DNA of 64,000 bases. It comes from Methanoregula sp. GTDB lineage: Archaea > Halobacteriota > Methanomicrobia > Methanomicrobiales > Methanospirillaceae. The notes under the pieces were generated by a model that was not told the DNA's origin, searched no databases, and worked only from the letters and a program-made list of their open reading frames with translations. Positions 1-64,000 of this stretch are shown piece by piece; the stretch's first letter is position 1, and every line of letters starts with the position of its first letter. A program made the translations under genes and the position numbers. The stretch lies in the NCBI RefSeq assembly GCF_028712425.1, contig NZ_JAQTQD010000010.1, positions 1 to 64,000 of the forward strand, in the 5' to 3' direction.

Positions 1-749
1 TTCCAGAAGGACTGCTGGACGATCTCCCCGTAGAGCTCGGTAAAGCCCATCTCGAGGAGGATCTCCCGCATCTCGCCGATGATTCTCTGGTAGGGGTGGA
101 TCTTGCCGGGATATGCCTTCTTCGGCAGCTTGGTGACGTCGTAGCGGCGGAGATTTGCATTCTTCCACGAGCCGGAGATGATCTGTTCGCGGGTCAGGGT
201 ACCGGTCTCTTCGCGGAGGTCGAGGCCTTTTTTTGCCAGCGCAAGTCCCTCCGGGGTCGCCGCGATGAGGTACTTCACGGTCTCGGACAACTGGAGGATC
301 CCGCGCTTGATGAGTTCCTTTGTCTTCGGATCGGAGAGCGACGGATTCTTCAGGGCGGCTTCATCGGCTTCTGTTGAGATGCCGGGAGTCTTTGTGACGG
401 CAGACCCTTCGACTTTGATCAGCCCTTTCTTCCGGAGCTGCCCAAAGCCAATCCGGAACGACGGCTGTTTCTTGAGATCGTCCAGGGTTGTGCCCGGCAG
501 GATATGGCGGAGGAGCTGTGTCTCGGGCAGGCCGTTTGCGGCATACTCTTTTCCTTCATCGGAGAGCGTGAAATCCGTGGACACAATCCGTTCCACGGTG
601 GCAAAACCCTTGTCTTGTGCAAGATGGGCCCACTGGACAACCGCTTCAGGGGTAGCGTCCATGACCGCGGCAAGGTGCCCTGCGTCTGCTCTCTTCTCCG
701 TTTCAAGGGTTGCAAGCAACCGTTTCTCGTTCTGCGTCAGTCCCGCCAT
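1..749 (-). CDS. pheS: Phenylalanyl-tRNA synthetase alpha subunit (partial, runs off window)
   Basis: This is the N-terminal half of the archaeal-type PheS, which charges tRNA-Phe with phenylalanine as part of an alpha2beta2 enzyme. The reading frame starts at an ATG complementary to 747-749 and stays open to the window edge, about 249 codons. The N-terminal region looks like the tandem winged-helix DNA/RNA-binding domains of archaeal PheS. It is followed by a segment with ISGSWKNANLRRYD and then GKIHPYQRIIGEM, which marks entry into the class II catalytic core. The start lies one base after the trpS stop, so it is the third gene of an endA-trpS-pheS minus-strand operon. The C-terminus with most class II motifs lies outside the window. 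Confidence 0.9.
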   Translation of the reverse strand, partial: MAGLTQNEKRLLATLETEKRADAGHLAAVMDATPEAVVQWAHLAQDKGFATVERIVSTDFTLSDEGKEYAANGLPETQLLRHILPGTTLDDLKKQPSFRIGFGQLRKKGLIKVEGSAVTKTPGISTEADEAALKNPSLSDPKTKELIKRGILQLSETVKYLIAATPEGLALAKKGLDLREETGTLTREQIISGSWKNANLRRYDVTKLPKKAYPGKIHPYQRIIGEMREILLEMGFTELYGEIVQQSFW

Positions 750-750
750 C

Positions 751-2007
751 TTATATCCTGATCCTGTCCTTTGCTGCGTCCATCTTCTCCTTAAAGTCGT
801 TCAGGAACGCAACAACCCGTTCAGCCGTCTCTTTCTTGCACTGGCCACAGGTGATCTCCCCGGCAGTGCACTTCCGCCGGATCTCCGCAAGTTCTGCATC
901 GTCCGTCACCATGTGGAAGAGGTTGAGGAGATAGAGCGAGCACTTGTCGGGTTCGCCGCCCAGCCGCTTCTGCTCCTCCAGGGTCATCCTTCCCCCGGTG
1001 ATTGCGCTCATCACTTTCTTTCGCACTATTGCCTCGGGTTCATGGAAGGAGATGAAACTCTCCGGGATGCTGCTCGACATCTTCCCTCCCGTGAGGCCGG
1101 GCATGAAGATATGGTATGTCGAGGAGGGGGTGAAGAACGCAAAACCCCCGCAAGCCCGCTCGATCTCCCGGACCTTTGCCTTGACATCGGTGCACTGCGC
1201 TCCCTTGATGTCAACATGCCCTTCGTACTTCTTTGCATGCGGGAATGCCTTTTTGACCGCTTCCATGGCCGCTTCCGGGGCATTCTTCGACCTGACGCTG
1301 ATATACCCGTCACGCTCCTCGACAGTGAACATCCGCATCTTGTGCGCGATACCGCGGGTGAGGCGGATGTGCGGGTCCTGGTCTAAGCCCACCGGGACAA
1401 CGGTCGGTGCAGGCTCGCGATCGATCTGCGGGTAGAGGATGTCGGCGACCTGCGTGATCACGCTGTCCGCGTGGGCAAGGTCCGTGTCGGGCCCGAAACC
1501 GTAGATTGCCGAGAGTTCCGAGAAGTTGACCTTTGTTGCCGCCTCGAAGGCAAGGTCCTTGAGCCGGTTGTTCCTGCTCTGGAAATAGGTCTCTCCTTCA
1601 AAACCGAGGGCATACAGGCAGGCGAGATACTCTTTCCCGTACTCATCGCACTTCTCCCAGGAGAGGCCGCGGACCGCGTGTGCCTCGCGGTCGGCGATCG
1701 TGATATACCCGCTGCCCCCCTGCTGGACGTGCCAGACAACCTCCTTCATCACCATCAGGTGGCCGAGATGCGGGTGGCCGCTCGGCATGAACCCGGTCAG
1801 GATATGGAACGGGGACTTGTTCCGGATCGCCCGGGCAATGGGGAGATAGTCCCGGTGGCCGACAACGATCCCCCGGCGCATGAAGTAGGGGATTTCCGGA
1901 AGTTCCGGAAGGACCGGTGCGATGGGATCGATACCAAACTCGGCAAATGTCTTTTCGATGTCAAGGGACGGGTTGCTTGACCAGGGGTTGATCTGCGGTT
2001 CCTGCAT
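751..2007 (-). CDS. trpS: Tryptophanyl-tRNA synthetase
   Basis: Class I aminoacyl-tRNA synthetase that attaches tryptophan to its tRNA in the cytoplasm. The 418-residue length is typical of archaeal/eukaryotic-type TrpRS. The HIGH-type signature is PSGHPHLGH near residue 76, and the second ATP-binding loop is the KMSSS sequence near residue 312, preceded by GLTGG. The conserved VGLDQDPHIRLTR segment that positions the adenylate is also present. It lies 9 bases after endA and 1 base before pheS, which indicates cotranscription of three translation and tRNA-maturation genes. The start is the ATG complementary to 2005-2007. Confidence 0.95.
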   Translation of the reverse strand: MQEPQINPWSSNPSLDIEKTFAEFGIDPIAPVLPELPEIPYFMRRGIVVGHRDYLPIARAIRNKSPFHILTGFMPSGHPHLGHLMVMKEVVWHVQQGGSGYITIADREAHAVRGLSWEKCDEYGKEYLACLYALGFEGETYFQSRNNRLKDLAFEAATKVNFSELSAIYGFGPDTDLAHADSVITQVADILYPQIDREPAPTVVPVGLDQDPHIRLTRGIAHKMRMFTVEERDGYISVRSKNAPEAAMEAVKKAFPHAKKYEGHVDIKGAQCTDVKAKVREIERACGGFAFFTPSSTYHIFMPGLTGGKMSSSIPESFISFHEPEAIVRKKVMSAITGGRMTLEEQKRLGGEPDKCSLYLLNLFHMVTDDAELAEIRRKCTAGEITCGQCKKETAERVVAFLNDFKEKMDAAKDRIRI

Positions 2008-2016
2008 AATAAAAGC

Positions 2017-3027
2017 TCACAGCTTGATCCGTGCGAATTCGACGAACTGGATTCCTGAAGAATGTACAGCGCCAAACAACATCTTCTTTTTGACACTGTG
2101 CGCCATCCGCACGGAACGGGAGATGACGCTCATGGAGAGAGCAGCTTCTTTCTCGACCGCGTGCACGAGCAGGTCCGAGTGGACGGAGGTCCCGCAGTAA
2201 ACGCGGAAGTGGTGCCCGAACTTGTATCCCGTCCGGGGCGTGAACCCGTGGCGGCGCAGTTCGGTATACACGGTATGTTTCAGGGTGAGCTCGCTGTCGC
2301 TCTCGCTTGCGAGAGTAAGATACCCGGCAAAACTCATATCCTGGTTCCCCCGCGTGAGCCGGATCGTACCCCGGTCCATGAGGTAGAGGAGTTCAACGGG
2401 GGCAAGCATCAGCCGCTCCGGGTCGAGCCGCTTGCCAAATCCCGCCTTTTCGAGGCTGGAACCCGCCGCTGCCCGGACCATTGCGGATTTGCCGGTCAGT
2501 ATTGCATCCATGGGGGTGAGAGCCGGTGGCGTGCAGGAAGCATCTGCCAGTTTCTGGAGCTTGATCTCGTAATAGGTCAGTTCCTGTTCGTCGTCAACGA
2601 CCGCAAGGATGTACTGTTTTCGCATATTACGCGAAGCGATCACTTCCTCGATCAGGCGTTCGAACAGGATAGGATCGCGCTCGGAGAGGACGCGGACAAG
2701 ATAGAGCGACTCGCCTTTTCCGGGCTTCTCCCCCCGCCGGAAGACCCGGAAGTCATGCGGCCCGGTCTGGACCACATACCCCCGTTCGCGCAGGTCGCGG
2801 TACACGAGAAAACTCCGCATGACCGTGGGCTGATCGGAGAACTCGGCAAAGAGGGTGTCAAACGAGTACCCGGACACTTCGATCTTCTGGCGGTGAAGGA
2901 GATACAGGGCCTCCTGCGGGGAAAGCCGGAGACCGTCTTTTTCAGGCCTGCCGTACCCGCTCTGCTCGTAGAGGGGGCGGCCTTCCCGCCCGGTGCGGAT
3001 GGTGGATCCATCGAATGTCGCTTTCAC
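2017..3027 (-). CDS. endA: tRNA-splicing endonuclease, two-repeat (alpha2) type
   Basis: Cuts introns out of archaeal pre-tRNA at bulge-helix-bulge motifs. The 336-residue protein has two homologous halves (each with a SPQEALYLL/APVELLYLM-type helix followed by a YRDLRERGY/YTELRRHGF-type strand), the fused arrangement known from several Euryarchaeota. Only the C-terminal half keeps the catalytic triad: Tyr in RTGYKFGHHFRVY, His in VHSDLLVHAV and Lys in HSVKKKMLFG. The N-terminal half is structural. It is the first gene of the endA-trpS-pheS run. The ATG is complementary to 3025-3027. Confidence 0.93.
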   Translation of the reverse strand: MKATFDGSTIRTGREGRPLYEQSGYGRPEKDGLRLSPQEALYLLHRQKIEVSGYSFDTLFAEFSDQPTVMRSFLVYRDLRERGYVVQTGPHDFRVFRRGEKPGKGESLYLVRVLSERDPILFERLIEEVIASRNMRKQYILAVVDDEQELTYYEIKLQKLADASCTPPALTPMDAILTGKSAMVRAAAGSSLEKAGFGKRLDPERLMLAPVELLYLMDRGTIRLTRGNQDMSFAGYLTLASESDSELTLKHTVYTELRRHGFTPRTGYKFGHHFRVYCGTSVHSDLLVHAVEKEAALSMSVISRSVRMAHSVKKKMLFGAVHSSGIQFVEFARIKL

Positions 3028-3318
3028 TGCCGGATCTATTTCTCCCGGATGGTATTAAGGGCGCCTGACACGCGCCAGGAGCAACCATGAAATTCTGTAC
3101 ATTACCCAGGTGAAATCCTTATGAATTACAAAAATGCGAATCAATGTCTATAAAAAGGTGAAAAACCAACCTTGAGAGTCCAATCGTATCTCATAAGTAT
3201 GCTTATTTGCACGTCCCCGAGGATGAACACCATTCCGGGAAATCATGGGTAATACTATAGGATACACTGGTTCCCACACCGGAAATTTTTTCAAAGCCAG
3301 AAATACGCGGCGAAAAAA
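3028..3318. promoter_or_regulatory. Divergent intergenic region with TATA-like box
   Basis: This 290-base spacer separates endA (minus) from the radical-SAM/Ycf cassette (plus). It is clearly more AT-rich than its surroundings. A TATA-like CTATAAAAAGG at 3148-3158 is oriented for the plus-strand cassette, which would give a leader of roughly 130-140 bases. A short perfect stem GGCGC (3060-3064) / GCGCC (3072-3076) lies close to the endA start. No ORF or RNA gene could be supported here. Confidence 0.4.
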
Positions 3319-3960
3319 ATGGTGAACGAATACAACGACCCCGGATGCCGACGCAGGAGAAGACTCAACCTCTCAGGGTATCTCCTGCATTCAACCGTAA
3401 ACGGTCCCGGCACCCGGGCCGTTGTGTGGGTACAGGGGTGTCCCCTCCGGTGCAAAGGCTGTTTTAATCCGGCGTCATGGCCCTTCTCTCCTGCGCAGAT
3501 CATTCCGGCTGAAGAACTCGCCTCCCGCATCCTTGCTGCGGACGATATCGACGGCATTACGTTCTCCGGCGGGGAGCCGTTTGCCCAGGCCGGGCCGCTC
3601 GCAGACGTGGCAGAGCGGGTCATTGGTACAGGGCTCACGGTTGTCACCTATTCCGGTTACACGTTTGAACAGCTGGCCTCATGCCGCGATCCGGAGTATG
3701 GCCGGCTGCTTGCGGCAACGGACCTTCTGATTGCCGGCCCGTACCGCGACGACCTTACCTGCAGCGACAGGTACCGGGGATCGAGAAACCAGCAGCTCAT
3801 CCCCCTTTCCGGAAGGATCGCACCGGAACTCCTCCTTCCTTCACAGGCCCAGGAACATGCCGTGGAATTCAGCATCGCGCCTGATGGAACGATCACCACA
3901 ACGGGTTTTCCCCCCGACAGTATGGTGATGCAGGTGGCCGCACGATGCAGGGGGGAGTAA
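3319..3960 (+). CDS. Radical SAM protein resembling anaerobic RNR-activating (NrdG-type) enzymes
   Basis: A 213-residue radical SAM enzyme of the short NrdG/QueE-like activase type. The [4Fe-4S] motif CxxxCxxC is at Cys41, Cys45 and Cys48 (GCPLRCKGCFNP), and the SAM-contact TFSGGEPF follows near residues 80-88. No ribonucleotide reductase gene is adjacent. Instead it opens a cassette with Ycf35, Ycf46, WD40, Hsp70-like and DUF2997 genes, with 5 bases to the next start. A role in installing a glycyl radical or modifying a partner of that cassette is inference. It could also be a stray NrdG homologue, but the tight spacing argues it belongs to the system. Confidence 0.8.
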   Translation: MVNEYNDPGCRRRRRLNLSGYLLHSTVNGPGTRAVVWVQGCPLRCKGCFNPASWPFSPAQIIPAEELASRILAADDIDGITFSGGEPFAQAGPLADVAERVIGTGLTVVTYSGYTFEQLASCRDPEYGRLLAATDLLIAGPYRDDLTCSDRYRGSRNQQLIPLSGRIAPELLLPSQAQEHAVEFSIAPDGTITTTGFPPDSMVMQVAARCRGE

Positions 3961-3965
3961 GAGAG

Positions 3966-4364
3966 ATGTCGCATTTCAGCCGTATCAGGACAACATTCCG
4001 GCACCGAGAAGCACTTGTACAGTGCATGCAGGAACTCGGGTATTCGGTGGAGACCGATACGACCATCAAAGGGCACCATGGCCTTCACAACGTGGATATC
4101 GCTGCACGGAAGAAGGGTGGGTATGCCCTTGGATTCGTGAAGAACGCTGACGGTGTATACGACCTCGTGGCAGACTGGTGGGGCGTCTCCGGTACGAACG
4201 AGCAGAAAACTGCAGAAGAGCTGAAACGGCAGGCCGGCGCCATCCAGCAGGAGTATGCAAAAAAACTGGTGCTGGAACAGGCAAAGAAGGAGGGCTTCGA
4301 GCTGGTATCTGAGAAGAATGAACAGGACGGGACGGTGCAGCTCGTGGTCCGGAGGTGGAGGTGA
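3966..4364 (+). CDS. DUF1257 / Ycf35-family protein
   Basis: A 132-residue protein recognised as DUF1257 (Ycf35 in cyanobacteria and algal plastids) by its MSHFSRIRT start, the central LGYSV segment, the ALGFVKNADGVYDLVADWW core and a C-terminal EKNEQDGTVQLVVRRW-like strand. Its biochemical role is unknown. In cyanobacteria the family is often linked to Ycf46-type ATPases and DUF2997 proteins, and both are encoded in this cassette. I chose the ATG at 3966 because the conserved family start follows directly and a GAG-type ribosome site precedes it; an in-frame upstream ATG at 3945 lies inside the preceding gene. Four bases separate it from the AAA ATPase gene. Confidence 0.8.
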   Translation: MSHFSRIRTTFRHREALVQCMQELGYSVETDTTIKGHHGLHNVDIAARKKGGYALGFVKNADGVYDLVADWWGVSGTNEQKTAEELKRQAGAIQQEYAKKLVLEQAKKEGFELVSEKNEQDGTVQLVVRRWR

Positions 4365-4368
4365 GGCC

Positions 4369-5931
4369 ATGAAGATCGCTGAACCTGACTTTTCCCGCCG
4401 GCTGAATATCTCGCTCCGTGCCCGCGTGACCCTGATCGTTGTCATCACGCCCGAGGAGGAGCGGGCAGTATCCGGGATCCGCGAGGTATGCGAGTCCTGG
4501 GAACCTCCCCGCCAGTGCATTGCCTGGGACTGCGTGAGTGGCTTCTCCGTGCTTGCCGGTCCAAAAACTTTCCCCGGCCAGTCGCGGGATCCCCTCGCTG
4601 CGCTCGACGACATGATCAAGACCGGGGAAGACGCGGTCGTCATCTTAAAGGACTTCCACGAGTACTGGAACAACCCGCAGGTGAAACGCCGGATCCGCAA
4701 CTTCTCCCAGGAATTCCGGTACAACCGGAGGACGATCGTGATCCTGACCCCGGCAACACGCGTTCCGGACGAGATCCGCGATGAAGCGGTGATCGTCCAC
4801 TTCCCCCCGCCGAATGCAGCCGAACTCTCGGCAGATCTCAATACCCTGATTTCCACCAGCGGGATCACCTGCTCGCTCACCGAAGGGGGCCGCGAGAAGA
4901 TTATCCAGGCGGCGCTTGGCATGACACTGAACCAGGCACGGCGGGCGTTCTCGAAAGCAATCGTTGCCCACGGCAGGCTCGATGACCGCGACATTGACGC
5001 CATCATCGCCGAAAAGAAGGATATCCTCAGCGCTTCAGACGCCCTGGAGTTCTACAGTTACACCGAAATGCCGGAGAATGTCGGGGGCCTTGCGGTGCTC
5101 AAGGAATGGCTGGTCCTGCGCGAGCGGGCGTTCACGCAGGAAGCGAGAAACTTCGGCCTTCCATCCCCCAAGGGAATTGCCCTCATAGGCATCCCGGGTA
5201 CCGGAAAGAGCCTCACGGCAAAGATGATCGCCGATATATGGCACCTGCCACTCCTCCGGCTCGATGTGGGATCGCTTTTCGGGAGCCTTGTGGGGGAGTC
5301 CGAAGAGAGGACGCGCCGCGCCCTTGCCCTTGCAGAGACCATCAGCCCGTGCATCCTCTGGGTGGACGAGATCGAGAAGGCATTTGCGTTCGGCAGCGGG
5401 GATGCCGGGACAAGCCAGCGGGTCTTTGCCCACCTGCTGACCTGGATGCAGGACAAGACATCCCCCTGTTTTGTCGTTGCAACGGCAAACAATATCGCAG
5501 CGCTCCCGCCGGAACTCCTCAGGAAAGGCCGGTTCGACGAGATCTTCTTTTTAGACCTCCCGACCTTCGAGGAGCGGCGCGAGATCTTCTCAGTCCACTT
5601 GCGCAAGCGCAAGTGCATCCCGGCAGAGTTCGATCTCGAGACTCTTGCCCGGGAAAGTGACGGGTATGTTGGTGCGGAGATCGAGCAGACAATCATCGAT
5701 GCCATGTACCGGGCGTTCAGCGAGAATATGCGCAGGGTCACGACAGAAGACATCCTCACCTGCATGCAGGCGCAGGTGCCCCTCTCGGTTTCGCAGCGGG
5801 AGACGGTAGCAGCGCTCCGCACCTGGCTTGCCGAAGGGCGCGCCCAGTCAGCTTCCCGGGCAACCACGTCCCGGGTACCGATCAATGGCAAGACGATTGC
5901 ACTGGAGACATTTGTCCACGAGCGCCCGTAA
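4369..5931 (+). CDS. AAA+ ATPase, Ycf46-like
   Basis: A 520-residue AAA+ ATPase related to Ycf46 of cyanobacteria and plastids. Residues 1-210 form the family's N-terminal domain, rich in segments such as LDDMIKTGEDAVVILKDF. The AAA module follows, with Walker A GIPGTGKS near residue 275, Walker B ILWVDEIEKAF near residue 330, the sensor-1 segment VVATANN and an arginine-finger-like RKGRFDEIF. The C-terminal helical lid contains SDGYVGAEIEQ. It is expected to be an oligomeric, ATP-driven remodeller. The ATG at 4369 follows GGAGGTGAGG. The neighbouring DUF1257 and DUF2997 genes repeat the association seen in phototrophs. Its substrate is not predictable from sequence. Confidence 0.85.
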   Translation: MKIAEPDFSRRLNISLRARVTLIVVITPEEERAVSGIREVCESWEPPRQCIAWDCVSGFSVLAGPKTFPGQSRDPLAALDDMIKTGEDAVVILKDFHEYWNNPQVKRRIRNFSQEFRYNRRTIVILTPATRVPDEIRDEAVIVHFPPPNAAELSADLNTLISTSGITCSLTEGGREKIIQAALGMTLNQARRAFSKAIVAHGRLDDRDIDAIIAEKKDILSASDALEFYSYTEMPENVGGLAVLKEWLVLRERAFTQEARNFGLPSPKGIALIGIPGTGKSLTAKMIADIWHLPLLRLDVGSLFGSLVGESEERTRRALALAETISPCILWVDEIEKAFAFGSGDAGTSQRVFAHLLTWMQDKTSPCFVVATANNIAALPPELLRKGRFDEIFFLDLPTFEERREIFSVHLRKRKCIPAEFDLETLARESDGYVGAEIEQTIIDAMYRAFSENMRRVTTEDILTCMQAQVPLSVSQRETVAALRTWLAEGRAQSASRATTSRVPINGKTIALETFVHERP

Positions 5932-5943
5932 GGGAATGAATGC

Positions 5944-8739
5944 ATGAGATCTGCCGCTACGCTTCCCGTTTTCGGCCCCTTACTCCTCCGGCGCGAGGCA
6001 GGGAGACTGTCACGGAACCTCCGGGACGGGGATCTGTCCGCAATCGGAAACCTGGCAGACATTGCAGCAACTTGTGAGGACAAGGGTGCACGGCAGGTTG
6101 CCCGGGAGAGCCTTGCTTCCCTCGTGAACCAGGAAGCCATCGATGCCCTGTGTAATGAGGCCGTGTTGCGGGAGGATCCTTTCCTGCGGGATGTTGCTCT
6201 CGAAACGGGGTATACTCCCCTCGATCCCGGTGCAAAAGCATTGTTCCTGTTTCTTTCCGGGCAGGACGAGGCATTCCTCCGGTTCGATCCGGAGGACCAT
6301 CATCCCAAGCTTGCAGGGGGATATGCAAACGCACCGGCACGGATCCGGTTGCACGCGCTCCGTTATGCCGCGGAAAATGCTGGCAAAACCCGGGGGAATA
6401 TCCTCGCCCGTGCACTCCTGGGAAGAGAGCTTGACGGTGCTGCGGAGGACTGGTCGTACGGGGAATGGGAACTTGTCATGAAAACGCTTGCCTGCGATGC
6501 ATCCTGGGACCTGCTCTGGAGACTCGTACGCATGGCACCACCGTCCCTCTCCCGTGCAGCGCTCGAAACCATGAACCGTGCAGGCTGGCACCCGGGAGGC
6601 GATGAACGGCAGGTCTTTGAAGAGCTCGTCGCTGACCTGCCGGAATCCTGGAATGGCCCTGTGCCGGAAAAGCCGCTCAGCTCCCATGCGGTAGTGGACA
6701 GCCAGGTGCTGCGCCTCTCGTTCTCCAGGGACAGCACCCTCCTCGCCGCAGGATCGTGCGATGGCTCCATTACCGCCTGGAATGTCGGGTCTGCCCGGCT
6801 CCTTGGTTCCTGCACTCCCGGTACCGGGTCCCCGCATTTCCTTGCATTCTCTCCTGACAATACCCTGCTGATAGCCGGGGGCGACAGGGGCACACTCCAT
6901 GCAACCACCCACTCCGGTGAGCCGGTTTGGACCTTTGACGATCCTTCTCATCCCGTCAGGTGTGCGATCCTCTCGGCCAGTGGCGAGGAGATCCTTGCCG
7001 GGGACAGGGAGGGCGACCTTGTTTGTATAGGGTGCAAAACCGGGGCAGTCCGCCTCTCTGCACCCTGCCACCCCTCTCCCATAACCGCCCTTGCCCAGAT
7101 AGCGGGAGGGGAGTTACTGGCAACGGGCCATGCTGACGGTACGGTCTGTTGCCTTGACGCACTGGCGGGGAAGGTGATCTGGACTGTGCCGGGAGCAGGC
7201 GACGCTGTACGGGCACTTGCCTTCTCTGAAGAAAGCGGTGACATCCTCGTGATCCGCGGTCACGCTCTTCCGGTCTGCCTGTCTGGGCAGACCGGGAACC
7301 TGGTCCGGGCATTTGCCCGGCACAGCGGCACGGTATCCTGCTCTGCTATCTCCCGGGGATGCCGGACTGTTGTTGTTGGCGGCGATACGAACGTGCTCCG
7401 TATCTGGCATGAAGGGGACAATCCGGCCGTGGAAATTCCGCTCTTCAACAGGGTGCCGTCCTGTTGCGCGATCACGCAGGACGGGACCTGTCTCATTGCG
7501 GGCTGCAATGACGGAACGGTGTTCTCGTTTCATCTTCCGGGCGGAGGTAAGATCCGGGAGATCCGTGCGTACCGCCGCCCGGTGAGTGCCTGCTCCCTGT
7601 CTCCAAATGGAAGACTCCTTGCCCTTGCAGGCTGGGACGGGACAGTCTCCCTGAGAACAGTCCCGGATGGGGAACTCCTGCGCACCCTCAGGCGCTCCGC
7701 CGGGGCCGTCACGTCCCTTGCCTTCTCTGAGAGAGATGCCATAATCCTTGCCGGAACAGCAGATGGGACTGTCCGGCTGTTCTTCCCGGGAAATGGCACG
7801 ACAGGGCGGTGTATCGATCTCTATACCCCGTCATTACGAACGATCGCAGCAAGCCCTGACGGTGCAGTCCTTGCCTGTGCCGGAAAAGAGCCCGGCATCC
7901 GGTTCTGGGATATCCGGACCGGAAGCCTCCTTTCTTCCTGCAGCGGGCTGAAGACAACCGTGCGGTGCCTTGCTTTCCTGCCGGATGGGAAAACGCTCAT
8001 TACCGGGGGATGGGATGGCCGGGTCCGGTTCTGGGACGTCCCCTCCGGGACGGCAAAAGTGGTCTGCAAAGGCCATACCAGCACGGTCACCTGTTGTGCC
8101 GTGAGCCCGTCAGGCGAGCTGTTCGTGACCGGCAGCAATGATACAACCGTCCGTATCTGGCGGAGTGCAGATACCAGGGAACCGCGGGTCCTTCGCGATG
8201 CGGGTAAGGAAGTCTCCTGTTGTGCCATCTCCCCGGAAGGCACACTTCTTGCAGCGGCCGGGGCAGAACCCGTGATACGGCTGTATCACCTGCCGGACGG
8301 GGTACGCGCATATGACATCCCACAAATCCCGGGAATCCCCACAGCACTCTCTTTTACGAGCAACGGCCTTTGTCTTGCTGCAGGGTACGCAGACGGGACG
8401 CTGGCGTTCTATTCCCTGCCTGACCGCCACGTAATCCGGACACTGCCTGCCCATGCCGGGGCAGTGACCGGGATCGTCAGTATCCCGGAAACAGAGAATA
8501 TCGTGACCAGTGGTGAAGACGGGAGAGTCTGTACTTTCAAGGGGCCGTTCATCCGGCCCTTATTGTTCGCATCGTTTGCCGACCTGGAGTTCGCGCGGGA
8601 ACAGGCCGGAGGCGTTGAGACAATGGCTTCCCCGTGGCGCTTTCTGTACCGGCTCCTTTCCCTCCGGTTCCAGGACGAGATCGAACTCTGCCCGGTCTTC
8701 CAGGATGCCGGGGCGCTGGATATCCAGATTGTCGGGTGA
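5944..8739 (+). CDS. HEAT-like helical domain plus WD40 double beta-propeller protein
   Basis: A 931-residue scaffold protein. Residues 1 to about 235 are helical, with HEAT-like pairs and no catalytic motif. From about 245 to 895 there are 14-15 consecutive WD40-type repeats of about 42 residues. Typical blade signatures are LAAGSCDGSITAWNV, LLALAGWDGTVSLRT, LITGGWDGRVRFWDV and FVTGSNDTTVRIWRS. This number suits two seven-bladed propellers. A final segment of about 35 residues follows. No signal peptide is present, so it should be cytoplasmic. It lies 12 bases after the Ycf46-like gene and 18 bases before an Hsp70-like gene, so a role as assembly platform for the cassette is likely. The exact repeat count is my visual estimate. 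Confidence 0.82.
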   Translation: MRSAATLPVFGPLLLRREAGRLSRNLRDGDLSAIGNLADIAATCEDKGARQVARESLASLVNQEAIDALCNEAVLREDPFLRDVALETGYTPLDPGAKALFLFLSGQDEAFLRFDPEDHHPKLAGGYANAPARIRLHALRYAAENAGKTRGNILARALLGRELDGAAEDWSYGEWELVMKTLACDASWDLLWRLVRMAPPSLSRAALETMNRAGWHPGGDERQVFEELVADLPESWNGPVPEKPLSSHAVVDSQVLRLSFSRDSTLLAAGSCDGSITAWNVGSARLLGSCTPGTGSPHFLAFSPDNTLLIAGGDRGTLHATTHSGEPVWTFDDPSHPVRCAILSASGEEILAGDREGDLVCIGCKTGAVRLSAPCHPSPITALAQIAGGELLATGHADGTVCCLDALAGKVIWTVPGAGDAVRALAFSEESGDILVIRGHALPVCLSGQTGNLVRAFARHSGTVSCSAISRGCRTVVVGGDTNVLRIWHEGDNPAVEIPLFNRVPSCCAITQDGTCLIAGCNDGTVFSFHLPGGGKIREIRAYRRPVSACSLSPNGRLLALAGWDGTVSLRTVPDGELLRTLRRSAGAVTSLAFSERDAIILAGTADGTVRLFFPGNGTTGRCIDLYTPSLRTIAASPDGAVLACAGKEPGIRFWDIRTGSLLSSCSGLKTTVRCLAFLPDGKTLITGGWDGRVRFWDVPSGTAKVVCKGHTSTVTCCAVSPSGELFVTGSNDTTVRIWRSADTREPRVLRDAGKEVSCCAISPEGTLLAAAGAEPVIRLYHLPDGVRAYDIPQIPGIPTALSFTSNGLCLAAGYADGTLAFYSLPDRHVIRTLPAHAGAVTGIVSIPETENIVTSGEDGRVCTFKGPFIRPLLFASFADLEFAREQAGGVETMASPWRFLYRLLSLRFQDEIELCPVFQDAGALDIQIVG

Positions 8740-8757
8740 GGCTGTGGGGAATTATCC

Positions 8758-10359
8758 ATGAAAGCACCGGAACCAGCACCCCTCCTTGGTGTGGATTTCG
8801 GGGACGGGGCCATCGTCTGCGGGAGCATGCTACAGGACGGGAGCCGTTTTTTTACCCATGCATTCCCCGGCTGGTCTGATGAACTCCCGGGCACGGGCGG
8901 GTCCGGGCCGGTGCACCGGGTCCCGGCCCTGGTGCGGTATCGCGACGCGGATCACCATGAAATCGGGGAGGAGGTTGTGCGGGGGGGATATTTGGATACC
9001 CCGACAACGGCGCGGTGGATCCGCAGCTATCTGCTCGAAGAGAGCGGGGCACTGGTCGCAGCGGGGGATGAGAAACGGGTAACATTCCGCGATGCTGCGT
9101 GTGACCTCCTCGGTGCACTCCTTGCACAGACCACGACAGCACATCGGAACATCCGTTCCGTTGTCTTTTCTGTTCCGGAAGATGCGCCGCACTGGTACCG
9201 GGACTGGCTTTCAAAGATCGCCCACGCTTCGGGAATGACCGCCTGCCATACCATCGGAGAATGCACGGCAGCCGCAACCGGCTACGGCCTCACGGTTGAG
9301 ACGGGACAGTCGTTTCTCCTCTTTTCCTGTGACGAAACGGCACTCAGCCTCCGTATAGCATGGAACAACGGGTCTTCAGAAAGCGCAGAGATGGAAGTGA
9401 TCGGGTCGGCCCGGGCAGATACCGGTTCCGTGATCCTGGATTCCTGGATTGCCCAGGAGATCGTGGGAAAAAGCCACCTAATCTATCATGGGAGGCGGGG
9501 ACAAAGCCTGTACGATGCGGCACGTGCATGCGTCCCGGGAGTGGTGCAGCAGCTTACCCATGGCGATGAGGCTGTTGCGGGATTTTCCGACCCGGTCTCC
9601 GGGAGGCAAATCGTCGTGAGGATAACGGCAGGCGACATCGTCCGGGTCTTTGCCGACCATGGATTGCCCGCGATCCTTGACGATGTGGTCCGGCGCGCAC
9701 GCGGGGAGGCACTGGCACGGGGATACGCGGGGAGTGCACCGGCAGCAGTCCTGATGACCGGCCGGGGTTCACTCCTTCCCGCGGTGCAGGAACTTGTCCG
9801 GGAGCGTTTTTTTGGTGTTCCCGTTCACTCTGATCGCCCGCTCGACGCCATTGCGAGGGGGGCGTGCCGGTTCCGTTCCCATAGCGTGTCCTCAGCCTGC
9901 ATCCGGAACAAGTACGCGCTCCGGTACTGGGACCCGGCCACGCGGGAACACCGGTACCGTTTTCTCGTCCACAGCGGCGCACGATTTCCCAGCGCCGGAC
10001 AGGTCGCCCGGATCACCATCAGTGCCGCCTATGACGGGCAGGCCCGGCTTGGTCTCTCCCTGTTTGAGATTGGCAGCAATGGGCCCGGGACAGGACCTGC
10101 ACTCGAACTGGTCCAGGACCCTGCCGGAGGCGTCCGGGTTACCGGGCCCGAAAAAGATGCGGACGAGGAAAGCAGGCCAAGGCTCGTTAATGGCACACAA
10201 CCAGCACTGCTGACCGCCGATCCGCCCGGCGTAAAGGGAGAGCCCCGGTTCGAGCTGACATTCACCATCGACCGCGAGAGACAACTCTGCCTCACGGCCC
10301 GCGATCTCATCACCGGGGCAATTGTGAGAAGGAATACACCGGTGTGCCGGTTAACATAA
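8758..10359 (+). CDS. Hsp70/actin-fold ATPase-like protein
   Basis: A 533-residue DnaK-like protein. Phosphate-1 is LLGVDFGDGAIVCG near residues 8-21. A connect/phosphate-2-like region includes GECTAAATGYG near 165-175, which resembles the DnaK EPTAAALAYG motif. The adenosine loop is AVLMTGRGSLLPAVQ near 325, which resembles the VGGSSRIP segment. The C-terminal 150 residues are beta-rich and could be a substrate-binding domain, but sequence similarity to DnaK there is weak. It is much shorter and more divergent than housekeeping DnaK, and no dnaJ or grpE is nearby. It probably works with the Ycf46-like ATPase and WD40 protein. The start is the ATG at 8758. Confidence 0.75.
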   Translation: MKAPEPAPLLGVDFGDGAIVCGSMLQDGSRFFTHAFPGWSDELPGTGGSGPVHRVPALVRYRDADHHEIGEEVVRGGYLDTPTTARWIRSYLLEESGALVAAGDEKRVTFRDAACDLLGALLAQTTTAHRNIRSVVFSVPEDAPHWYRDWLSKIAHASGMTACHTIGECTAAATGYGLTVETGQSFLLFSCDETALSLRIAWNNGSSESAEMEVIGSARADTGSVILDSWIAQEIVGKSHLIYHGRRGQSLYDAARACVPGVVQQLTHGDEAVAGFSDPVSGRQIVVRITAGDIVRVFADHGLPAILDDVVRRARGEALARGYAGSAPAAVLMTGRGSLLPAVQELVRERFFGVPVHSDRPLDAIARGACRFRSHSVSSACIRNKYALRYWDPATREHRYRFLVHSGARFPSAGQVARITISAAYDGQARLGLSLFEIGSNGPGTGPALELVQDPAGGVRVTGPEKDADEESRPRLVNGTQPALLTADPPGVKGEPRFELTFTIDRERQLCLTARDLITGAIVRRNTPVCRLT

Positions 10360-10373
10360 GTGGAGGAAATGCA

Positions 10374-10577
10374 ATGGAACTTCAGGAAATGGAAATTACC
10401 ATCGACAAGGAAGGAAGAATCAAGGTGAACGTGAAAGGAGTACAGGGCACCGGCTGCCTTGCACTTACCCGGGAACTGGAGAAAGCCGCAGGAGTTGTCG
10501 AGCAAAGGGAATATACCGCGGATTATTACCAGGTGGAGACAGGTGTCCGCGAGCACCGGACACTAACCAACTGGTAA
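10374..10577 (+). CDS. DUF2997 family protein
   Basis: A 67-residue protein matching DUF2997, recognisable by the ITIDKEGRIKVNVKGVQG start and the helix CLALTRELEKAAGVVE. The family is small, of unknown function, and repeatedly found next to DUF1257 and Ycf46-type genes. The start at 10374 is set by a strong GGAGG at 10362-10366. An in-frame ATG at 10344 overlaps the preceding gene and lacks the conserved start. It is the last gene of the cassette; a small stem CCGGT/ACCGG at 10581-10595 follows. Confidence 0.8.
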   Translation: MELQEMEITIDKEGRIKVNVKGVQGTGCLALTRELEKAAGVVEQREYTADYYQVETGVREHRTLTNW

Positions 10578-10637
10578 TATCCGGTCTAACACCGGTCCAT
10601 TCCCCATGATCATAACAGGAGGCAGCCGCTAAAAAAC

Positions 10638-11681
10638 TTAACAGAAATTCTCCGTGATATAGATTGCATTATCTGAAGCGAATGCAACCCCGATCCCCTC
10701 CTGCTGGAAGTGGTAATCAAGGATATTGTTCCGGTGCCCTTCGCTGTTCATCCACCCGTTGACTACCTTATTTGCGATGTACTCTTCAGTGCTCCATTGA
10801 TATTCTGTCTGCATGACAGTCCCGTTGGGCGCTACGAGGTTCTTGTAGGTATCATACCGGTACACCATCGCGATATTCTCGGAAATTCCCTCGGTATAAT
10901 ACGTTTCGTAATCGCGGACACACGGATACCCGGCCCATTCCCCCCGTGCACGGGCATCCATCCCATCCGGGTTCGTATGTTCAAAGAAGCCCCGGAGCGA
11001 CATATCGTAACTGTGCCCGCGGGCAATACTCGCGAGGAAGGAATCATACGGGAGAGTAGACAGCCCGCTCTGCTGGCGCTGTTCATTGATCAGTGCGTGG
11101 ATCCGGGCTTCAAGCGAGGAGGGATCGATGAAGGGCGCACCCTCGGTTTTGCTGGTGCAGGTATCGGATGGCGGCTGTGCGGGGACTCTCGTAACTGGAA
11201 GGGTATTCTGCGCCGTGAATGCCGGTGTGGGTGTCGCTGTTGGCAGGATCGTTGCAGGGGCCTGTGTTGTCTTCGGTGTGGCAATGGTAGTCTTCGTTGT
11301 CGTGATTTTTGTCGTGGGAACCGTGGATGGCGGGGGAGTCGGGAGAGATGTCGCAGGAGTCAGGAGTGCTGTTGTCACGGGTAATGATTCCGTGGGCAGA
11401 GGGGTAATCCCGGTAACTGATGCAGCAGGCACGGGAATAGCGTTGCCGGATTGTTTTCCTGCAGCATTTCCTGATATTCCCATGACCCACGGATATCCGA
11501 GAACCGCAACGATTGCAACAACGACAACAATGACCACAGCCGCGACAAACCATTGCAGTGGTGACCGGCCGGTCCCGGTCAATGACGGAAGGTCAGGCAG
11601 TCTTGTGCCGCACTGGGTACAAAATTTCTGGGATTTGTCGTCTGATATTGCCCCGCAGTTCGGGCAGGTAATGCGCGCCAT
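10638..11681 (-). CDS. Zinc-ribbon, membrane-anchored CAP/SCP-domain protein
   Basis: A 347-residue protein with three parts. Residues 1-25 form a zinc ribbon (CPNC...CTQC). A single hydrophobic segment at about 43-69 anchors it, followed by a Thr/Pro/Ala-rich linker of about 100 residues. The C-terminal 150 residues are a CAP (SCP/PR1-like) domain with LINEQRQQSGL, GHSYDMSLRGFFEH, SENIAM and the signature GWMNSEGHRNNIL. This predicts a cytoplasmic ribbon and an extracellular CAP domain; the target is unknown. The ATG at 11681 begins directly at the zinc ribbon. It is convergent with the DUF2997 gene and lies 46 bases beyond the nfo stop. Confidence 0.82.
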   Translation of the reverse strand: MARITCPNCGAISDDKSQKFCTQCGTRLPDLPSLTGTGRSPLQWFVAAVVIVVVVAIVAVLGYPWVMGISGNAAGKQSGNAIPVPAASVTGITPLPTESLPVTTALLTPATSLPTPPPSTVPTTKITTTKTTIATPKTTQAPATILPTATPTPAFTAQNTLPVTRVPAQPPSDTCTSKTEGAPFIDPSSLEARIHALINEQRQQSGLSTLPYDSFLASIARGHSYDMSLRGFFEHTNPDGMDARARGEWAGYPCVRDYETYYTEGISENIAMVYRYDTYKNLVAPNGTVMQTEYQWSTEEYIANKVVNGWMNSEGHRNNILDYHFQQEGIGVAFASDNAIYITENFC

Positions 11682-11727
11682 GCTTGGATGTGCATGGAAC
11701 CCGCACGGGAAAAAATATTTGGGACAG

Positions 11728-12567
11728 TCACCGTGCCAGTTCGCGCACCTTTTCAATATTCCCCCGGTCATCCCGCCTGTCATCAACGGGGGTCTCGCAG
11801 ACCAGAGGAAGACGCGAAAAGACCTTGTTGTGGAGGAGCTGGCGGAATCCCTCCTCACCAATGAACCCGAGGCCGATATGCTCATGCCGGTCGAGCCCGC
11901 TTCCCCTTTCGCCTTTCGTATCATTGAGATGGATGAGCCTCAGGTTGTCAAGGCCGAATGCCTCATCAAGCTGGTCGAGGGTTTCTATAATGCCATCCTC
12001 TGTTCGCAGCTCATAGCCTGCAGCAAAGGCATGGCAGGTGTCAAAACAGATACCAACACGCTCCTTTTTGTTAATACCGTCCAGGATCCCCCGGATGTGC
12101 TCAAAGCTGCTGCCCACACTGTTCTTCTCCCCGGCAGTATTCTCCAGAAGGAGCATTGAAGAAACCCCTGAATCCTTCAGCGCCGTGTTGATGGCGTGAA
12201 CCACCCTCGATCTCCCCCCGGCCATGCCGTCGCCGAGGTGATGGCCGAGATGCGTGACAAGATATGGGATCCCGAGTGTCGCGCACCTCTCAAGTTCTGC
12301 CGTGAGCGTTGCAATGGATTTCTCGTAAATTTCCGGTTTTGGGGAGGCAAGGTTGGGGAGGTAGGGCATGTGGTCAACCGGCAGGAGACCTGTTGTCCTG
12401 ATCTTTGACCGGAACGCTTCGGCAATGGAAGGGACGATTGGCTGGTATGCCCACCCCCGGGGGTTCCGGGAGAACATCTGGAAAACATCGCAGCCAGCAT
12501 CTTTTGCACGGTCCACTGCAAGGTCAAGAGAACCTGCAATCGAGACATGGACCCCGACTGTTACCAT
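11728..12567 (-). CDS. nfo: Endonuclease IV (AP endonuclease)
   Basis: Cleaves DNA at abasic sites in base-excision repair, using three metal ions in a TIM barrel. The 279-residue protein begins with VGVHVSIAGSLD and carries the family metal ligands in HMPYLPNL, THLGHHLG, LLENTAGEKNSVG, GICFDTCHAFAAGY, HLNDTKGERGSGLDRHEHIGLG and CETP. Length and motifs are complete. The start is the ATG complementary to 12565-12567. Confidence 0.95.
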   Translation of the reverse strand: MVTVGVHVSIAGSLDLAVDRAKDAGCDVFQMFSRNPRGWAYQPIVPSIAEAFRSKIRTTGLLPVDHMPYLPNLASPKPEIYEKSIATLTAELERCATLGIPYLVTHLGHHLGDGMAGGRSRVVHAINTALKDSGVSSMLLLENTAGEKNSVGSSFEHIRGILDGINKKERVGICFDTCHAFAAGYELRTEDGIIETLDQLDEAFGLDNLRLIHLNDTKGERGSGLDRHEHIGLGFIGEEGFRQLLHNKVFSRLPLVCETPVDDRRDDRGNIEKVRELAR

Positions 12568-12651
12568 TCACGAAACTCCTGATCCATCTGATCAGGTTCT
12601 TTTGGCGCGGGGCTATTTGGGAATTGTGATCGTGGATATGAGGAAAAAGGA

Positions 12652-13497
12652 TTATTTCCGGAAAATCACGAGAAGTGCCGCACCAATCCCCATTGCCCCG
12701 ATAACTGCAACGGGCATGCTGCCGGACTTAGTGGGGGGGATGGTTGTTGGTACTTCGGTGGGGACAGCCGTGGGGGTAACTTTGAACTGCTCGGTAAATC
12801 CAATCGGGGGGACCACTTTGATGATATAGACCGAAATTGGCTGCGGGCCGGCCATAAGGGATGATCCTCCCACGCAGGTTGCGGATGATGCTTCACCCTT
12901 CACAAACGTGACTTCCACGCTGGAACCATCGTTCCTCCCGTTGTAGAAAGCTGCCTGGCGCGGGCCGAGGGTTTTTTCAAGAACGCGGGTTCCGCGGGAG
13001 AGGATGTTCACTGAGGAGGTCACTGCCGTGCAGGTTGTCCCAAAACAGGTAGTACAGTCCGGGGCCGTTGAAAGGTCAAGAGAGTAGTCACCGGCAAGTG
13101 GCGTTGGAATGGAGCCCGGGTTCCCTACAGTATCGATCACGTATTCCCCGGCCGGGAGCCCGTTGTAGAGTTTGGCAATGGCAATCCAGTTTCCCCCGGC
13201 GCCCCCGAGGCTTGTTGCGACAACCGTGTCACCCACGTTGAAGATGGTGAGTGCACTGTCCACAGGCACAGAGCCGGTCAGGAACGATGTGTTCATCTGG
13301 GTGAACGAACAGACCGGGTCGCCACTCGCGGGATATGAACAGCCATACTGTTCCGGGTTCTCGATCGTGATCGTCTTATCTTCTTTGCTGATTGACGATA
13401 CCATGCCCTTTACCGTAACTTCCTGGATTACTGCCGCAGCGGGCAGGACACAGAAGCAGAGGAGAAGGACAGGGACTATCAGGTGTACTGCTTTCAT
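12652..13497 (-). CDS. Secreted, C-terminally membrane-anchored surface protein of unknown function
   Basis: A 281-residue protein with an N-terminal signal sequence (MKAVHLIVPVLLLCFCVLPAAA), a beta-rich ectodomain and a C-terminal anchor (SMPVAVIGAMGIGAALLVI followed by FRK). Between these lies a Pro/Thr-rich stalk (TPTAVPTEVPTTIPPT). The ectodomain has paired Cys residues (TAPDCTTCFGTTCTA). The architecture matches the many methanogen envelope proteins with stalk plus anchor. No enzymatic motif is evident. The ATG at 13497 fits the signal peptide and has a GGGAG site 8-10 bases upstream; an ATG 18 bases further upstream is less suitable. Confidence 0.7.
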   Translation of the reverse strand: MKAVHLIVPVLLLCFCVLPAAAVIQEVTVKGMVSSISKEDKTITIENPEQYGCSYPASGDPVCSFTQMNTSFLTGSVPVDSALTIFNVGDTVVATSLGGAGGNWIAIAKLYNGLPAGEYVIDTVGNPGSIPTPLAGDYSLDLSTAPDCTTCFGTTCTAVTSSVNILSRGTRVLEKTLGPRQAAFYNGRNDGSSVEVTFVKGEASSATCVGGSSLMAGPQPISVYIIKVVPPIGFTEQFKVTPTAVPTEVPTTIPPTKSGSMPVAVIGAMGIGAALLVIFRK

Positions 13498-13614
13498 GGT
13501 TATTTGCTCCCACAAGGCCCCTTATGCAAGAACCTATAACGAGAGTTGCCGTTGAAGGATAAAAAGACTGCAGGAAGGAAGCTCTCATTTTCTTATAACG
13601 CAAATCATCTTACC

Positions 13615-14358
13615 ATGAAGGTGACCTTCCTTGGGACCAACGGCTGGTTCGATACCCCGACTGGAAATACCGTCTCGGTCCTCCTCCAGTCGGAGAATTA
13701 TGATATCCTCTTCGATGCCGGCAACGGGATTGCAAAAGCCGACCGGTACATCACCCAGGACAGGCCGGCATTTTTGTTCCTGAGCCACATGCATATCGAC
13801 CATATCGCCGGCCTGCACACTCTCTGTAAGTTCAGGTTCCAAAAAGGGCTGACAGTTTTCACGCAGCAGGGAACACGGGAACAGCTGGAGACGTTCGTTA
13901 ATGAACCCTATACCGTGCCGTTCGCCATGCTCCCCTTCAAAAACGAGGTGCGCGAACTTAGCCCGGGAACCCACCAACTCCCGTTCACCGTCACCTGCCT
14001 TCCACTGGTCCACCCGGTTCCCTGTTTCGGTTACCGGGTGGAACTGGACGGAAAGGTGATCGCGTACTGTACGGACACCGGTGTCTGCGACAATGCCGTC
14101 ACGCTCGCCCGCAATGCAGACCTCCTGATCACCGAATGCGGCCTGAAACCCGGGGAGGCGAGCCCGGAGTGGCCGCACCTGAATCCCGAAAATGCCATCG
14201 CGATCGCAAAAGAGGCCGGGGCAAAGAGACTTGCGCTGATGCACTTCGGGGCCGAGGTATACCGGACCGTTGCGGAACGCGAGGCGCTCGCCGCACAGTA
14301 CAGCGGAATGTGGCCAGGGCTGATCGTGGCGCGCGATGATCTGACTGTGGACATATGA
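13615..14358 (+). CDS. MBL-fold metallo-hydrolase (RNase Z/PhnP-like)
   Basis: A 247-residue metallo-beta-lactamase-fold protein. The metal-binding HxHxDH motif is HMHIDHIAG near residue 60. The later ligands are in LPLVHPVPCFGYRVE, YCTDTGVCDNA (Asp ligand) and LMHFGAEVY (His). The arrangement resembles the RNase Z/PhnP branch, but the tRNase Z exosite is absent, so tRNA 3' processing cannot be claimed. The ATG at 13615 begins the conserved MKVTFLGTNG strand. It is divergent from the surface-protein gene at 12652. Confidence 0.82.
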   Translation: MKVTFLGTNGWFDTPTGNTVSVLLQSENYDILFDAGNGIAKADRYITQDRPAFLFLSHMHIDHIAGLHTLCKFRFQKGLTVFTQQGTREQLETFVNEPYTVPFAMLPFKNEVRELSPGTHQLPFTVTCLPLVHPVPCFGYRVELDGKVIAYCTDTGVCDNAVTLARNADLLITECGLKPGEASPEWPHLNPENAIAIAKEAGAKRLALMHFGAEVYRTVAEREALAAQYSGMWPGLIVARDDLTVDI

Positions 14359-14556
14359 TGTAACGGATGATGTCACGGACACTTTCGCGCGACTGTTTTA
14401 TCTGAACGTCCATTTCTGGCGGCCCTGCACGAGGAGAACCGGAACACCACAGCGCTTTCTTTTTTCTGCACAGGGACTCTCCCCCTATTCAGCCAGGCTG
14501 TCAAAAAGGAATTCCTGTCATAACCAGATGAAATGAAGGGGGCAGAAAGGAAAAGG

Positions 14557-14609
14557 TGAGGGGTGTTCCTGTCCTTCCTCGCACTGCCATTGAATGCAAC
14601 AACCTTCAT
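14557..14609 (-). pseudogene. N-terminal remnant of an NADPH-dependent FMN reductase / iron-sulfur flavoprotein
   Basis: An ATG complementary to 14607-14609, preceded by an AGGTGA ribosome site, opens a frame reading MKVVAFNGSARKDRNTP. This is the typical FMN-phosphate-binding start of the flavodoxin-like NADPH-dependent FMN reductase/ISF family. After about 17 codons the resemblance ends; the same frame continues to 14373 with no family sequence. It therefore looks like a gene truncated after its P-loop-like segment. The rest of the 14359-14713 spacer holds no other supported gene. Confidence 0.5.
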
Positions 14610-14713
14610 CGTATTCACCTGAGAAGTATCCGACGACATGCGCAAGAATACGCACACCTGCCTCTTCCTGAGTGCGCCATCTTAAGACCCCTCACGCCAA
14701 ATGGTGGTGCGAT

Positions 14714-16306
14714 ATGCAACAAAGAATACAGTTTTCCGACCTCCATCTCGGAAAGGAGCTCGGGAAAGCAATAGAAGATATGGGATTTGAGGAGCCATCG
14801 CCCATCCAGGCCCTCGCAATCCCCTTAATCCAGGAGGGCCGTGACGTAACAGCGCAGGCCCAGACCGGCACCGGCAAGACCGCTGCCTTCGGTATCCCCA
14901 TCATCGGCCGTATCGACCCCGCACGGAGGAGCGTACAGGCCATCGTGCTCTGCCCCACCCGCGAACTTGCCATCCAGATTGCCGAGGAGTTCTCAAACCT
15001 CCTTGCACACATACCCCGGATCTCCGTTCTGCCGGTCTATGGCGGGCAGCCGATAGAACGCCAGCTCCGCGCACTCCAGGCAGGCGTCCACATCGTCATC
15101 GGGACGCCCGGCCGCGTTATGGACCACCTCGACCGCCGCACACTCCGTCTCGACGATGTCGGGATGGTTGTGCTGGACGAAGCTGACCAGATGCTCGACA
15201 TGGGATTCCGCGACGACATTGAACTGATCCTGCGAAAGGTCCCGCAGAAACGCCAGACCCTCCTCTTTTCGGCAACCATGCCAAAACCGATCCTCGAAAT
15301 ATCCCGGCAATTCCAGAACAATCCCGAATTTGTCCGGGTCGAGTACGCGGAACTCACTGTCCCGCAAATCGAGCAGTCCTATATCGAGGTTCGTGAACGG
15401 GAGAAACTCGATGTGCTCTGCCGCCTGATCGACCTTGCCGATCCCAACCTTGCCATCATCTTCTGCAATACCAAGCGTCGTGCCGAGGAACTTTCCACGA
15501 AAGTCCGGGCCCGCGGGTACCGTGCCGATGAACTCCACGGCGATATGAAGCAGTCGCAGCGCGACCGGGTCATGGGGGGCTTCCGCAAGGGAATCATCGA
15601 CATCCTGATCGCTACCGATGTCGCGGCACGGGGAATCGATGTCGACGATGTGGACATGGTGATCAACTATGACGTGCCCCAGGACGTGGAGTATTACGTC
15701 CACCGCATCGGGAGGACGGGGCGTGCCGGGAAAAGCGGCCGGGCAGTCTCCTTTGTCACACCAAAGGACTTCACCAAGCTCCGCGAGATCATGCACTATG
15801 CGAAGATCCAGATCCCGCGGATCCCGGTCCCGACCCAGAGCGATGTTGCCCAGACCCGTACCCGGCAGATGATCACCCGGGTGCGCGAGACCATCGAAGC
15901 GGGAGGACTTGAGCCGTTTGTCCGGATCATCGAGGCTGAAGCTGAAGGTGACCTCTCGACAATCGACATTGCAGCCGCGCTCCTGAAAATGCAGATGGAG
16001 CCCGGCTCAGGAGCTGGTGCAGGAACACCTTCGGAGGCAGTGGACTTCGGGGATACCGGTGCAGAGCCCGGCATGGTACGGTTCTTCCTTGCCGTCGGGA
16101 GACAGCACAAGGTCGCACCCAAGGACATTGTCGGTGCAATCGCCGGCGAGACAGGCATCCCCGGGAGAGCCATCGGCGCAATACGGATCCTGGACAGTTA
16201 CTCCTTTGTCGAGATCCCAAAAGAGCATGCAAACGAAGTCTATACCATCATGAAAGAGCGGACGATCCGGAACCAGCCGACCGGGATCGAGCCCGCATCG
16301 GGGTAG
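14714..16306 (+). CDS. DEAD-box ATP-dependent RNA helicase with C-terminal DbpA-like RNA-binding domain
   Basis: A 530-residue helicase. In order it has a Q-motif region, AQTGTGKT (motif I), PTRELAIQ (Ia), GTPGR (Ib), DEAD (II), SATMP (III), IIFCNTKRRAEE (IV), ATDVAARGIDVDDV (V) and HRIGRTGRAG (VI). Residues from about 445 form a DbpA/RNA-recognition-like fold (MVRFFLAVGRQHKV...). Such enzymes remodel rRNA or mRNA structure, often at low temperature or in ribosome assembly. The ATG at 14714 has a GGTGG site at 14703-14707; the in-frame ATG at 14672 lacks one. Confidence 0.93.
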   Translation: MQQRIQFSDLHLGKELGKAIEDMGFEEPSPIQALAIPLIQEGRDVTAQAQTGTGKTAAFGIPIIGRIDPARRSVQAIVLCPTRELAIQIAEEFSNLLAHIPRISVLPVYGGQPIERQLRALQAGVHIVIGTPGRVMDHLDRRTLRLDDVGMVVLDEADQMLDMGFRDDIELILRKVPQKRQTLLFSATMPKPILEISRQFQNNPEFVRVEYAELTVPQIEQSYIEVREREKLDVLCRLIDLADPNLAIIFCNTKRRAEELSTKVRARGYRADELHGDMKQSQRDRVMGGFRKGIIDILIATDVAARGIDVDDVDMVINYDVPQDVEYYVHRIGRTGRAGKSGRAVSFVTPKDFTKLREIMHYAKIQIPRIPVPTQSDVAQTRTRQMITRVRETIEAGGLEPFVRIIEAEAEGDLSTIDIAAALLKMQMEPGSGAGAGTPSEAVDFGDTGAEPGMVRFFLAVGRQHKVAPKDIVGAIAGETGIPGRAIGAIRILDSYSFVEIPKEHANEVYTIMKERTIRNQPTGIEPASG

Positions 16307-16473
16307 CGGGCCTGACCGTCTTCTCTGTTCTTCCGCCCATTTTTTTAGAAGGTTTGCGAAGCCTGACATATCAGGCGCAACCCGCAGCAATCGCGCATCA
16401 TTACGGGAACAATTGTTGCGATCACCCGGCCAGCGGCACAAACCTAATCTATCCCCAAGGGCAATCTGTCGGT

Positions 16474-16974
16474 ATGAACAAGATCGTTGTAAGCGCTTTC
16501 ATCCTGGGAGCATGTCTTGTACTCACTCTCGTGGCCGGCTGCACCCAGCCGGCAGCTCCTGCCACAACACCCGCCCCTACCAGTGTTGAGACCACGGTAG
16601 CGGCAACCGAGGAACCGACGGCTGTGGCGACAGTTCCGGAATCCATCACCCCCGGCCCGACGCAGACGCTGCCGGAGATCTGGAGCATGGAGGTCCAGGT
16701 AAACAGCAATGGCGAGGCGATCAACCCGCAGATAACGGCAACGCTCCGTGGCGGGAAGGGAATGAACGTCATTCCGGCGATCGATGTCAAGGTCACGAGA
16801 TCGGATGGCGGTGTTGAGACCGGTCGGATAGTCCAGCCGCTCCACGTGGGGTCATCGGTTACCCTCAAGGGGACCACCAGCAACAATGACCGTGCAGAAG
16901 TGTGGGTCATCACCCCGAACGGCGATTCAGTAAAGATCTACGATGCGTACGTCCCGTTCAGGTCATTCAATTAA
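16474..16974 (+). CDS. Predicted lipoprotein with Thr/Pro-rich stalk
   Basis: A 166-residue exported protein. The first 23 residues are a lipoprotein signal ending in the lipobox LVAGC, so Cys23 is probably lipidated. A Thr/Ala/Pro-rich linker (about residues 24-65) leads to a beta-rich domain of about 100 residues with no recognised motif. It probably sits on the outer face of the membrane. The start at 16474 is placed at the signal peptide; the frame is open upstream but that part is not protein-like. Confidence 0.75.
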   Translation: MNKIVVSAFILGACLVLTLVAGCTQPAAPATTPAPTSVETTVAATEEPTAVATVPESITPGPTQTLPEIWSMEVQVNSNGEAINPQITATLRGGKGMNVIPAIDVKVTRSDGGVETGRIVQPLHVGSSVTLKGTTSNNDRAEVWVITPNGDSVKIYDAYVPFRSFN

Positions 16975-16985
16975 CTTTTTTTCCA

Positions 16986-17174
16986 TTACCGTGACGAGAA
17001 TCCCTTGGTGAGATGCCCTACATAAAGCATGATCAGGGGGATAAAAATTCCGACTGCCATGATGGCATACCCCTGGGGTTCGTCGCCAAACGGGGGGGTC
17101 ATGGTGATCCAGACGCCGTTCACAAAAATGAACAATCCTATCAGGCAACTGAGTACTTTTATGATCGCTTCCAT
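16986..17174 (-). CDS. Small two-helix membrane protein
   Basis: A 62-residue protein with two predicted transmembrane segments, VLSCLIGLFIFVNGVWITM and AIMAVGIFIPLIMLYVG, and a short charged tail (HLTKGFSSR). I favour the ATG complementary to 17172-17174, which has AGGTG just upstream; a GTG nine bases further upstream is the alternative. Codon use and two clean helices make it a plausible real gene. Function unknown. It is convergent with the lipoprotein gene, 11 bases away. Confidence 0.6.
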   Translation of the reverse strand: MEAIIKVLSCLIGLFIFVNGVWITMTPPFGDEPQGYAIMAVGIFIPLIMLYVGHLTKGFSSR

Positions 17175-17376
17175 GACCTGCACCTTTCTTTACAAGGTGA
17201 TGCCTGCGCATGCTATTAAGTGCTCGTATCCGTGCGCAGATAGTGCAGGGCCTGTTATGAACCATCTGCCCTGACAGGTGTGATGCATTTTTCATCTCTG
17301 CGAATGAACAGATCAGGGACACACCTGCCGGTTGTCGGAAATCCACAGCCGGCAAAAACGGAAAATGGGGAAAACC

Positions 17377-18642
17377 ATGGGAACAGCGCTCCTTACCGAC
17401 CTGTATGAGCTCACCATGGCCCAAAGCTACCGGGAGCATGGGAAGACCGGTACAGCGGTCTTTTCCCTGTTTACGCGGTCCCTTCCACCTACAAGAAATT
17501 TCCTCGTCGCTGCCGGGCTTGAGACGCTGGTTACAAAACTGGAACAGTTCCGGTTCACGGGAGACGATATCGCTTATCTGGGATCCCTTGGGCTCTTCAG
17601 CAGGGATTTCCTTAACTGGCTGGAACAGTTCCGGTTCAGCGGACGAATCTCTGCGATCCCTGAAGGAACGGTTCTCTTTGCAAACGAGCCCCTTCTCCAG
17701 GTCGAAGGTCCCCTTCCCGAAGCCCAGGTCCTCGAAACGCTTGTCCTCAACTGTATCCATTTCGAGACCCTTGTCGCTTCGAAGGCTGCACGGATCGCCG
17801 CCGTTGGCAGGGGAAAGAGCATCGTTGACTTCGGCTTTCGGCGATCACACACAACAGAAGCGGGCATCGCCGCAGCGCGGGCAGCCTGGATTGCCGGATT
17901 TGACGGAACATCAAATCTCGAAGCAGGGAAGCGGTACGGCATCCCCGTTGTCGGCACGATGGCGCATTCCTATGTCATGCTCTTTGACAGCGAGGAGGCG
18001 GCATTCAGGGCATACCAGTCATCATTTCCGGACCGTGCCATCTGTCTTATCGACACCTACGATACCCTTGCCTGTACGGACACCATCATCCGGCTGGCAC
18101 GGCAGGGCGTGCCGGTGATCGGCGTTCGGCTTGACAGTGGTGATATCGGGATGCTTACACGCAATGTGCGGGAGCGGCTTGACGCAGCCGGTCTTCCCGC
18201 GAACCGGATTTTCGTGAGCAGTAATGTCGACGAGTATTCCATCGACCGCTGGCTCTCTTCCGGCGTCCCGATCGATTCATTTGGCGTGGGAACCCATTTT
18301 ATCACTTCATCCGATGCACCGTTTCTCGACATGGTTTACAAGCTGGTGGAATACGAGGGGACGCCGCGGTTCAAGACCAGCCCGGGCAAGACCACGTTCC
18401 CGTACCGGCGGCAGATCGTGCGGCATCACCGTGATGGGATCCTTGCCTATGACGAGGTGGTGCGGACAGGAAAAGACCTGGTGCCAGGTCTTCTCGAACC
18501 GGTAATCATCGATGGCGGTCTCTCCCGGCCCCTGCCCACACCTGATGTGATCAGAGAGCGCTGTTCCCGTGAGATTGCGTCGCTGCCTTCGCCGTTCAGG
18601 TCGCTCGAAAAACAGCACTATGATGTCCGGATCCTGCCATGA
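17377..18642 (+). CDS. pncB: Nicotinate phosphoribosyltransferase
   Basis: Converts nicotinate and PRPP to nicotinate mononucleotide in NAD salvage. The 421-residue product begins TDLYELTMAQSY, the usual start of the family. It contains EGTVLFANEPLLQVEG, the phosphate-binding FGFRRSHTTEAG, DTYDTLACTDTI, VRLDSGDIG and the GVGTHFITS loop near residue 290. I chose the ATG at 17377, which has GGGG directly upstream. An in-frame ATG at 17365 is possible. It is probably monocistronic. Confidence 0.9.
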   Translation: MGTALLTDLYELTMAQSYREHGKTGTAVFSLFTRSLPPTRNFLVAAGLETLVTKLEQFRFTGDDIAYLGSLGLFSRDFLNWLEQFRFSGRISAIPEGTVLFANEPLLQVEGPLPEAQVLETLVLNCIHFETLVASKAARIAAVGRGKSIVDFGFRRSHTTEAGIAAARAAWIAGFDGTSNLEAGKRYGIPVVGTMAHSYVMLFDSEEAAFRAYQSSFPDRAICLIDTYDTLACTDTIIRLARQGVPVIGVRLDSGDIGMLTRNVRERLDAAGLPANRIFVSSNVDEYSIDRWLSSGVPIDSFGVGTHFITSSDAPFLDMVYKLVEYEGTPRFKTSPGKTTFPYRRQIVRHHRDGILAYDEVVRTGKDLVPGLLEPVIIDGGLSRPLPTPDVIRERCSREIASLPSPFRSLEKQHYDVRILP

Positions 18643-18711
18643 GCTCCGGGTCCCAATGCCACCAAATCCGTGATCTCATAAAAAAACGCATATAGTGCCC
18701 TGACAAATGCT

Positions 18712-19455
18712 TTGGCATACTGTCAGGAGGCGATTACTGTTTCCCTTGTCCCCATACCCTTGCGCATTGCTGCACTTGTCCAGGAGAGAAACAGCCTCTT
18801 TGAGTACCCGCACGAGCAACTGGCCGGAATCATCCGTGAGATCAAATTCCGCTGTACCTGTTGCGCCAGGTGCTGTACCCGTGCATTCAATGGCCACGTC
18901 TTCCTGCTCGACAGGGATGTTGCCGCAGTAAAAAGGATTGATCCAGATGCCATCGAGCCGGCACCGGACCCTGAGTTCTGCGACCAGAACGGAACGTTTT
19001 ATGTGTCCGGGTACGCCCTCCGTGCAAAGGGGGATGACGCAGGATCCTGCTGGTTTTTGGAGAACGGCCGGTGCAGGATCTATGACAATCGTTTCTCTAT
19101 CTGCCGGATCTACCCGTATATGCTCCACCGCGAGCCGGATGCCTGGGGAACTGTCGACTGGCGGCAGATCTCCGGTCTGGAACAGCATGGGGAGTATGAT
19201 GCAGAGATTTCAGAAGACGAGGCAATGGCGATCGCACGGGAGACAAAGGAGTACGAGGACGCCTTCCTTAATCAGGAGATCGCCTTCCTCGAATACATGA
19301 AAGAATATTTTACTGAAAACCACCTGAAGCACGTGCAGAAAGTGTACGATGACCGGATGCGTGCATTCTCCCGCGGGTATCCCATCCGCATCATGGTATT
19401 CTGCGATGGCGGTCTCGCAGAGCACACTATCCGGATGGAGGGGGCCAAAAACTAA
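18712..19455 (+). CDS. YkgJ-family zinc/iron-chelating domain protein
   Basis: A protein of about 247 residues with the Cys-rich pattern of the YkgJ (UPF0153) family: FRCTCCARCCTR near residues 47-58, then SCWFLENGRCRIYDNRFSICRIYPY. The Cys cluster is thought to bind zinc or an iron-sulfur cluster; no activity is established. The start is unclear. The only canonical in-frame candidates are TTG at 18712 (no ribosome site) and TTG at 18760. A strong AGGAGG at 18725-18730 lies between them, with only ATT or GTT codons at usable distance. A second YkgJ gene is at 27195-27677. Confidence 0.75.
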   Translation: MAYCQEAITVSLVPIPLRIAALVQERNSLFEYPHEQLAGIIREIKFRCTCCARCCTRAFNGHVFLLDRDVAAVKRIDPDAIEPAPDPEFCDQNGTFYVSGYALRAKGDDAGSCWFLENGRCRIYDNRFSICRIYPYMLHREPDAWGTVDWRQISGLEQHGEYDAEISEDEAMAIARETKEYEDAFLNQEIAFLEYMKEYFTENHLKHVQKVYDDRMRAFSRGYPIRIMVFCDGGLAEHTIRMEGAKN

Positions 19456-19467
19456 CAGAGCTGTCGC

Positions 19468-20277
19468 TCAGGCCCTGTTATCCACGGAATCCCAAAACTG
19501 CGTCAGCACGCGCCATATCCTCTCACGCAGTTCCAAGACCCGGAAACGGGCAGGGCTTTTTTTTGGATCCCCTTGCAGGTCCGGATCATAAAGGGCACGG
19601 TTTACCTCGATCTGGATCCAGGGAATACCTTTCCTCCAGTAATGGGCATTGGAAATGAATCCTCCTGAGAACGGATTATTGATTGCCACATCCTGTGTAA
19701 GGGAAAATTCAGTACGGAACGCTTCGGCCAGCACATGGATCCATTCCGGAGGGCAGGTCGTGATACCGTTCTTCCCTGCCTGCCCCCAGCGGTTCCCATT
19801 GTTGCCAAGGCAGATGAGCGGGCGTTTTTTTCCGGCATCTTTCTGTGTCCCGTACCCCCGCGGGAGCATCGAGTGACAGTCGAAGGCAATCGCGACACCG
19901 CAATCATCAATGAGTTCGTCAATCTTCTGGTGGTAGGGGAAATACCATGCCATGAGGAGCTTGTGGATCAGGGGCAGATCCGGTACCTCCCCTTCGCAGT
20001 AGACCGGCCGGCCATCAACGGTGCGTATCTTGATGATGCCGTCCGGGTCACGGGGTGGGAGGGGCAGGGGAGGCCGGTTGAGGTCAACCACCATGCGGGA
20101 GATGTCCGCTTTAATCAGGGCTGCAGTTTTGTCACCAAACGAAAACAATTCCTTAGTACGCGGATCGCTGTAATAGTGAATGTCTTTCTTACTGAGCTGC
20201 AATCGCCCGTTTAGTTCTGGAGGGACATCTGTACCCCCATGGGGAATGGATATCAGGAAGGGGTAGTGTCTCTTCAC
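19468..20277 (-). CDS. N-formylglutamate amidohydrolase family protein
   Basis: A 269-residue zinc hydrolase of the N-formylglutamate amidohydrolase (FGase/HutG-like) family. The conserved elements are LISIPHGGTDVP at the start, SRMVVDLNRPP, AIAFDCHSM and the late segment IQIEVNRALY. No histidine-utilisation genes are nearby, so the physiological substrate is open. The start is GTG complementary to 20275-20277, which places the conserved IPHGG at residue 11. It is convergent with the YkgJ gene, 12 bases away. Confidence 0.85.
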   Translation of the reverse strand: MKRHYPFLISIPHGGTDVPPELNGRLQLSKKDIHYYSDPRTKELFSFGDKTAALIKADISRMVVDLNRPPLPLPPRDPDGIIKIRTVDGRPVYCEGEVPDLPLIHKLLMAWYFPYHQKIDELIDDCGVAIAFDCHSMLPRGYGTQKDAGKKRPLICLGNNGNRWGQAGKNGITTCPPEWIHVLAEAFRTEFSLTQDVAINNPFSGGFISNAHYWRKGIPWIQIEVNRALYDPDLQGDPKKSPARFRVLELRERIWRVLTQFWDSVDNRA

Positions 20278-20416
20278 GTTTCTACGTATCCAGCTGTGAG
20301 CCTGTTAAGGTTTTCATCATACCATGCCGTTTCTTTCACAGACAGGGAAAGGATCCATTTGAATGGAAAGCACCTTCATTTCGTGTGCAGGAATCCTATT
20401 TTTCCGCGCGCAGCGG

Positions 20417-20590
20417 GGGTTTATAAATACCGCAGGAAAACCGGCATTTTCATGATTGGCACGAATAACAGAGGTTCTCCAGTGGAAGAAAAGGGGTATA
20501 AAAGGATGATCAAACAGCCGGATTACCCGGAAAGCCGAGGAGAAAAACCGTTTTTCCAAAACTGGGCCATAGGCCGGTTTTTTTTCTCGT
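20417..20590 (+). other. Possible short transcript: TATA box and terminator-like hairpin, maybe a 46-aa peptide
   Basis: Within the 394-base gap 20278-20671, a good archaeal TATA sequence (GTTTATAAATA around 20419) is followed about 140 bases later by an imperfect stem of AACTGGGCC and GGCCGGTT (20560-20579) with eight T residues. This could delimit a small RNA. An ATG at 20452 opens a 46-codon frame of basic character, MIGTNNRGSPVEEKGYKRM and onward, ending at 20592 inside the terminator region, which makes coding less likely. A second TATA-like box (TATAAAAGG) lies near 20500. The remainder of the gap holds nothing I can support. Confidence 0.3.
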
Positions 20591-20671
20591 GAATTTTCGC
20601 TCCGTTTTGCATAGAGGCAAAAAAGGGTTATAAGGATTACCCTGTGCTGGGCGGAGCATCATACTGATATA

Positions 20672-21169
20672 CTAATCCCGTTTATAGCCCAGTTTCCGGA
20701 GGAATTCCTTTCTTTCGGTCACGGCACCGGGATCCTCGACTCCCCGCGGTTTCTCCCCGTCGATTACACCCATGATCCCCCTGCCCTGCGCAGATTCTGC
20801 AACAATCACTTCGGCAGCATTTGCCGTTGCGCAGTAGATGGTGCAGACTTCCTGGACCTGTTTGATCGCATTGAGGACATTGATCGGGAAGCAGTCCCGC
20901 AGGAAGAGAATGAAGCTATGGCCCGCCCCGATGACCCGGGCATTATCGCGGGCAATGGCGATCAGGTCTGTATCATTGCCATCGAGACGAATGAGGCAAT
21001 CACCGGATGCTTCGCAAAAAGCAAGACCAAACCGTGCCCCCGGGACTCCCCCGACAACCACCTCGCTGATATCTTCAACGGTCTTGATAAAATGGGACTG
21101 CCCGAGAACCATGTTCACGTCTTCGGGCTTGTGGATCTTCACTACCCTGAACTCAACCGCTCCGCTCAT
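20672..21169 (-). CDS. Adenosine-specific kinase family protein
   Basis: A 165-residue protein matching the archaeal adenosine-specific kinase family (PF04008 type). It has the family core VGGVPGARFGLAFCEASG, RLDGND near residue 60, IGAGHSFILFLRDCFPINVL near 80-100, and EVCTIYCATANAAEVIVAE followed by GRGIMGVIDG. The family has been reported to phosphorylate adenosine or to bind nucleotides; the cellular role is not settled. The ATG complementary to 21167-21169 is used. Confidence 0.82.
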   Translation of the reverse strand: MSGAVEFRVVKIHKPEDVNMVLGQSHFIKTVEDISEVVVGGVPGARFGLAFCEASGDCLIRLDGNDTDLIAIARDNARVIGAGHSFILFLRDCFPINVLNAIKQVQEVCTIYCATANAAEVIVAESAQGRGIMGVIDGEKPRGVEDPGAVTERKEFLRKLGYKRD

Positions 21170-21349
21170 CCTTTACCACAAGGAGGAGATAGGTCTTGCA
21201 CAATATAGGGATTCTGGTCAGGGGATACCGTTCTTTGGAGCCCGCCGGGGGTGGATCTACGCTCCTGATACAGATTCCGTATCCTTTTAATAACACGAGA
21301 AAAAAGCATTGCTAAAGAGAACAGGCACCCTGTTCGAGGTTTGGTTTCT

Positions 21350-22141
21350 ATGCGCGGGAAACACCGGTACCATATATCCCTGGGTACATCACTGATCCTT
21401 TTCATCTGCATCATTATCCTGGTACTTCCGGTATCAGGACTGCAATCATCGGAACAGTCCGTAAGCGACTCACTGACACGGGGGAGCCGGTTCACCATTA
21501 CCATCACCGGCCACCCGAATACAGCGTATTACATCTGGCTCACCAGAACATCGACCATGACCGGGGAACACTATGATCAACCGCCAATTATCTCAGATAC
21601 TGAAGGCATAGTAAAAGATCCCGACGGCGGCCCGTACACGATTGGATCGTACCAGTACAATAATGGCGGCGGAAAAACGATCCTCGATGACGTAGCCCCT
21701 TCATCGCCGGTCATGTCCGCCACGAATTATTACGCGCAGGCAACAACCGATGAACGGGGGCAGATCATTGTCGAATTCCGGACTTCGATCTATACCGGGC
21801 TCCGCTCATATTCGGTAAAAGTGGAGAATCCCGGAGCACCCGAGAGCGAGAATTTCCGGGTCGAACAGACCGTCTACAGCCGTACAGCCCGCCCGATGAT
21901 CAATACGCCGGCGGCAACCGTGGCAATCCCCGCACATACCGTAACCTATACAATGGTATCTACACCGGTCCCCACAACCCTCCTTCCGGTCACAACGGAT
22001 ATCGTCCCAACAGAAACGATCCCTGAAATCCCCGTCACCCCGCAGCCGACACAAAAATCACCGCTCGCAGCTGTAGGGATGGTACTTGCCGCTGCCGCGG
22101 GGGCCTGTCTTGCGGTGCGGGATGTCCGCCATCACCCCTGA
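21350..22141 (+). CDS. Secreted surface protein with Thr/Pro stalk and C-terminal anchor (DUF3821-like)
   Basis: A 263-residue envelope protein. The N-terminus has a signal segment (ISLGTSLILFICIIILVLPVSG). The ectodomain (about 35-190) is beta-rich with Gly- and Tyr-rich stretches (YTIGSYQYNNGGG, RTSIYTGLRSYSVKVE). A Thr/Pro/Val-rich linker follows, then a C-terminal hydrophobic segment (LAAVGMVLAAAAGACLAV). It resembles methanogen surface proteins of the DUF3821 type, but I cannot confirm the family. Its 3' end overlaps the next gene, which suggests coupling. The ATG at 21350 is preferred over TTG at 21341. Confidence 0.65.
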   Translation: MRGKHRYHISLGTSLILFICIIILVLPVSGLQSSEQSVSDSLTRGSRFTITITGHPNTAYYIWLTRTSTMTGEHYDQPPIISDTEGIVKDPDGGPYTIGSYQYNNGGGKTILDDVAPSSPVMSATNYYAQATTDERGQIIVEFRTSIYTGLRSYSVKVENPGAPESENFRVEQTVYSRTARPMINTPAATVAIPAHTVTYTMVSTPVPTTLLPVTTDIVPTETIPEIPVTPQPTQKSPLAAVGMVLAAAAGACLAVRDVRHHP

Positions 22142-22691
22142 CTCAAAGGATGCCCTCTCAAAAGAGAACATCCCTGCTGGCCTGAACATGACCGATAATT
22201 CCTGTACAACAAACGGCACTGACTGCCCGGAAATGGATGCCATCCAGCGGTTCTTTATCCGCCCGTTCTTTCTCAGCCTGACCATCGGCATCCCATTCTG
22301 CATCTTCAAAATCCTCTTTGGGATCAGTGCCCTGCGCCACCTCTCGCCGGGCGGAGGCATCCTTGCATTCCTGGCACTCGCGGTAACGGTCTGGGCATTT
22401 GCAGACCTCCTGATGAATACAGGGCGCTCCCTGTTCGACCTGCTCCACCGCGATGCACCGTTCGAATTCTGCACCATTGCCCAGCTCGGGCGCATCTTCA
22501 GGATGCCTCTTGTTTTCCTCGCTTTCGATACCCTGCTGACATTCGCGATCATCTGCGCCATGCTCTGGACCGGGTGGATTGCAACGCTCACTCCTGCGGA
22601 GTCCTGGCTCTGGTATGGTGCAACCACGATGAACCTGATCAGCCTCTCCTTGGTCTCGCTCTATAACGAGATCCGCAGGGGACATACCTGA
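22122..22691 (+). CDS. Four-helix membrane protein of unknown function
   Basis: About 189 residues with four predicted transmembrane segments: FFLSLTIGIPFCIFKILFG, GGILAFLALAVTVWAFADLL, LVFLAFDTLLTFAIICAML and ATTMNLISLSLVSLY. The N-terminal 45 residues are hydrophilic with two Cys (NSCTTNGTDC). No conserved enzymatic motif is visible. The ATG at 22122 overlaps the preceding surface-protein gene by 20 bases; an internal ATG at 22188 is an alternative start. The pairing with a surface protein may be functional, but this is inference. Confidence 0.6.
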   Translation: MSAITPDSKDALSKENIPAGLNMTDNSCTTNGTDCPEMDAIQRFFIRPFFLSLTIGIPFCIFKILFGISALRHLSPGGGILAFLALAVTVWAFADLLMNTGRSLFDLLHRDAPFEFCTIAQLGRIFRMPLVFLAFDTLLTFAIICAMLWTGWIATLTPAESWLWYGATTMNLISLSLVSLYNEIRRGHT

Positions 22692-22715
22692 CAGGCCGGA
22701 AGAAGATCCAAAAAG

Positions 22716-23201
22716 TTACTTGTTGTCGTCGCCGAGAGACTCGCGGCTCCGCATCTGGTACAAAACCATCGGATCCATCTCTTTGTACGTGTCCGGCCCG
22801 GTCCGCATGATTACATTTGCGATCCCGGTGTTGACGATCATCTTCGAGCAGAGGAAACAGGGCCAGATCTGCGTGGTCTCGTCTGTCTCGACATCGAATC
22901 CCGAGAGGTAGAGCGTGCATCCCCGTGCGTGTTTTCCTGCCTGGAGGAGCGCGTTCATCTCTGCGTGGACGCTCCGGCAGCGTTCATAGTTCGAGCCCGA
23001 CGGGATATTGTGCTCTTTTCTCCAGCAGCGGTTCAGCTCCGTGCAGTCCATCTGCTTCCGGGGTGCCCCGGTATACCCCGTGGAGACGATAGTATTGTAT
23101 TCGTCGACGATGATCGCCCCAAAGTTTCTTCGGAGGCAGGTACCCTGGTGGGCACACCGCGTGGCAAGGTCGAGGAAGTACTGGTGCCTGTTGGTCCGCA
23201 T
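22716..23201 (-). CDS. Deoxycytidylate (dCMP) deaminase family protein
   Basis: A 161-residue zinc-dependent deaminase. The catalytic HAE motif is in CRSVHAEMNALLQAG and the zinc-binding PCxxC is PCFLCSKMIVNTGI. The substrate-binding GYTGAPR segment near residue 42 is typical of ComEB/dCMP deaminases, which produce dUMP for thymidylate synthesis. Additional Cys residues (RCAHQGTCLRR) fit the second zinc site seen in some members. Length and motifs are complete. ATG complementary to 23199-23201. Confidence 0.87.
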   Translation of the reverse strand: MRTNRHQYFLDLATRCAHQGTCLRRNFGAIIVDEYNTIVSTGYTGAPRKQMDCTELNRCWRKEHNIPSGSNYERCRSVHAEMNALLQAGKHARGCTLYLSGFDVETDETTQIWPCFLCSKMIVNTGIANVIMRTGPDTYKEMDPMVLYQMRSRESLGDDNK

Positions 23202-23227
23202 TCAAGAGAGTATGGAAAATCCCGGTA

Positions 23228-24069
<842 letters not shown>

Positions 24070-24129
24070 TCATGCCCGTGCCGATATGAACATTTGGATT
24101 TGTGTTGCCAGGCACCACATACGGGCCCT

Positions 24130-24335
24130 GGCACGTAATAATACCCTCCATCCGCAAAGGGAGGGGGTCCCACCCCTCCGGTTTTTCCGGGCCGGAACCA
24201 GCGCCAGGGACCCCTCCCTACCCCACCCTTAGTAGCAGGAGGGGGTAGGGGCCCTGTTCTGCGGGTTTTGAAATGGCGGGAGGGGGGACCCCTCGTACCG
24301 GGGGAGGGGTGGGTACTCCCCATGCCAGATATGCA
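24130..24335. repeat. G/C-run rich imperfect palindromic block
   Basis: The 376-base gap 24043-24418 holds no supported gene. Its centre is dominated by alternating runs of G and C, such as GAGGGGGTCCCACCCCTCC near 24161, CAGGGACCCCTCCCTACCCC near 24207 and GGAGGGGGTAGGGGCCCTG near 24239, then GGGAGGGGGGACCCC and GGGGGAGGGGTGGG up to about 24311. Neighbouring segments are imperfect inverted repeats of each other. It resembles a dispersed palindromic repeat or MITE-like relic; the apparent ORFs across it are low-complexity Pro/Gly/Arg translations and are not believed. Confidence 0.5.
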
Positions 24336-24418
24336 GCGGAAGACCCCCCTCCGCTATCAACAGCGGTTTCAAGAGCTGCCACTGCGTACCCGTACAGGCT
24401 GAATGGGAAGGTGCAGGG

Positions 24419-24802
24419 ATGCAGGACGTGTCACTGGAGTTGATTGTCATCCTACACAGGAATGTACTTACAGATGCACAGGCCGATCTCCGGAACATCT
24501 CCGAAGGGAACCTGCACCAGCTGGTCTTCCAGGCCAACCTGACAGACGACCCGTTCTCCCGGGCGGCGCTTGCATTCTGGTCCCTGTGCGCATACCCTGC
24601 CTTCAGGGAGGGAAACAGGAGGACTGCATACCGTCTTGCAGAGGAGATCCTGGACTCGGCAGGCTGCCGGGTAAACCTCCCCTGCCCGGATGTTCGGGCA
24701 CTGGTGCAGGGAATCGATGCCTTCACGGTCGAGCCAGAGGACGTGGAACAAGTGTTCATGAACGCAGCCGTACCTGTCTCCCCTGCAGGATCAGAGCGGT
24801 AA
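24419..24802 (+). CDS. Fic/Doc-family protein with degenerate active site
   Basis: A 127-residue protein of Doc-like length. It begins with LELIVILHRNVLTDAQADLR and has the Fic-type helix PAFREGNRRTAYRLAEEIL near residues 60-78. The canonical motif HPFxxGN(K/G)R is represented by an FREGNRRT core, but the catalytic His is replaced (the preceding residues are Tyr-Pro-Ala). AMP or phosphate transfer is therefore doubtful. No Phd-like antitoxin gene is adjacent. The ATG at 24419 has a GGTGCAGGG-like site. Its 3' end overlaps dinB (convergent) by 12 bases. Confidence 0.7.
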   Translation: MQDVSLELIVILHRNVLTDAQADLRNISEGNLHQLVFQANLTDDPFSRAALAFWSLCAYPAFREGNRRTAYRLAEEILDSAGCRVNLPCPDVRALVQGIDAFTVEPEDVEQVFMNAAVPVSPAGSER

Positions 24803-25942
24803 CGTGGCCTGGGATGCATCTCTCTTTTCGAAAGATGATAGCCGGATGCCGATAAGCCGGACTGTCCCGCCCTGATATTCTTCGCGGAAGAGGGCATGGG
24901 CCAGTGACTTCATTGCAGCTGGGTTATCCGTACCACGGGAGAAGCTTCGTCCCCTGTTCCGCGTGATGAACCCGGAATACCGGATTTTCAGCGTGAGCGT
25001 CCGTAAGCGGAGCCCCTCGGAAGCAAGGCTTTCGCCAACACACCTCACAAGTTCATCGATTACGGAGAGAAGATGCTCCCTGTCGTCCGTATCGGTTTCG
25101 AAGGTTGTCTCCCGTGAGATTGATTTGGCCTCACCCGATCCTTCCGGTACTCCGGTGCTGTCGATCCCGCAGGCAAGCTGGTGGAGAGAGACGACACTTC
25201 GTCCGAACCTGCCGATCAGGACCTGGACATCCTGCTGTGCAAGGTCGCCGATCGTCCGGATTCCCATCTCGAAGAGCATCGCCTCCGCTTTCTTTCCTAC
25301 TCCCGGGATCCTCCGTACGGGAAGCGGGGAAAGGAAGTCCCTCGCTGCGGATGGCGTTACCATGGTAAGCCCGCCAGGTTTCCGGAAATCCGAGGCAATC
25401 TTGGCAATGGTCCGCGAAGGGGCAATGCCGATAGAACACGAGAGGCCCAGCCGCTTGCGGATACACTCCCGGACTTCCATAGCGAAGGCCTGCGCAGTCT
25501 CAAAGCCACCCAGGTGGCTGATATCGAGGAAGGCTTCATCGATGCTCACCTGTTCCATCCGGAAACCGTACGACCTGAGGATCGCCATCACGGCCGCCGA
25601 TGCCTGGATATATGCGGGAAAATCCGGGGGGAGGAAGACGGCATGGGGGCAAAGGACGTACGCCTGGGATATCGGCATGGCTGAACGGATGCCGTACTTC
25701 CGCGCTTCGTAGGAACAGGTCGAAACAACCCCGCGTCCTTTTCCCTGTTTGGGATCCGCCCCGATGACAACAGGTTTTCCCGCCAGTTCCGGTTGTTTCC
25801 GTTCCTCCACGGATGCGTAAAAACTGTCCATGTCGAGGTGGAGAATGATCTGACCGCCGGGGGTATCAGGAATTCCTGCTCCACCGGGTATTGTTTCTGG
25901 TAACCTGTAGCCTGTTTCCCGTGACTGCGACACAAGCACCAT
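24791..25942 (-). CDS. dinB: DNA polymerase IV (Y-family translesion polymerase)
   Basis: Synthesises DNA past lesions. The 383-residue protein has the Y-family signatures ILHLDMDSFYASVE (metal Asp), SYEARKYGIRSAMP, VSIDEAFLDIS (catalytic Asp-Glu), CSIGIAPSRTIAKIASDFRKPGG and the helix-hairpin-helix IPGVGKKAEAML. The little-finger domain is present. About 30 residues precede the conserved start. The C-terminus ends QATLPL, which may be a weak PCNA-binding sequence. It follows nreA by 9 bases on the same strand, making a two-gene repair operon. Confidence 0.93.
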   Translation of the reverse strand: MVLVSQSRETGYRLPETIPGGAGIPDTPGGQIILHLDMDSFYASVEERKQPELAGKPVVIGADPKQGKGRGVVSTCSYEARKYGIRSAMPISQAYVLCPHAVFLPPDFPAYIQASAAVMAILRSYGFRMEQVSIDEAFLDISHLGGFETAQAFAMEVRECIRKRLGLSCSIGIAPSRTIAKIASDFRKPGGLTMVTPSAARDFLSPLPVRRIPGVGKKAEAMLFEMGIRTIGDLAQQDVQVLIGRFGRSVVSLHQLACGIDSTGVPEGSGEAKSISRETTFETDTDDREHLLSVIDELVRCVGESLASEGLRLRTLTLKIRYSGFITRNRGRSFSRGTDNPAAMKSLAHALFREEYQGGTVRLIGIRLSSFEKRDASQATLPL

Positions 25943-25951
25943 ACAGCACCC

Positions 25952-27127
25952 TCACCCACCGAGAGAGAGGAAATCACCGAGCCGGCACTGCCTCTCGCGG
26001 ATTGCCGATTGCAGGAGCGGCCCTTCCTCGATGAACCGGCTCACCGGCAGCATGAATTTATCCGTCAGGTACCGGAGTGCCGGACGAATCCCCTCAAACT
26101 CTGTGGGGGCCTGCTGCATCGCGCTCCGGACATTCTCCCTGACATTGAAGACTCCCATCGGGACATACCCCTTCCTTGCCTCCCGTAAAATGATCGCTCC
26201 CGCCTGTTTTCCCTCACGGGCAAGTGCTTCGAGCACCGCCATCTTGCAGGAGTAGTAGCAGCCCCCGAGAGGGGAGTAGGTAGTCTTTTTCTTCGTGCTC
26301 TCGTGATCGGAAAAAACCAGTTCCTCATTTCCCAGCACATGAAGGAATGCCTCCGACCATTCGTACTGCCAGGCTGTCGGCATCAGGATGACGGCATAAT
26401 GGTTGTTGAGACTCGAAAACTCGTGCACCTTCCAGGTGTCGATCACGGGATTTTTTTTCACACCAGAGAGAAGCCGGTCGCCGATGATGGTGTCGCACGC
26501 CGTGATCGACCACCGGGTCGGGACAAGGTGTCGTGCCCTCCCCTGGCCCATTATCCCGACAGAGAATGCTTTCTGGATACTGGAGAACGGCACCCCGTTT
26601 TTGTGCAGGTCCACCACGGCATCTGCCGCCCGGAGCTCCGTATCATAGAACGTACGTTCCAGTTTCGGGTTCCACCGCCCAGGTTCGACATCGAATCGCT
26701 CGATCCCCGCACTCGGCCCGAACGGCGTGTGCTCTTCGGAAAATGACTGGCCCTGCGGCGTGGCAGTGAAGGAAACCTCGCTCTCAAGCGATGCTTGAGA
26801 AAGCGAGATCTCCTGGAGTTTTCCGATATAACGGTTATCGAGATCCGCTGCATTCACCTGCTGTTTCCCCCGGATGAGGTTCATCCGGTACCCGATGATC
26901 TCTTCCTGCGTATGGTTTCCTGGTATCCATGCTTCGGGCATGTCCATGACCATCGTGTCCCCATGCTCAGGCACGACCATGGGGCCAGCAAAGACATCCG
27001 GGAAGTTCCAGCTCCCGATAAAAACAGATGGTGGGGTACTGCCTTCGATCTCCTTACCCATGGCAACCGATTTCATCGGTATGGTCGATGCCGTCAGTTG
27101 CCGGAGGTAGGCACCTTTCCCGATCAT
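25952..27127 (-). CDS. nreA: Archaeal DNA repair protein NreA
   Basis: A 391-residue member of the archaeal Nre family (DUF650/DUF651), implicated in DNA-damage repair together with PCNA. Family segments include PPSVFIGSWNFPDVFAGPM, RTFYDTELRAADAVVDLHKNG, RHLVPTRWSITACDT, NNHYAVILMPTAWQYEW and SPLGGCYYSCKMAVLEAL. The extreme C-terminus reads QCRLGDFLSLGG, which fits a PCNA-interacting QxxLxxF/L peptide as known for NreA. The N-terminal zinc-finger seen in some Nre proteins is absent. A TATA-like CTTAAAAG lies about 40 bases upstream on the minus strand. It is followed closely by dinB. Confidence 0.88.
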   Translation of the reverse strand: MIGKGAYLRQLTASTIPMKSVAMGKEIEGSTPPSVFIGSWNFPDVFAGPMVVPEHGDTMVMDMPEAWIPGNHTQEEIIGYRMNLIRGKQQVNAADLDNRYIGKLQEISLSQASLESEVSFTATPQGQSFSEEHTPFGPSAGIERFDVEPGRWNPKLERTFYDTELRAADAVVDLHKNGVPFSSIQKAFSVGIMGQGRARHLVPTRWSITACDTIIGDRLLSGVKKNPVIDTWKVHEFSSLNNHYAVILMPTAWQYEWSEAFLHVLGNEELVFSDHESTKKKTTYSPLGGCYYSCKMAVLEALAREGKQAGAIILREARKGYVPMGVFNVRENVRSAMQQAPTEFEGIRPALRYLTDKFMLPVSRFIEEGPLLQSAIRERQCRLGDFLSLGG

Positions 27128-27194
27128 AGGATAATAACATTAGGACCGGGGGTGCTTTTAAGAGGGTTGGTGCGCGAGGAGAAAGTGAAATGTC

Positions 27195-27677
27195 CTATCT
27201 CCGGACCGAGTACCCGGCATTCCTGAGGATCCGCATCATCGCATCCTCCCATTTCCGGTCATCCGGCTCCCGGTGCTCCTCAACACAACTCTCCCAGAGA
27301 TTGTTGAGACTGGCATTATCGGAGAGAAGGGTCCGGGCATTCTGGATCCTGCCAACCCTGCTCCCCCGGTGGTCGAGGATCAGGAGCCGCCAGCACCCGT
27401 AGTCCCGGCAGATCTCGGGACGGGTCAGGTGCACCGTGCACCAGGCCTTCTCTGTCCCGGGCTGGTGACGGAAGAACGGGCAGGTGTGCGGGAGTTTTTC
27501 AAAGATACTTTTGTCATCGAATAGATCGTGTTTGTCGGGGTCTATCGTGACTGGTGTATTTTCCCCGGTATAGTTGTTGTGGACGAGGAACTTGTAATCC
27601 CCGTACTCCTCTCTGATGGTATGGACATCACCAAGATAACTGCAGCACTCCCCGCACTGGAAGCATTCGAATGGCAG
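27195..27677 (-). CDS. YkgJ-family Cys-rich protein, apparent CTG start
   Basis: A 160-residue YkgJ-type protein with FECFQCGECCSYLGD at the N-terminus, then HTCPFFRHQPGTEKAWCTVH and RPEICRDYGCW. The eight conserved Cys are expected to bind zinc or an iron-sulfur cluster. The first canonical in-frame start (GTG at 27434) would remove the essential Cys cluster. The frame is open back to the stop of the preceding gene at 27696. The only good start is CTG at 27675-27677, 8 bases after a GGAGG and 18 bases after the upstream stop. It is cotranscribed with the RMD1-like gene. Confidence 0.75.
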   Translation of the reverse strand: MPFECFQCGECCSYLGDVHTIREEYGDYKFLVHNNYTGENTPVTIDPDKHDLFDDKSIFEKLPHTCPFFRHQPGTEKAWCTVHLTRPEICRDYGCWRLLILDHRGSRVGRIQNARTLLSDNASLNNLWESCVEEHREPDDRKWEDAMMRILRNAGYSVRR

Positions 27678-27695
27678 GACGCATTCCTCCAGGCG

Positions 27696-28760
27696 TTAAT
27701 GCAGGATATTTTCCCAGACCACAAGCAGGATCTCAAGGGCAATCAGGATGATGACGATCCATTCCAGGGAGTTGGAATGCTGGATCCGTACCTCGTCAGA
27801 GAGCATCGAGTAATTTTCCTTGATCACCCGCATCTTCCTGCTGACGTTCTCGCTCCACTGGCCGCTCCGGAGGACTTTGAGCGCCGTGGCATAGACCCGG
27901 GCATAGTACACATCCTCGGTGACCTTGATCAGGTTCTCGACCTTCTCGATGATCTCCGATATTTCGGCCGAGCTCTCCATCAGCTTGGCCATGATGGCAT
28001 GGTATTGCCGGCTCCGGAAGAACGGGGACATCCGGTCCGCGTGCTCAATATCGTCATACATCTTCTCCATCTCCCGGGCAAGCTCACGGTCATAATACCG
28101 GAGTTCCAGCACCTGCACGTTTGCAAACTCGATGAGGTCGATGAGGTCCGTCGGGTTTTCCGGGTTGCAGAGCAGGGCTGAATCCCAAGAGAGGATTGCG
28201 AGATCATCAGTCGTGTAACTGAGGGAGTTCCTGATTATCTCCTCGCGCATCTGGGGGGAGATGTTGGTCTTCTCTCCCAGCAGGAGCGCGACCGGGTCAA
28301 TGGAATCATCCCGCTTGTCGGTCACATAGACAGAATAGTCCTCGTAAAAATCCGGGTTGATGGCAAATCCCTTGATATGAGGGCGGATGATCTCTCCAAG
28401 TGTCTTGAGGTACTGGACGTAAAAGTCTGAAAGCCCCTCCTGACCGGCAAACAGGAAGGCAATCTCTTCCAGTTGGCTGATCCCGGCATCCGGGTTATCG
28501 TAGATAAAACAGAAACTGATGGCACCGATAGCGTATACGCGGGCGACGACAGAAAACTCAAACGGCCTGCCGTCCCGCTCCACCCGGATCGGGTGCATCT
28601 GGATCATGAGAGGCGGATCCTCGATCATGATAGATTTGGGTTTGACCCGGACAAAACTCGTCCGTGCAGTAAAATAGTTCTGGGCAAGCGCCTTCTCGAG
28701 CCAGTCGAGATCGATCTCTTTGCCAATATCATAAATCCGGTAAAACCGGAGCGTTATCAT
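27696..28760 (-). CDS. RMD1/DUF155-family membrane protein
   Basis: A 354-residue protein consistent with the RMND1/Sif2/DUF155 family. It has a soluble domain with YAIGAISFCFIYDNP, a mid region YTTDDLAILSWDSALL near 190-205, a long charged helical part (LAREMEKMYDDIEHADRM) and a single C-terminal transmembrane segment LEWIVIILIALEILLVVWENI. In mitochondria homologues support translation; no archaeal role is known. The start is the ATG complementary to 28758-28760, preceded by GGAGAGAGA. Confidence 0.7.
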   Translation of the reverse strand: MITLRFYRIYDIGKEIDLDWLEKALAQNYFTARTSFVRVKPKSIMIEDPPLMIQMHPIRVERDGRPFEFSVVARVYAIGAISFCFIYDNPDAGISQLEEIAFLFAGQEGLSDFYVQYLKTLGEIIRPHIKGFAINPDFYEDYSVYVTDKRDDSIDPVALLLGEKTNISPQMREEIIRNSLSYTTDDLAILSWDSALLCNPENPTDLIDLIEFANVQVLELRYYDRELAREMEKMYDDIEHADRMSPFFRSRQYHAIMAKLMESSAEISEIIEKVENLIKVTEDVYYARVYATALKVLRSGQWSENVSRKMRVIKENYSMLSDEVRIQHSNSLEWIVIILIALEILLVVWENILH

Positions 28761-28931
28761 AGGTCTCTCTCCTGTATGGGATGTTTTTCGTATCTGCAAT
28801 AATGAACAACCATGGAGATGATAAAGGCTTGCGACAGCCCCCAGACATCCATGCAGCTGCCGTCTACTGTTGGAACACTCTTGCCGGTTTCGGGGAGAAT
28901 GCCTGCATTTTGTTCAATAAGTAAACAGTTC

Positions 28932-28946
28932 AATAGTAAAACTATT
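28932..28946. promoter_or_regulatory. Palindromic operator candidate for MarR regulator
   Basis: A perfect inverted repeat AATAGT-AAA-ACTATT lies 27 bases before the marR start. It overlaps the position expected for a TATA box of a nearly leaderless transcript. MarR proteins bind such short palindromes, and autoregulation of the marR-ABC operon is a reasonable inference. A related half site (AGTTCAATAGT) lies immediately upstream. The rest of 28761-28972 is the AT-rich divergent promoter region with the RMD1-like gene. Confidence 0.5.
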
Positions 28947-28972
28947 AATCCCGTAATACCTATACCCGCATC

Positions 28973-29413
28973 ATGGACGAGCGAGTCAGGGAGAAGATAT
29001 CCGACGACCTCATCGCACTCCTGCCCTTCTACCACAATAAAATATTCAGGCTGCAGCAGGGGGTCAGCGGCATGCAGGTCGCACAATACCGGACGCTTGG
29101 GGTCCTTTTACGGGAAAAATCCCCCCTGTCCATGTCTGAACTCGGAAAACGGCTCTATATCTCAAAACCCTATATGACAGTGCTTGTCGATCTGCTGATC
29201 CGGGATGGGTATGTTGAACGCCTTCGCGACCCAAAAGACCGCCGGATCGTCAACATCTCGATAACCCAGAAGGGTGCACGACACCTCAAACAGGCTGCAT
29301 CGCACTACCGGGACACCCTCAGGGAACTCCTCGCCACCCTTGATTCTCGGGACCTTGAAGAACTCGCATCCTCGCTTTCCACGATACGGAAGATCATCTC
29401 ACGGATGGATTGA
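28973..29413 (+). CDS. MarR-family transcriptional regulator
   Basis: A 146-residue winged-helix repressor-type protein. The recognition helix region is MSELGKRLYISKPYMTVLVDLL and the wing is the typical DPKDRRIVNISITQKG. Dimerisation helices lie at both ends. It precedes an ABC exporter operon by 36 bases and probably controls it in response to a hydrophobic or toxic ligand. A palindrome just upstream is the likely binding site. The ATG at 28973 is favoured. Confidence 0.88.
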   Translation: MDERVREKISDDLIALLPFYHNKIFRLQQGVSGMQVAQYRTLGVLLREKSPLSMSELGKRLYISKPYMTVLVDLLIRDGYVERLRDPKDRRIVNISITQKGARHLKQAASHYRDTLRELLATLDSRDLEELASSLSTIRKIISRMD

Positions 29414-29449
29414 TATGCCAGGGCAGGATCATTTTTCGGGAGCAGCGGC

Positions 29450-30463
29450 ATGACATCCCATGACTCCGGACACGAAGTGATCCGCATCGACCACCTTATG
29501 AAGGTCTTTAAAAACAAACACAAGTCCGTCACTGCAGTGGATGACGTCTCATTCTCCGTTGCACGCGGGGAGATCTTCGGTCTCCTCGGTCCGAATGGTG
29601 CCGGGAAGAGCACCCTGATCCGGATCCTGACCACGCTTCTTGCACCCACCTCCGGGACTGCGGTTCTCGATCAGTACGATATCATAAAGCAGCCGGAAAA
29701 AGTCCGCAGTATCATCGGCGTATGCCCCCAGAACAGCACGCTCGACATGGAACTGACTGCCTACGACAACCTCGATTTTTACGGGAAACTTGTCGATGTC
29801 CCCGAGGACATTCTCGATAAACGGATCTGGGAACTCCTCGAAATGACCGGTCTTTCCGACCGGGCATACATGAGGGCGGGCACGTTCTCAGGAGGGATGC
29901 GCAGGAAACTTGAGATTGTCAGGGCATTTATCCACCGGCCGCTCATCCTCTTCCTTGACGAACCCACCATCGGTCTCGACCCGGAAGCACGCCGTGAGGT
30001 CTGGCAGCAGATTGAAGAATTAAACCGGGAAGAGACCACCATCATCCTCACCACCCACTATATGGAAGAGGCAGAGAAACTCTGCAACCGGATCGCATTC
30101 ATCGACAGGGGGCGCCTGATTGCCCTCGACACCCTGGAGAACTTAAAAAAGATGGTCCCCGAAGGGGATCTCATCACAATCGGGCTCGATGCAACGGATG
30201 ACCGGATCCTGCCGTTGATCCGCGCAAACCCGCATGTCAGTGCCGCAGAGATCAACAACAGCGTCCTTACCCTCTCTGCAAAGGAGGGGAGCCGGATCCT
30301 TCCCGCGCTTGTTACCCTCATTGAACAGTATTCCCTCCCGATGAATTCCATCTCAATCCATTCGCCCTCGCTTGAGGATATCTTCATCTATCTCACCGGT
30401 AGTGCCCTGGGTGCCGACAGCGGGGATACCGGGGGCGTAAAAGGCAGGGGGAGATTCCCATGA
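29450..30463 (+). CDS. ABC exporter ATP-binding protein (DrrA type)
   Basis: A 337-residue ABC ATPase of the daunorubicin-resistance (DrrA) type. Walker A is GPNGAGKST near residue 48, the Q-loop is GVCPQNSTLD, the signature is FSGGMRRKLE, Walker B is LILFLDEPTIGLDPEA and the switch His is in LTTHYMEEAE. The C-terminal 100 residues carry the extra domain of this family and end in the diagnostic SLEDIFIYLTG. It overlaps the permease gene by 4 bases. Together with MarR it suggests a regulated exporter of a drug-like or lipid substrate. Confidence 0.93.
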   Translation: MTSHDSGHEVIRIDHLMKVFKNKHKSVTAVDDVSFSVARGEIFGLLGPNGAGKSTLIRILTTLLAPTSGTAVLDQYDIIKQPEKVRSIIGVCPQNSTLDMELTAYDNLDFYGKLVDVPEDILDKRIWELLEMTGLSDRAYMRAGTFSGGMRRKLEIVRAFIHRPLILFLDEPTIGLDPEARREVWQQIEELNREETTIILTTHYMEEAEKLCNRIAFIDRGRLIALDTLENLKKMVPEGDLITIGLDATDDRILPLIRANPHVSAAEINNSVLTLSAKEGSRILPALVTLIEQYSLPMNSISIHSPSLEDIFIYLTGSALGADSGDTGGVKGRGRFP

Positions 30464-31548
30464 TCCGCGGGGCGCTTGCCATCTTCAACAGGGATTTCAA
30501 GAAATTCTTAAGCAATCCCTTTGTCGTCATCATGACCCTCATGATGCCGATCATGTACCTGGTGATCTTTGGCAACGCAATGGGGGGGACTATCAGCCAC
30601 ATCCCCGTGGCAGTTGTCCAGGAAGGGCCGCCCTACGCCCCGACAACCCTGTTCACCGACATGAGCTACGAGCTCAACCATATCATCCAGAAAGACGGCC
30701 CGAAACTCATCGATGTCCGTACATACAATGACGAGGCTGCCGCAAAAGAGGATCTCACAAAAGGGAGGGTGTCGGCAGTCGTTGTCGTCCCTTCCGACAT
30801 CTCCAATGACCATGCTGTCCGCTTGTACGTAGACAGTTCGGACTCAGTCACCCCAGCGCTTGTCGAGTCCGCAGTCATGAAAGTCCTTGCCAGACTCCAT
30901 GCAGACAATCCGGTCATGGTCAACAAGATCTACGGGGATATCAAGTATATCCAGTTTTTTGGCGTGGGGGTCATCATGATGGGGATCTTCACGTCAACGA
31001 TGTTCGGAGGGGGGATTGCGTTGATCCGTGACCGGGAAGCAGGTATCCACGAGGGGTACCTGGTCACACCGGTCCAGCGGACGAGCATCATTGCCGGCAT
31101 CATTTGTAGCGGGACAATCCGGGCATTCATCGCCGGTTTTGCCATCTTCTTCATCGATATCCTCATCACGGGAATCATGATCCACAGCATCGGGCAGTTC
31201 CTTCTGGCAATGCTGGTCATCCTTATCGCCTGTATCGGGGTTACCAGTCTCGTTGTCTCGTTTGCCTCGCGGTTCTCCGCGCAGCAGGAATATGCTTCCG
31301 TTGTAGCATTCCTCAACCTGGTCCTGTTCATGACCTCAGGTGCCTTCTACCCGATCATCGGCATGCCGGAGTGGCTGCGCTGGATAACCGTGATCAATCC
31401 CGAATATTACGGGATTGACGCACTCAGGGGGATCATACTCCGGGGGCAGGGGATCGACGTGATCGGTATCGACCTTATCGCACTCCTGCTGTTCTCCGGC
31501 GCGATGTTCATCCTCGGGATTGCATCGTACCGTCGTACCCTGGAATGA
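30460..31548 (+). CDS. ABC-2 type transporter permease (DrrB-like)
   Basis: A 362-residue membrane protein with one N-terminal transmembrane helix (FVVIMTLMMPIMYLVIFGNAMGG, residues about 22-44), a periplasm-like loop of about 140 residues, and five C-terminal helices from about residue 165. The later helices include the ABC-2 signature region near FMTSGAFYPIIGMPEWLRW. The long extracellular loop is typical of the DrrB/YhgE-YadH group. Start ATG overlaps the stop of the ATPase gene (ATGA), which implies coupled translation. Confidence 0.9.
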   Translation: MIRGALAIFNRDFKKFLSNPFVVIMTLMMPIMYLVIFGNAMGGTISHIPVAVVQEGPPYAPTTLFTDMSYELNHIIQKDGPKLIDVRTYNDEAAAKEDLTKGRVSAVVVVPSDISNDHAVRLYVDSSDSVTPALVESAVMKVLARLHADNPVMVNKIYGDIKYIQFFGVGVIMMGIFTSTMFGGGIALIRDREAGIHEGYLVTPVQRTSIIAGIICSGTIRAFIAGFAIFFIDILITGIMIHSIGQFLLAMLVILIACIGVTSLVVSFASRFSAQQEYASVVAFLNLVLFMTSGAFYPIIGMPEWLRWITVINPEYYGIDALRGIILRGQGIDVIGIDLIALLLFSGAMFILGIASYRRTLE

Positions 31549-31558
31549 TCAAAAAAGT

Positions 31559-32530
31559 TTATTTTTGGGCCCGTGAAACGGCAATCGCGGCAATCATCAG
31601 CGCAATCCCGGTGGCCCAGACAAGAAGAGATGATTTTTGGACCGGCGTTGTTTCGGATGATGACGGTGCCGAAAGGTCGGTTGCCAACGTTGCATACAGG
31701 TTGACAGTCTCGCCTTTCACGGGATACCGTTCGATACTCCCCGTGTAGGGGAGGTATCCGCTCTTCGTAACGGTAAACGTCTTGTAGGGTGTGCCGGTAA
31801 CATAGACCTGCACAAGGAGACTGCCCTGTTCTATCGTTCCTTTCTCATCTTTATCGAAAAACACCGTGGCACCATCGACATTACCATTCACCTTGTAATA
31901 CCCGATATCCCCGCCGATTGTCGAACCGGGGGACGGAGCTGTGGTCGGGTTGAGGGTGGCGTAGAGGTCAAAGGTCTCCCCTTTCCCGGGAACCGTGGGG
32001 ACTGATCCGGTGTAGCTGAAATAGCCATCTTTCTTCACGGTGAATTCGCGGTACGGCGTCGCGGTACTATAGACCGGAACATAGACAACACCCCGCGTGA
32101 TCTCCCCCTTGTTCAATCCGTCAAAAAAGACGGTCGCCCCCTCGATATTGCAGTGGACAACATACCAGCCCATATCTCCGCCATCCACGGCCTCGGTCGT
32201 TTCCGGGAGCGGGCTGATGGCTGTATACACGTGCACAATCTCATCCTGTAACGGCGATTTCACGAGAGAATCGGTGAATGTCGCGTACCCGTGCTTCTGG
32301 ACGCGGATTTTCTGGTAACTCGAGCCTGCAGGCACCTGCACCGTCAGGGCTCCCAGGGTAGTCTCGCCGACATATTTGTCATCGAGATAGACCTTGGCCC
32401 ACTCAACATTGCAGTGGATGACATACCATCCCTGCCCCCCTTCTTCGGATGCTGTATCGGCCATGGCAGGGATAATGCATATTCCTGCAAGAAAAATCAG
32501 GGTGAGTATTCCCCTTAATACAATGTTCAT
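31559..32530 (-). CDS. Secreted PEGA-domain surface protein, C-terminally anchored
   Basis: A 323-residue envelope protein. The N-terminus is a signal peptide (LTLIFLAGICIIPAMA). Three PEGA-type repeats follow, each starting with a Tyr-rich strand (GWYVIHCNVEWAKVYLDD, GWYVVHCNIEGATVFFDG, GYYKVNGNVDGATVFFDK) and ending in a KxGYxxYTGS-like segment. A Ser/Thr-rich stalk leads to a C-terminal transmembrane helix (LLVWATGIALMIAAIAV). PEGA domains are common in surface proteins of this order and may mediate cell-envelope interaction. It is convergent with the ABC permease. Confidence 0.82.
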   Translation of the reverse strand: MNIVLRGILTLIFLAGICIIPAMADTASEEGGQGWYVIHCNVEWAKVYLDDKYVGETTLGALTVQVPAGSSYQKIRVQKHGYATFTDSLVKSPLQDEIVHVYTAISPLPETTEAVDGGDMGWYVVHCNIEGATVFFDGLNKGEITRGVVYVPVYSTATPYREFTVKKDGYFSYTGSVPTVPGKGETFDLYATLNPTTAPSPGSTIGGDIGYYKVNGNVDGATVFFDKDEKGTIEQGSLLVQVYVTGTPYKTFTVTKSGYLPYTGSIERYPVKGETVNLYATLATDLSAPSSSETTPVQKSSLLVWATGIALMIAAIAVSRAQK

Positions 32531-32612
32531 TTCTATCTCCCTTTGTTACTGACTGCTATGAGGGAATCTTATAAAAAACCGTGGGAAAAAGCCGGGCACG
32601 CCGGAAAAAGGG

Positions 32613-33383
32613 TTATTTCCGGGAACGCTGCACAACAGCGATCCCAAGAAGGCTGATTGCAGCAATTACTGTAACTAGCGTTACCGGAGATTTTTTCGTT
32701 GTGGTGACAGGCGCTGGCAGAGCAGGAGTGCTCGCCGGAGCAGCAGTTCCGGCTGCAACCAGCTGGAAGGTACACTTGGAGTAGATATCATCAACACCTG
32801 ACTGGTTGAAAGCATCAGAGAGGGCCTGGGCTGCTGCAGAGTCCTGGACACTGCCGGTGCCCGTGAATGTGAAGACAGGTTTTCCCGTCATGGTGTTCAT
32901 AACCTGCCCGGAGAACTGGCCGGTTGTTTCCATGAGGATATTCAGAGAACCATCCTTACCCGGACTCTGCACAATGACATAATACAGTGCAGCGGGAAGT
33001 CCGGTTGTCTGGTATACTGCGGAATACGTGCCGTCACTGGTGACCGGAACGGTGCTGACATTGACATAATTACCGGCAAATACCCATATCTGCACGCCGC
33101 TGGTGAGGTTCCCTCCGGTTGCCACTCCGCTTATCGTGACAGGTTCCCCGATGGTCGCTTTTGCAGGGGTGGCTGTGGCAGAAATATACGGAACGGCGGA
33201 TACCGGGGCTTCATTGCCGGATGCATCCCCGGTTGTTTCGGCACCGGAAACGGGGAGGATCAGGACGGCAATCAGCAACACACAACTGACAAGAAAAACC
33301 GACGATAATTTTATGAGAATACCTGTTGCGGAGATCGATATAGGGGTTCCGATTTTTCCGGCCGTCCAAGAACCGGGAATCAT
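32613..33383 (-). CDS. Secreted, C-terminally anchored surface protein; start uncertain
   Basis: About 256 residues as annotated. A signal-like segment SSVFLVSCVLLIAVLILPVSG leads to an Ig-like or filamin-like domain with ATPAKATIGEPVTISGVATGG, then a second beta-rich part and a Pro/Ala stalk. The C-terminal helix is SPVTLVTVIAAISLLGIAVV followed by QRSRK. I used ATG at 33383, which gives an unusually long 25-residue pre-region. Only ATT and ATA codons lie directly before the signal core, so the true start may be non-canonical. A TATATC element near 33340 could make a later start leaderless. Function unknown. Confidence 0.62.
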   Translation of the reverse strand: MIPGSWTAGKIGTPISISATGILIKLSSVFLVSCVLLIAVLILPVSGAETTGDASGNEAPVSAVPYISATATPAKATIGEPVTISGVATGGNLTSGVQIWVFAGNYVNVSTVPVTSDGTYSAVYQTTGLPAALYYVIVQSPGKDGSLNILMETTGQFSGQVMNTMTGKPVFTFTGTGSVQDSAAAQALSDAFNQSGVDDIYSKCTFQLVAAGTAAPASTPALPAPVTTTKKSPVTLVTVIAAISLLGIAVVQRSRK

Positions 33384-33525
33384 GAGAACGCACAAAAATC
33401 GATTCGTGTGTCCCGGGCGCCGAAGCTGATGATGCTCCGGTGGCTATCTATATACGCATCCGGTTTCAATTACCCGGTTAACCACCCGGATCAAAAGCCG
33501 GGCTCATGGAATACACGGTGATACC

Positions 33526-34602
33526 ATGAAGATGCACAACACCCAGCAGACATCATCAGGCCCGGTCACGGTCCCGTTAAGCTTCTGTATCCTTTTGCAT
33601 CCCGACGGCAGGATCGAGAGACTGGTGGACCTTAAGGTCGAAGAATACTTTACCGCAGTCCGGGATGCCAGCATCGCATGGATCGACTGCAGCATCCATG
33701 ACGAGGACAAGGAGATCGAGAAGCTGGCCCAGCTGGCCGGCTTCACCAAAGTCCCGGTCCCCAAACTGACCCACGGGTTCTATTCTGCGTACGAGGACTA
33801 CGATACGGAACTTGGGATCATGCTGCCGTCGGTCACGGTCAAAGGCGAGAGAATGACCATCCACCCGTTGTTTATCCTGATCCGCGACAACCTCGTCCTC
33901 ACCGTCCACTCCGACCAGATCAACCGGCTGCTCCGGTTCTCGCGTTATGCACAACAGTTCTTCAAGCGGGTGGCTGCTGAGAATACCCCGGACAAGATCA
34001 CCCTCACACTCGAACGGATCATTGACGAGAACAATGACCGTAACTTCGAGTATTTACGCGAGATCGAGATGCACGGGGACACGATCAGCAAATCCCTGAT
34101 CGAGGAGAAGGTAGCCAAGAAGAAGGTTGCCCATGATATTTACCGGATGAAACATGTCTTAATCGACTACCTGAACGTTCTTTGGGCAACAAAGGACGTG
34201 GTGGACTCGCTCCGGTATGGCGATGCCGACCTGATCACAAACGATGAGAAACTCCTGGGGCGGGTTGGTATCCTCTCGGATAATATCGACCGCCATATCG
34301 AGCTCTCCGAACAGATGTCGAATGTTCTTTCCTCCGGGCTGGAGGTGATGCAGAGCATCTACAACAACCAGCTCCAGACCATGAACAACCGGTTCGCCCT
34401 CGTTACTGCATACCTGACGGTCCTCGGCACCGCAGCCTTGGTCCCGAATACCATCGCAACTATTGCCGGCAGCGGGGTGATGGAGGGGACCATGGCCGCC
34501 CAGTGGTGGTATATCCCCATGCTGGTTGCAACAACGGTGATCGCAACGCTCGTCTCCCTGCTCTGGGTTGTCCATGTCTGGAAACGGCGGGAAGACGACT
34601 GA
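33526..34602 (+). CDS. CorA-family divalent-cation transporter-like protein
   Basis: A 358-residue protein with the CorA plan: an alpha/beta cytoplasmic N-terminal domain (with VLTVHSDQINRLLRF), a long coiled helix (about 150-285) and two C-terminal transmembrane helices. The first is preceded by NNRFALVTAYLTVLGTAALVPNTIATIAGSG, in which VPNTIATI is typical of archaeal CorA-like proteins. The GMN selectivity motif of classical CorA is replaced near GSG. The second helix is WYIPMLVATTVIATLVSLLWV. Magnesium transport is therefore plausible but not certain. Start ATG 33526; ATG 33532 is also possible. Confidence 0.8.
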   Translation: MKMHNTQQTSSGPVTVPLSFCILLHPDGRIERLVDLKVEEYFTAVRDASIAWIDCSIHDEDKEIEKLAQLAGFTKVPVPKLTHGFYSAYEDYDTELGIMLPSVTVKGERMTIHPLFILIRDNLVLTVHSDQINRLLRFSRYAQQFFKRVAAENTPDKITLTLERIIDENNDRNFEYLREIEMHGDTISKSLIEEKVAKKKVAHDIYRMKHVLIDYLNVLWATKDVVDSLRYGDADLITNDEKLLGRVGILSDNIDRHIELSEQMSNVLSSGLEVMQSIYNNQLQTMNNRFALVTAYLTVLGTAALVPNTIATIAGSGVMEGTMAAQWWYIPMLVATTVIATLVSLLWVVHVWKRREDD

Positions 34603-34622
34603 GATCTGAGCCTTCTGCCTTG

Positions 34623-35114
34623 CTACGGTTTTTTCAGGATTAGCGCAGCCGAGTTCATGCAGTAGCGTTTTCCGGCAGGTGCCGGCCCGTCATCGAATAC
34701 GTGACCAAGATGTGCACCGCACCGGGCACAGAGGACTTCGATCCGGACCATGCCTGCCGAACGGTCCGGCCGGGTTTTTACATTCAGTTCCGATACCGGA
34801 GAAAAAAAGCTCGGCCAGCCCGTTCCGGAATCGAACTTGGCTTTCGCATCGAAAAGGTCGGTACCGCAACAGGCACAGGCATAGATCCCCGGTTCTTTGC
34901 AGGCATGGTATTTCCCGGTAAACGCATATTCAGTCCCGTTCTTTCTCGCCACTTCGAACTGTTCGGGAGTGAGAATCTGCCGCCACTCATTATCAGTCCT
35001 GATCACTTCAGGAAGATTCTCGACAACCCCGATCCGGGCATTGAAGATGGGTATCGTACTTTCTTTTTCCCCAGGAGAATGCATAAACGGTCCTTCAGCT
35101 CCTGCTGAAGTCAT
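34623..35114 (-). CDS. msrB: Peptide-methionine (R)-S-oxide reductase
   Basis: Repairs oxidised methionine residues. About 163 residues carry the MsrB core: [53 protein letters not shown] and [11 protein letters not shown] with the catalytic Cys. The two CxxC pairs that bind zinc are present. The start is not certain: ATG at 35114 or at 35084. A longer frame from 35276 includes an LLSGC lipobox-like sequence, but its leading part does not look like a signal peptide. It lies 165 bases downstream of the aks operon and may be the operon's last gene or separate. Confidence 0.88.
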
Positions 35115-35279
35115 GGCGCAACCGGATAATAGAGGTATGGATAGCGGCACCGCAGGTACGCGCTGCCATATCAGCCATCGTATCCTGCAACCCGTGATCA
35201 GAATAGTCTTGCCGGCGGGTTTGAACAGCTTCCGGATTCCCCCGGAACACGCCGATCCGGAGAAACACCGGAACACTGG

Positions 35280-36245
35280 TTATTCGCGGCAGATCTCACG
35301 GAGGACGGCATCCCCGAACTCCCGTGTGCCGGCACAACCCCCGAGGTCACGGGTACGGATTCCGAGGGTAAGCACACGGTCAAGGGACACCTCAACACGG
35401 GACGCCCCCTCGTGGTCCCCGAGGTAAGAGAGGAGCATCGCGGCGCTCCTTAGCGCAGCAATCGGGTTTGCAATGTTCCTTCCCGCAATATCCGGTGCAC
35501 TCCCGTGAACCGGTTCAAAGAGGGCATACCGGTCGCCGATATTCGCACTCGGCGCGAGCCCAAGACCGCCGACAAGGTATGAGGCAACATCCGAGAGGAT
35601 ATCGCCAAAGATGTTGGTTGTCACAACCACATCATACGCGGCCGGGTGCTGGAGGAGGTCAAGCGCAAGGGCATCGATGAACCGGTCATTGAATTCAATG
35701 CCCGCCTCTTTTGCCTCGCTGCGGCACACATCCCGGAAGAGGACATCCGATTTGAGGACATTTGCCTTGTGACCGATTGTCAGGTGCCCTTTTCGTTCCT
35801 TTACGAGCCGGATTGCCGACCGGACAATCCGTTCGCTGCCGGCCCGGGTCACGACCCGGAGCGTTGTTGCACGGTCGGAAGAGAACTCTTCGATCCCCGA
35901 GTACAGGCCCTCCGTGTTTTCCCTGACGATCATGATATCGAAACCATTGCCCCTGACCGGGCGCAGGTTTGCGTACAGGTCAAGTGCCTTCCTGATACGC
36001 AGGACGACACTCTGGTAGTCTTTCATTGGCGGAGTGGTGACTGCGCCAAACAGGACCGCATCGGCAGTCTTGAGATCAGCTATCTCCTGATCGGCACAGG
36101 GACAGCCGGTCTGCTCCCACTTCCCGTACCCCACCTCTACCATGAAATACTCAAACTCGGGGTGAAGGGCTTCAAGGACCTTACGGGCAACCGGAATGAC
36201 CTCGTGCCCGATCCCGTCACCTTCCACTACGGCAATCTTTTTCAT
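35280..36245 (-). CDS. aksF: Isopropylmalate/homoisocitrate dehydrogenase family (AksF candidate)
   Basis: A 321-residue beta-decarboxylating dehydrogenase. Typical elements are VVEGDGIGHEV at the start, the substrate loop RIRKALDLYANLRP, IVRENTEGLY, the Lys in GHKANVLKSD, DVVVTTNIFGDILSDVASYLVGGLGLAPS with the metal Asp residues, and EPVHGSAPDIAGRNIANP. In methanogens two paralogues serve leucine synthesis and 2-oxosuberate synthesis. The operon with an AksA-like synthase, a TPP enzyme and methanogen-specific genes favours AksF. The assignment leuB versus aksF needs phylogeny. Start ATG overlaps the preceding gene by 4 bases. Confidence 0.72.
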   Translation of the reverse strand: MKKIAVVEGDGIGHEVIPVARKVLEALHPEFEYFMVEVGYGKWEQTGCPCADQEIADLKTADAVLFGAVTTPPMKDYQSVVLRIRKALDLYANLRPVRGNGFDIMIVRENTEGLYSGIEEFSSDRATTLRVVTRAGSERIVRSAIRLVKERKGHLTIGHKANVLKSDVLFRDVCRSEAKEAGIEFNDRFIDALALDLLQHPAAYDVVVTTNIFGDILSDVASYLVGGLGLAPSANIGDRYALFEPVHGSAPDIAGRNIANPIAALRSAAMLLSYLGDHEGASRVEVSLDRVLTLGIRTRDLGGCAGTREFGDAVLREICRE

Positions 36246-37042
36246 TGCGCCCTCCACCGTAAAACAAGGTCATTGACCGCCCGGGCAACGGTTGAAGGGT
36301 TTGCACCCCAGTGGACGACATGCCCGGATTTCCCGTTCCAGGTGCCGGGCCCCTCACGCTCTGACCGGCAGCAGCGGGCGATGAATGGCTCCTCCTGCAC
36401 CTGCCCGAGAGGACAGATATTCTCCAGCGTGAAATTGTTCCCGTAACATTCCGTATAGAACTGGGAACCGGTAAGGCATCCTGCAAGGCGTTCCCCCCCG
36501 TGCATGGGATCCGCATCAAGGGTATGATCAAACCCGGCAGCACGGCAGGGGTGGACATCCGCCCGGATCTCCCGGATATCCCGCACATGGTGGCAGAACT
36601 GTAACGAGAGATCGCCAAACAGGCCGGCGGCCTCCAGTTCCCGCAGGCACATCGAGAGGTTTGGTCGCGGCGGGCTCACATCATAGACATGGACCGTGAG
36701 GAGTCCCGACAGATCGGGATCGAGGACGAATGTGATGTGCTCGTCAAGACCGGTAAAGACCGTACACCGGTGGCCGGAATCGCGGGCAAGCCGGATCAGG
36801 TTGGTGCGGTCATGCAACTGCACTTTTTCAGGGTAGCAGAAAACTTCCTTCGCTGGCGCAAGGACCCGGGACGAGACGATCCTGCGCATCAGTCCCGTTT
36901 CCTCCGGATCAGGAGTTACCTCCAACAGCTCGAAGCCGCTTCCGGTTTCGTGGAGAAGGTACCGGCTCAGAAAATAGACCCTATCACCGCACGGTTTTGC
37001 CGAGGCGTGGCCTACGTACTTGCAGTGTTCCGGGAAGATCAT
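36242..37042 (-). CDS. Unknown Cys/His-rich protein inside the aks operon
   Basis: A 266-residue soluble protein that I do not recognise with confidence. It starts MIFPEHCKYVGHASAKPCGD and has several Cys/His-rich stretches: LQFCHHVRDIREIRADVHPC, ENICPLGQVQEEP and FIARCCRSEREG. No signal, membrane helix or named motif is seen. It overlaps the small aconitase-like subunit gene upstream by 4 bases and the dehydrogenase gene downstream by 4 bases. That coupling inside the operon is strong evidence for a role in the same pathway. Sulfur handling or metal binding is possible but speculative. Confidence 0.7.
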   Translation of the reverse strand: MIFPEHCKYVGHASAKPCGDRVYFLSRYLLHETGSGFELLEVTPDPEETGLMRRIVSSRVLAPAKEVFCYPEKVQLHDRTNLIRLARDSGHRCTVFTGLDEHITFVLDPDLSGLLTVHVYDVSPPRPNLSMCLRELEAAGLFGDLSLQFCHHVRDIREIRADVHPCRAAGFDHTLDADPMHGGERLAGCLTGSQFYTECYGNNFTLENICPLGQVQEEPFIARCCRSEREGPGTWNGKSGHVVHWGANPSTVARAVNDLVLRWRAQ

Positions 37043-37512
37043 TTTCGTTTTCTCCAGTACTCCACGAGGCCACCGGCTTTCAAGATATCCTGCATCCTCG
37101 GCGAGAGGGTCTTAACCGTATGCCGTTTTCCCGAGACCTCGACAATGCCCTGTGCGAGGTTGAATGTTATCTGGCTGCCCTCATCGCACGCGATATCGGC
37201 TTCGATGAGTGGCAGGCCGACGTTGATGGCATTCCTGAAAAATATCCGGGCAAATGTGGGCGCAATCACCGCAACTGCCCCGGCCTCCCGGATCGCGATG
37301 GCTGCCTGTTCTCTCGAGGACCCGCACCCGAAATTCTTTCCGGCTACAATGACAGCTCCCTTGAGCCGGCGGGCGAGGGAAGGGTCAAGATCCTCGAAGA
37401 CATGGGATGCCCAGATGCTCTTGTCCTTTGTCCGCAGGTACCTCCCGGCGATCACAACATCGGTATCGATGTCGGCAGGCAGGCAGATTGCACGACCCGC
37501 TCCCTTCATCAC
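37039..37512 (-). CDS. aksE: Aconitase-family small subunit (AksE/LeuD-like)
   Basis: A 157-residue swivelling small subunit of a two-subunit hydro-lyase. The conserved segments are IDTDVVIAGRYL, VAGKNFGCGSSREQA, APTFARIFFRNAINVGLP and a C-terminal AGGLVEYW. With the large subunit it isomerises 2- and 3-hydroxy tricarboxylates such as homocitrate. The loop after IAGRYL decides substrate range between isopropylmalate and homologated citrates; it reads RTKDKSIWASH here and I cannot classify it by eye. The ATG overlaps the large-subunit stop (ATGA). Confidence 0.78.
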   Translation of the reverse strand: MMKGAGRAICLPADIDTDVVIAGRYLRTKDKSIWASHVFEDLDPSLARRLKGAVIVAGKNFGCGSSREQAAIAIREAGAVAVIAPTFARIFFRNAINVGLPLIEADIACDEGSQITFNLAQGIVEVSGKRHTVKTLSPRMQDILKAGGLVEYWRKRK

Positions 37513-38720
37513 GCCACCTCCGGGGCAGTGATCTCTCCTGCCAGTGCGCTGGAAGCCGCCGTGGCAACCGACGAGAGATAGATCTCTCCCCCGATACCCA
37601 TGCGGTTCTTAAAGTTGCGGTTAGCCGTGGAGAGACAGACCTCGTCTTCGCCGAGAACGCCCATATGGGCGCCAAGGCAGGGACCGCAGCCGGGTGTACC
37701 AACCGTGCATCCCGCCTCGACAATGTCGGCAAGGACACCGGTCCGTGTTGCCTGGAGAAGAACGGAGGCCGAAGCGGGGACGACAATCGTCCGCACCGCT
37801 ACTTTCTTTCCTTTCACGATACGGGCAAGGCGTGCAAGATCGGAGTACCTCCCGTTGGTGCACGTGCCGATGAATACCTGGTCAAGGGGAAGCCCGGCAA
37901 GTTCGTCAACGGGTTTTACCGTGTCGACGCGGTGCGGTACGGCAACGAGCGGAATTATGTCGGAGAGGTCGAACTCCAGCTCGCGGGAATAGGTGCATGA
38001 TTCGGGGATCTGTGGCTTTACTGTATGCCCCCGTTCCCGGAGATAGCGGACGGTTACGTCATCGGCATAGAAGAGCCCGGCTTTTGCCCCGGCTTCAACG
38101 GACAGGTTGGAGAGGACCATACGCTCGTCAATGGACAGGTCTTTGACCGCATCTCCAATGAATTCCAGTGCCTGGTAGGTTGCCCCGTCAGTCCCGAGCT
38201 CGCCCACATAGGCAAGGGCGAGATCCTTAGCCTCCGCAGCCCCGGCAAACCGCCCTTCGAGCCGGAGCGCAATCGTTTCCGGAACCCGGAGCCAGGTCTC
38301 ACCGGTCAGCCAGATCGCCGCCATGTCCGTTGCACCGACACCGGTGGCGAATGCCCCGAAAGCCCCGAGCGTAACGCTGTGCGAGTCGGCGCCGATGATG
38401 ATCTCGCCGGGGAGAGCATTTCCCTCGCCCATCAGCTGGTGGCAGATACCTCCGCCCACATCGGAGAAGTTCATGAATGAACTTTTTGCAAATTCACGGA
38501 GCTCGTGCTGGAGGGTTGCGGCAGCGGAATTGTTGGCAGGGGCGATATGATCGAAGAAGATGGAAAACTCGGTATCACCAGCAAGATGTCGTGCACCCAT
38601 GTTCTTCCATGCCTCCAGTGCCAGCATGCCGGTACCGTCACAGGCAAATGCCCGGTCTACGTTCCGATCCACATATACGCCGGCCGGGGCATTCAGGATA
38701 CGTTCAGACAACGTGCTCAT
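37509..38720 (-). CDS. aksD: Aconitase-family large subunit (AksD/LeuC-like)
   Basis: A 403-residue [4Fe-4S] hydro-lyase large subunit. Cluster ligands are in FIGTCTNGRYSDLARLA and GTPGCGPCLGAHMG. Other conserved parts are the VDRAFACDGTG region, FDHIAPANN, GADSHSVTLGAFGAFATGVGATDMA and NRNFKNRMG. With AksE it should dehydrate and rehydrate homocitrate and its longer homologues during 2-oxosuberate formation, or isopropylmalate if it is LeuC. The ATG at 38720 overlaps the aksA stop by 4 bases; the frame extends upstream without family sequence. Confidence 0.8.
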   Translation of the reverse strand: MSTLSERILNAPAGVYVDRNVDRAFACDGTGMLALEAWKNMGARHLAGDTEFSIFFDHIAPANNSAAATLQHELREFAKSSFMNFSDVGGGICHQLMGEGNALPGEIIIGADSHSVTLGAFGAFATGVGATDMAAIWLTGETWLRVPETIALRLEGRFAGAAEAKDLALAYVGELGTDGATYQALEFIGDAVKDLSIDERMVLSNLSVEAGAKAGLFYADDVTVRYLRERGHTVKPQIPESCTYSRELEFDLSDIIPLVAVPHRVDTVKPVDELAGLPLDQVFIGTCTNGRYSDLARLARIVKGKKVAVRTIVVPASASVLLQATRTGVLADIVEAGCTVGTPGCGPCLGAHMGVLGEDEVCLSTANRNFKNRMGIGGEIYLSSVATAASSALAGEITAPEVA

Positions 38721-39844
38721 GCCGGGTACTCCTGTACTTTTCGTATCAGTTTTCGCAACACTTCCGGGGTGATGTTGCATTTCCGCTCGGAATGATCCTT
38801 AACGAGGTCGAGGACGGCGCAGATCTGGTTTTCCGTCAGCTCGCAGCCAAGGGACGCGACAACGTGCTCAAGGGCCTTTTTCCCGGTGTGTTTCCCGAGG
38901 ATGAAGTGGCGTGTTCCCCCCACGAGTTCGGGAGGGAAGAACTCATAGGAAGATGGATCATCGAGGATTGCCGCAATGTGGATGCCACTCTCGTGGGAGA
39001 ACGCCAGTTCCCCGGTAACAGGCTTGTTCCGGGGCAGGGAAATACCGGAATAGTGCTCAACAAGGTGAGAGAGTTCCGTCAGTTTCGAGAGATCGTACCG
39101 GTCAATCCCCTTCTTTGTCCGCAGGAGGATGAGGAGCTCCTCAAGCGAGGTATTCCCTGAACGCTCGCCAATCCCGTTCACCGTGGTATGGAGCTGGAAC
39201 GCACCGGCTTCTGCGGCGGTAAGCGTGTTTGCAACGGCACAGCCCATGTCGTTGTGGCAGTGGGCGCAGAGCGGGCGGTCCACCGATGAGACGAGTTCTG
39301 CCATTACCGCGTGCATCTCGGAGGGGATGAGACAGCCCACGGTATCGGCATAGCTGAGGAGGACGGCCCCGCGTTCTGCTGCACGCCGGTAGACCTGTTT
39401 CAAGAAAGGGAGATCCGTGCGGGACGCATCCTCTGCGGCAAACCGCACCTGCATCCCATGGTCACGGGCATAGTCGATCATCTCCAGGGATTCTTCCAGT
39501 ACCTGCTCGCGGGGTTTTTTGAACTTGAGCCGGACGTGAAGCTCAGACGTGGGGATAAAAATGCTCACCATATCGATCCCGCAGTCAATCGCGTCCTGGA
39601 TATCGGATTTTTTCGCCCGGCAGAAGCCGCTGATCCGGGCGTCAAGCCCGAGATTCGCAATCGTCTTCACGCAGTGCTTCTCGTTTTCCGATACTGCCGG
39701 AAAACCGGCCTCGATCATCTCGATGCCGATCTCGTCCAGCAGGGTGGCAATTTCGACTTTCTCCTTGCAGGAGAATGAAACTCCCGGGGTCTGTTCGCCG
39801 TCCCGTAACGTCACATCACAGATCTCAATATTCAATGGTGTCAT
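38717..39844 (-). CDS. aksA: Homocitrate synthase-like protein (AksA candidate)
   Basis: A 375-residue DRE-TIM metallolyase. Signatures are CDVTLRDGEQTPGVSF at the start, MIEAGFPAVSE, LCAHCHNDMGCAVANTL and NGIGERSGNTSLEELL with the metal His residues. The 375-residue length means that the LeuA-type C-terminal allosteric domain is absent, as in AksA. AksA condenses 2-oxoglutarate and longer oxoacids with acetyl-CoA toward 2-oxosuberate, the precursor of coenzyme B. Citramalate synthase is less likely given the length. It overlaps the TPP-enzyme gene by 20 bases. Confidence 0.78.
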   Translation of the reverse strand: MTPLNIEICDVTLRDGEQTPGVSFSCKEKVEIATLLDEIGIEMIEAGFPAVSENEKHCVKTIANLGLDARISGFCRAKKSDIQDAIDCGIDMVSIFIPTSELHVRLKFKKPREQVLEESLEMIDYARDHGMQVRFAAEDASRTDLPFLKQVYRRAAERGAVLLSYADTVGCLIPSEMHAVMAELVSSVDRPLCAHCHNDMGCAVANTLTAAEAGAFQLHTTVNGIGERSGNTSLEELLILLRTKKGIDRYDLSKLTELSHLVEHYSGISLPRNKPVTGELAFSHESGIHIAAILDDPSSYEFFPPELVGGTRHFILGKHTGKKALEHVVASLGCELTENQICAVLDLVKDHSERKCNITPEVLRKLIRKVQEYPA

Positions 39845-41096
39845 GGCTGCTCCATTCCGGACAAGTCCCGTTCACGACGAGCGTCCGCGGCCTGTCCGTA
39901 ACCACGAGCTCGCGTTCAAGTGCCGGTACATCATCAGCCCGGCAGGCGACCGGGTCCGCCCATCGCAGGTACGGGAGCGGGTCGTATGACGGCTGCTTAC
40001 CGGTCATTGCGGTGCAGGTGTTGTTCATCACGATACAGAGCATCGGGAGACCTTTCTCGTAAACGTCGATGAGCGCATTCAGGCCGGAATGCAGCAGGGC
40101 ATAGTCCCCGATCAGGGCGACTTTCGTGCTCCGCGCCGCAACAGCGATACTGGAACCCATGCCATAACTGGCTGCCCCCAGTTCGTAGGGCGGGGTCATC
40201 CCGAGCACCGAACACCCGGCATCGCAGATCAGCGCCATCCTCCGCTCTTTCAGGATATCCATCATCGGAAGGAACGGACAATTCCTGCAAAACGTACGAT
40301 AGAAGCCCCGGTCTTCCCAGGACTGTGGCCGGTCCTGCGGCACCGGGGGAAGGATCCCGCGATGGTCGCGGATGAACGTCCTTCCACGCTCCCGTATGTC
40401 CTGGATCCCCGCCACCTGCTCCGGAGGGGGATTCACGGTGACAATCCGGGTCTTCCCGGGACACGGGCCGGCACCCGCCGGCTCCCCGTTCCACTGGTTC
40501 AGGGACGAGGTGGAAGACCACGCAAACATGGTGCGGTAGATCTCCTCGGCTGCGGTAACCCGGCCGTTCATGGTCCAGGTCCGTTCCGAGAGCCTCCCCT
40601 TCCCATCTTTCGGTTTAACGGGGACATACTCCGCTTCCGAATCCAGCAGGGACGGGGTGAGGCGGAGCATCGCAACCCGTGAGAACTGTTCCGAGGCCTC
40701 CAAGGCAGATACTACACTTGCGTAGCAGCTGTCAGTACCGGGTTCGAAAACCGGCAGTTCCGCAAGTTCCCCGTAATACCGGGAGTCCTGCGAGGTCTGC
40801 GATCCCTCTGCATCCGGATCATCGCCTGCAACCAGCACCACCCCGCCGATCAGGCCCTGGGCAGTGGCCTGCAGGAGGGGATCTGCACAGGCATTCACAC
40901 CGACATTCTTGACGATGACTGCGGCTCTCCGCCCTTCCAGCGAATCGCCGAGGGCATATTCCAGGGCGGTCTTCTCGTTTACCACCATCTCCGCGTTCAC
41001 GCGTGTGCCAAGATCCGTTACCGGAAAACCCGGCACGGTATACTGCCGGTCAGTACAGGCCAGCAATGCCTCGGCTATGACATCAATGCCTTTCAT
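39825..41096 (-). CDS. TPP-dependent enzyme, IorA-like without ferredoxin domain; 2-oxosuberate decarboxylase candidate
   Basis: A 423-residue thiamine-diphosphate enzyme. The N-terminal Pyr-type domain contains YTVPGFPVTDLG and a Glu at residue 41 (NEKTALEYALG) in the position of the catalytic Glu. A CxxC pair (FCRNCPF) precedes the C-terminal PP domain with GMGSSIAVA, IGDYALLHSGLNAL and MNNTCTAMTG, the GDx(n)NN cofactor motif. This matches indolepyruvate:ferredoxin oxidoreductase alpha, but the protein ends about 64 residues after the motif and lacks the usual two [4Fe-4S] clusters. It should decarboxylate without passing electrons to ferredoxin. Its place between aksA and a radical SAM gene suggests 2-oxosuberate as substrate; this is inference. 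Confidence 0.75.
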   Translation of the reverse strand: MKGIDVIAEALLACTDRQYTVPGFPVTDLGTRVNAEMVVNEKTALEYALGDSLEGRRAAVIVKNVGVNACADPLLQATAQGLIGGVVLVAGDDPDAEGSQTSQDSRYYGELAELPVFEPGTDSCYASVVSALEASEQFSRVAMLRLTPSLLDSEAEYVPVKPKDGKGRLSERTWTMNGRVTAAEEIYRTMFAWSSTSSLNQWNGEPAGAGPCPGKTRIVTVNPPPEQVAGIQDIRERGRTFIRDHRGILPPVPQDRPQSWEDRGFYRTFCRNCPFLPMMDILKERRMALICDAGCSVLGMTPPYELGAASYGMGSSIAVAARSTKVALIGDYALLHSGLNALIDVYEKGLPMLCIVMNNTCTAMTGKQPSYDPLPYLRWADPVACRADDVPALERELVVTDRPRTLVVNGTCPEWSSHDTIEY

Positions 41097-42061
41097 CCAT
41101 CCCTCCCGGGAACAAGGTCGCACCCGGTGCAGCTCGTGCACATTGTCTCCGCAAGGCGGGCATCAAGTCCTGCCGCTTCAAGAGCCTGCCCGTGAACTGC
41201 GAAGATTTTCTTCAGCCGATCAGCAGACGGACGGGGCACATTGGAAAGCTCAGCAACCGGGTTGAGCGGGCGAAGGACCGGAATCACGCCGTGGCTTGTC
41301 AATCTCCGGATACAGGCCGCCAGTTCAGCATCCGTCTCGCCAAGGCCTATGATGACATTCGAAAAGACACGATTCTTCCCGAAGAGTTCTACCGAACGGT
41401 CGAGAGCCTGCCAGATCCGGTTGTAATCCAGCCCGGGACACATCTTTAAAAACAGTTCCGGCGTCGCAGCTTCGAGGTTGAATTTTACTTCAGCAACGCC
41501 GATCTCATGGAGCCGGTCGGGAGTATTCTCCGTAGGGTATATGGAGACGCCGATCGGAAGGCCAAAGGAAACAAGGTGCCTGACCACTTCCAGCACATAT
41601 GCCTCCTCCTCCTCGATACTCTCCAGCACACCGCTCGTGATCGAGATCGCATGGATACGGTGCCGCACGGATTCCACCATTGCCATGATCTCGTCAATAC
41701 TCTTTCTCTTCCCAGGGGTATTCGGCACATTACAGTACCGGCACCGGAAAATACAACTGCCCGTTACGGCGATGAAGGCCTGGTCCGGGCAGTGGAAGCC
41801 GGGCTCGAGGAGGCGGCCGCTGATGAGGTGCCCGTCAAGATACAGGTCAGCCACACCGTTCCCCCGGTGAACAACTTCCACGTTGCTGAGCGGATCGAGG
41901 GCAAGCTTCACCCGGTGGCTTCCCATGGCAAAGAATAGTGCACCGCTGCCACCGACCCCGGGACCTGCCGCAGAACGAGCGATGAACCGTTCTGCCGGTT
42001 CACCGGTCAGGCATACAGATCCAGTCTCAAGCAGTTGTGCCTTCAGGTCTTTCCACTGCAT
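41093..42061 (-). CDS. Radical SAM protein with extra C-terminal Cys cluster
   Basis: A 322-residue radical SAM enzyme. CxxxCxxC is at Cys103, Cys107 and Cys110 (GSCIFRCRYCNVP). A glycine-rich N-terminal part of about 95 residues precedes the barrel. Barrel segments include HAISITSGVLES, VKFNLEAATPELF, NVIIGLGETDAEL and PVLRPLNPVAELS. The end reads MCTSCTGCDL (Cys near 308, 311 and 314), a possible auxiliary Fe-S site. It overlaps the TPP gene by 4 bases and the mmp11-like gene by 19. A C-S bond-forming or other methanogenic-cofactor role is inference from context. Confidence 0.78.
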   Translation of the reverse strand: MQWKDLKAQLLETGSVCLTGEPAERFIARSAAGPGVGGSGALFFAMGSHRVKLALDPLSNVEVVHRGNGVADLYLDGHLISGRLLEPGFHCPDQAFIAVTGSCIFRCRYCNVPNTPGKRKSIDEIMAMVESVRHRIHAISITSGVLESIEEEEAYVLEVVRHLVSFGLPIGVSIYPTENTPDRLHEIGVAEVKFNLEAATPELFLKMCPGLDYNRIWQALDRSVELFGKNRVFSNVIIGLGETDAELAACIRRLTSHGVIPVLRPLNPVAELSNVPRPSADRLKKIFAVHGQALEAAGLDARLAETMCTSCTGCDLVPGRDG

Positions 42062-42939
42062 AGTTCCAGCGCCTCATCGTACCGTGTGAAAAAGGGGATG
42101 GCTGCCACTGCACCGACAATTCCCCTCCCGTTCATGATGATCCTCAGGTCCGGATCCCTGAGGGAATCCAGCTCGCCTGCATCAATCTCTCCCCGCTTGA
42201 CACGGTGCCCGTATGCCACCAGTTCCTCCGAGAGCGCGAAACCGGAATATACAGCCATCCCGGTTTTCTTCGACAGGGTGTACGTTTCGAGCAGTTTGTG
42301 GAAGCGGCTGACCAGTCCTTCGGGATCGCTTGTCGCGAACTCGGCGACCAGACCGACGCAGTTCTTGGTCCGGTACGGTACTGGGTAGAGCTGGACTATT
42401 GTATGGGACAGGTAGATCGACCGTTCATCCTCAACAGCACGGGCGATATTGTGGACAAGGGTCCATGTTGCGCCTTCTTCAGGAGTGTCCGTGTCATCGA
42501 CACCAATCAATACCCGCTGCATTCTTGGGAGCCATACCGTTGCACCGGCGATCTTCCCCCCGCCAGCAGGATCGCACCGGCTCCGGAGGACCCCGGCTGC
42601 ATCAGAGCGGCATGCCGCAGCACCAACACCCCCGCCGCCCATCCCGATATAGGTAACGGCGATCTCATCTCCGTCGACCTGACAGGAAGAGATCCCGGCC
42701 GGGAACCGTGATCCCTCCAGCGCAAGGTCAACCGTCCCGGTCTTCAGAAGGTAGCGCATCGTGGCTCCCACGCACCGTACATCCTCTACCAGCGGGCTCT
42801 GTGCGTAATGGAGCTTTGACCACATTGCGCCGCCAATACAGTCAAAGAACTCGATGAGTTCTACTGTAGTCCCGGCGACATCCGCCACCGCAACGATCCT
42901 CGGGTAGTGAATTACATACGGTTCAGAGATGTTCGCCAT
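42043..42939 (-). CDS. Methanogenesis marker protein 11-type (GIDDTD/TiaS-like domain)
   Basis: A 298-residue protein that resembles methanogenesis marker 11. It begins with PYVIHYPRIVAVADVAG and ELIEFFDCIGGAMWSK, has YIGMGGGGVGAAACR near 120, and carries the nucleotide-binding-like VLIGVDDTDTPEEGATW near 165, as in TiaS-type enzymes. Later parts include SHTIVQLYPVPYRTKNCVGL. It is a methanogen-conserved family of unknown function. It overlaps its upstream paralogue by 17 bases and the radical SAM gene by 19 bases, so all three should be translated together. ATG 42939 is chosen at the conserved start. Confidence 0.65.
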   Translation of the reverse strand: MANISEPYVIHYPRIVAVADVAGTTVELIEFFDCIGGAMWSKLHYAQSPLVEDVRCVGATMRYLLKTGTVDLALEGSRFPAGISSCQVDGDEIAVTYIGMGGGGVGAAACRSDAAGVLRSRCDPAGGGKIAGATVWLPRMQRVLIGVDDTDTPEEGATWTLVHNIARAVEDERSIYLSHTIVQLYPVPYRTKNCVGLVAEFATSDPEGLVSRFHKLLETYTLSKKTGMAVYSGFALSEELVAYGHRVKRGEIDAGELDSLRDPDLRIIMNGRGIVGAVAAIPFFTRYDEALELCSGKT

Positions 42940-43879
42940 AGAGTCCCGCTGCCTCGATGCCCCGGTTGCCCCAGAGCACTGCACCAAGTGCGCCGATCCT
43001 GCCTTTCCGGCCATTGGTATCGATGAAGGTTATGCCCATCTCCCGTGCTGCTTCTTCTGCCCTTCCAACCGTCATGATCTCCTGCTTCACCTCGGCAAAT
43101 GCCGGTGAGTCGCGGATGAACCCGATACCCCGGTGGTACGCTATGCCGGTATCCTTTGAGAACGTATTCTGCTCCACGTATGCCCTGACAAAATCGAGGA
43201 GTGCCTGCGCCTTGTCCGGCCTGACGGCGAAGTTCAGGGCGGATCCAACGCAATTCGTGGTCTTGGTGGGGACCGCCGGATTGAGCTGGATAAGGCGCAT
43301 GTTTAAGAATTCCACCCCGGGGATCGTGCAGGCACCGGCGCATTTCAGCGCCATCACCCAGGTTGCACCTTCCGTTTTGGTATCGGTGTCATCAATGCCG
43401 ATACAGATCTTCTCGTACCGCGGGGAGACGATCCGGACATGGTTGGTGCGTGCCCCGCCAATCTTCAGGTCCTCCTCGCCTGGATATTCCGCCCGGATAA
43501 CACCGGGTGCCTGGGGGAGGCAGGCAGCAACACCGACACCGGCACCGGCAATGCCGGCCCACGACGTGATCACCTCGTCACCCGATACCTCGACTGCTTC
43601 GAGGGCCTGCCCGCCAATCTCGCCTGCCGCGGCACCAAAATTCACCGGGTGCCTGCCCAGTTTTGCCGCGATCACCATGCTGGTCCCCTCAACAGAACAT
43701 CCTTCAACAGCACCACCCGCTCTCTTCCGGTTCATGGCATCCCATTCAATGGGTCCGCGTGCCCGGCACTGCTCAAGGATCTCGGCCCTGCCGTTCTGTT
43801 CATCAACCATAACCAGGAATTTCTGCGAGAAGAGCGGTCCGAACCGCTTCGTGACTTCGTCGGGAGTAAGGGTGATCAT
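42923..43879 (-). CDS. GIDDTD-domain paralogue (DUF1743/TiaS-like), first gene of the aks operon
   Basis: A 318-residue protein built like its downstream neighbour: ITSWAGIAGAGVGVAACLP near 125, ICIGIDDTDTKTEGATW near 180 and MRLIQLNPAVPTKTTNCVGSALNF near 215. Identity to the neighbour is clear but moderate, so the duplication is old. The N-terminal 100 residues differ from the neighbour. TiaS uses a similar motif to agmatinylate tRNA-Ile2, but the other TiaS domains (zinc ribbon, OB-fold) are absent here. It heads the nine-gene minus-strand operon, and its ATG is complementary to 43877-43879. Confidence 0.62.
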   Translation of the reverse strand: MITLTPDEVTKRFGPLFSQKFLVMVDEQNGRAEILEQCRARGPIEWDAMNRKRAGGAVEGCSVEGTSMVIAAKLGRHPVNFGAAAGEIGGQALEAVEVSGDEVITSWAGIAGAGVGVAACLPQAPGVIRAEYPGEEDLKIGGARTNHVRIVSPRYEKICIGIDDTDTKTEGATWVMALKCAGACTIPGVEFLNMRLIQLNPAVPTKTTNCVGSALNFAVRPDKAQALLDFVRAYVEQNTFSKDTGIAYHRGIGFIRDSPAFAEVKQEIMTVGRAEEAAREMGITFIDTNGRKGRIGALGAVLWGNRGIEAAGLYGEHL

Positions 43880-43935
43880 GTTATCGCCGAAATTTTCGTT
43901 AACAAAATAATCGGCAATAACCCTATTTATTTAGA
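43880..43935 (-). promoter_or_regulatory. Promoter and palindrome of the aks/mmp11 operon
   Basis: On the minus strand a TATA-like CTAAATAAATAG (43923-43934) lies about 45 bases before the ATG. Between them is an 11-base inverted repeat, TCGGCAATAAC / GTTATCGCCGA on the plus strand at 43911-43921 and 43880-43890, with one mismatch. The expected transcription start (about 25 bases from the TATA box) falls in the middle of the repeat. It could be a repressor operator or a 5' hairpin touching the start codon. The remaining spacer to ftr (to 44072) shows T-runs for ftr termination only. Confidence 0.5.
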
Positions 43936-44072
43936 TCGATCTTTCCCGTACAGTTTCCCACACAATATGCGTAGTAACTATAGGGCAGGAACCGGAATTC
44001 TGCACTATCTAAGTATAGCGGCATTCACACAGCGGGAATGGTAATTCGGCAGAACAGAAAAAAAGGATGAAA

Positions 44073-44957
44073 TCAGAGGACTTTGTGGAGCTCGATCTTG
44101 AAGGGTCCGAGCGTGCCGCCAAAGTTACCGGCCGAGATGAACTTGACACCCGGCACGGTTACTGCTGCCTTGATACCGGCTGCCATTGCTGCTGCAACCG
44201 ACTTCTCGTCCACACCATCGATAACGATCTCGTACACTGCCTTGACACCGGCCGGGATCTTGGAGTCGGGCACCTTCTCGCGAAGGGTGGGGCAGTACTT
44301 CTCGTTCGTGGATGCGGGCATGAACTTGTACTTCAGGCTGCCGACCTTGGAGCCGCTCGCAACAACACCGCCGGGGAAGCTCGTGATGGTCCCGGCAACG
44401 CCGTCGATTGCCTCGACTGCTGCCTGGGCACCCATGAGGGCTGCCATCTGGTTCTCGCCCATGACAAAGAAGTTCCCGCCGGCAACGCCCTTGACGATGC
44501 CGAACTCTTCCTCACCAACATATTCGCCTTCCATGATCGGGATGACCCAGCACTTCCTGCCGCCGACTTCCTTCTGGTACTCGTGCCCGTCGCCGAAGAA
44601 GTGGAGCTTGACCGGGATCTTTTCCTCGGCACTGGTGATACCGTTGAAGACAGCAGTTGTGGGTGCCGTCAGGACGCATTCCGCAAGGCGCTCGACGACC
44701 TGTTCTTTCAGTTTCTTCTTGCTGGCACAGATCAGGATTGCCACGCCGGGGCGCCCGTCAGGGGTCTGTGAGCCATCCAGCTCAGATTCGATACCTGCCT
44801 CACACGGGCAGCCTATCGCAGATGTTGCAAACCCGGTAGCCTCGGTTGCTGCCTTCTTTGCCCATTCCTTGTTCACTGCAGTGATGATGATCCGGCAGAC
44901 CCAGGTAGGGAATGCCTCTGCATAGGTATTGTCAATAGTAACGCCGTTGATTTCCAT
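44073..44957 (-). CDS. ftr: Formylmethanofuran:tetrahydromethanopterin formyltransferase
   Basis: Transfers the formyl group from formylmethanofuran to tetrahydromethanopterin, the second step of CO2 reduction to methane. The 294-residue length and the sequence are typical: EINGVTIDNTYAEAFPTW at the start, ATGFATSAIGCPCEAGIE, DGRPGVAILIC, EKIPVKLHFFGDGHEYQKE, GGNFFVMGENQMAALM and FPGGVVASGSKVGSLKYKFMPASTNEKYCP. It is soluble. It is divergent from the fwdF-hdr operon, and a minus-strand T-run follows the stop. Confidence 0.96.
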   Translation of the reverse strand: MEINGVTIDNTYAEAFPTWVCRIIITAVNKEWAKKAATEATGFATSAIGCPCEAGIESELDGSQTPDGRPGVAILICASKKKLKEQVVERLAECVLTAPTTAVFNGITSAEEKIPVKLHFFGDGHEYQKEVGGRKCWVIPIMEGEYVGEEEFGIVKGVAGGNFFVMGENQMAALMGAQAAVEAIDGVAGTITSFPGGVVASGSKVGSLKYKFMPASTNEKYCPTLREKVPDSKIPAGVKAVYEIVIDGVDEKSVAAAMAAGIKAAVTVPGVKFISAGNFGGTLGPFKIELHKVL

Positions 44958-45272
44958 GAGATAACCTCCGGTACCACAAAGGTACCATGATGGTCACTGA
45001 ATAAAGTTTCTAATTACATTTACGGGCAGGACATAACAAACGAAAGCGCAGTAAAATAACAAGAGATAATCCCAAGAGGTACATCAAAATTCATTAACTA
45101 TGGCTTGTTTCCTATTAACATGCGAACCGGGTATTTAAACTAACATAATACAATCGTCTATAAAACGGCGGTACATCGCCAATAAATTTCAGAACATTTA
45201 TCTATCATCTTCTACCACTTTTTGTTAGTCGATTTTTAGAATCGATCTATAGCTGGTGCGTGAAGATCAAAA
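44958..45272. promoter_or_regulatory. AT-rich divergent promoter between ftr and the fwdF-hdr operon
   Basis: This 315-base region is strongly AT-rich. A minus-strand TATA-like GTTTAAATAC (45131-45140) would serve ftr with a leader of about 150 bases. A plus-strand CTATAAAAC (45159-45167) would serve the ferredoxin-fwdF-hdr operon with a leader of about 80-90 bases. A perfect stem TCGATT-TTTAG-AATCGA (45229-45245) lies 27 bases before the first gene and could be an operator or RNA hairpin. No gene is visible inside. Confidence 0.5.
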
Positions 45273-45539
45273 ATGGCATTTGCAGTGCACATAACAAAAA
45301 AACATTGTACTAGCTGTAAAATTTGTGTGGTTGCTTGTCCTGGTTTCGCAGGTGAGCTTCGTGCAGCGGATTCTGTGCCAACAGATGATGTCTGCCGGAT
45401 CGGGAACGGATTTCCGTTCTTCCTGATTTCAGAGGGAAGCTCACACGCCGGATCCGGCGTCTGCGTCCAGGCGTGCCCATACGGTGTTATCAGAATTGCA
45501 GGCCACGGGTATGGAATACCCGGGGCATGTGTGCAATAA
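45273..45539 (+). CDS. Small ferredoxin-like protein (two [4Fe-4S] sites, second atypical)
   Basis: An 88-residue Fe-S protein. The first site is canonical, HCTSCKICVVACPG. The second is spread out: a lone Cys in DDVCRIG, then GVCVQACPYGV, with a last Cys in the C-terminal GACVQ. Eight Cys in total would allow two clusters, but the spacing of the second site is unusual. It is the first gene of the fwdF-hdrCBA-mvhD operon and probably hands electrons to the FwdF polyferredoxin; it may correspond to a FwdG-type subunit. The ATG at 45273 is used, although no clear ribosome site is seen. Confidence 0.75.
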   Translation: MAFAVHITKKHCTSCKICVVACPGFAGELRAADSVPTDDVCRIGNGFPFFLISEGSSHAGSGVCVQACPYGVIRIAGHGYGIPGACVQ

Positions 45540-45561
45540 GAAACAGCGTGAGGGTGAATAC

Positions 45562-46734
45562 ATGGCATTGTTTCCCAAGTTTTCGAAAAAGAAGGATGGG
45601 GTAAACGTTGTGATGGAGCAGCGGCTCCTTCAGAACACCAACAACCTTATTCTCAATGCTGAGACCTGCACGGGCTGCGGCATCTGTGTCGACGCCTGTC
45701 CCGAGGAGGCTATCGTCCTCGGGCTTGTCGGTGCGTCGAGGCGTGGTGCTATCAACTACGCTGCCCCGATCGATGTTGACGAGACCAAGTGTTCCTACTG
45801 TGGTGTCTGCGTCATCATGTGCCCGTTCAATGCATTGACACTGAAGGTGGATGGAAAGGAGAGACTTCCGATCATCGAGAAGGAAGGATTCCCGCAGTAC
45901 GACATGAAGGCGGAGATCAACGACGAGAAGTGTGTCAAGTGCACCACCTGCGAGGAGGTATGCCCGCGGGATGCAATCGACCGGAATGTCCCCGCCTACG
46001 AAGGGACCTACAAGGGCCCGGTTGCCGGCGCAAAGCCCAAGTCTGCCGCAATGAAGAAGAAGACGACCTTCACCGTTGACAAGGAGAAGTGTTCGCTCTG
46101 CGGCCTGTGCGGTGCCCTGTGCCCGGCAATTGTCGTGAAGCACAAGGAATTTACGGCTGAGTCCGGCAAGGTGGAAGGCGACGTGATCTGGGACGAGACC
46201 AAGTGCGACGCCTGCAAGGTGTGTGTTGAAGTCTGTCCCGAGGAATGCATCACGGTCGAACGCGAGATCATTTCCGACAAGATCGATGGAAAGGTCGACA
46301 TTATCCAGGACAACTGCTGCACCTGCCGGTGGTGTGCGATAAACTGCCCGACCGAGGCAATCACCGTTGAGAAGATCTTCGAGGGTGACATCGAGTTCCA
46401 TGCAGAGAAGTGCCCCGGCGGCTGCTCAACCTGTGCAGAGATCTGCCCGGCAAACGCGATCTACCTGCCGACCCCGAAGCCCGCGGCCGACATGAAGCAC
46501 GAGATCGAGCCCACCATCGCCGTCAACAAGGACTTCTGTATCCTGTGCGGCGCCTGCGTGAATGCCTGCCCCGGTGAGGATATCATCGTCCTCAAGAGGA
46601 CCGGTATCCGCATGAAGGGCACGGAGACCGACCTTTTCAAGAAGATCAAGGCAAAACTCTGCACCACGAGGACCTCGAAGGTGAAAGAGGATGTGCCCGG
46701 ACAGGTTAACCTGAAAGTAATGGGGAAGGCGTGA
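45562..46734 (+). CDS. fwdF: Formylmethanofuran dehydrogenase polyferredoxin subunit
   Basis: A 390-residue polyferredoxin with eight CxxCxxCxxxCP-type sites, beginning with CTGCGICVDACP and CSYCGVCVIMCP and ending with CILCGACVNACP. Two sites are variants (NCCTCRWCAINCP and CPGGCSTCAEICP). About 32 [4Fe-4S]-iron atoms would be carried in eight clusters, as known for FwdF, which wires formylmethanofuran dehydrogenase to HdrABC-MvhADG. The tail of about 45 residues is basic. The ATG at 45562 follows GGGTG. It lies 22 bases after the small ferredoxin gene and 5 bases before hdrC. Confidence 0.9.
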   Translation: MALFPKFSKKKDGVNVVMEQRLLQNTNNLILNAETCTGCGICVDACPEEAIVLGLVGASRRGAINYAAPIDVDETKCSYCGVCVIMCPFNALTLKVDGKERLPIIEKEGFPQYDMKAEINDEKCVKCTTCEEVCPRDAIDRNVPAYEGTYKGPVAGAKPKSAAMKKKTTFTVDKEKCSLCGLCGALCPAIVVKHKEFTAESGKVEGDVIWDETKCDACKVCVEVCPEECITVEREIISDKIDGKVDIIQDNCCTCRWCAINCPTEAITVEKIFEGDIEFHAEKCPGGCSTCAEICPANAIYLPTPKPAADMKHEIEPTIAVNKDFCILCGACVNACPGEDIIVLKRTGIRMKGTETDLFKKIKAKLCTTRTSKVKEDVPGQVNLKVMGKA

Positions 46735-46739
46735 AGATC

Positions 46740-47321
46740 ATGGCACGAACAAAAGGTTACCCGGAAGCGCTGGAGAAGAAACTCCGCGACCAGAGATATG
46801 TCCGTGAAGACTCGAATCCAGATTTCTTAAAGAATGTAAAATCGATCTCACGCACCATCGCCCACATGTGCTACCAGTGCGGTACCTGCACCGGCTCCTG
46901 CCCCTCTGCACCCCGCAGCTCGTACCGTATCCGCAATTTCATGCGGAGAGCGGTTCTCGGGCTCGAGAACGAGGCACTGACCGATCCTGATCTCTGGCTC
47001 TGCACCACCTGCTACAGCTGCACGGACCGGTGCCCGCGTGATATCGCCCCAACGGATGTCATCATGTCCATGAGGAACCTCGCGTTCAAGCGCGACATTG
47101 TCCCGGTCAATTTCTTAAAGACCGTCCAGGCGATCTACTCCTCGGGCCACGGTGTGCCCAACAACGATGTCAACCGTGCAGCCCGCGAGAAACTCGGACT
47201 GACACGCGACCCGCCGACGACCCATATGTACCCAGAATACATCAAGGGCATCCAGACGATCCTCAATCATTACAAGCTCAAGGCGAATGCCGACCGCATT
47301 GTCAAAGAGAGGGAGGGCTAA
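46740..47321 (+). CDS. hdrC: CoB-CoM heterodisulfide reductase subunit C
   Basis: A 193-residue Fe-S subunit. Two ferredoxin-type sites are MCYQCGTCTGSCPSAP (near residue 42) and LWLCTTCYSCTDRCPRDI (near 85). It relays electrons between HdrA and the HdrB active site in the soluble electron-bifurcating complex. The ATG at 46740 lies 5 bases after fwdF; an in-frame ATG at 46731 overlaps fwdF. hdrB follows 3 bases downstream. The length matches HdrC of other hydrogenotrophs. Confidence 0.93.
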   Translation: MARTKGYPEALEKKLRDQRYVREDSNPDFLKNVKSISRTIAHMCYQCGTCTGSCPSAPRSSYRIRNFMRRAVLGLENEALTDPDLWLCTTCYSCTDRCPRDIAPTDVIMSMRNLAFKRDIVPVNFLKTVQAIYSSGHGVPNNDVNRAAREKLGLTRDPPTTHMYPEYIKGIQTILNHYKLKANADRIVKEREG

Positions 47322-47324
47322 GTC

Positions 47325-48248
47325 ATGGCTGAATCAGGCGCAAACCACAAGTTCGCATTCTACCTCGGATGCATTGCCCCCAACCGTTATCCCGGCTGTG
47401 AATCCGCGGCAATCAAGACCTGTAAGAAACTCGGTATCGAGCTCCTTCCCCTCAAGGGCGCAAGCTGCTGCCCGGCACCCGGTGCATTCGGTTCTATCGA
47501 CCTGAATGTCTGGTATGCAATGGCAGCCCGCAACCTCGTGCTTGCCGAGCAGATGAAGATGGATATCGCCCTTCTCTGCAACGGCTGCTACAAGTCCATC
47601 TGGGAGGTCAACCACAAGCTCAAGCACAACAAGGACCTCCGCGACGGTGTCAACGAAGTCTTAAAGGAGATCGACATGGAATACAAGGGCTCAATCAATG
47701 TGTACCACATCGCAGAGCTCCTGTACAACCCGAAATATGTCGGTCCTGAAAAAGTCCGCGACAGCATAACAAACCCCCTGACAGGTGCCCGCATTGCCGT
47801 CCACTACGGCTGCCACCTGACCAAGCCCCACAAGGAGAGGGAGTTTGAAGACGAGGTCATGCTGAACACCGAGCACCCGGTCTGGATGGAAGAACTCGTT
47901 GCAGCTCTCGGGGCAACCCCGGTCGAGTACCGCAACAAGATGCAGTGCTGCGGTGCCGGCGGCGGTGTCCGCGGGTACGACATTGTTCACTCGCTGGACA
48001 TCACGAACGAGAAGCTGATCAACCTCAAGGAAGTCGGTGTCGATGCGCTGACCGACATCTGTCCGTTCTGCCAGCTCCAGTTCGACCGCGGCCAGATCGA
48101 GATCCAGGAGAAGTTCGGCGTTTCCTACAACCTGCCGGTACTTCACTACTGCGAACTTCTCGGTCTCGCGCAGGGAATGAGCCCGCAGGACCTCGGGCTG
48201 GACCTCCATGGTATCAGCTGCGAACCGTTCCTGCAGAAGGTGCTGTGA
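47325..48248 (+). CDS. hdrB: CoB-CoM heterodisulfide reductase subunit B
   Basis: The catalytic subunit that splits the CoM-S-S-CoB heterodisulfide at two noncubane [4Fe-4S] clusters. The 307-residue protein begins KFAFYLGCIAPNRYPG. It has both CCG domains: GASCCPAPGAFGS with LLCNGCYKS, and HYGCHLTKPHKERE with KMQCCGAGGGVRG and DICPFCQLQFD. All cluster Cys appear present. It lies in the hdrC-hdrB-hdrA order. ATG at 47325. Confidence 0.94.
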   Translation: MAESGANHKFAFYLGCIAPNRYPGCESAAIKTCKKLGIELLPLKGASCCPAPGAFGSIDLNVWYAMAARNLVLAEQMKMDIALLCNGCYKSIWEVNHKLKHNKDLRDGVNEVLKEIDMEYKGSINVYHIAELLYNPKYVGPEKVRDSITNPLTGARIAVHYGCHLTKPHKEREFEDEVMLNTEHPVWMEELVAALGATPVEYRNKMQCCGAGGGVRGYDIVHSLDITNEKLINLKEVGVDALTDICPFCQLQFDRGQIEIQEKFGVSYNLPVLHYCELLGLAQGMSPQDLGLDLHGISCEPFLQKVL

Positions 48249-48258
48249 GGTGGTAAAA

Positions 48259-50436
48259 ATGGCAGAAAAGAAAGCAACCACCAAGAAAGCCCCGTCCAAG
48301 AAAGAGGACTCAAAGAAGGTAGCTCCCGTGAAACAGGAAACCAAGAAAGCGGCAGCACCTGCCGCAAAGCCCAAGGCAGCTCCGGCAGATGCCCCGGCAC
48401 AGGCAGCAACAGTCATGCCCACCATGAACCCGGGCGATGCACGCGTCGGTGTATTCATCTGTCACTGCGGTACCAACATCGCCGGGTCAATGGACATCGA
48501 AGCAGTGCAGGAAGCCTCAAAGAAAGTCCCGCACGTGGCCTATGTAGACAACTACAAGTACATGTGCTCGATGCCCGGGCAGACCGTCATCAACAAGGCT
48601 GTCAAGGAACACAAACTGACCGCTGTTGTTGTTGCAGCATGCACCCCGCGTCTCCACGAGCCGACCTTCCGTACAGCAACCAAGGATGCAGGATTAAACC
48701 CCTTCCGGTTCGAGATGGCAAACATCCGCGACCAGAACTCGTGGGTGCACATGCACGACCGCGAGGGGTCCACGGACAAGGCAATCGATGCCATCAAGAT
48801 CGCCGTGGCAAAAGCCGCACTCCTCCAGGACCTCCACCCGAAGTCCGTGCCCGTTGAGAAGGCCGCCATGGTCGTCGGCGCCGGTGTTGCCGGTATGCAG
48901 GCAGCCCTTGACCTCAATGCCGCAGGCATCAAGACCTACCTCATTGAATCCGACATGAGCATCGGCGGACGCATGTCCCAGCTCGACAAGACCTTCCCGA
49001 CACTCGACTGTTCGCAATGTATCCTTACACCGAAGATGGTGGATGTCGGCAGGGCCGAGAACATCGATCTCATGACATGGTCCGAGGTCCACGAAGTCGA
49101 AGGGTACATCGGAAACTTCGATGTCACGATCCGCAAGAAAGCCCGCGGTGTCATGACCCCCAAGGAAGCCGAAGCCAAGGGTATCGTTGGCGGCGGCTGC
49201 AACGGCTGCGGAGACTGTGAGAACGTCTGCCCGGTCGTCAAGCCAAATGAGTTCGAAGTCGGCATGAAGCCGAGGAAAGCGATTTACATCAACCACCCGC
49301 AGGTCGTTCCCCTCATCTACACCATCGACTTCAACTCCTGTGTCAAGTGCGGCCTCTGTGTAACCGCCTGCGGTCCCGAGAAGCGTGCAATCGATCTTGA
49401 GATGAAGGACGAGTTCATCAAGGTCAAGGTCGGTACCGTCATCCTCGCAACAGGGTACGATATCTTCCCCATTGAGAACAAGAAGGAATGGGGATACAAG
49501 AAGTACGAGAACGTTATTTCGAGCCTTGAGTTCGAGCGTCTCATCTGCGCATCCGGTCCAACCGGTGGCCACCTGGTCCGCCCGAGCGATGGCGAGACTC
49601 CCAAGCGGGTCGCGTTCGTGCTCTGTGCCGGATCCCGTGACAATACCGGGATTGGCAAGCCCTACTGCAGCCGGTTCTGCTGCATGTACTCGCTGAAGCA
49701 CGCCCACCAGATCATCGAGAAGATCCCGGGATGCATCCCCTACCTCTTCTACATGGATATCCGTTCCTTCGGTAAGATGTACGAAGAGTTCTACTACCGT
49801 ATCCAGGACGAGGGCGCGAAGTTCATCCGCGGCCGTGTGGCAAACATCCTTGAGGACCCCAAGACCAAGAACCTCCATGTCTACACCGACGACACGCTCC
49901 TCAACCGCCCCATCGATATGGAAGTCGACCTGGTCGTGCTCGCAGCGGCAATCGAACCCAAGGCGGATACCAACCGGACCCGGAAGCTCTTCGGTGTCTC
50001 CTGTTCAATGGACGGCTGGCTCCTCGAAGCCCACCCGAAGCTGAATCCGTGCGGTACCACAACAGCCGGTGTCTTCCTTGCCGGTGTCTGCCAGGGCCCG
50101 AAGGATATTCCGGACACGGTAGCATCCGCAGAAGGTGCGGCATCCGCAGCATCGATCCCGATCCACATGGGAGCAGTCGAACTCGAACCGTACTTCGCCA
50201 TGTGCATTGAAGACAAGTGCGCAGGCTGCGGTATGTGTGTCAACCTCTGCCCGTACTCCGCGCTCTCGCTTGTCGAGAAGGACGGCCGGACCGTCATGCA
50301 GGTCACCGAGGCCAAGTGTAAGGGCTGCGGTACCTGCGGTGGCTTCTGCCCCGGTGGTGCCATCTGGATGAACCACTTCGCGACACCCCAGATCGTGGCA
50401 CAGATCGATGCCTTCCTGCTCGGAGGTGAGCAGTAA
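48259..50436 (+). CDS. hdrA: CoB-CoM heterodisulfide reductase subunit A with Lys/Ala-rich N-terminal extension
   Basis: The flavin-based electron-bifurcating subunit. The 725-residue protein has the FAD-binding VVGAGVAGMQAALDL near residue 210, the Cys-rich TLDCSQCILTPKM and GGGCNGCGDCENVCPVVKP, DFNSCVKCGLCVTACGPEKRA, AGSRDNTGIGKPYCSRFCC, and two C-terminal ferredoxin sites, CAGCGMCVNLCPYS and CKGCGTCGGFCPGG. Residues 1-58 are an unusual hydrophilic tail with repeated Lys-Lys and Ala-Pro; the conserved start DARVGVFICHCG follows. No selenocysteine codon is used. The stop overlaps mvhD by one base. Confidence 0.95.
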   Translation: MAEKKATTKKAPSKKEDSKKVAPVKQETKKAAAPAAKPKAAPADAPAQAATVMPTMNPGDARVGVFICHCGTNIAGSMDIEAVQEASKKVPHVAYVDNYKYMCSMPGQTVINKAVKEHKLTAVVVAACTPRLHEPTFRTATKDAGLNPFRFEMANIRDQNSWVHMHDREGSTDKAIDAIKIAVAKAALLQDLHPKSVPVEKAAMVVGAGVAGMQAALDLNAAGIKTYLIESDMSIGGRMSQLDKTFPTLDCSQCILTPKMVDVGRAENIDLMTWSEVHEVEGYIGNFDVTIRKKARGVMTPKEAEAKGIVGGGCNGCGDCENVCPVVKPNEFEVGMKPRKAIYINHPQVVPLIYTIDFNSCVKCGLCVTACGPEKRAIDLEMKDEFIKVKVGTVILATGYDIFPIENKKEWGYKKYENVISSLEFERLICASGPTGGHLVRPSDGETPKRVAFVLCAGSRDNTGIGKPYCSRFCCMYSLKHAHQIIEKIPGCIPYLFYMDIRSFGKMYEEFYYRIQDEGAKFIRGRVANILEDPKTKNLHVYTDDTLLNRPIDMEVDLVVLAAAIEPKADTNRTRKLFGVSCSMDGWLLEAHPKLNPCGTTTAGVFLAGVCQGPKDIPDTVASAEGAASAASIPIHMGAVELEPYFAMCIEDKCAGCGMCVNLCPYSALSLVEKDGRTVMQVTEAKCKGCGTCGGFCPGGAIWMNHFATPQIVAQIDAFLLGGEQ

Positions 50437-50909
50437 TGTCTGCACCCGGAAACTTCCCCATCCCCAAGCGTGGCCCCGGCATCTGGCAGCCCAAGATCCA
50501 GGGTATCGTCTGCAACTGGTGTTCCTATGCCGGTGCTGACCTTGCCGGCGGTGGCCGTATCCAGTACCCCCCCGATGTCCGGATCGTCCGTGTCATGTGC
50601 ACGGGCCGTATCGACGCACTCTTCGTGCTGAAGGCCTTCGCTGACGGCGCCGACGGTGTCCTCGTATCGGGATGCCACTTCGGTGACTGCCACTACCTTG
50701 AGGGCAACTTCAAGGCAGCCAAGAGGATGTTCATGGTCAAGCGCCTGATGAAGAGCATCGGCATTGACGACCGCCGCTTCCGGATGACCTTTGTCTCGGC
50801 ATCCGAAGGTGCAAAGTGGGGCGCTGTGATCACCGATGTGGTCAAGACCATCAACGAGCTTGGCCCCAGCCCCATCACAGAAATCCGCAAAGAGATGGAG
50901 ATCAAGTAA
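50436..50909 (+). CDS. mvhD: F420-non-reducing hydrogenase iron-sulfur subunit D
   Basis: A 157-residue [2Fe-2S] protein that connects an electron donor to HdrA. Conserved parts are IVCNWCSYAGADLAG, VRVMCTGRIDALFVLKAF and VLVSGCHFGDCHY with the cluster Cys residues, and VSASEGAKWG. It is the last gene of the operon; mvhG and mvhA are not adjacent. In Methanomicrobiales, formate dehydrogenase or F420-reducing hydrogenase can dock here instead. Start ATG 50436, with GGAGGTGAG upstream. Confidence 0.92.
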   Translation: MSAPGNFPIPKRGPGIWQPKIQGIVCNWCSYAGADLAGGGRIQYPPDVRIVRVMCTGRIDALFVLKAFADGADGVLVSGCHFGDCHYLEGNFKAAKRMFMVKRLMKSIGIDDRRFRMTFVSASEGAKWGAVITDVVKTINELGPSPITEIRKEMEIK

Positions 50910-50920
50910 CGGTAAAACCG

Positions 50921-50943
50921 GGGAGATGATATCTCCCTTTTTT
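50921..50943 (+). terminator. Hairpin terminator after mvhD
   Basis: A perfect 7-base stem GGGAGAT / ATCTCCC with a three-base loop (50921-50937) is followed at once by six T residues (50938-50943). It stands 11 bases after the mvhD stop and should end the ferredoxin-fwdF-hdr-mvhD transcript. Confidence 0.75.
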
Positions 50944-51380
50944 CCCGCATTCCAGCTCAAAATCGCACCAGAAAGCACTGCAAATCCAGCTTTCGGGGAG
51001 ATTCACGGGTACACGAACCCTGCCCCAAAAGCACCTTTTTTATAGAGAGCGCATACCGGAATCCGCAGTTTTTATATACAATATAACAACGAGTTGTACG
51101 AATTTTATTTTTGTTAATACCGAGTACAATAATAAAACCCATGGAATATCCAGTATTTTAACGTTGCCCTGTTTTTTATTTTGATTCGCCGCGGATTATA
51201 AAATTATTTTCCGGGATAAAATAGGAATACTTATATGGCGAAATTGGGAATTATTGGTTGTCCCATCTTTAGGGGACGTGCAATAGCGACTTTCATTCAT
51301 GACTCGTGTTCCTGAAGAGGACACGCTCTCGTTCAGCGACAGTATTGTATCGCGGTTAAATGAAATTTGGAGGAATTCAA
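50944..51380 (+). promoter_or_regulatory. mcr promoter region and long leader
   Basis: A 437-base AT-rich region before mcrB. TATA-like boxes on the plus strand are TTTATATACA (51071-51080), TTATAAAATT (51196-51205) and ACTTATATGG (51229-51238). Any of these gives an untranslated leader of about 120-290 bases. A stem CGTGTTCC (51305-51312) / GGACACG (51319-51325) lies in the leader. A strong GGAGG (51369-51373) precedes the mcrB ATG. Long leaders are usual for highly expressed mcr operons. No gene is visible. Confidence 0.55.
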
Positions 51381-52694
51381 ATGGCAAAATACAAAGACAC
51401 AATCGACCTCTACGACGATGAGGGTAAGCTCTTAAAGAGCAACGTCGCACTCGACAAGATCAGTCCCCTGAAAAACAAGGGAACCACTGGTATCATCGAC
51501 CTTACCAAGAGGACCGTTGCAGTCAACCTTGGCGGTATCGAGGACGCACTCAAGACCGGTAAGATGGGCGGCAAGGCCAACCAGATTCTCGGCCGCAGCA
51601 TGAGCTGCAGCTGTGTCAAGGACTGCGATGCACTCGCAGCCAAGATCAAGGACATGGTCCAGGTCGAAGCCGGTGACAACACCAAGATCACCAAGGTCGG
51701 CGGCGGCAAGATGCTCCTCGTCGAGGTCCCGTCTGCCCGGCTGAACGCGGCAGCAACCTACGATGCAGCATCGACCTGTGTCGCAGCAGCCACCACCTAT
51801 GCACTGATTGAACAGTACAAGGTAGGTATGTTCGACGGCGCGTACGTCAAGGGTGCAGTCTGGGGTACCTACCCGCAGACCATGAGCATGGACGGCGGCA
51901 ATATCGTCACCATCATGTCCATCCCGCAGAACAACGAAGGCCTCGGCTATGCACTGCGCAACATCCCGGCAAACCACGCGGTCATGATGACCCACCGGAA
52001 CGCAATGCAGGCAGCAGCCCTCATGTCGACCTTTGAACAGGCCGGCGAATTCGAGATGGGCGCCGCAATCGGCCCGTTCGAGCGTGCCCAGCTCCTGCTC
52101 TACGGGTACCAGGGACTCAACGCAAACAACATCGTCTACGAACTCGTCAAGAAGAACGGCAAGACCGGAACCATCGGTACTGTCGTCCAGAGCCTTGTCG
52201 AGCGTGCCATTGAGGACAAGGTCATCAAGGCAGGCAAGAAGGGCAAGAGCGGCTACATCTTCTACGAGACCAAGGACCCCATGCTCTGGAACGCCTACGC
52301 ATCCGCAGGCACCCTCGCTGCAACCATGGTCAACTGTGGTGCAGGACGGTTCGCCCAGGCAGTCTCCGCAACCCTGCTCTACTTCAACGACCTGCTCGAG
52401 CACGAGACCGGCCTCCCAGGCTCCGACTACGGTCGTGCAATGGGTGTCGCAGTCGGGTTCTCGTTCTTCAGCCACTCGATCTATGGTGGCGGCGGCCCCG
52501 GTACCTTCAACGGTAACCACGTCGTGACCCGCCACGCAGCCGGTGTCGGTATGCCCTGTATCGCAGCCGCATGCGCACTGGATGCAGGTACCCAGATGTT
52601 CGGCCCCGAGGCCACATCCAAGGTCTACCAGGACACCTTCGGCCAGATTGACGCGTTCAAGAAGCCGATGCAGGCAGTTGCAAAGGGTGTATAA
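51381..52694 (+). CDS. mcrB: Methyl-coenzyme M reductase beta subunit
   Basis: Beta subunit of the enzyme that makes methane from methyl-CoM and coenzyme B. The 437-residue protein starts KYKDTIDLYDDEGK and contains MSCSCVKDCDALAAKI, GGKMLLVEVPSARLNAAATY, SIPQNNEGLGYALRNIPANH and SIYGGGGPGTFNGNHVVTRH, all typical of McrB near the active-site channel. It is the first gene of mcrBDCGA. ATG 51381; an upstream in-frame ATG at 51360 lies before the ribosome site. Confidence 0.97.
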   Translation: MAKYKDTIDLYDDEGKLLKSNVALDKISPLKNKGTTGIIDLTKRTVAVNLGGIEDALKTGKMGGKANQILGRSMSCSCVKDCDALAAKIKDMVQVEAGDNTKITKVGGGKMLLVEVPSARLNAAATYDAASTCVAAATTYALIEQYKVGMFDGAYVKGAVWGTYPQTMSMDGGNIVTIMSIPQNNEGLGYALRNIPANHAVMMTHRNAMQAAALMSTFEQAGEFEMGAAIGPFERAQLLLYGYQGLNANNIVYELVKKNGKTGTIGTVVQSLVERAIEDKVIKAGKKGKSGYIFYETKDPMLWNAYASAGTLAATMVNCGAGRFAQAVSATLLYFNDLLEHETGLPGSDYGRAMGVAVGFSFFSHSIYGGGGPGTFNGNHVVTRHAAGVGMPCIAAACALDAGTQMFGPEATSKVYQDTFGQIDAFKKPMQAVAKGV

Positions 52695-52709
52695 CCCCAT
52701 TCGATACAA

Positions 52710-53180
52710 ATGACGGAAGCCACGTTCCCCCAGTGCAGGGTTGACTCCGAACGGTTCATGAACCCCGAGACAACCGAACGCCTGCTGAACCAGATCATAT
52801 CAGTGCCCGGAGTGCGGCGCATGGTCCTGAACGGACCACGCCTCCCGGCAACAGTTCCCTACGGCCCTTCCAAGGGCATCGCAAATCCCCATCCCATGCG
52901 GAAAACCATCCGCGTCGGTGACCAGGAGATGGAACTGCAGGTTCACGTAGGCACGGTCCTCTTAGAGCTCGAGAACCGGGATATCATCCCTGCGCTGAAA
53001 GCCGCAATCGAACCGGTGTTCAGGGATTTTTCTTTCCATATAAAGGAAGGCAGGTTCATGAAGACCGAACCGTCGCTTGTGGATTTCTGCAAGTACGGAC
53101 CGGATGCGGACAAGGAAATTATCGGCCTTGCTGATCCAAACAGCAGGTCAAAACCCATAATCATCCAGGGAACCAAATAA
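52710..53180 (+). CDS. mcrD: Methyl-coenzyme M reductase operon protein D
   Basis: A 156-residue accessory protein of the mcr operon. Family segments are TFPQCRVDSERFMNPETTE, VPGVRRMVLNGPRLP, PHPMRKTIRVGDQEMELQVHVG and a C-terminal FMKTEPSLVDFCKYG. McrD is not part of the mature enzyme and is thought to help assembly or activation of MCR. It lies 15 bases after mcrB and 1 base before mcrC. The GTCCGAGG-type ribosome site is weak. Confidence 0.93.
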   Translation: MTEATFPQCRVDSERFMNPETTERLLNQIISVPGVRRMVLNGPRLPATVPYGPSKGIANPHPMRKTIRVGDQEMELQVHVGTVLLELENRDIIPALKAAIEPVFRDFSFHIKEGRFMKTEPSLVDFCKYGPDADKEIIGLADPNSRSKPIIIQGTK

Positions 53181-53181
53181 G

Positions 53182-53817
53182 ATGCCAATCGGACGAGTAA
53201 CCCAGGTTGTTGACTGCCGCGAGGCGATGGGCATGGGTAAAGGAGGCGGGCTCGCCCAAAGGGGCACCATCTCCGAATGCCGGTACCCGGATGTCATCGT
53301 GGTCGGGATGTCCCCCGGACGCCGCCACGTGACCAAGCCGGTCTGCGATATCACCTCAGGCCTGCGACAGCAGGGCGTTGAATACAGCATCAGTACGCTG
53401 GTGCTGAACGCCGGAAGCGGCGTACCTGCGGACGCACCGAAACTTGCCGGTGGCGTCCTTGGCGCTGCAATGGGACTCACCGATAAAGAGATCGCACAGA
53501 TTGAGAAACACAAAGTCGCCATCCTTCACCACGGGAACGTACGTTCCCATGTCGTCGAGAAGGTCAGGTATATTCTTCAGGCCTGTGATGTGAAGGCAAT
53601 TGTCGTTTCCCAGTGCCCTGTTGATTTTGAGGATTTCGCAAAGGCGGGTGTGAAGACACCGGTCGTGATGCCGCCTGAAGACAAGATCCGGACCAAAGGT
53701 ACGGTGATGTCCATCGTGAGCGGCGTAACCCGGGGCCAGACCCCCACGCGCGAAAAGATGGCAGAAGTCATTTCATCCGTAATGAGAATCGTGAAAAAGA
53801 AAGATTCATTGGAGTGA
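53182..53817 (+). CDS. mcrC: Methyl-coenzyme M reductase operon protein C
   Basis: A 211-residue protein of the mcr operon, beginning PIGRVTQVVDCREAMGMGKGGG and including PDVIVVGMSPGRRHVTKPVC and LNAGSGVPADAPKLAGGVLG. McrC belongs to the MCR activation complex in which an ATP-carrier and Fe-S components reductively activate F430. The segment SQCPVDFEDFAKAGVKTPVV is typical. It is one base after mcrD and 7 bases before mcrG, so the operon is complete and in standard order. Confidence 0.94.
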   Translation: MPIGRVTQVVDCREAMGMGKGGGLAQRGTISECRYPDVIVVGMSPGRRHVTKPVCDITSGLRQQGVEYSISTLVLNAGSGVPADAPKLAGGVLGAAMGLTDKEIAQIEKHKVAILHHGNVRSHVVEKVRYILQACDVKAIVVSQCPVDFEDFAKAGVKTPVVMPPEDKIRTKGTVMSIVSGVTRGQTPTREKMAEVISSVMRIVKKKDSLE

Positions 53818-53824
53818 TATAACA

Positions 53825-54592
53825 ATGGCATACAAACCCCAGTATGGGCCCGGCCAGTCTGTACCCGCCGCTAACAGGCGCAAGCAGATGGACCCCAGCC
53901 GCAAGCTCGCAAAGCTTCGTGATGTTTCCGACAAGGACCTCGTCCTCGTCATGGGACACCGTGCACCCGGCTCTGCATACCCGAGCGCCCACCCGCCGCT
54001 CTCCGAGCAGCAGGAGCCCGCCTGCCCGATCCGCAAGATCGTAACCCCCACCGACGGTGCAAAGGCCGGCGACCGCGTCCGCTACATCCAGTTCTCCGAC
54101 TCGATGTACAACGCACCCTGCCAGCCCTACCAGCGGAGCTACCTCGAGGCATACCGCTTCCGCGGCATTGACCCGGGTACCCTGTCCGGCCGTCAGATCG
54201 TCGAGTGCCGCGAACGCGACCTCGAGAAGTACGCCAAGGAACTTGTCGGAACCGAGCTCTTTGATACCGCACTTACCGGCATCCGCGGCTGCACTGTCCA
54301 CGGACACTCCCTCCGTCTCGACGAGAACGGCATGATGTTCGACATGCTCCAGCGTGCTGTCATCGACAAGAAGTCCGGCGTTGTCAAGATTGTCAAGGAC
54401 CAGGTCGGTGTCCCGCTCGACGCCGAAGTCAAGCTCGGCAAGGCAATGGACGCAAAGTGGCTCAAGGCAAACACCACCATGTTCCACTCAGTATCCGGCG
54501 TTGGCTTCCGGGACGACCCCGAGTACGTTGAGTACATCCAGCGCATCCACTCGCTCAGGACCAAGTACGGCTTCATGCCCAAGGAGGCATAA
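53825..54592 (+). CDS. mcrG: Methyl-coenzyme M reductase gamma subunit
   Basis: A 255-residue gamma subunit. It starts [17 protein letters not shown] and carries [52 protein letters not shown] and [20 protein letters not shown], the usual gamma-subunit landmarks. It forms part of the (alpha-beta-gamma)2 hexamer holding F430. It lies 2 bases before mcrA. The start ATG is preceded by GGAGTGATATAAC. Confidence 0.97.
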
Positions 54593-54594
54593 TT

Positions 54595-56283
54595 ATGGCA
54601 AAATCAGCAAAGATTGAGAGGACGCAGAAGCTCTTCCTGAAGGCAATGAAGGAGAAGTTCGCAGAGGACCCCCAGGCACAGGCAACCGTCTTCAAGCGCG
54701 AAGGCCTCAAGCAGTCCCCCAGGAAGATGGAGTTCCTCAAGGCCAGCAAGGCTGTCGAGATGGAACGCGGCATCTCCATGTACGACCCGGCCCGCTGCCA
54801 CTGCGGTGGTATCCCGCTCGGTCAGCGCCAGCTGATGACTTACGAGATCAGCACCACCGGCGTCTTCGTCGAGGGTGATGACTGCCACTTCGTCAACAAC
54901 GCTGCCATGCAGCAGATGTGGGACGACATCCGCAGGACCATCATCGTCGGCCTCGACCTTGCCCACGGCACCTTACAGAAGCGTCTCGGCAAGGAAGTCA
55001 CCCCTGAGACTATCAACGAGTACCTCCACGTGCTGAACCACGCAATGCCCGGTGCAGCAGTCGTGCAGGAACACATGGTCGAGACCCACCCGGGCCTCGT
55101 TGACGACTGCTACGTCAAGGTCTTCACGGGCGACGACGAGATGGCAGACGACCTCGAGCCCCAGTTCGTCTTAAACGTCGACAAGCTCTTCCCGGCAAAG
55201 CAGGCAGCCCAGCTCAAGGCAGCTGTCGGCAAGTCCATGTGGCAGGCTGTCCACATCCCGACCATCGTCTCCAGGACCTGCGACGGCGGAACCACCTCCC
55301 GGTGGTCTGCAATGCAGATCGGTATGTCCTTCATCGGCGCCTACAAGATGTGCGCTGGTGAGGCAGCAGTCGCTGACCTCGCATTCGCCGCTAAGCACGC
55401 CGGTGTCATCCAGATGGCAGACATCCTGCCCGCACGGCGTGCACGTGGCCCGAACGAGCCCGGTGGCATCAAGTTCGGACACTTCGCCGACATGATCCAG
55501 GCCGACCGCAAGTACCCCAACGACCCCGTCAGGTCATCCCTTGAAATCGTCGCTGGTGGCTGCATGCTCTTCGACCAGATCTGGCTCGGCAGCTACATGT
55601 CCGGCGGTGTCGGATTCACCCAGTATGCAACCGCTGCATACACCGACAACATCCTTGACGACTTCACCAGCTACGGTGTCGACTACGTCAAGAAGAAGCA
55701 CGGCGCCCTCGGCAAGGTCAAGGCAACTCAGGAGACTGTCAACGACATCGCCTCCGAGGTTACCCTCTACGGTATGGAACAGTACGAACAGTTCCCGACC
55801 ACCCTCGAGAGCCACTTCGGCGGCTCACAGCGTGCAACCGTCCTCGCAGCAGCATCCGGTGTCTCAACGGCACTCGCAACGGCAAACTCCAACGCCGGTC
55901 TCAACGGCTGGTACATGTCCATGCTGATGCACAAGGAAGCCTGGTCACGTCTCGGCTTCTTCGGCTACGACCTGCAGGACCAGTGCGGTTCCGCAAACAC
56001 CCTCTCCGTCAGGCCCGACGAAGGTCTCCTTGGAGAACTCCGTGGACCGAACTACCCGAACTACGCAATGAACGTCGGTCACCAGGGCGGATACGCCGGT
56101 ATTGCCGGTGCCTCCCACATTGCCCGCGGCGATGCCTGGGCACTGTCCCCGCTGATCAAGATCACGTTCTCCGACCCCTCGCTCAAGTTCGACTTCTCCG
56201 AGGTACGCCGCGAGTTCGCAAAGGGTGCAATCCGCGAGTTCATGCCTGCCGGCGAGCGCTCGCTCATCATCCCCGCGAAGTAA
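54595..56283 (+). CDS. mcrA: Methyl-coenzyme M reductase alpha subunit
   Basis: The catalytic alpha subunit, 562 residues. Diagnostic parts are [18 protein letters not shown] (region of the methylated His and Arg), [56 protein letters not shown] (site of the thioglycine and methyl-Cys) and [18 protein letters not shown]. All features of a functional McrA are intact. Very high codon bias toward C-ending codons fits strong expression. This is the only mcrA in the window. A T-run follows the stop. Confidence 0.98.
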
Positions 56284-56305
56284 GCACGGATCCCCACCTA
56301 CCAAA

Positions 56306-56320
56306 TTTTTTTTTCTTTTT
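56306..56320 (+). terminator. T-rich terminator after mcrA
   Basis: A run of nine T (56306-56314) plus C and five more T follows the mcrA stop by about 22 bases. Archaeal transcription ends at such U-tracts without needing a hairpin. It probably ends the mcrBDCGA transcript. Confidence 0.6.
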
Positions 56321-56489
56321 CCGACAGGTCATCAGACCTGGAGGACGAGAAGAAACCGCAGGTTTCTTCGAATTAATATCCCGATTGCAGGTGCGATCAC
56401 AAACGTAATCCCAGATCCTGATTTCATTTTCACAATCAACAGCTCCTTAACCAGAAGCATGAGAAGAACCTCAAAGCCTTCTTTTGAAT

Positions 56490-56903
56490 CACGATCATGA
56501 TCACAAAAAAGTTCCCGGCCGGTTTCAAAAGCACGTTTACCCTGCCCGACCCCCCTTGGCTTCCCATGGACGAAAATTGCCGCATTTTCCGACGAAATTT
56601 CAACTGGAAATCAAGGTCTTTTTTACCACTTGAAAAAGGGGGGTCGGGCAGGGGAAGAATTTTCGTTCGCGGAACAGGGGCGATCTTTTTTGCAGTAAAT
56701 TCCTGGGGAAACACTGGCCCGGGCAGGCTGGTCTGGTCACCAGTCAGGGGCCAATTATAACTCTTTTTACAAAATTTCAGGAGGATTGACGAGATTCTCC
56801 CGGGAACGTAAACTGTGCAATAATCAGAAAAATAGTGAACAGACCGGGATTTTTTTACAATCACGATCACAAAAAGGATGAATTACCCCAGCCCGACCCC
56901 CCT
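56490..56903. repeat. Inverted and direct repeats in the spacer after mcrA
   Basis: The spacer 56284-56956 holds no supported gene. An 18-base arm CCCTGCCCGACCCCCCTT (56540-56557) has a perfect inverted copy at 56636-56653. A third, direct copy with one mismatch is at 56887-56903. Before the first and third copies the motif AATCACGATCA with a following ATCACAAAAA stretch is repeated (56488-56508 and 56858-56876). A long minus-strand ORF across this region is low in normal codon use and is not believed. It looks like a small repeat family or a decayed mobile element. Confidence 0.6.
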
Positions 56904-56956
56904 CACGGCCCTGCCGGCAGGTACAATGGTGGAGAGAAAAAAGGATGGGAAGAACC

Positions 56957-57439
56957 TTATTTTGTCACTTCAACCGGGTCGATATTCGCATCGATCAAAC
57001 AGTCGAACGAGACGGTATTGAGCCAGCCGGCTTTCTCAAACATGTGCATGAAACAGACACCAATCACCGCTGATCCGGCATGCTTCCCGATCACAGCCTT
57101 CACCTGCTCAGCCTTGACCGGAACATTGGGCATCGAAAGCCCGCCCATGATGACAAGCGCTTTTGGCTTCAGGGCCGGTGCCGGTGCATTTGCCTGCATC
57201 CCGACATTATCGACATGGACAAGCTTTTTCGCCTTCGTCTCGTCCACATACGGGACAAAGACCTGCTCCAGTTCGAGCGAGCGGAGGGCAAACCCGAGCA
57301 GCTCGACAAAGGGAGTGCAGGTGCCCGGAACGCCATAGTAGACAATCTGGTCGCCCTTTTTCAGGCCCTTTGACTCAATAAACTCCTTGAACGGGCGCAG
57401 GATGCCCGGGACGCCGTGGAACACTTCTTTTGTCGCCAT
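56957..57439 (-). CDS. DUF2124 family protein
   Basis: A 160-residue protein resembling the methanogen family DUF2124. Typical parts are FHGVPGILRPFKEF at the start, GDQIVYYGVPGTCTPFVELL, LKPKALVIMGGLSMP and IGVCFMHMFEKAGW. The alternating alpha/beta pattern with Gly-rich turns suggests a Rossmann-like fold, but no activity is known. It faces the SPASM radical SAM gene divergently; the 100-base gap between them probably contains both promoters. Confidence 0.75.
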   Translation of the reverse strand: MATKEVFHGVPGILRPFKEFIESKGLKKGDQIVYYGVPGTCTPFVELLGFALRSLELEQVFVPYVDETKAKKLVHVDNVGMQANAPAPALKPKALVIMGGLSMPNVPVKAEQVKAVIGKHAGSAVIGVCFMHMFEKAGWLNTVSFDCLIDANIDPVEVTK

Positions 57440-57544
57440 AGATCAACAATCATGCCGCAAGATGATAAGGATTTTTTAATTCCTCAAAAAAGTGTAAGAC
57501 GGGATAATAACTCTTTTACCCTGCCGGAGGGAACGTTTGGGATA

Positions 57545-58699
57545 ATGAAGAATCCGTTCCACATCATGATCATCCCGACGCTGGGTTGCCCGGGTAAGTG
57601 CAAATACTGCTGGAGCTCGGAGGAGGGATCACCGGTCATGACCATTGACACGGTCCGGGATATCGTGGAATGGCTTAAGGGATTCCGGAAGGACCGGGTG
57701 ACCTTCACCTTCCACGGGGGGGAGCCGCTCCTTGCCGGGGCAGAGTTTTACCGGCAGGCGCTGCCGATGCTGGCCGGTGAACTCAGCGAACTTACCCCCG
57801 ATTTTGCCATGCAGACCAACCTCTGGCGGATGACACCGGAGATTGCCTCTGTCCTTGCGGAATACCATGTCCCCCTTGGCTCAAGCATCGACGGCCCGGA
57901 GGAGATCACGGATTCCCAGAGGGGCGAGGGCTATTACGAGAAATGCATGAAGGGGTACGAGATCGCAAAGGCAGCTGGATTGCAGGTGCGGTTCATCTGC
58001 ACGTTCACCAACAAATCAGTGAAGCACAAAGAAGCGATCTTCACGTTCTTCAAGGAGAAGGGCTTTGTCTTAAAACTCCACCCGGCACTGCCGTCGCTCC
58101 GTTCCGAGAACCCGAAGGAATGGGCGCTGGAACCGGAGGAGTATGGAGCACTGCTGGTCTTCCTCCTCGACAAGGCGCTCGACAACCTCGGGAAGGTCGA
58201 GGTGATGAATATCAACGACCTCTGCCGCTGCGTCTTCACCCGACGGGGATCGGTCTGTACCTACGTTGACTGCATGGGCAGCACCTTTGCCATTGGCCCG
58301 GACGGGAGCATCTACCCCTGCTACCGCTTCGTGGGCATGCCGGAGTGGGTGATGGCCAATGTCCGGGACAGGCCAACGATGGAGCAGCTGATGCAATCGG
58401 AGCCAGGGAAGCGGATGACGGCGTTTTCGGCCTACGTGGACTCCGCCTGCAAAGACTGTTCGCATATCCGGTACTGCCGGGGAGGATGCCCGTACAATGC
58501 CATCGCCCCGTCGGGAGGATCGCTTGAGGGTGTGGACCCGCACTGCACAGCCTACAAGCGGATCTTCGATGAGCTCAATGACCGGCTGAACGAGGAGATG
58601 TATGCGGAATCCCCTGCGGGAATGGATTTTGGGATGCCGGCAGCACACAAAAAACGACCCGGCGTGATGGCGCTGATGCGGTCGATTGTGGCGAAGTAA
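57545..58699 (+). CDS. SPASM-domain radical SAM enzyme, putative peptide-modifying type
   Basis: About 384 residues with the radical SAM motif IIPTLGCPGKCKYCWS at the N-terminus and FHGGEPLL following. The C-terminal half has SPASM-type Cys: CRCVFTRRGSVC, DGSIYPCYRFVG, SACKDCSHIRYCRGGCPYN and PHC. This layout is that of sulfatase-maturase-like and peptide-modifying enzymes; methanogen families of the AF1107/Mhun_1560 kind look similar. No Cys-rich precursor peptide was found within 400 bases. The start is uncertain: ATG 57545 sits at the conserved core, while ATG 57452 would add 31 residues. Confidence 0.8.
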   Translation: MKNPFHIMIIPTLGCPGKCKYCWSSEEGSPVMTIDTVRDIVEWLKGFRKDRVTFTFHGGEPLLAGAEFYRQALPMLAGELSELTPDFAMQTNLWRMTPEIASVLAEYHVPLGSSIDGPEEITDSQRGEGYYEKCMKGYEIAKAAGLQVRFICTFTNKSVKHKEAIFTFFKEKGFVLKLHPALPSLRSENPKEWALEPEEYGALLVFLLDKALDNLGKVEVMNINDLCRCVFTRRGSVCTYVDCMGSTFAIGPDGSIYPCYRFVGMPEWVMANVRDRPTMEQLMQSEPGKRMTAFSAYVDSACKDCSHIRYCRGGCPYNAIAPSGGSLEGVDPHCTAYKRIFDELNDRLNEEMYAESPAGMDFGMPAAHKKRPGVMALMRSIVAK

Positions 58700-58736
58700 C
58701 CGCCAACGGCTCCACGGTTTTTCAAGGGTGGCTGTC

Positions 58737-59339
58737 ATGAAGAAATTCCGGTATGGCAGGACCGAGATCGATCACCTGAAAAATCGCGACAGGCACCTTG
58801 GGGCTGCCATCGATGAGATCGGGATGATCGAACGGGAGGTGAGACCCGATCTCTTCACCGCGCTGGTTGCAAGCGTGGCAAGCCAGCAGATCTCGGCAAA
58901 GGCAGCGGAGACTGTCTGGCAACGGATGGAAGAGAGACTTAAAACGATCACACCTTCATCCATTGCCGGCGCCACTCCCGAAGAGATCCAGCAGTGCGGC
59001 ATGTCGATGAGAAAGGCCGGCTACATCAAGGGAATCGGGGTGGCTGTGACTAATGGCAGCCTCGACCTTGCCGGGCTCCATGAGCTTTCCGATGACGATG
59101 TTATTGCCCGCCTCTCGGCCCTGAACGGTGTAGGGATCTGGACTGCCGAGATGCTCCTCATCTTCTCGATGGAGCGCCCGGACGTCCTGAGCTGGGGCGA
59201 TCTCGCGATCCGCAGGGGGATGATACACCTGTACGGAAAGAGTACCATCGACCGTCCAGCGTTCGAACGGTACCGGAAGCGGTATTCGCCGTATGGCTCG
59301 GTGGCATCGCTGTATTTGTGGGAACTATCGCACCGCTGA
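58737..59339 (+). CDS. DNA-3-methyladenine glycosylase II-like (AlkA/HhH-GPD)
   Basis: A 200-residue base-excision glycosylase. The helix-hairpin-helix is ALNGVGIWTAEMLLIFSM and the catalytic Asp is in VLSWGDLAIRRGM. An earlier conserved part is LVASVASQQISAKAAETVW. It lacks the N-terminal AlkA domain and the C-terminal [4Fe-4S] loop of EndoIII/MutY. It should remove alkylated bases. Start ATG 58737; the frame is open upstream but overlaps the SPASM gene and lacks family sequence. Confidence 0.87.
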   Translation: MKKFRYGRTEIDHLKNRDRHLGAAIDEIGMIEREVRPDLFTALVASVASQQISAKAAETVWQRMEERLKTITPSSIAGATPEEIQQCGMSMRKAGYIKGIGVAVTNGSLDLAGLHELSDDDVIARLSALNGVGIWTAEMLLIFSMERPDVLSWGDLAIRRGMIHLYGKSTIDRPAFERYRKRYSPYGSVASLYLWELSHR

Positions 59340-59656
59340 CCATAAGACGGGGCGGACAGCCATTTCCTGACCGATCGGCAATCGTCGCCGGATTCTCCCC
59401 GGTCAACACAAACCCTCTTGCTTTGAACGCAACCAGACTTTCCTTAACACAAATTTTCATGATTAAAAAATCCGTAAAAGCGTCCAATTTTTAATTCGGG
59501 CTTAATATATCCTTCTACGGCGGAATAAATTCGAAACCTTTTAATCAAGATCCTTCCAACGTAAGACTGACCACAAAGAGTATTTACTATGTACTCGTTG
59601 TGCGTGGCATTGCATTTTGAATACTCTCGTGCATTCGCACGCAGGGAGGAGGCTAA
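59340..59656 (+). promoter_or_regulatory. mtr operon promoter and leader
   Basis: A 317-base spacer. A TATA-like CTTAATATAT (59501-59510) is well placed for a transcript starting near 59535, giving a leader of about 120 bases. The leader has a hairpin CGTGC-ATTC-GCACG (59628-59641) just before the ribosome site GGGAGGAGG. An imperfect repeat GAGTA...TACTC lies near 59579-59597. The first 100 bases show nothing recognisable. Confidence 0.5.
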
Positions 59657-60556
59657 ATGGAACATATTGTATTTGGCATTGGAATTACTGCATTGACAGG
59701 AGCTCTTGCCACTGTAGCCGGTGCTGCAGAAGATACTGAATCCAACATCGGGTCCCAGGGTGACCCGAACTCACAGGTTCAGCTCGCACCGCAGATGGGT
59801 TTCCTGCACCGCATCTTCAACAAGGCGGTTGCAGGTGAACCCCCGGCATACGGTCTCTGGTGCTGTCTTGGCGCCGGATTCGCATGGGCATTCATGGCCA
59901 TGCAGTTTAACGCGGTTCTTGCTATTGTTCTTGGTTCTGTACTCGCAGTCTTTGTACAGGGCGTCTATGCAACCACCGCTTACGTTGGCAGGACCGCGAG
60001 CCTGTCCAAGTTCGGGCAGCCGGTCTACGTGGACATCCTCAAGTCCATGACGACGGTTACCATGGCACACGCATTTATTGCGATCTTTGCAACCGTGACG
60101 ATCTGCTACCTGATCAACACGGCACTGGGACACCCGTTCCCGCTGCCGCTGCTCGGTCTTATCTGGGGGATTGCACTCGGTGCAGCAGGATCTGCAACCG
60201 GTAACCCGTACTATGGAAAGGAACGCCAGTACCAGAACCAGAAGTTCGGTGCAGGAGTCCCGATCTCGGCATCCGGTAACATCGTCCGCTATGCAGAAGC
60301 AGGCGAGAGAAACTCTCTCGACAACGGCTGGTTCACCGCAAAGATCGGTGGTTCCGCGTCCGGTATCTGTTTCGGCCTGATTGTCTTCCTCGAACTCTGG
60401 CGTACCATTCTCTTTGAACAGATTGCCGCCGGGTGGGGTGCAATCGTCGTCGGTGTCCTCATCATCCTCGTCTTCACGGTCATAGACCGCTACATCGAGG
60501 TCTGGGCACGGAAGAACTACGGACCCTACACCGAAGCAAAGGAGGCATCCTCATGA
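59657..60556 (+). CDS. mtrE: Tetrahydromethanopterin S-methyltransferase subunit E
   Basis: An integral membrane subunit (299 residues, about six helices) of the sodium-pumping methyl-H4MPT:CoM methyltransferase. It begins EHIVFGIGITALTGALATVAG and has SNIGSQGDPNSQVQLAPQMG, YATTAYVGRTASLSKFGQPVY and GSATGNPYYGKERQYQNQKFG, all characteristic of MtrE. First gene of mtrEDCBAF. The ribosome site GGAGGAGG is strong. The stop overlaps mtrD by 4 bases. Confidence 0.96.
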   Translation: MEHIVFGIGITALTGALATVAGAAEDTESNIGSQGDPNSQVQLAPQMGFLHRIFNKAVAGEPPAYGLWCCLGAGFAWAFMAMQFNAVLAIVLGSVLAVFVQGVYATTAYVGRTASLSKFGQPVYVDILKSMTTVTMAHAFIAIFATVTICYLINTALGHPFPLPLLGLIWGIALGAAGSATGNPYYGKERQYQNQKFGAGVPISASGNIVRYAEAGERNSLDNGWFTAKIGGSASGICFGLIVFLELWRTILFEQIAAGWGAIVVGVLIILVFTVIDRYIEVWARKNYGPYTEAKEASS

Positions 60557-61389
60557 GCGCAGTTGCAGCAAAGCCCGCAGCGGGCGGCGCAATCAACTGG
60601 ACTGCAATGGCAGTCGGCGTCGTGATGTTCCTCATCCTCATGGGGATCTGCTATTACTTCTACCCGACCGGACTCATGCCGCTGCTTCTTATCGTAGTCG
60701 GCGGTGTCATGATCGGTTTCGGTGTCCACTTCGTCCCGGTCGGCGGTGCACCCGCTGCAATGGGACAGGCTCCCGGTATTGCGACCGGTGTCGCGATGCT
60801 TGCAGCCGGTGGCGGTCTCGCCGGTCTCTTCGGCGGTGCATGGGCAGCAGCAGCAGGGCAGGACGCCCTCGTTGTCGTCATCACCGGCGGTATTGGCGGC
60901 GGCCTGATGATGGCCATCACCTGTATGATGGTGAACTTCGTCTACGTCTTCGGCATGGGTATCCCGGCAGCATCTGGTAAGGTCGCAAACGACCCCATTA
61001 CTGGTGACAGCCAGGCAGAATTCAAGTCCCAGGGTACCGAAGGACACGGCCTTCCGTTCGTCTCGTTCGTCGGCGGTGTCATCGGCGGTCTCTTCGCAGG
61101 TGCAGGCGGTACGCTCATCTACCTTGAACTTCTCGAAGTCTACAAGGCAGCGCTCCCCGGCGTCATGCAGATCACCGCAGCACAGGTACTCCCGATTGCC
61201 ATTTCCGCAGCAGGTATGTTCGCCGTGGGCATGTTCCTCGTGAACGCAGTGCTTACCGCGTACAACATTACGGGAACCATCGAAGGACCCCACGACCCGA
61301 AGTTCAAGCGCTGGCCCCGGTCAGTCGTTGCATCCGCAGTTGCATCTGCACTCTGCGGCCTTGTGGCGATCCTGATCGTTGCACTCTGA
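60553..61389 (+). CDS. mtrD: Tetrahydromethanopterin S-methyltransferase subunit D
   Basis: A membrane subunit of 278 residues with Gly/Ala-rich helices. Landmarks are GAPAAMGQAPGIATGVAMLAAGGG, ITGGIGGGLMMAITCMMVNFVY and DSQAEFKSQGTEGHGLPFVS. MtrE, MtrD and MtrC are thought to form the sodium path. The ATG at 60553 overlaps the mtrE stop (ATGA) and follows GGAGG. mtrC starts 10 bases further. Confidence 0.95.
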   Translation: MSAVAAKPAAGGAINWTAMAVGVVMFLILMGICYYFYPTGLMPLLLIVVGGVMIGFGVHFVPVGGAPAAMGQAPGIATGVAMLAAGGGLAGLFGGAWAAAAGQDALVVVITGGIGGGLMMAITCMMVNFVYVFGMGIPAASGKVANDPITGDSQAEFKSQGTEGHGLPFVSFVGGVIGGLFAGAGGTLIYLELLEVYKAALPGVMQITAAQVLPIAISAAGMFAVGMFLVNAVLTAYNITGTIEGPHDPKFKRWPRSVVASAVASALCGLVAILIVAL

Positions 61390-61399
61390 GGTGTTGAAG

Positions 61400-62248
61400 A
61401 TGACAGTAAAAGTTGAAGTAATTGAAGGCGGCATCCCGCACAATAAGATTATGATTGCGGGTATTGTCAGCACACTCGTCTGTCTCTACCTGACCTACCT
61501 CAATGTGCTCACCTCCACCGAGATGTTCTCATTCTTCGGCGGCCTTGCGGTGATCGCGGCATTGATCTGGGGAAGCCACACCATCAAGGTACTGTGCAGT
61601 TACGGTATCGGTACCGGTGTGCCCTCGGCAGGTATGATCGCATTCGGCTCGGGAGTTATCGCCATGCTGCTTGCTACCAAGTTCGGCTTCTATGCGCCGA
61701 TCGTGGCAGCAGTCCTTGCAGCCGTTATCGGTTTCATCCTCGGGTATGTTTCCAACAACATCCTGAACATGAAGATCCCGGCCATGGTCCAGTCACTGAC
61801 CGAGATGGCAGTTGTCGGTGCACTGACCCTTATGGGTTTTGCAGCACTCATCACCGGCGGGTTCACCTTTGCAGGCCTGACAACAGGACACGTAACCGTC
61901 ATGGGTATGACCCTGTTGACCCACGAACAGTCATTCCTCGGGGGATGCCTGATTGCGGTCGCATTCCTGCTCGGGGCAATTGCAATCCAGCACCCGTTCA
62001 ACGCGTGCCTCGGACCCGGCTGGCAGCAGGACCGCATGCTCATGCTCACCGCAGAGTGCGGGTTCCTCTCCATGATCGCAGCAGCCATCATGTCCTTTGC
62101 CTTAATCAGCACGGGATCGGCAATCATCTCGCTGCTCATCGCGATCATCGGCTGGGTATACACCTACAAGGAATACATGGTGCTCTCGAAGCGCGATGCA
62201 GCAGCATGGCTCGATGCAAAACCGATTCCTGAAGTGGAGGGACACTAA
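61400..62248 (+). CDS. mtrC: Tetrahydromethanopterin S-methyltransferase subunit C
   Basis: A membrane subunit of 282 residues with seven or so helices. It begins TVKVEVIEGGIPHNK and has WGSHTIKVLCSYGIGTGVPSAG, IPAMVQSLTEMAVVG and HPFNACLGPGWQQDRMLML, all typical of MtrC. It works with MtrD and MtrE in sodium translocation. ATG 61400 follows GAGGTG. mtrB starts one base after the stop. Confidence 0.95.
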   Translation: MTVKVEVIEGGIPHNKIMIAGIVSTLVCLYLTYLNVLTSTEMFSFFGGLAVIAALIWGSHTIKVLCSYGIGTGVPSAGMIAFGSGVIAMLLATKFGFYAPIVAAVLAAVIGFILGYVSNNILNMKIPAMVQSLTEMAVVGALTLMGFAALITGGFTFAGLTTGHVTVMGMTLLTHEQSFLGGCLIAVAFLLGAIAIQHPFNACLGPGWQQDRMLMLTAECGFLSMIAAAIMSFALISTGSAIISLLIAIIGWVYTYKEYMVLSKRDAAAWLDAKPIPEVEGH

Positions 62249-62249
62249 C

Positions 62250-62543
62250 ATGGGATACGTAATTGTACTCCCGGAATTCGGCCTTGTTGCCGACCCCGTA
62301 ATCGGTGTCGTGACCTCGGCAGGAGAATCACTCGCACCGGTCATTGAGAAGGTCGCAGTCCTTGAAGCAACCAGTGACGACCTCGTCAACATGCTCTCAG
62401 GAGAAGGCAACCTCCTGGCCTCGTTCCCGAATAGGGAGAGCGGCCTTGCAATCGGCGGTACTATCACTTCGTTCTGGTATGGTCTTGCAGTCGGATTACT
62501 CATTGCAGGAATCATCGCATTCCAGATGATCAAGGTGGTCTAA
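62250..62543 (+). CDS. mtrB: Tetrahydromethanopterin S-methyltransferase subunit B
   Basis: A 97-residue subunit with an N-terminal soluble part ([19 protein letters not shown]) and one C-terminal helix ([20 protein letters not shown]). It is part of the peripheral stalk that supports MtrA at the membrane. ATG 62250 follows GGAGGG. mtrA begins one base after its stop. Confidence 0.93.
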
Positions 62544-62544
62544 C

Positions 62545-63267
62545 ATGGCAGACAAGAAATCACCAGCAAGTGGCTGGCCACTCATCAAGGGTGACTTCCA
62601 CTCAGGAGACGCAAACAGCCCGGTGGCTGTCGTCACCATGGGTTCACACCTTGACGAACAGGGTATCTGCGATGCCGGCGCGGCACTCTGCGGATCCTGT
62701 AAGACTGAAAACCTCGGTCTCGAAAAGGTCATCGCCAACGTTATCGCCAACCCCAATATCAGGTTCGTCCTCTTCGTCGGTACTGAAGTCAAGGGTCACC
62801 TCTCCGGCCAGACCTTCGCTGCACTCCACAAGAACGGGGTCAAGGAAGGTAGGGTCGTCGGCGCTGAAGGTGCTATTCCCTTCATCGAGAACCTCACTGA
62901 CGTCAACATCAAGCGCTTCCAGGAACAGGTTGAGATCGTCAACATCATGGAAAGCGAAGATCTCGGCGCTATCAAGGCCAAGATCAACGAACTCAAGGCT
63001 AAAGACCCGGGTGCGTTCGCTGCCGATGCAATGGTCGTCGAAGTCAAGGAAGCTGCCGGTGGGGCCGAAGAAGCTGGCGGGGAAGCCCGTCCGCTCTCTG
63101 GCGAGATGGCACTGATCACTGCCCGCATGAAAGTCATCGAGAAGATGGTGACGGATATCGGATACCGGGACAAGTTTGCCGCCGGGGTCTATGCAGGTAA
63201 GATCGAAGGCCTGATGATCGGTCTGATCGTCTCGTTTGCCCTGGTCGGATTACTCATGCTGGGGTGA
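62545..63267 (+). CDS. mtrA: Tetrahydromethanopterin S-methyltransferase subunit A, copy 1
   Basis: The corrinoid-binding subunit that carries the methyl group on cobalt. The 240-residue protein has [19 protein letters not shown] and the axial-ligand His in [13 protein letters not shown] near residue 86. A linker rich in Gly, Ala and Glu leads to a C-terminal membrane anchor ([18 protein letters not shown]). It is complete. Codons 2 to about 136 are nearly identical in DNA to the second copy at 63487, which indicates recent duplication or gene conversion. Confidence 0.96.
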
Positions 63268-63272
63268 AAAAG

Positions 63273-63476
63273 ATGGCAGAAGAAGCAAAATCAACCGGAC
63301 CGGTCAGGATGGTGGCGATCGAGAACATGGTGGAGAACATCCGCTACAAGTCGCAGATCCTCGCCAGGACCAACAAGATTGACTCGGCAGTCACCGCAAG
63401 CGGTTTAGTCGGGTTCACGGCAGGGTTACTCCTTGCATTGATCCTGATCGTGCTGCCTGTAGTACTGGTGGGATGA
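63273..63476 (+). CDS. mtrF: Tetrahydromethanopterin S-methyltransferase subunit F
   Basis: A 67-residue subunit with a soluble N-terminal helix ([20 protein letters not shown]) and one C-terminal transmembrane helix ([22 protein letters not shown]). In methanogens MtrF is a small membrane-anchored protein sharing sequence with the N-terminal part of MtrA fusions. ATG 63273 is preferred over GTG 63264, which overlaps mtrA. It lies between the two mtrA copies. Confidence 0.9.
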
Positions 63477-63486
63477 GGTGAACAAG

Positions 63487-64000
63487 ATGGTAGACAAGAA
63501 ATCACCAGCAAGTGGCTGGCCACTCATCAAGGGTGACTTCCACTCAGGAGACGCAAACAGCCCGGTGGCTGTCGTCACCATGGGTTCACACCTTGACGAA
63601 CAGGGTATCTGCGATGCCGGCGCGGCACTCTGCGGATCCTGTAAGACTGAAAACCTCGGTCTCGAAAAGGTCATCGCCAACGTTATCGCCAACCCCAATA
63701 TCAGGTTCGTCCTCTTCGTCGGTACTGAAGTCAAGGGTCACCTCTCCGGCCAGACCTTCGCTGCACTCCACAAGAACGGGGTCAAGGAAGGTAGGGTCAT
63801 CGGCGCTGAAGGTGCTATTCCCTTCATCGAGAACCTCACTGACGTCAACATCAAGCGCTTCCAGGAACAGGTTGAGATCGTCAACATCATGGAAACCGAA
63901 GATGTCGGTGCAGTCAAGGCAAAGATCAACGAACTCAAGGCGAAAGACCCGGGTGCGTTCTCTGCCGATGCCATGGTCGTCGAAGTCAAGGAAGCTGCCG
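63487..64000 (+). CDS. mtrA: Tetrahydromethanopterin S-methyltransferase subunit A, copy 2 (partial)
   Basis: A second mtrA that runs off the window after 171 codons. The corrinoid-binding part including VKGHLSGQ is intact. From the second codon to about 63895 it differs from copy 1 at only two bases (codon 2, and a G/A at 63799 giving Val to Ile). Beyond that, nine differences fall within about 105 bases. Downstream mtrG and mtrH are expected outside the window. Whether this copy also has a membrane anchor cannot be seen. Confidence 0.93.

What the first reader, a model, noticed from the sequence alone, without database searches (positions are those of the whole stretch)
3319..10577. Six-gene radical SAM / Ycf35 / Ycf46-AAA / WD40 / Hsp70-like / DUF2997 cassette: candidate undescribed ATP-driven system
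Six consecutive plus-strand genes with 4-18 base spacing encode a radical-SAM activase-like protein, a DUF1257 (Ycf35) protein, a Ycf46-like AAA+ ATPase, a HEAT/WD40 scaffold with two propellers, a divergent Hsp70/actin-fold protein and a DUF2997 protein. The DUF1257-Ycf46-DUF2997 association is known from cyanobacteria and plastids, where the biochemical role is unclear. Here it is in a methanogen and carries two further ATPase/scaffold partners and a radical enzyme. The combination suggests a remodelling or quality-control machine that acts on a redox or radical-bearing substrate. That function is inference.
Basis: partly seen in the sequence, partly recalled or inferred. Interest (0 to 1): 0.85.

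Follow-up and report, generated by a model that had tools for sequence, protein, structure and literature searches.

The report
Six-gene chaperone-like cassette in methanogens
Six neighbouring genes in a methane-making archaeon, including relatives of two plastid genes of unknown role (ycf46 and ycf35), are gained and lost together as one block and recur in cyanobacteria and other bacteria, which points to an undescribed protein-remodelling machine whose client is still unknown.

Summary
Six tightly spaced plus-strand genes (3319-10577) encode a radical SAM protein, DUF1257, a Ycf46-type AAA+ ATPase, a helical/WD40 scaffold, a short Hsp70-like protein and DUF2997.

They behave as one unit. DUF1257 and the Hsp70-like gene occur in the same 27 of 81 Methanoregulaceae genomes. 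In 8 of 12 cassette-free genomes the flanking genes endA and nfo lie 99-312 bp apart, with no remnant between them.

The set is not archaeal only. One genome from the Cyanobacteriota sample carries all six plus a GrpE-like gene in another order. Other cyanobacteria carry subsets with GrpE/Hsp70/scaffold; several other bacterial phyla carry radical SAM + AAA with DUF2997 and/or DUF1257. DUF1257 and DUF2997 are fused in two phyla. DUF2997 has a nearly invariant cysteine.

Two corrections: the window's Hsp70-like protein has lost its ATP-binding motifs but keeps a conserved peptide-binding domain, and the radical SAM link is recurrent, not a local novelty.

Best reading (0.5): an ATP-driven remodelling machine with the AAA+ ring as motor, DUF1257-DUF2997 as adaptor, scaffold and Hsp70-like domain as client capture, and radical SAM as optional redox arm. 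Client and chemistry are inferred, not shown.

The parts
3319..3960 (+). radical SAM protein, NrdG-like small activase type (213 aa); intact CxxxCxxC (CPLRCKGC) and GGEPF
   Evidence: Fer4_12 6.5e-32; NrdG 98.3 bits, below its cut-off 126.1; motif conserved in all relatives aligned
3966..4364 (+). DUF1257 (Ycf35 family) protein, 132 aa; AF2 model pLDDT 81, no PDB fold match
   Evidence: 1.3e-23
4369..5931 (+). Ycf46-type AAA+ ATPase, 520 aa (Walker A GIPGTGKS, Walker B ILWVDE, SRH RKGRFD visible in the sequence)
   Evidence: PF00004 1.3e-30; tree
5944..8739 (+). scaffold: unassigned N-terminal domain (about 1-232) followed by WD40 propeller repeats, 931 aa
   Evidence: WD40 3.5e-70; N-domain found only in cognate cyanobacterial loci
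8758..10359 (+). short Hsp70-like protein (NBD + SBD-beta, no lid), 533 aa; phosphate motifs degenerate in this genome
10374..10577 (+). DUF2997 protein, 67 aa; beta-beta-alpha model, conserved Cys28 at helix N-terminus
   Evidence: 8.9e-18
2017..3027 (-). left flank: tRNA intron endonuclease endA (not part of the unit; marks the site)
11728..12567 (-). right flank: endonuclease IV-like nfo (not part of the unit; adjacent to endA in cassette-free genomes; named from its sequence, not scanned against a family library)

Best explanation
An ATP-driven protein-remodelling (chaperone/unfoldase-like) machine. The Ycf46-type AAA+ ring is the motor. DUF1257 and DUF2997 form one adaptor or regulator unit. 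The scaffold (N-domain plus WD40) and the Hsp70-like protein capture clients; in cyanobacterial relatives a GrpE-like factor would recycle that Hsp70, while in Methanoregula the Hsp70-like protein keeps only its peptide-binding half under strong constraint. The radical SAM protein is a redox/radical arm used in most non-photosynthetic carriers; its substrate may be the client or the conserved cysteine/glycine face of DUF2997. Shown: co-inheritance, fusion, gene composition, NBD decay. Inferred: physical complex, direction of action, client, radical chemistry.
For: DUF1257 and Hsp70-like genes in the same 27/81 genomes; cassette-free genomes have endA-nfo directly adjacent in 8/12; DUF1257-DUF2997 fusion in Bacillota L156/L157/L154 and rumen Alphaproteobacteria L067/L068/L084; all six plus GrpE-like in L142 with shuffled order; GrpE-like next to the Hsp70-like gene in Pseudanabaena (3.7e-11) and L144 (7.9e-6); scaffold N-domain specific to these loci; AAA motifs intact in the sequence; NBD 39.5% vs SBD 64.0% mean identity in the Methanoregula type, 62.8% vs 61.0% in the Methanolinea type.
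Against: No experiment; no client known. The Hsp70-like protein lacks ATP motifs here and no J-protein or GrpE is in the cassette. No fold match for DUF1257 or DUF2997, so 'adaptor' rests on position and fusion only. The Synechocystis ycf46 mutant phenotype (reduced EcaB activity, CO2 use; Jiang 2015 as cited in PMC7496141) is compatible but not specific.
Confidence: 0.5

Rival explanations
1. Radical-enzyme activation/reactivation system: the radical SAM protein is an activase for a glycyl-radical enzyme such as NrdD, and the AAA/Hsp70-like parts release or refold damaged enzyme, as Rubisco activase or diol-dehydratase reactivase do for their clients.
For: NrdG-like radical SAM with intact motif; genome encodes NrdD; recurrent in rumen/gut anaerobe bins and methanogens.
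Against: No glycyl-radical enzyme gene recognised in the loci inspected; the radical SAM is below the NrdG cut-off; NrdD lies on another contig and another NrdG2-like radical SAM gene sits next to thiC (that one identified by sequence resemblance only). Most cyanobacterial loci lack the radical SAM gene.
Confidence: 0.15
2. Conflict (immunity-like) system: DUF2997 is a small protein modified by the radical SAM protein, with AAA, scaffold and Hsp70-like protein as NTP-dependent sensor/threshold, like the ternary systems of Kaur et al. 2020.
For: Those systems include AAA+, Hsp70/GrpE themes and a radical SAM thought to modify a peptide (PMC7159879); patchy presence; plasmid carriage in cyanobacteria, Treponema, Paenibacillus and Arthrobacter.
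Against: No vWA, MoxR, GTPase or recognisable toxin/effector in the cassette; fixed chromosomal site between housekeeping genes across the family; DUF1257/DUF2997 are standard genes in cyanobacteria (PMC4284462).
Confidence: 0.15
3. Assembly or secretion helper for contractile injection or phage-tail-like particles.
For: In Treponema succinifaciens plasmid pTRESU01 the DUF1257 gene and the radical SAM-AAA pair lie among sheath, baseplate and VgrG genes.
Against: No such genes were seen beside any other carrier locus inspected.
Confidence: 0.04
4. Unrelated genes that happen to be neighbours.
For: None found.
Against: 27/27 co-occurrence, empty sites, shuffled-order recurrence, gene fusion.
Confidence: 0.01

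Closest known systems
Cyanobacterial/plastid ycf46, ycf35 (DUF1257), DUF2997 and fed7 genes
   Same: Same families; in cyanobacteria DUF2997-DUF1257-fed7 is a conserved cluster (PMC4284462) and a Ycf46-like AAA gene is followed by DUF1257.
   Different: Canonical loci have no Hsp70-like, scaffold or radical SAM gene beside them; the Fed7 [4Fe-4S] ferredoxin takes the Fe-S partner position.
Pseudanabaena galeata plasmid pPg_01 locus (L013)
   Same: Hsp70-like, DUF1257, DUF2997, AAA (61% identity), scaffold with the same N-domain.
   Different: Adds GrpE, an ATP-binding AAA_21/AAA_15-type protein and an unknown protein; no radical SAM.
   Same: All six genes, plus GrpE-like, within about 7.5 kb.
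   Different: Order is GrpE-Hsp70-AAA-DUF2997-radical SAM-DUF1257-scaffold; Hsp70-like protein keeps DFGTSN.
DnaK-GrpE with an AAA+ partner (ClpB-type bichaperone systems)
   Same: Logic of an AAA+ motor with an Hsp70 and its exchange factor.
   Different: AAA is CDC48/proteasome-ATPase-like Ycf46 type, Hsp70 lacks the lid, no J-protein found (ClpB comparison from own knowledge).
NTP-dependent conflict systems (Kaur et al. 2020, PMC7159879)
   Same: Themes of AAA+, Hsp70/GrpE, radical SAM and propellers.
   Different: No vWA/MoxR/GTPase core and no effector here.

Membership tests
DUF1257 (Ycf35) | Pfam PF06868 above curated cut-off over the full model | tested here: met
   83.6 vs 22.2 bits, 1-103/103
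DUF2997 | Pfam PF11211 above curated cut-off | tested here: met
   64.3 vs 24.1 bits
Ycf46-type AAA+ | AAA core plus shared N-terminal region; groups with Ycf46 relatives rather than PAN/CDC48 | tested here: inconclusive
   Aligns over 94% of its length with cyanobacterial AAA proteins; tree places it beside the Hsp70-associated cyanobacterial clade, with AAA-DUF1257 loci of canonical type next (SH-aLRT 92-100, unrooted, no PAN/CDC48 outgroup)
NrdG (class III RNR activase) | TIGR02491 above equivalog cut-off | tested here: not met
   98.3 vs 126.1 bits
Radical SAM superfamily | CxxxCxxC cluster motif and GGE motif | tested here: met
   CPLRCKGC, GGEPF; all 25 aligned proteins keep both motifs
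Hsp70 chaperones | Intact nucleotide-binding phosphate motifs | tested here: not met
   DFGDG.. and FSCDETALS in place of DFGTSN and DxGGGT; intact in Methanolinea and Pseudanabaena homologues
Hsp70 chaperones | Substrate-binding beta domain | tested here: met
   485-520 aligns to BiP/DnaK SBD; domain more conserved than NBD
Hsp70 chaperones | Peptide binding and nucleotide-driven cycling | not testable with these tools
   needs biochemistry
Ternary/NTP-dependent conflict systems | vWA or GTPase core with effector | tested here: not met
   none found by Pfam, NCBIfam, PADLOC
IetAS anti-phage ATPase | NCBIfam NF042959 cut-off | tested here: not met
   83.6 vs 510 bits

The most novel reading that the evidence does not exclude
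An unfoldase-coupled radical chemistry machine found in Archaea and Bacteria: the AAA+ motor presents a client to the radical SAM protein, with DUF1257-DUF2997 as a carrier whose conserved cysteine is modified or transfers sulfur/Fe-S, and the plastid genes ycf46/ycf35 are the oxygen-adapted remnant of it.
Probability: 0.1. Interest if true: 0.9.

Novelty: new variant of a known kind. Interest (0 to 1): 0.62.

Why it matters
ycf46 and ycf35 have been kept in red-lineage plastids and cyanobacteria without a known biochemical role. The locus here places their families in a larger, recurring gene set with Hsp70, GrpE-like, scaffold and radical SAM partners, found across two domains of life. That turns an old open question into concrete tests: does DUF1257-DUF2997 bind and regulate the AAA+ ring, what does the scaffold/Hsp70 arm capture, and what does the radical SAM protein modify. 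The decay of the Hsp70 ATPase half with conservation of the peptide-binding half is an unusual, testable step in chaperone evolution.

Tried and rejected
DUF1257 in IMG/VR by peptide patterns: no relatives, although Prochlorococcus myophages carry DUF1257. PADLOC: only generic AAA (IetA), WD40 and weak viperin matches. PDB sequence searches with DUF1257 and DUF2997 profiles: nothing meaningful. Fold searches of both AF2 models: no match at E <= 0.001; the best DUF2997 resemblances (protein L, ISG15) are too weak to use. A joint alignment of fused and single DUF1257/DUF2997 proteins misaligned, so I modelled DUF2997 alone. Radical SAM as the housekeeping NrdG: set aside because NrdD and another NrdG2-like gene lie elsewhere. 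Orphan Ycf46-like AAA genes in Armatimonadota, Methylococcales and Chromatium have none of the partners beside them, and the 5 such genomes searched lack DUF2997, so the AAA family is broader than the system. Two genomes of the same class as L142 have a related Hsp70-like gene without the cassette (L166, L167), so that Hsp70 family is also broader.

Full report
WHAT IS THERE. The six ORFs are at the stated place and strand; refined starts give gaps of 5, 4, 12, 18 and 14 nt. Family assignments: radical SAM (Fer4_12 6.5e-32), DUF1257 (1.3e-23), AAA (1.3e-30), WD40 (3.5e-70), DUF2997 (8.9e-18). The fifth protein is below the Pfam HSP70 cut-off but aligns to DnaK over 130-370 and to BiP/DnaK substrate-binding domains over 485-520, at similar positions. 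The host is a Methanoregula-type methanogen (97% AAA identity to Methanoregula sp. PD_MW2_B).

ONE UNIT. In 295 genomes of the phylum, DUF1257 occurs only in Methanoregulaceae (12). In 81 Methanoregulaceae genomes DUF1257 is found in 27 and the Hsp70-like gene in 27, and comparison of the two lists shows they are the same 27; equal sets of that size by independent draws would have a chance near 1e-21, not corrected for kinship. Of 32 Methanoregulaceae loci in named genome contigs, 28 hold all six in the same order and the other 4 stop at contig ends. The cassette usually sits between endA/trpS and nfo. In 12 cassette-free genomes none of the six genes was found within the stretch fetched beside endA, and in 8 of them endA and nfo are neighbours, 99 to 312 bp apart. 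The block is therefore gained or lost whole. GC content of the cassette (about 0.57-0.62 in 2-kb windows) is slightly above its surroundings, which decides nothing.

BEYOND ARCHAEA. The AAA protein's closest relatives outside the family are cyanobacterial: 61% identity on Pseudanabaena plasmid pPg_01 and 59% on a Geminocystis plasmid. In the AAA tree the Methanoregulaceae are one group (SH-aLRT 99) joined to cyanobacterial loci L013, L014, L142, L144 (100) (quick tree, unrooted; long branches flagged for L142, L015 and the Treponema, Paenibacillus and Arthrobacter rows). Cyanobacterial loci carry the Hsp70-like gene with a GrpE-like gene in Pseudanabaena (3.7e-11), L144 (7.9e-6) and, weakly, L142 (0.012). 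The scaffold's N-terminal domain, outside the WD40 repeats, matches the neighbours in L013 (1.5e-42), L142 (4.5e-29) and L144 (3.5e-25) and nothing else in the loci searched (next E > 1), so the scaffold link is specific. L142 holds all six plus GrpE-like in the order GrpE-Hsp70-AAA-DUF2997-radical SAM-DUF1257-scaffold. Two genomes of its class have related Hsp70s without the cassette.

THE CORE MODULE. Outside these, radical SAM and AAA recur beside DUF1257 and/or DUF2997: Paenibacillus plasmid (AAA-DUF1257-DUF2997-radical SAM), rumen/gut Bacillota and Alphaproteobacteria (DUF2997, radical SAM, AAA), Arthrobacter plasmid (AAA and radical SAM, with a weak DUF2997 match) and Treponema plasmid (radical SAM-AAA, with DUF1257 and DUF2997 elsewhere on the plasmid). 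DUF1257 and DUF2997 are one polypeptide in Bacillota (L156/L157: 4.8e-23 and 4.6e-9; L154: 5.2e-6 and 1.4e-16, directly after an AAA gene) and in rumen Alphaproteobacteria (weak DUF1257 half). This is the best evidence that the two small proteins act together. All 25 aligned radical SAM proteins keep the cluster and GGE motifs. DUF2997 has a nearly invariant Cys (C28), absent in one divergent Bacillota copy; in the model (pLDDT 84) it sits at the start of the helix of a beta-beta-alpha unit.

THE HSP70-LIKE PROTEIN. In Methanolinea and Pseudanabaena homologues DFGTSN and DxGGGT are intact; in the window they read DFGDGA and SCDETALS. Among 11 Methanoregula-type proteins the NBD averages 39.5% identity and the SBD 64.0%; among 9 Methanolinea-type proteins 62.8% and 61.0%. 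I chose these two groups after seeing the motifs, so the comparison is descriptive. The simplest reading is loss of the ATPase role with retention of peptide binding.

MECHANISM. Best explanation at 0.5: AAA+ motor, DUF1257-DUF2997 adaptor, scaffold/Hsp70-like client capture, radical SAM as optional redox arm. In cyanobacteria the Fe-S partner beside DUF2997-DUF1257 is Fed7, which binds a DnaJ-like protein and protects against oxidative and metal stress (PMC4284462); slr0373-slr0374(ycf46)-slr0376 is a stress operon and ycf46 inactivation lowers EcaB activity (PMC7496141). Presence of ycf35 and ycf46 in red-algal plastids correlates with marine habitat, which the authors link to iron limitation (PMC5940233). 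These fit a stress/redox protein-care role and do not prove it. Rivals: radical-enzyme reactivation (0.15) and conflict system (0.15).

NOVELTY. Only three papers in the open library mention DUF1257 or DUF2997, and none of the papers I opened describes this gene set; subscription papers were not searchable. The parts are known families; the assembly, its block-wise gain and loss, and its cross-domain recurrence are what is new.

Noticed in passing
L109 1-18060, L016 8354-12578 (Treponema succinifaciens plasmid pTRESU01): DUF1257 and a radical SAM-AAA pair lie inside contractile-injection-system gene clusters (sheath, baseplate, VgrG).
   Followed up: partly
L110 5001-5381, L111 4001-4384 (phages P-SSM2, P-SSM7): Prochlorococcus myophages encode DUF1257 proteins; in P-SSM7 the gene is near psbA and a ferredoxin gene.
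   Followed up: no
window 10638-11924 (-): CAP/SCP-domain gene next to the cassette; found beside it in most Methanoregula carriers but not beside endA in the 12 cassette-free genomes nor in Methanolinea loci.
   Followed up: partly
L145 3119-15569, L153 1086-3680: Cyanobacterial AAA/Hsp70-like loci are flanked by repeated proteins with a YDAVLGG..PP..GVVLGG start; one of them has HEAT and FGE-sulfatase domains, another WD40 repeats.
   Followed up: no
L145 8826-10385: The Hsp70-like gene of this cyanobacterium is interrupted by an in-frame stop and reads as two ORFs.
   Followed up: no
L014 6455-8914 (Geminocystis plasmid): RloB-family and zeta-toxin-family genes sit beside the DUF1257, DUF2997 and AAA genes.
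   Followed up: no
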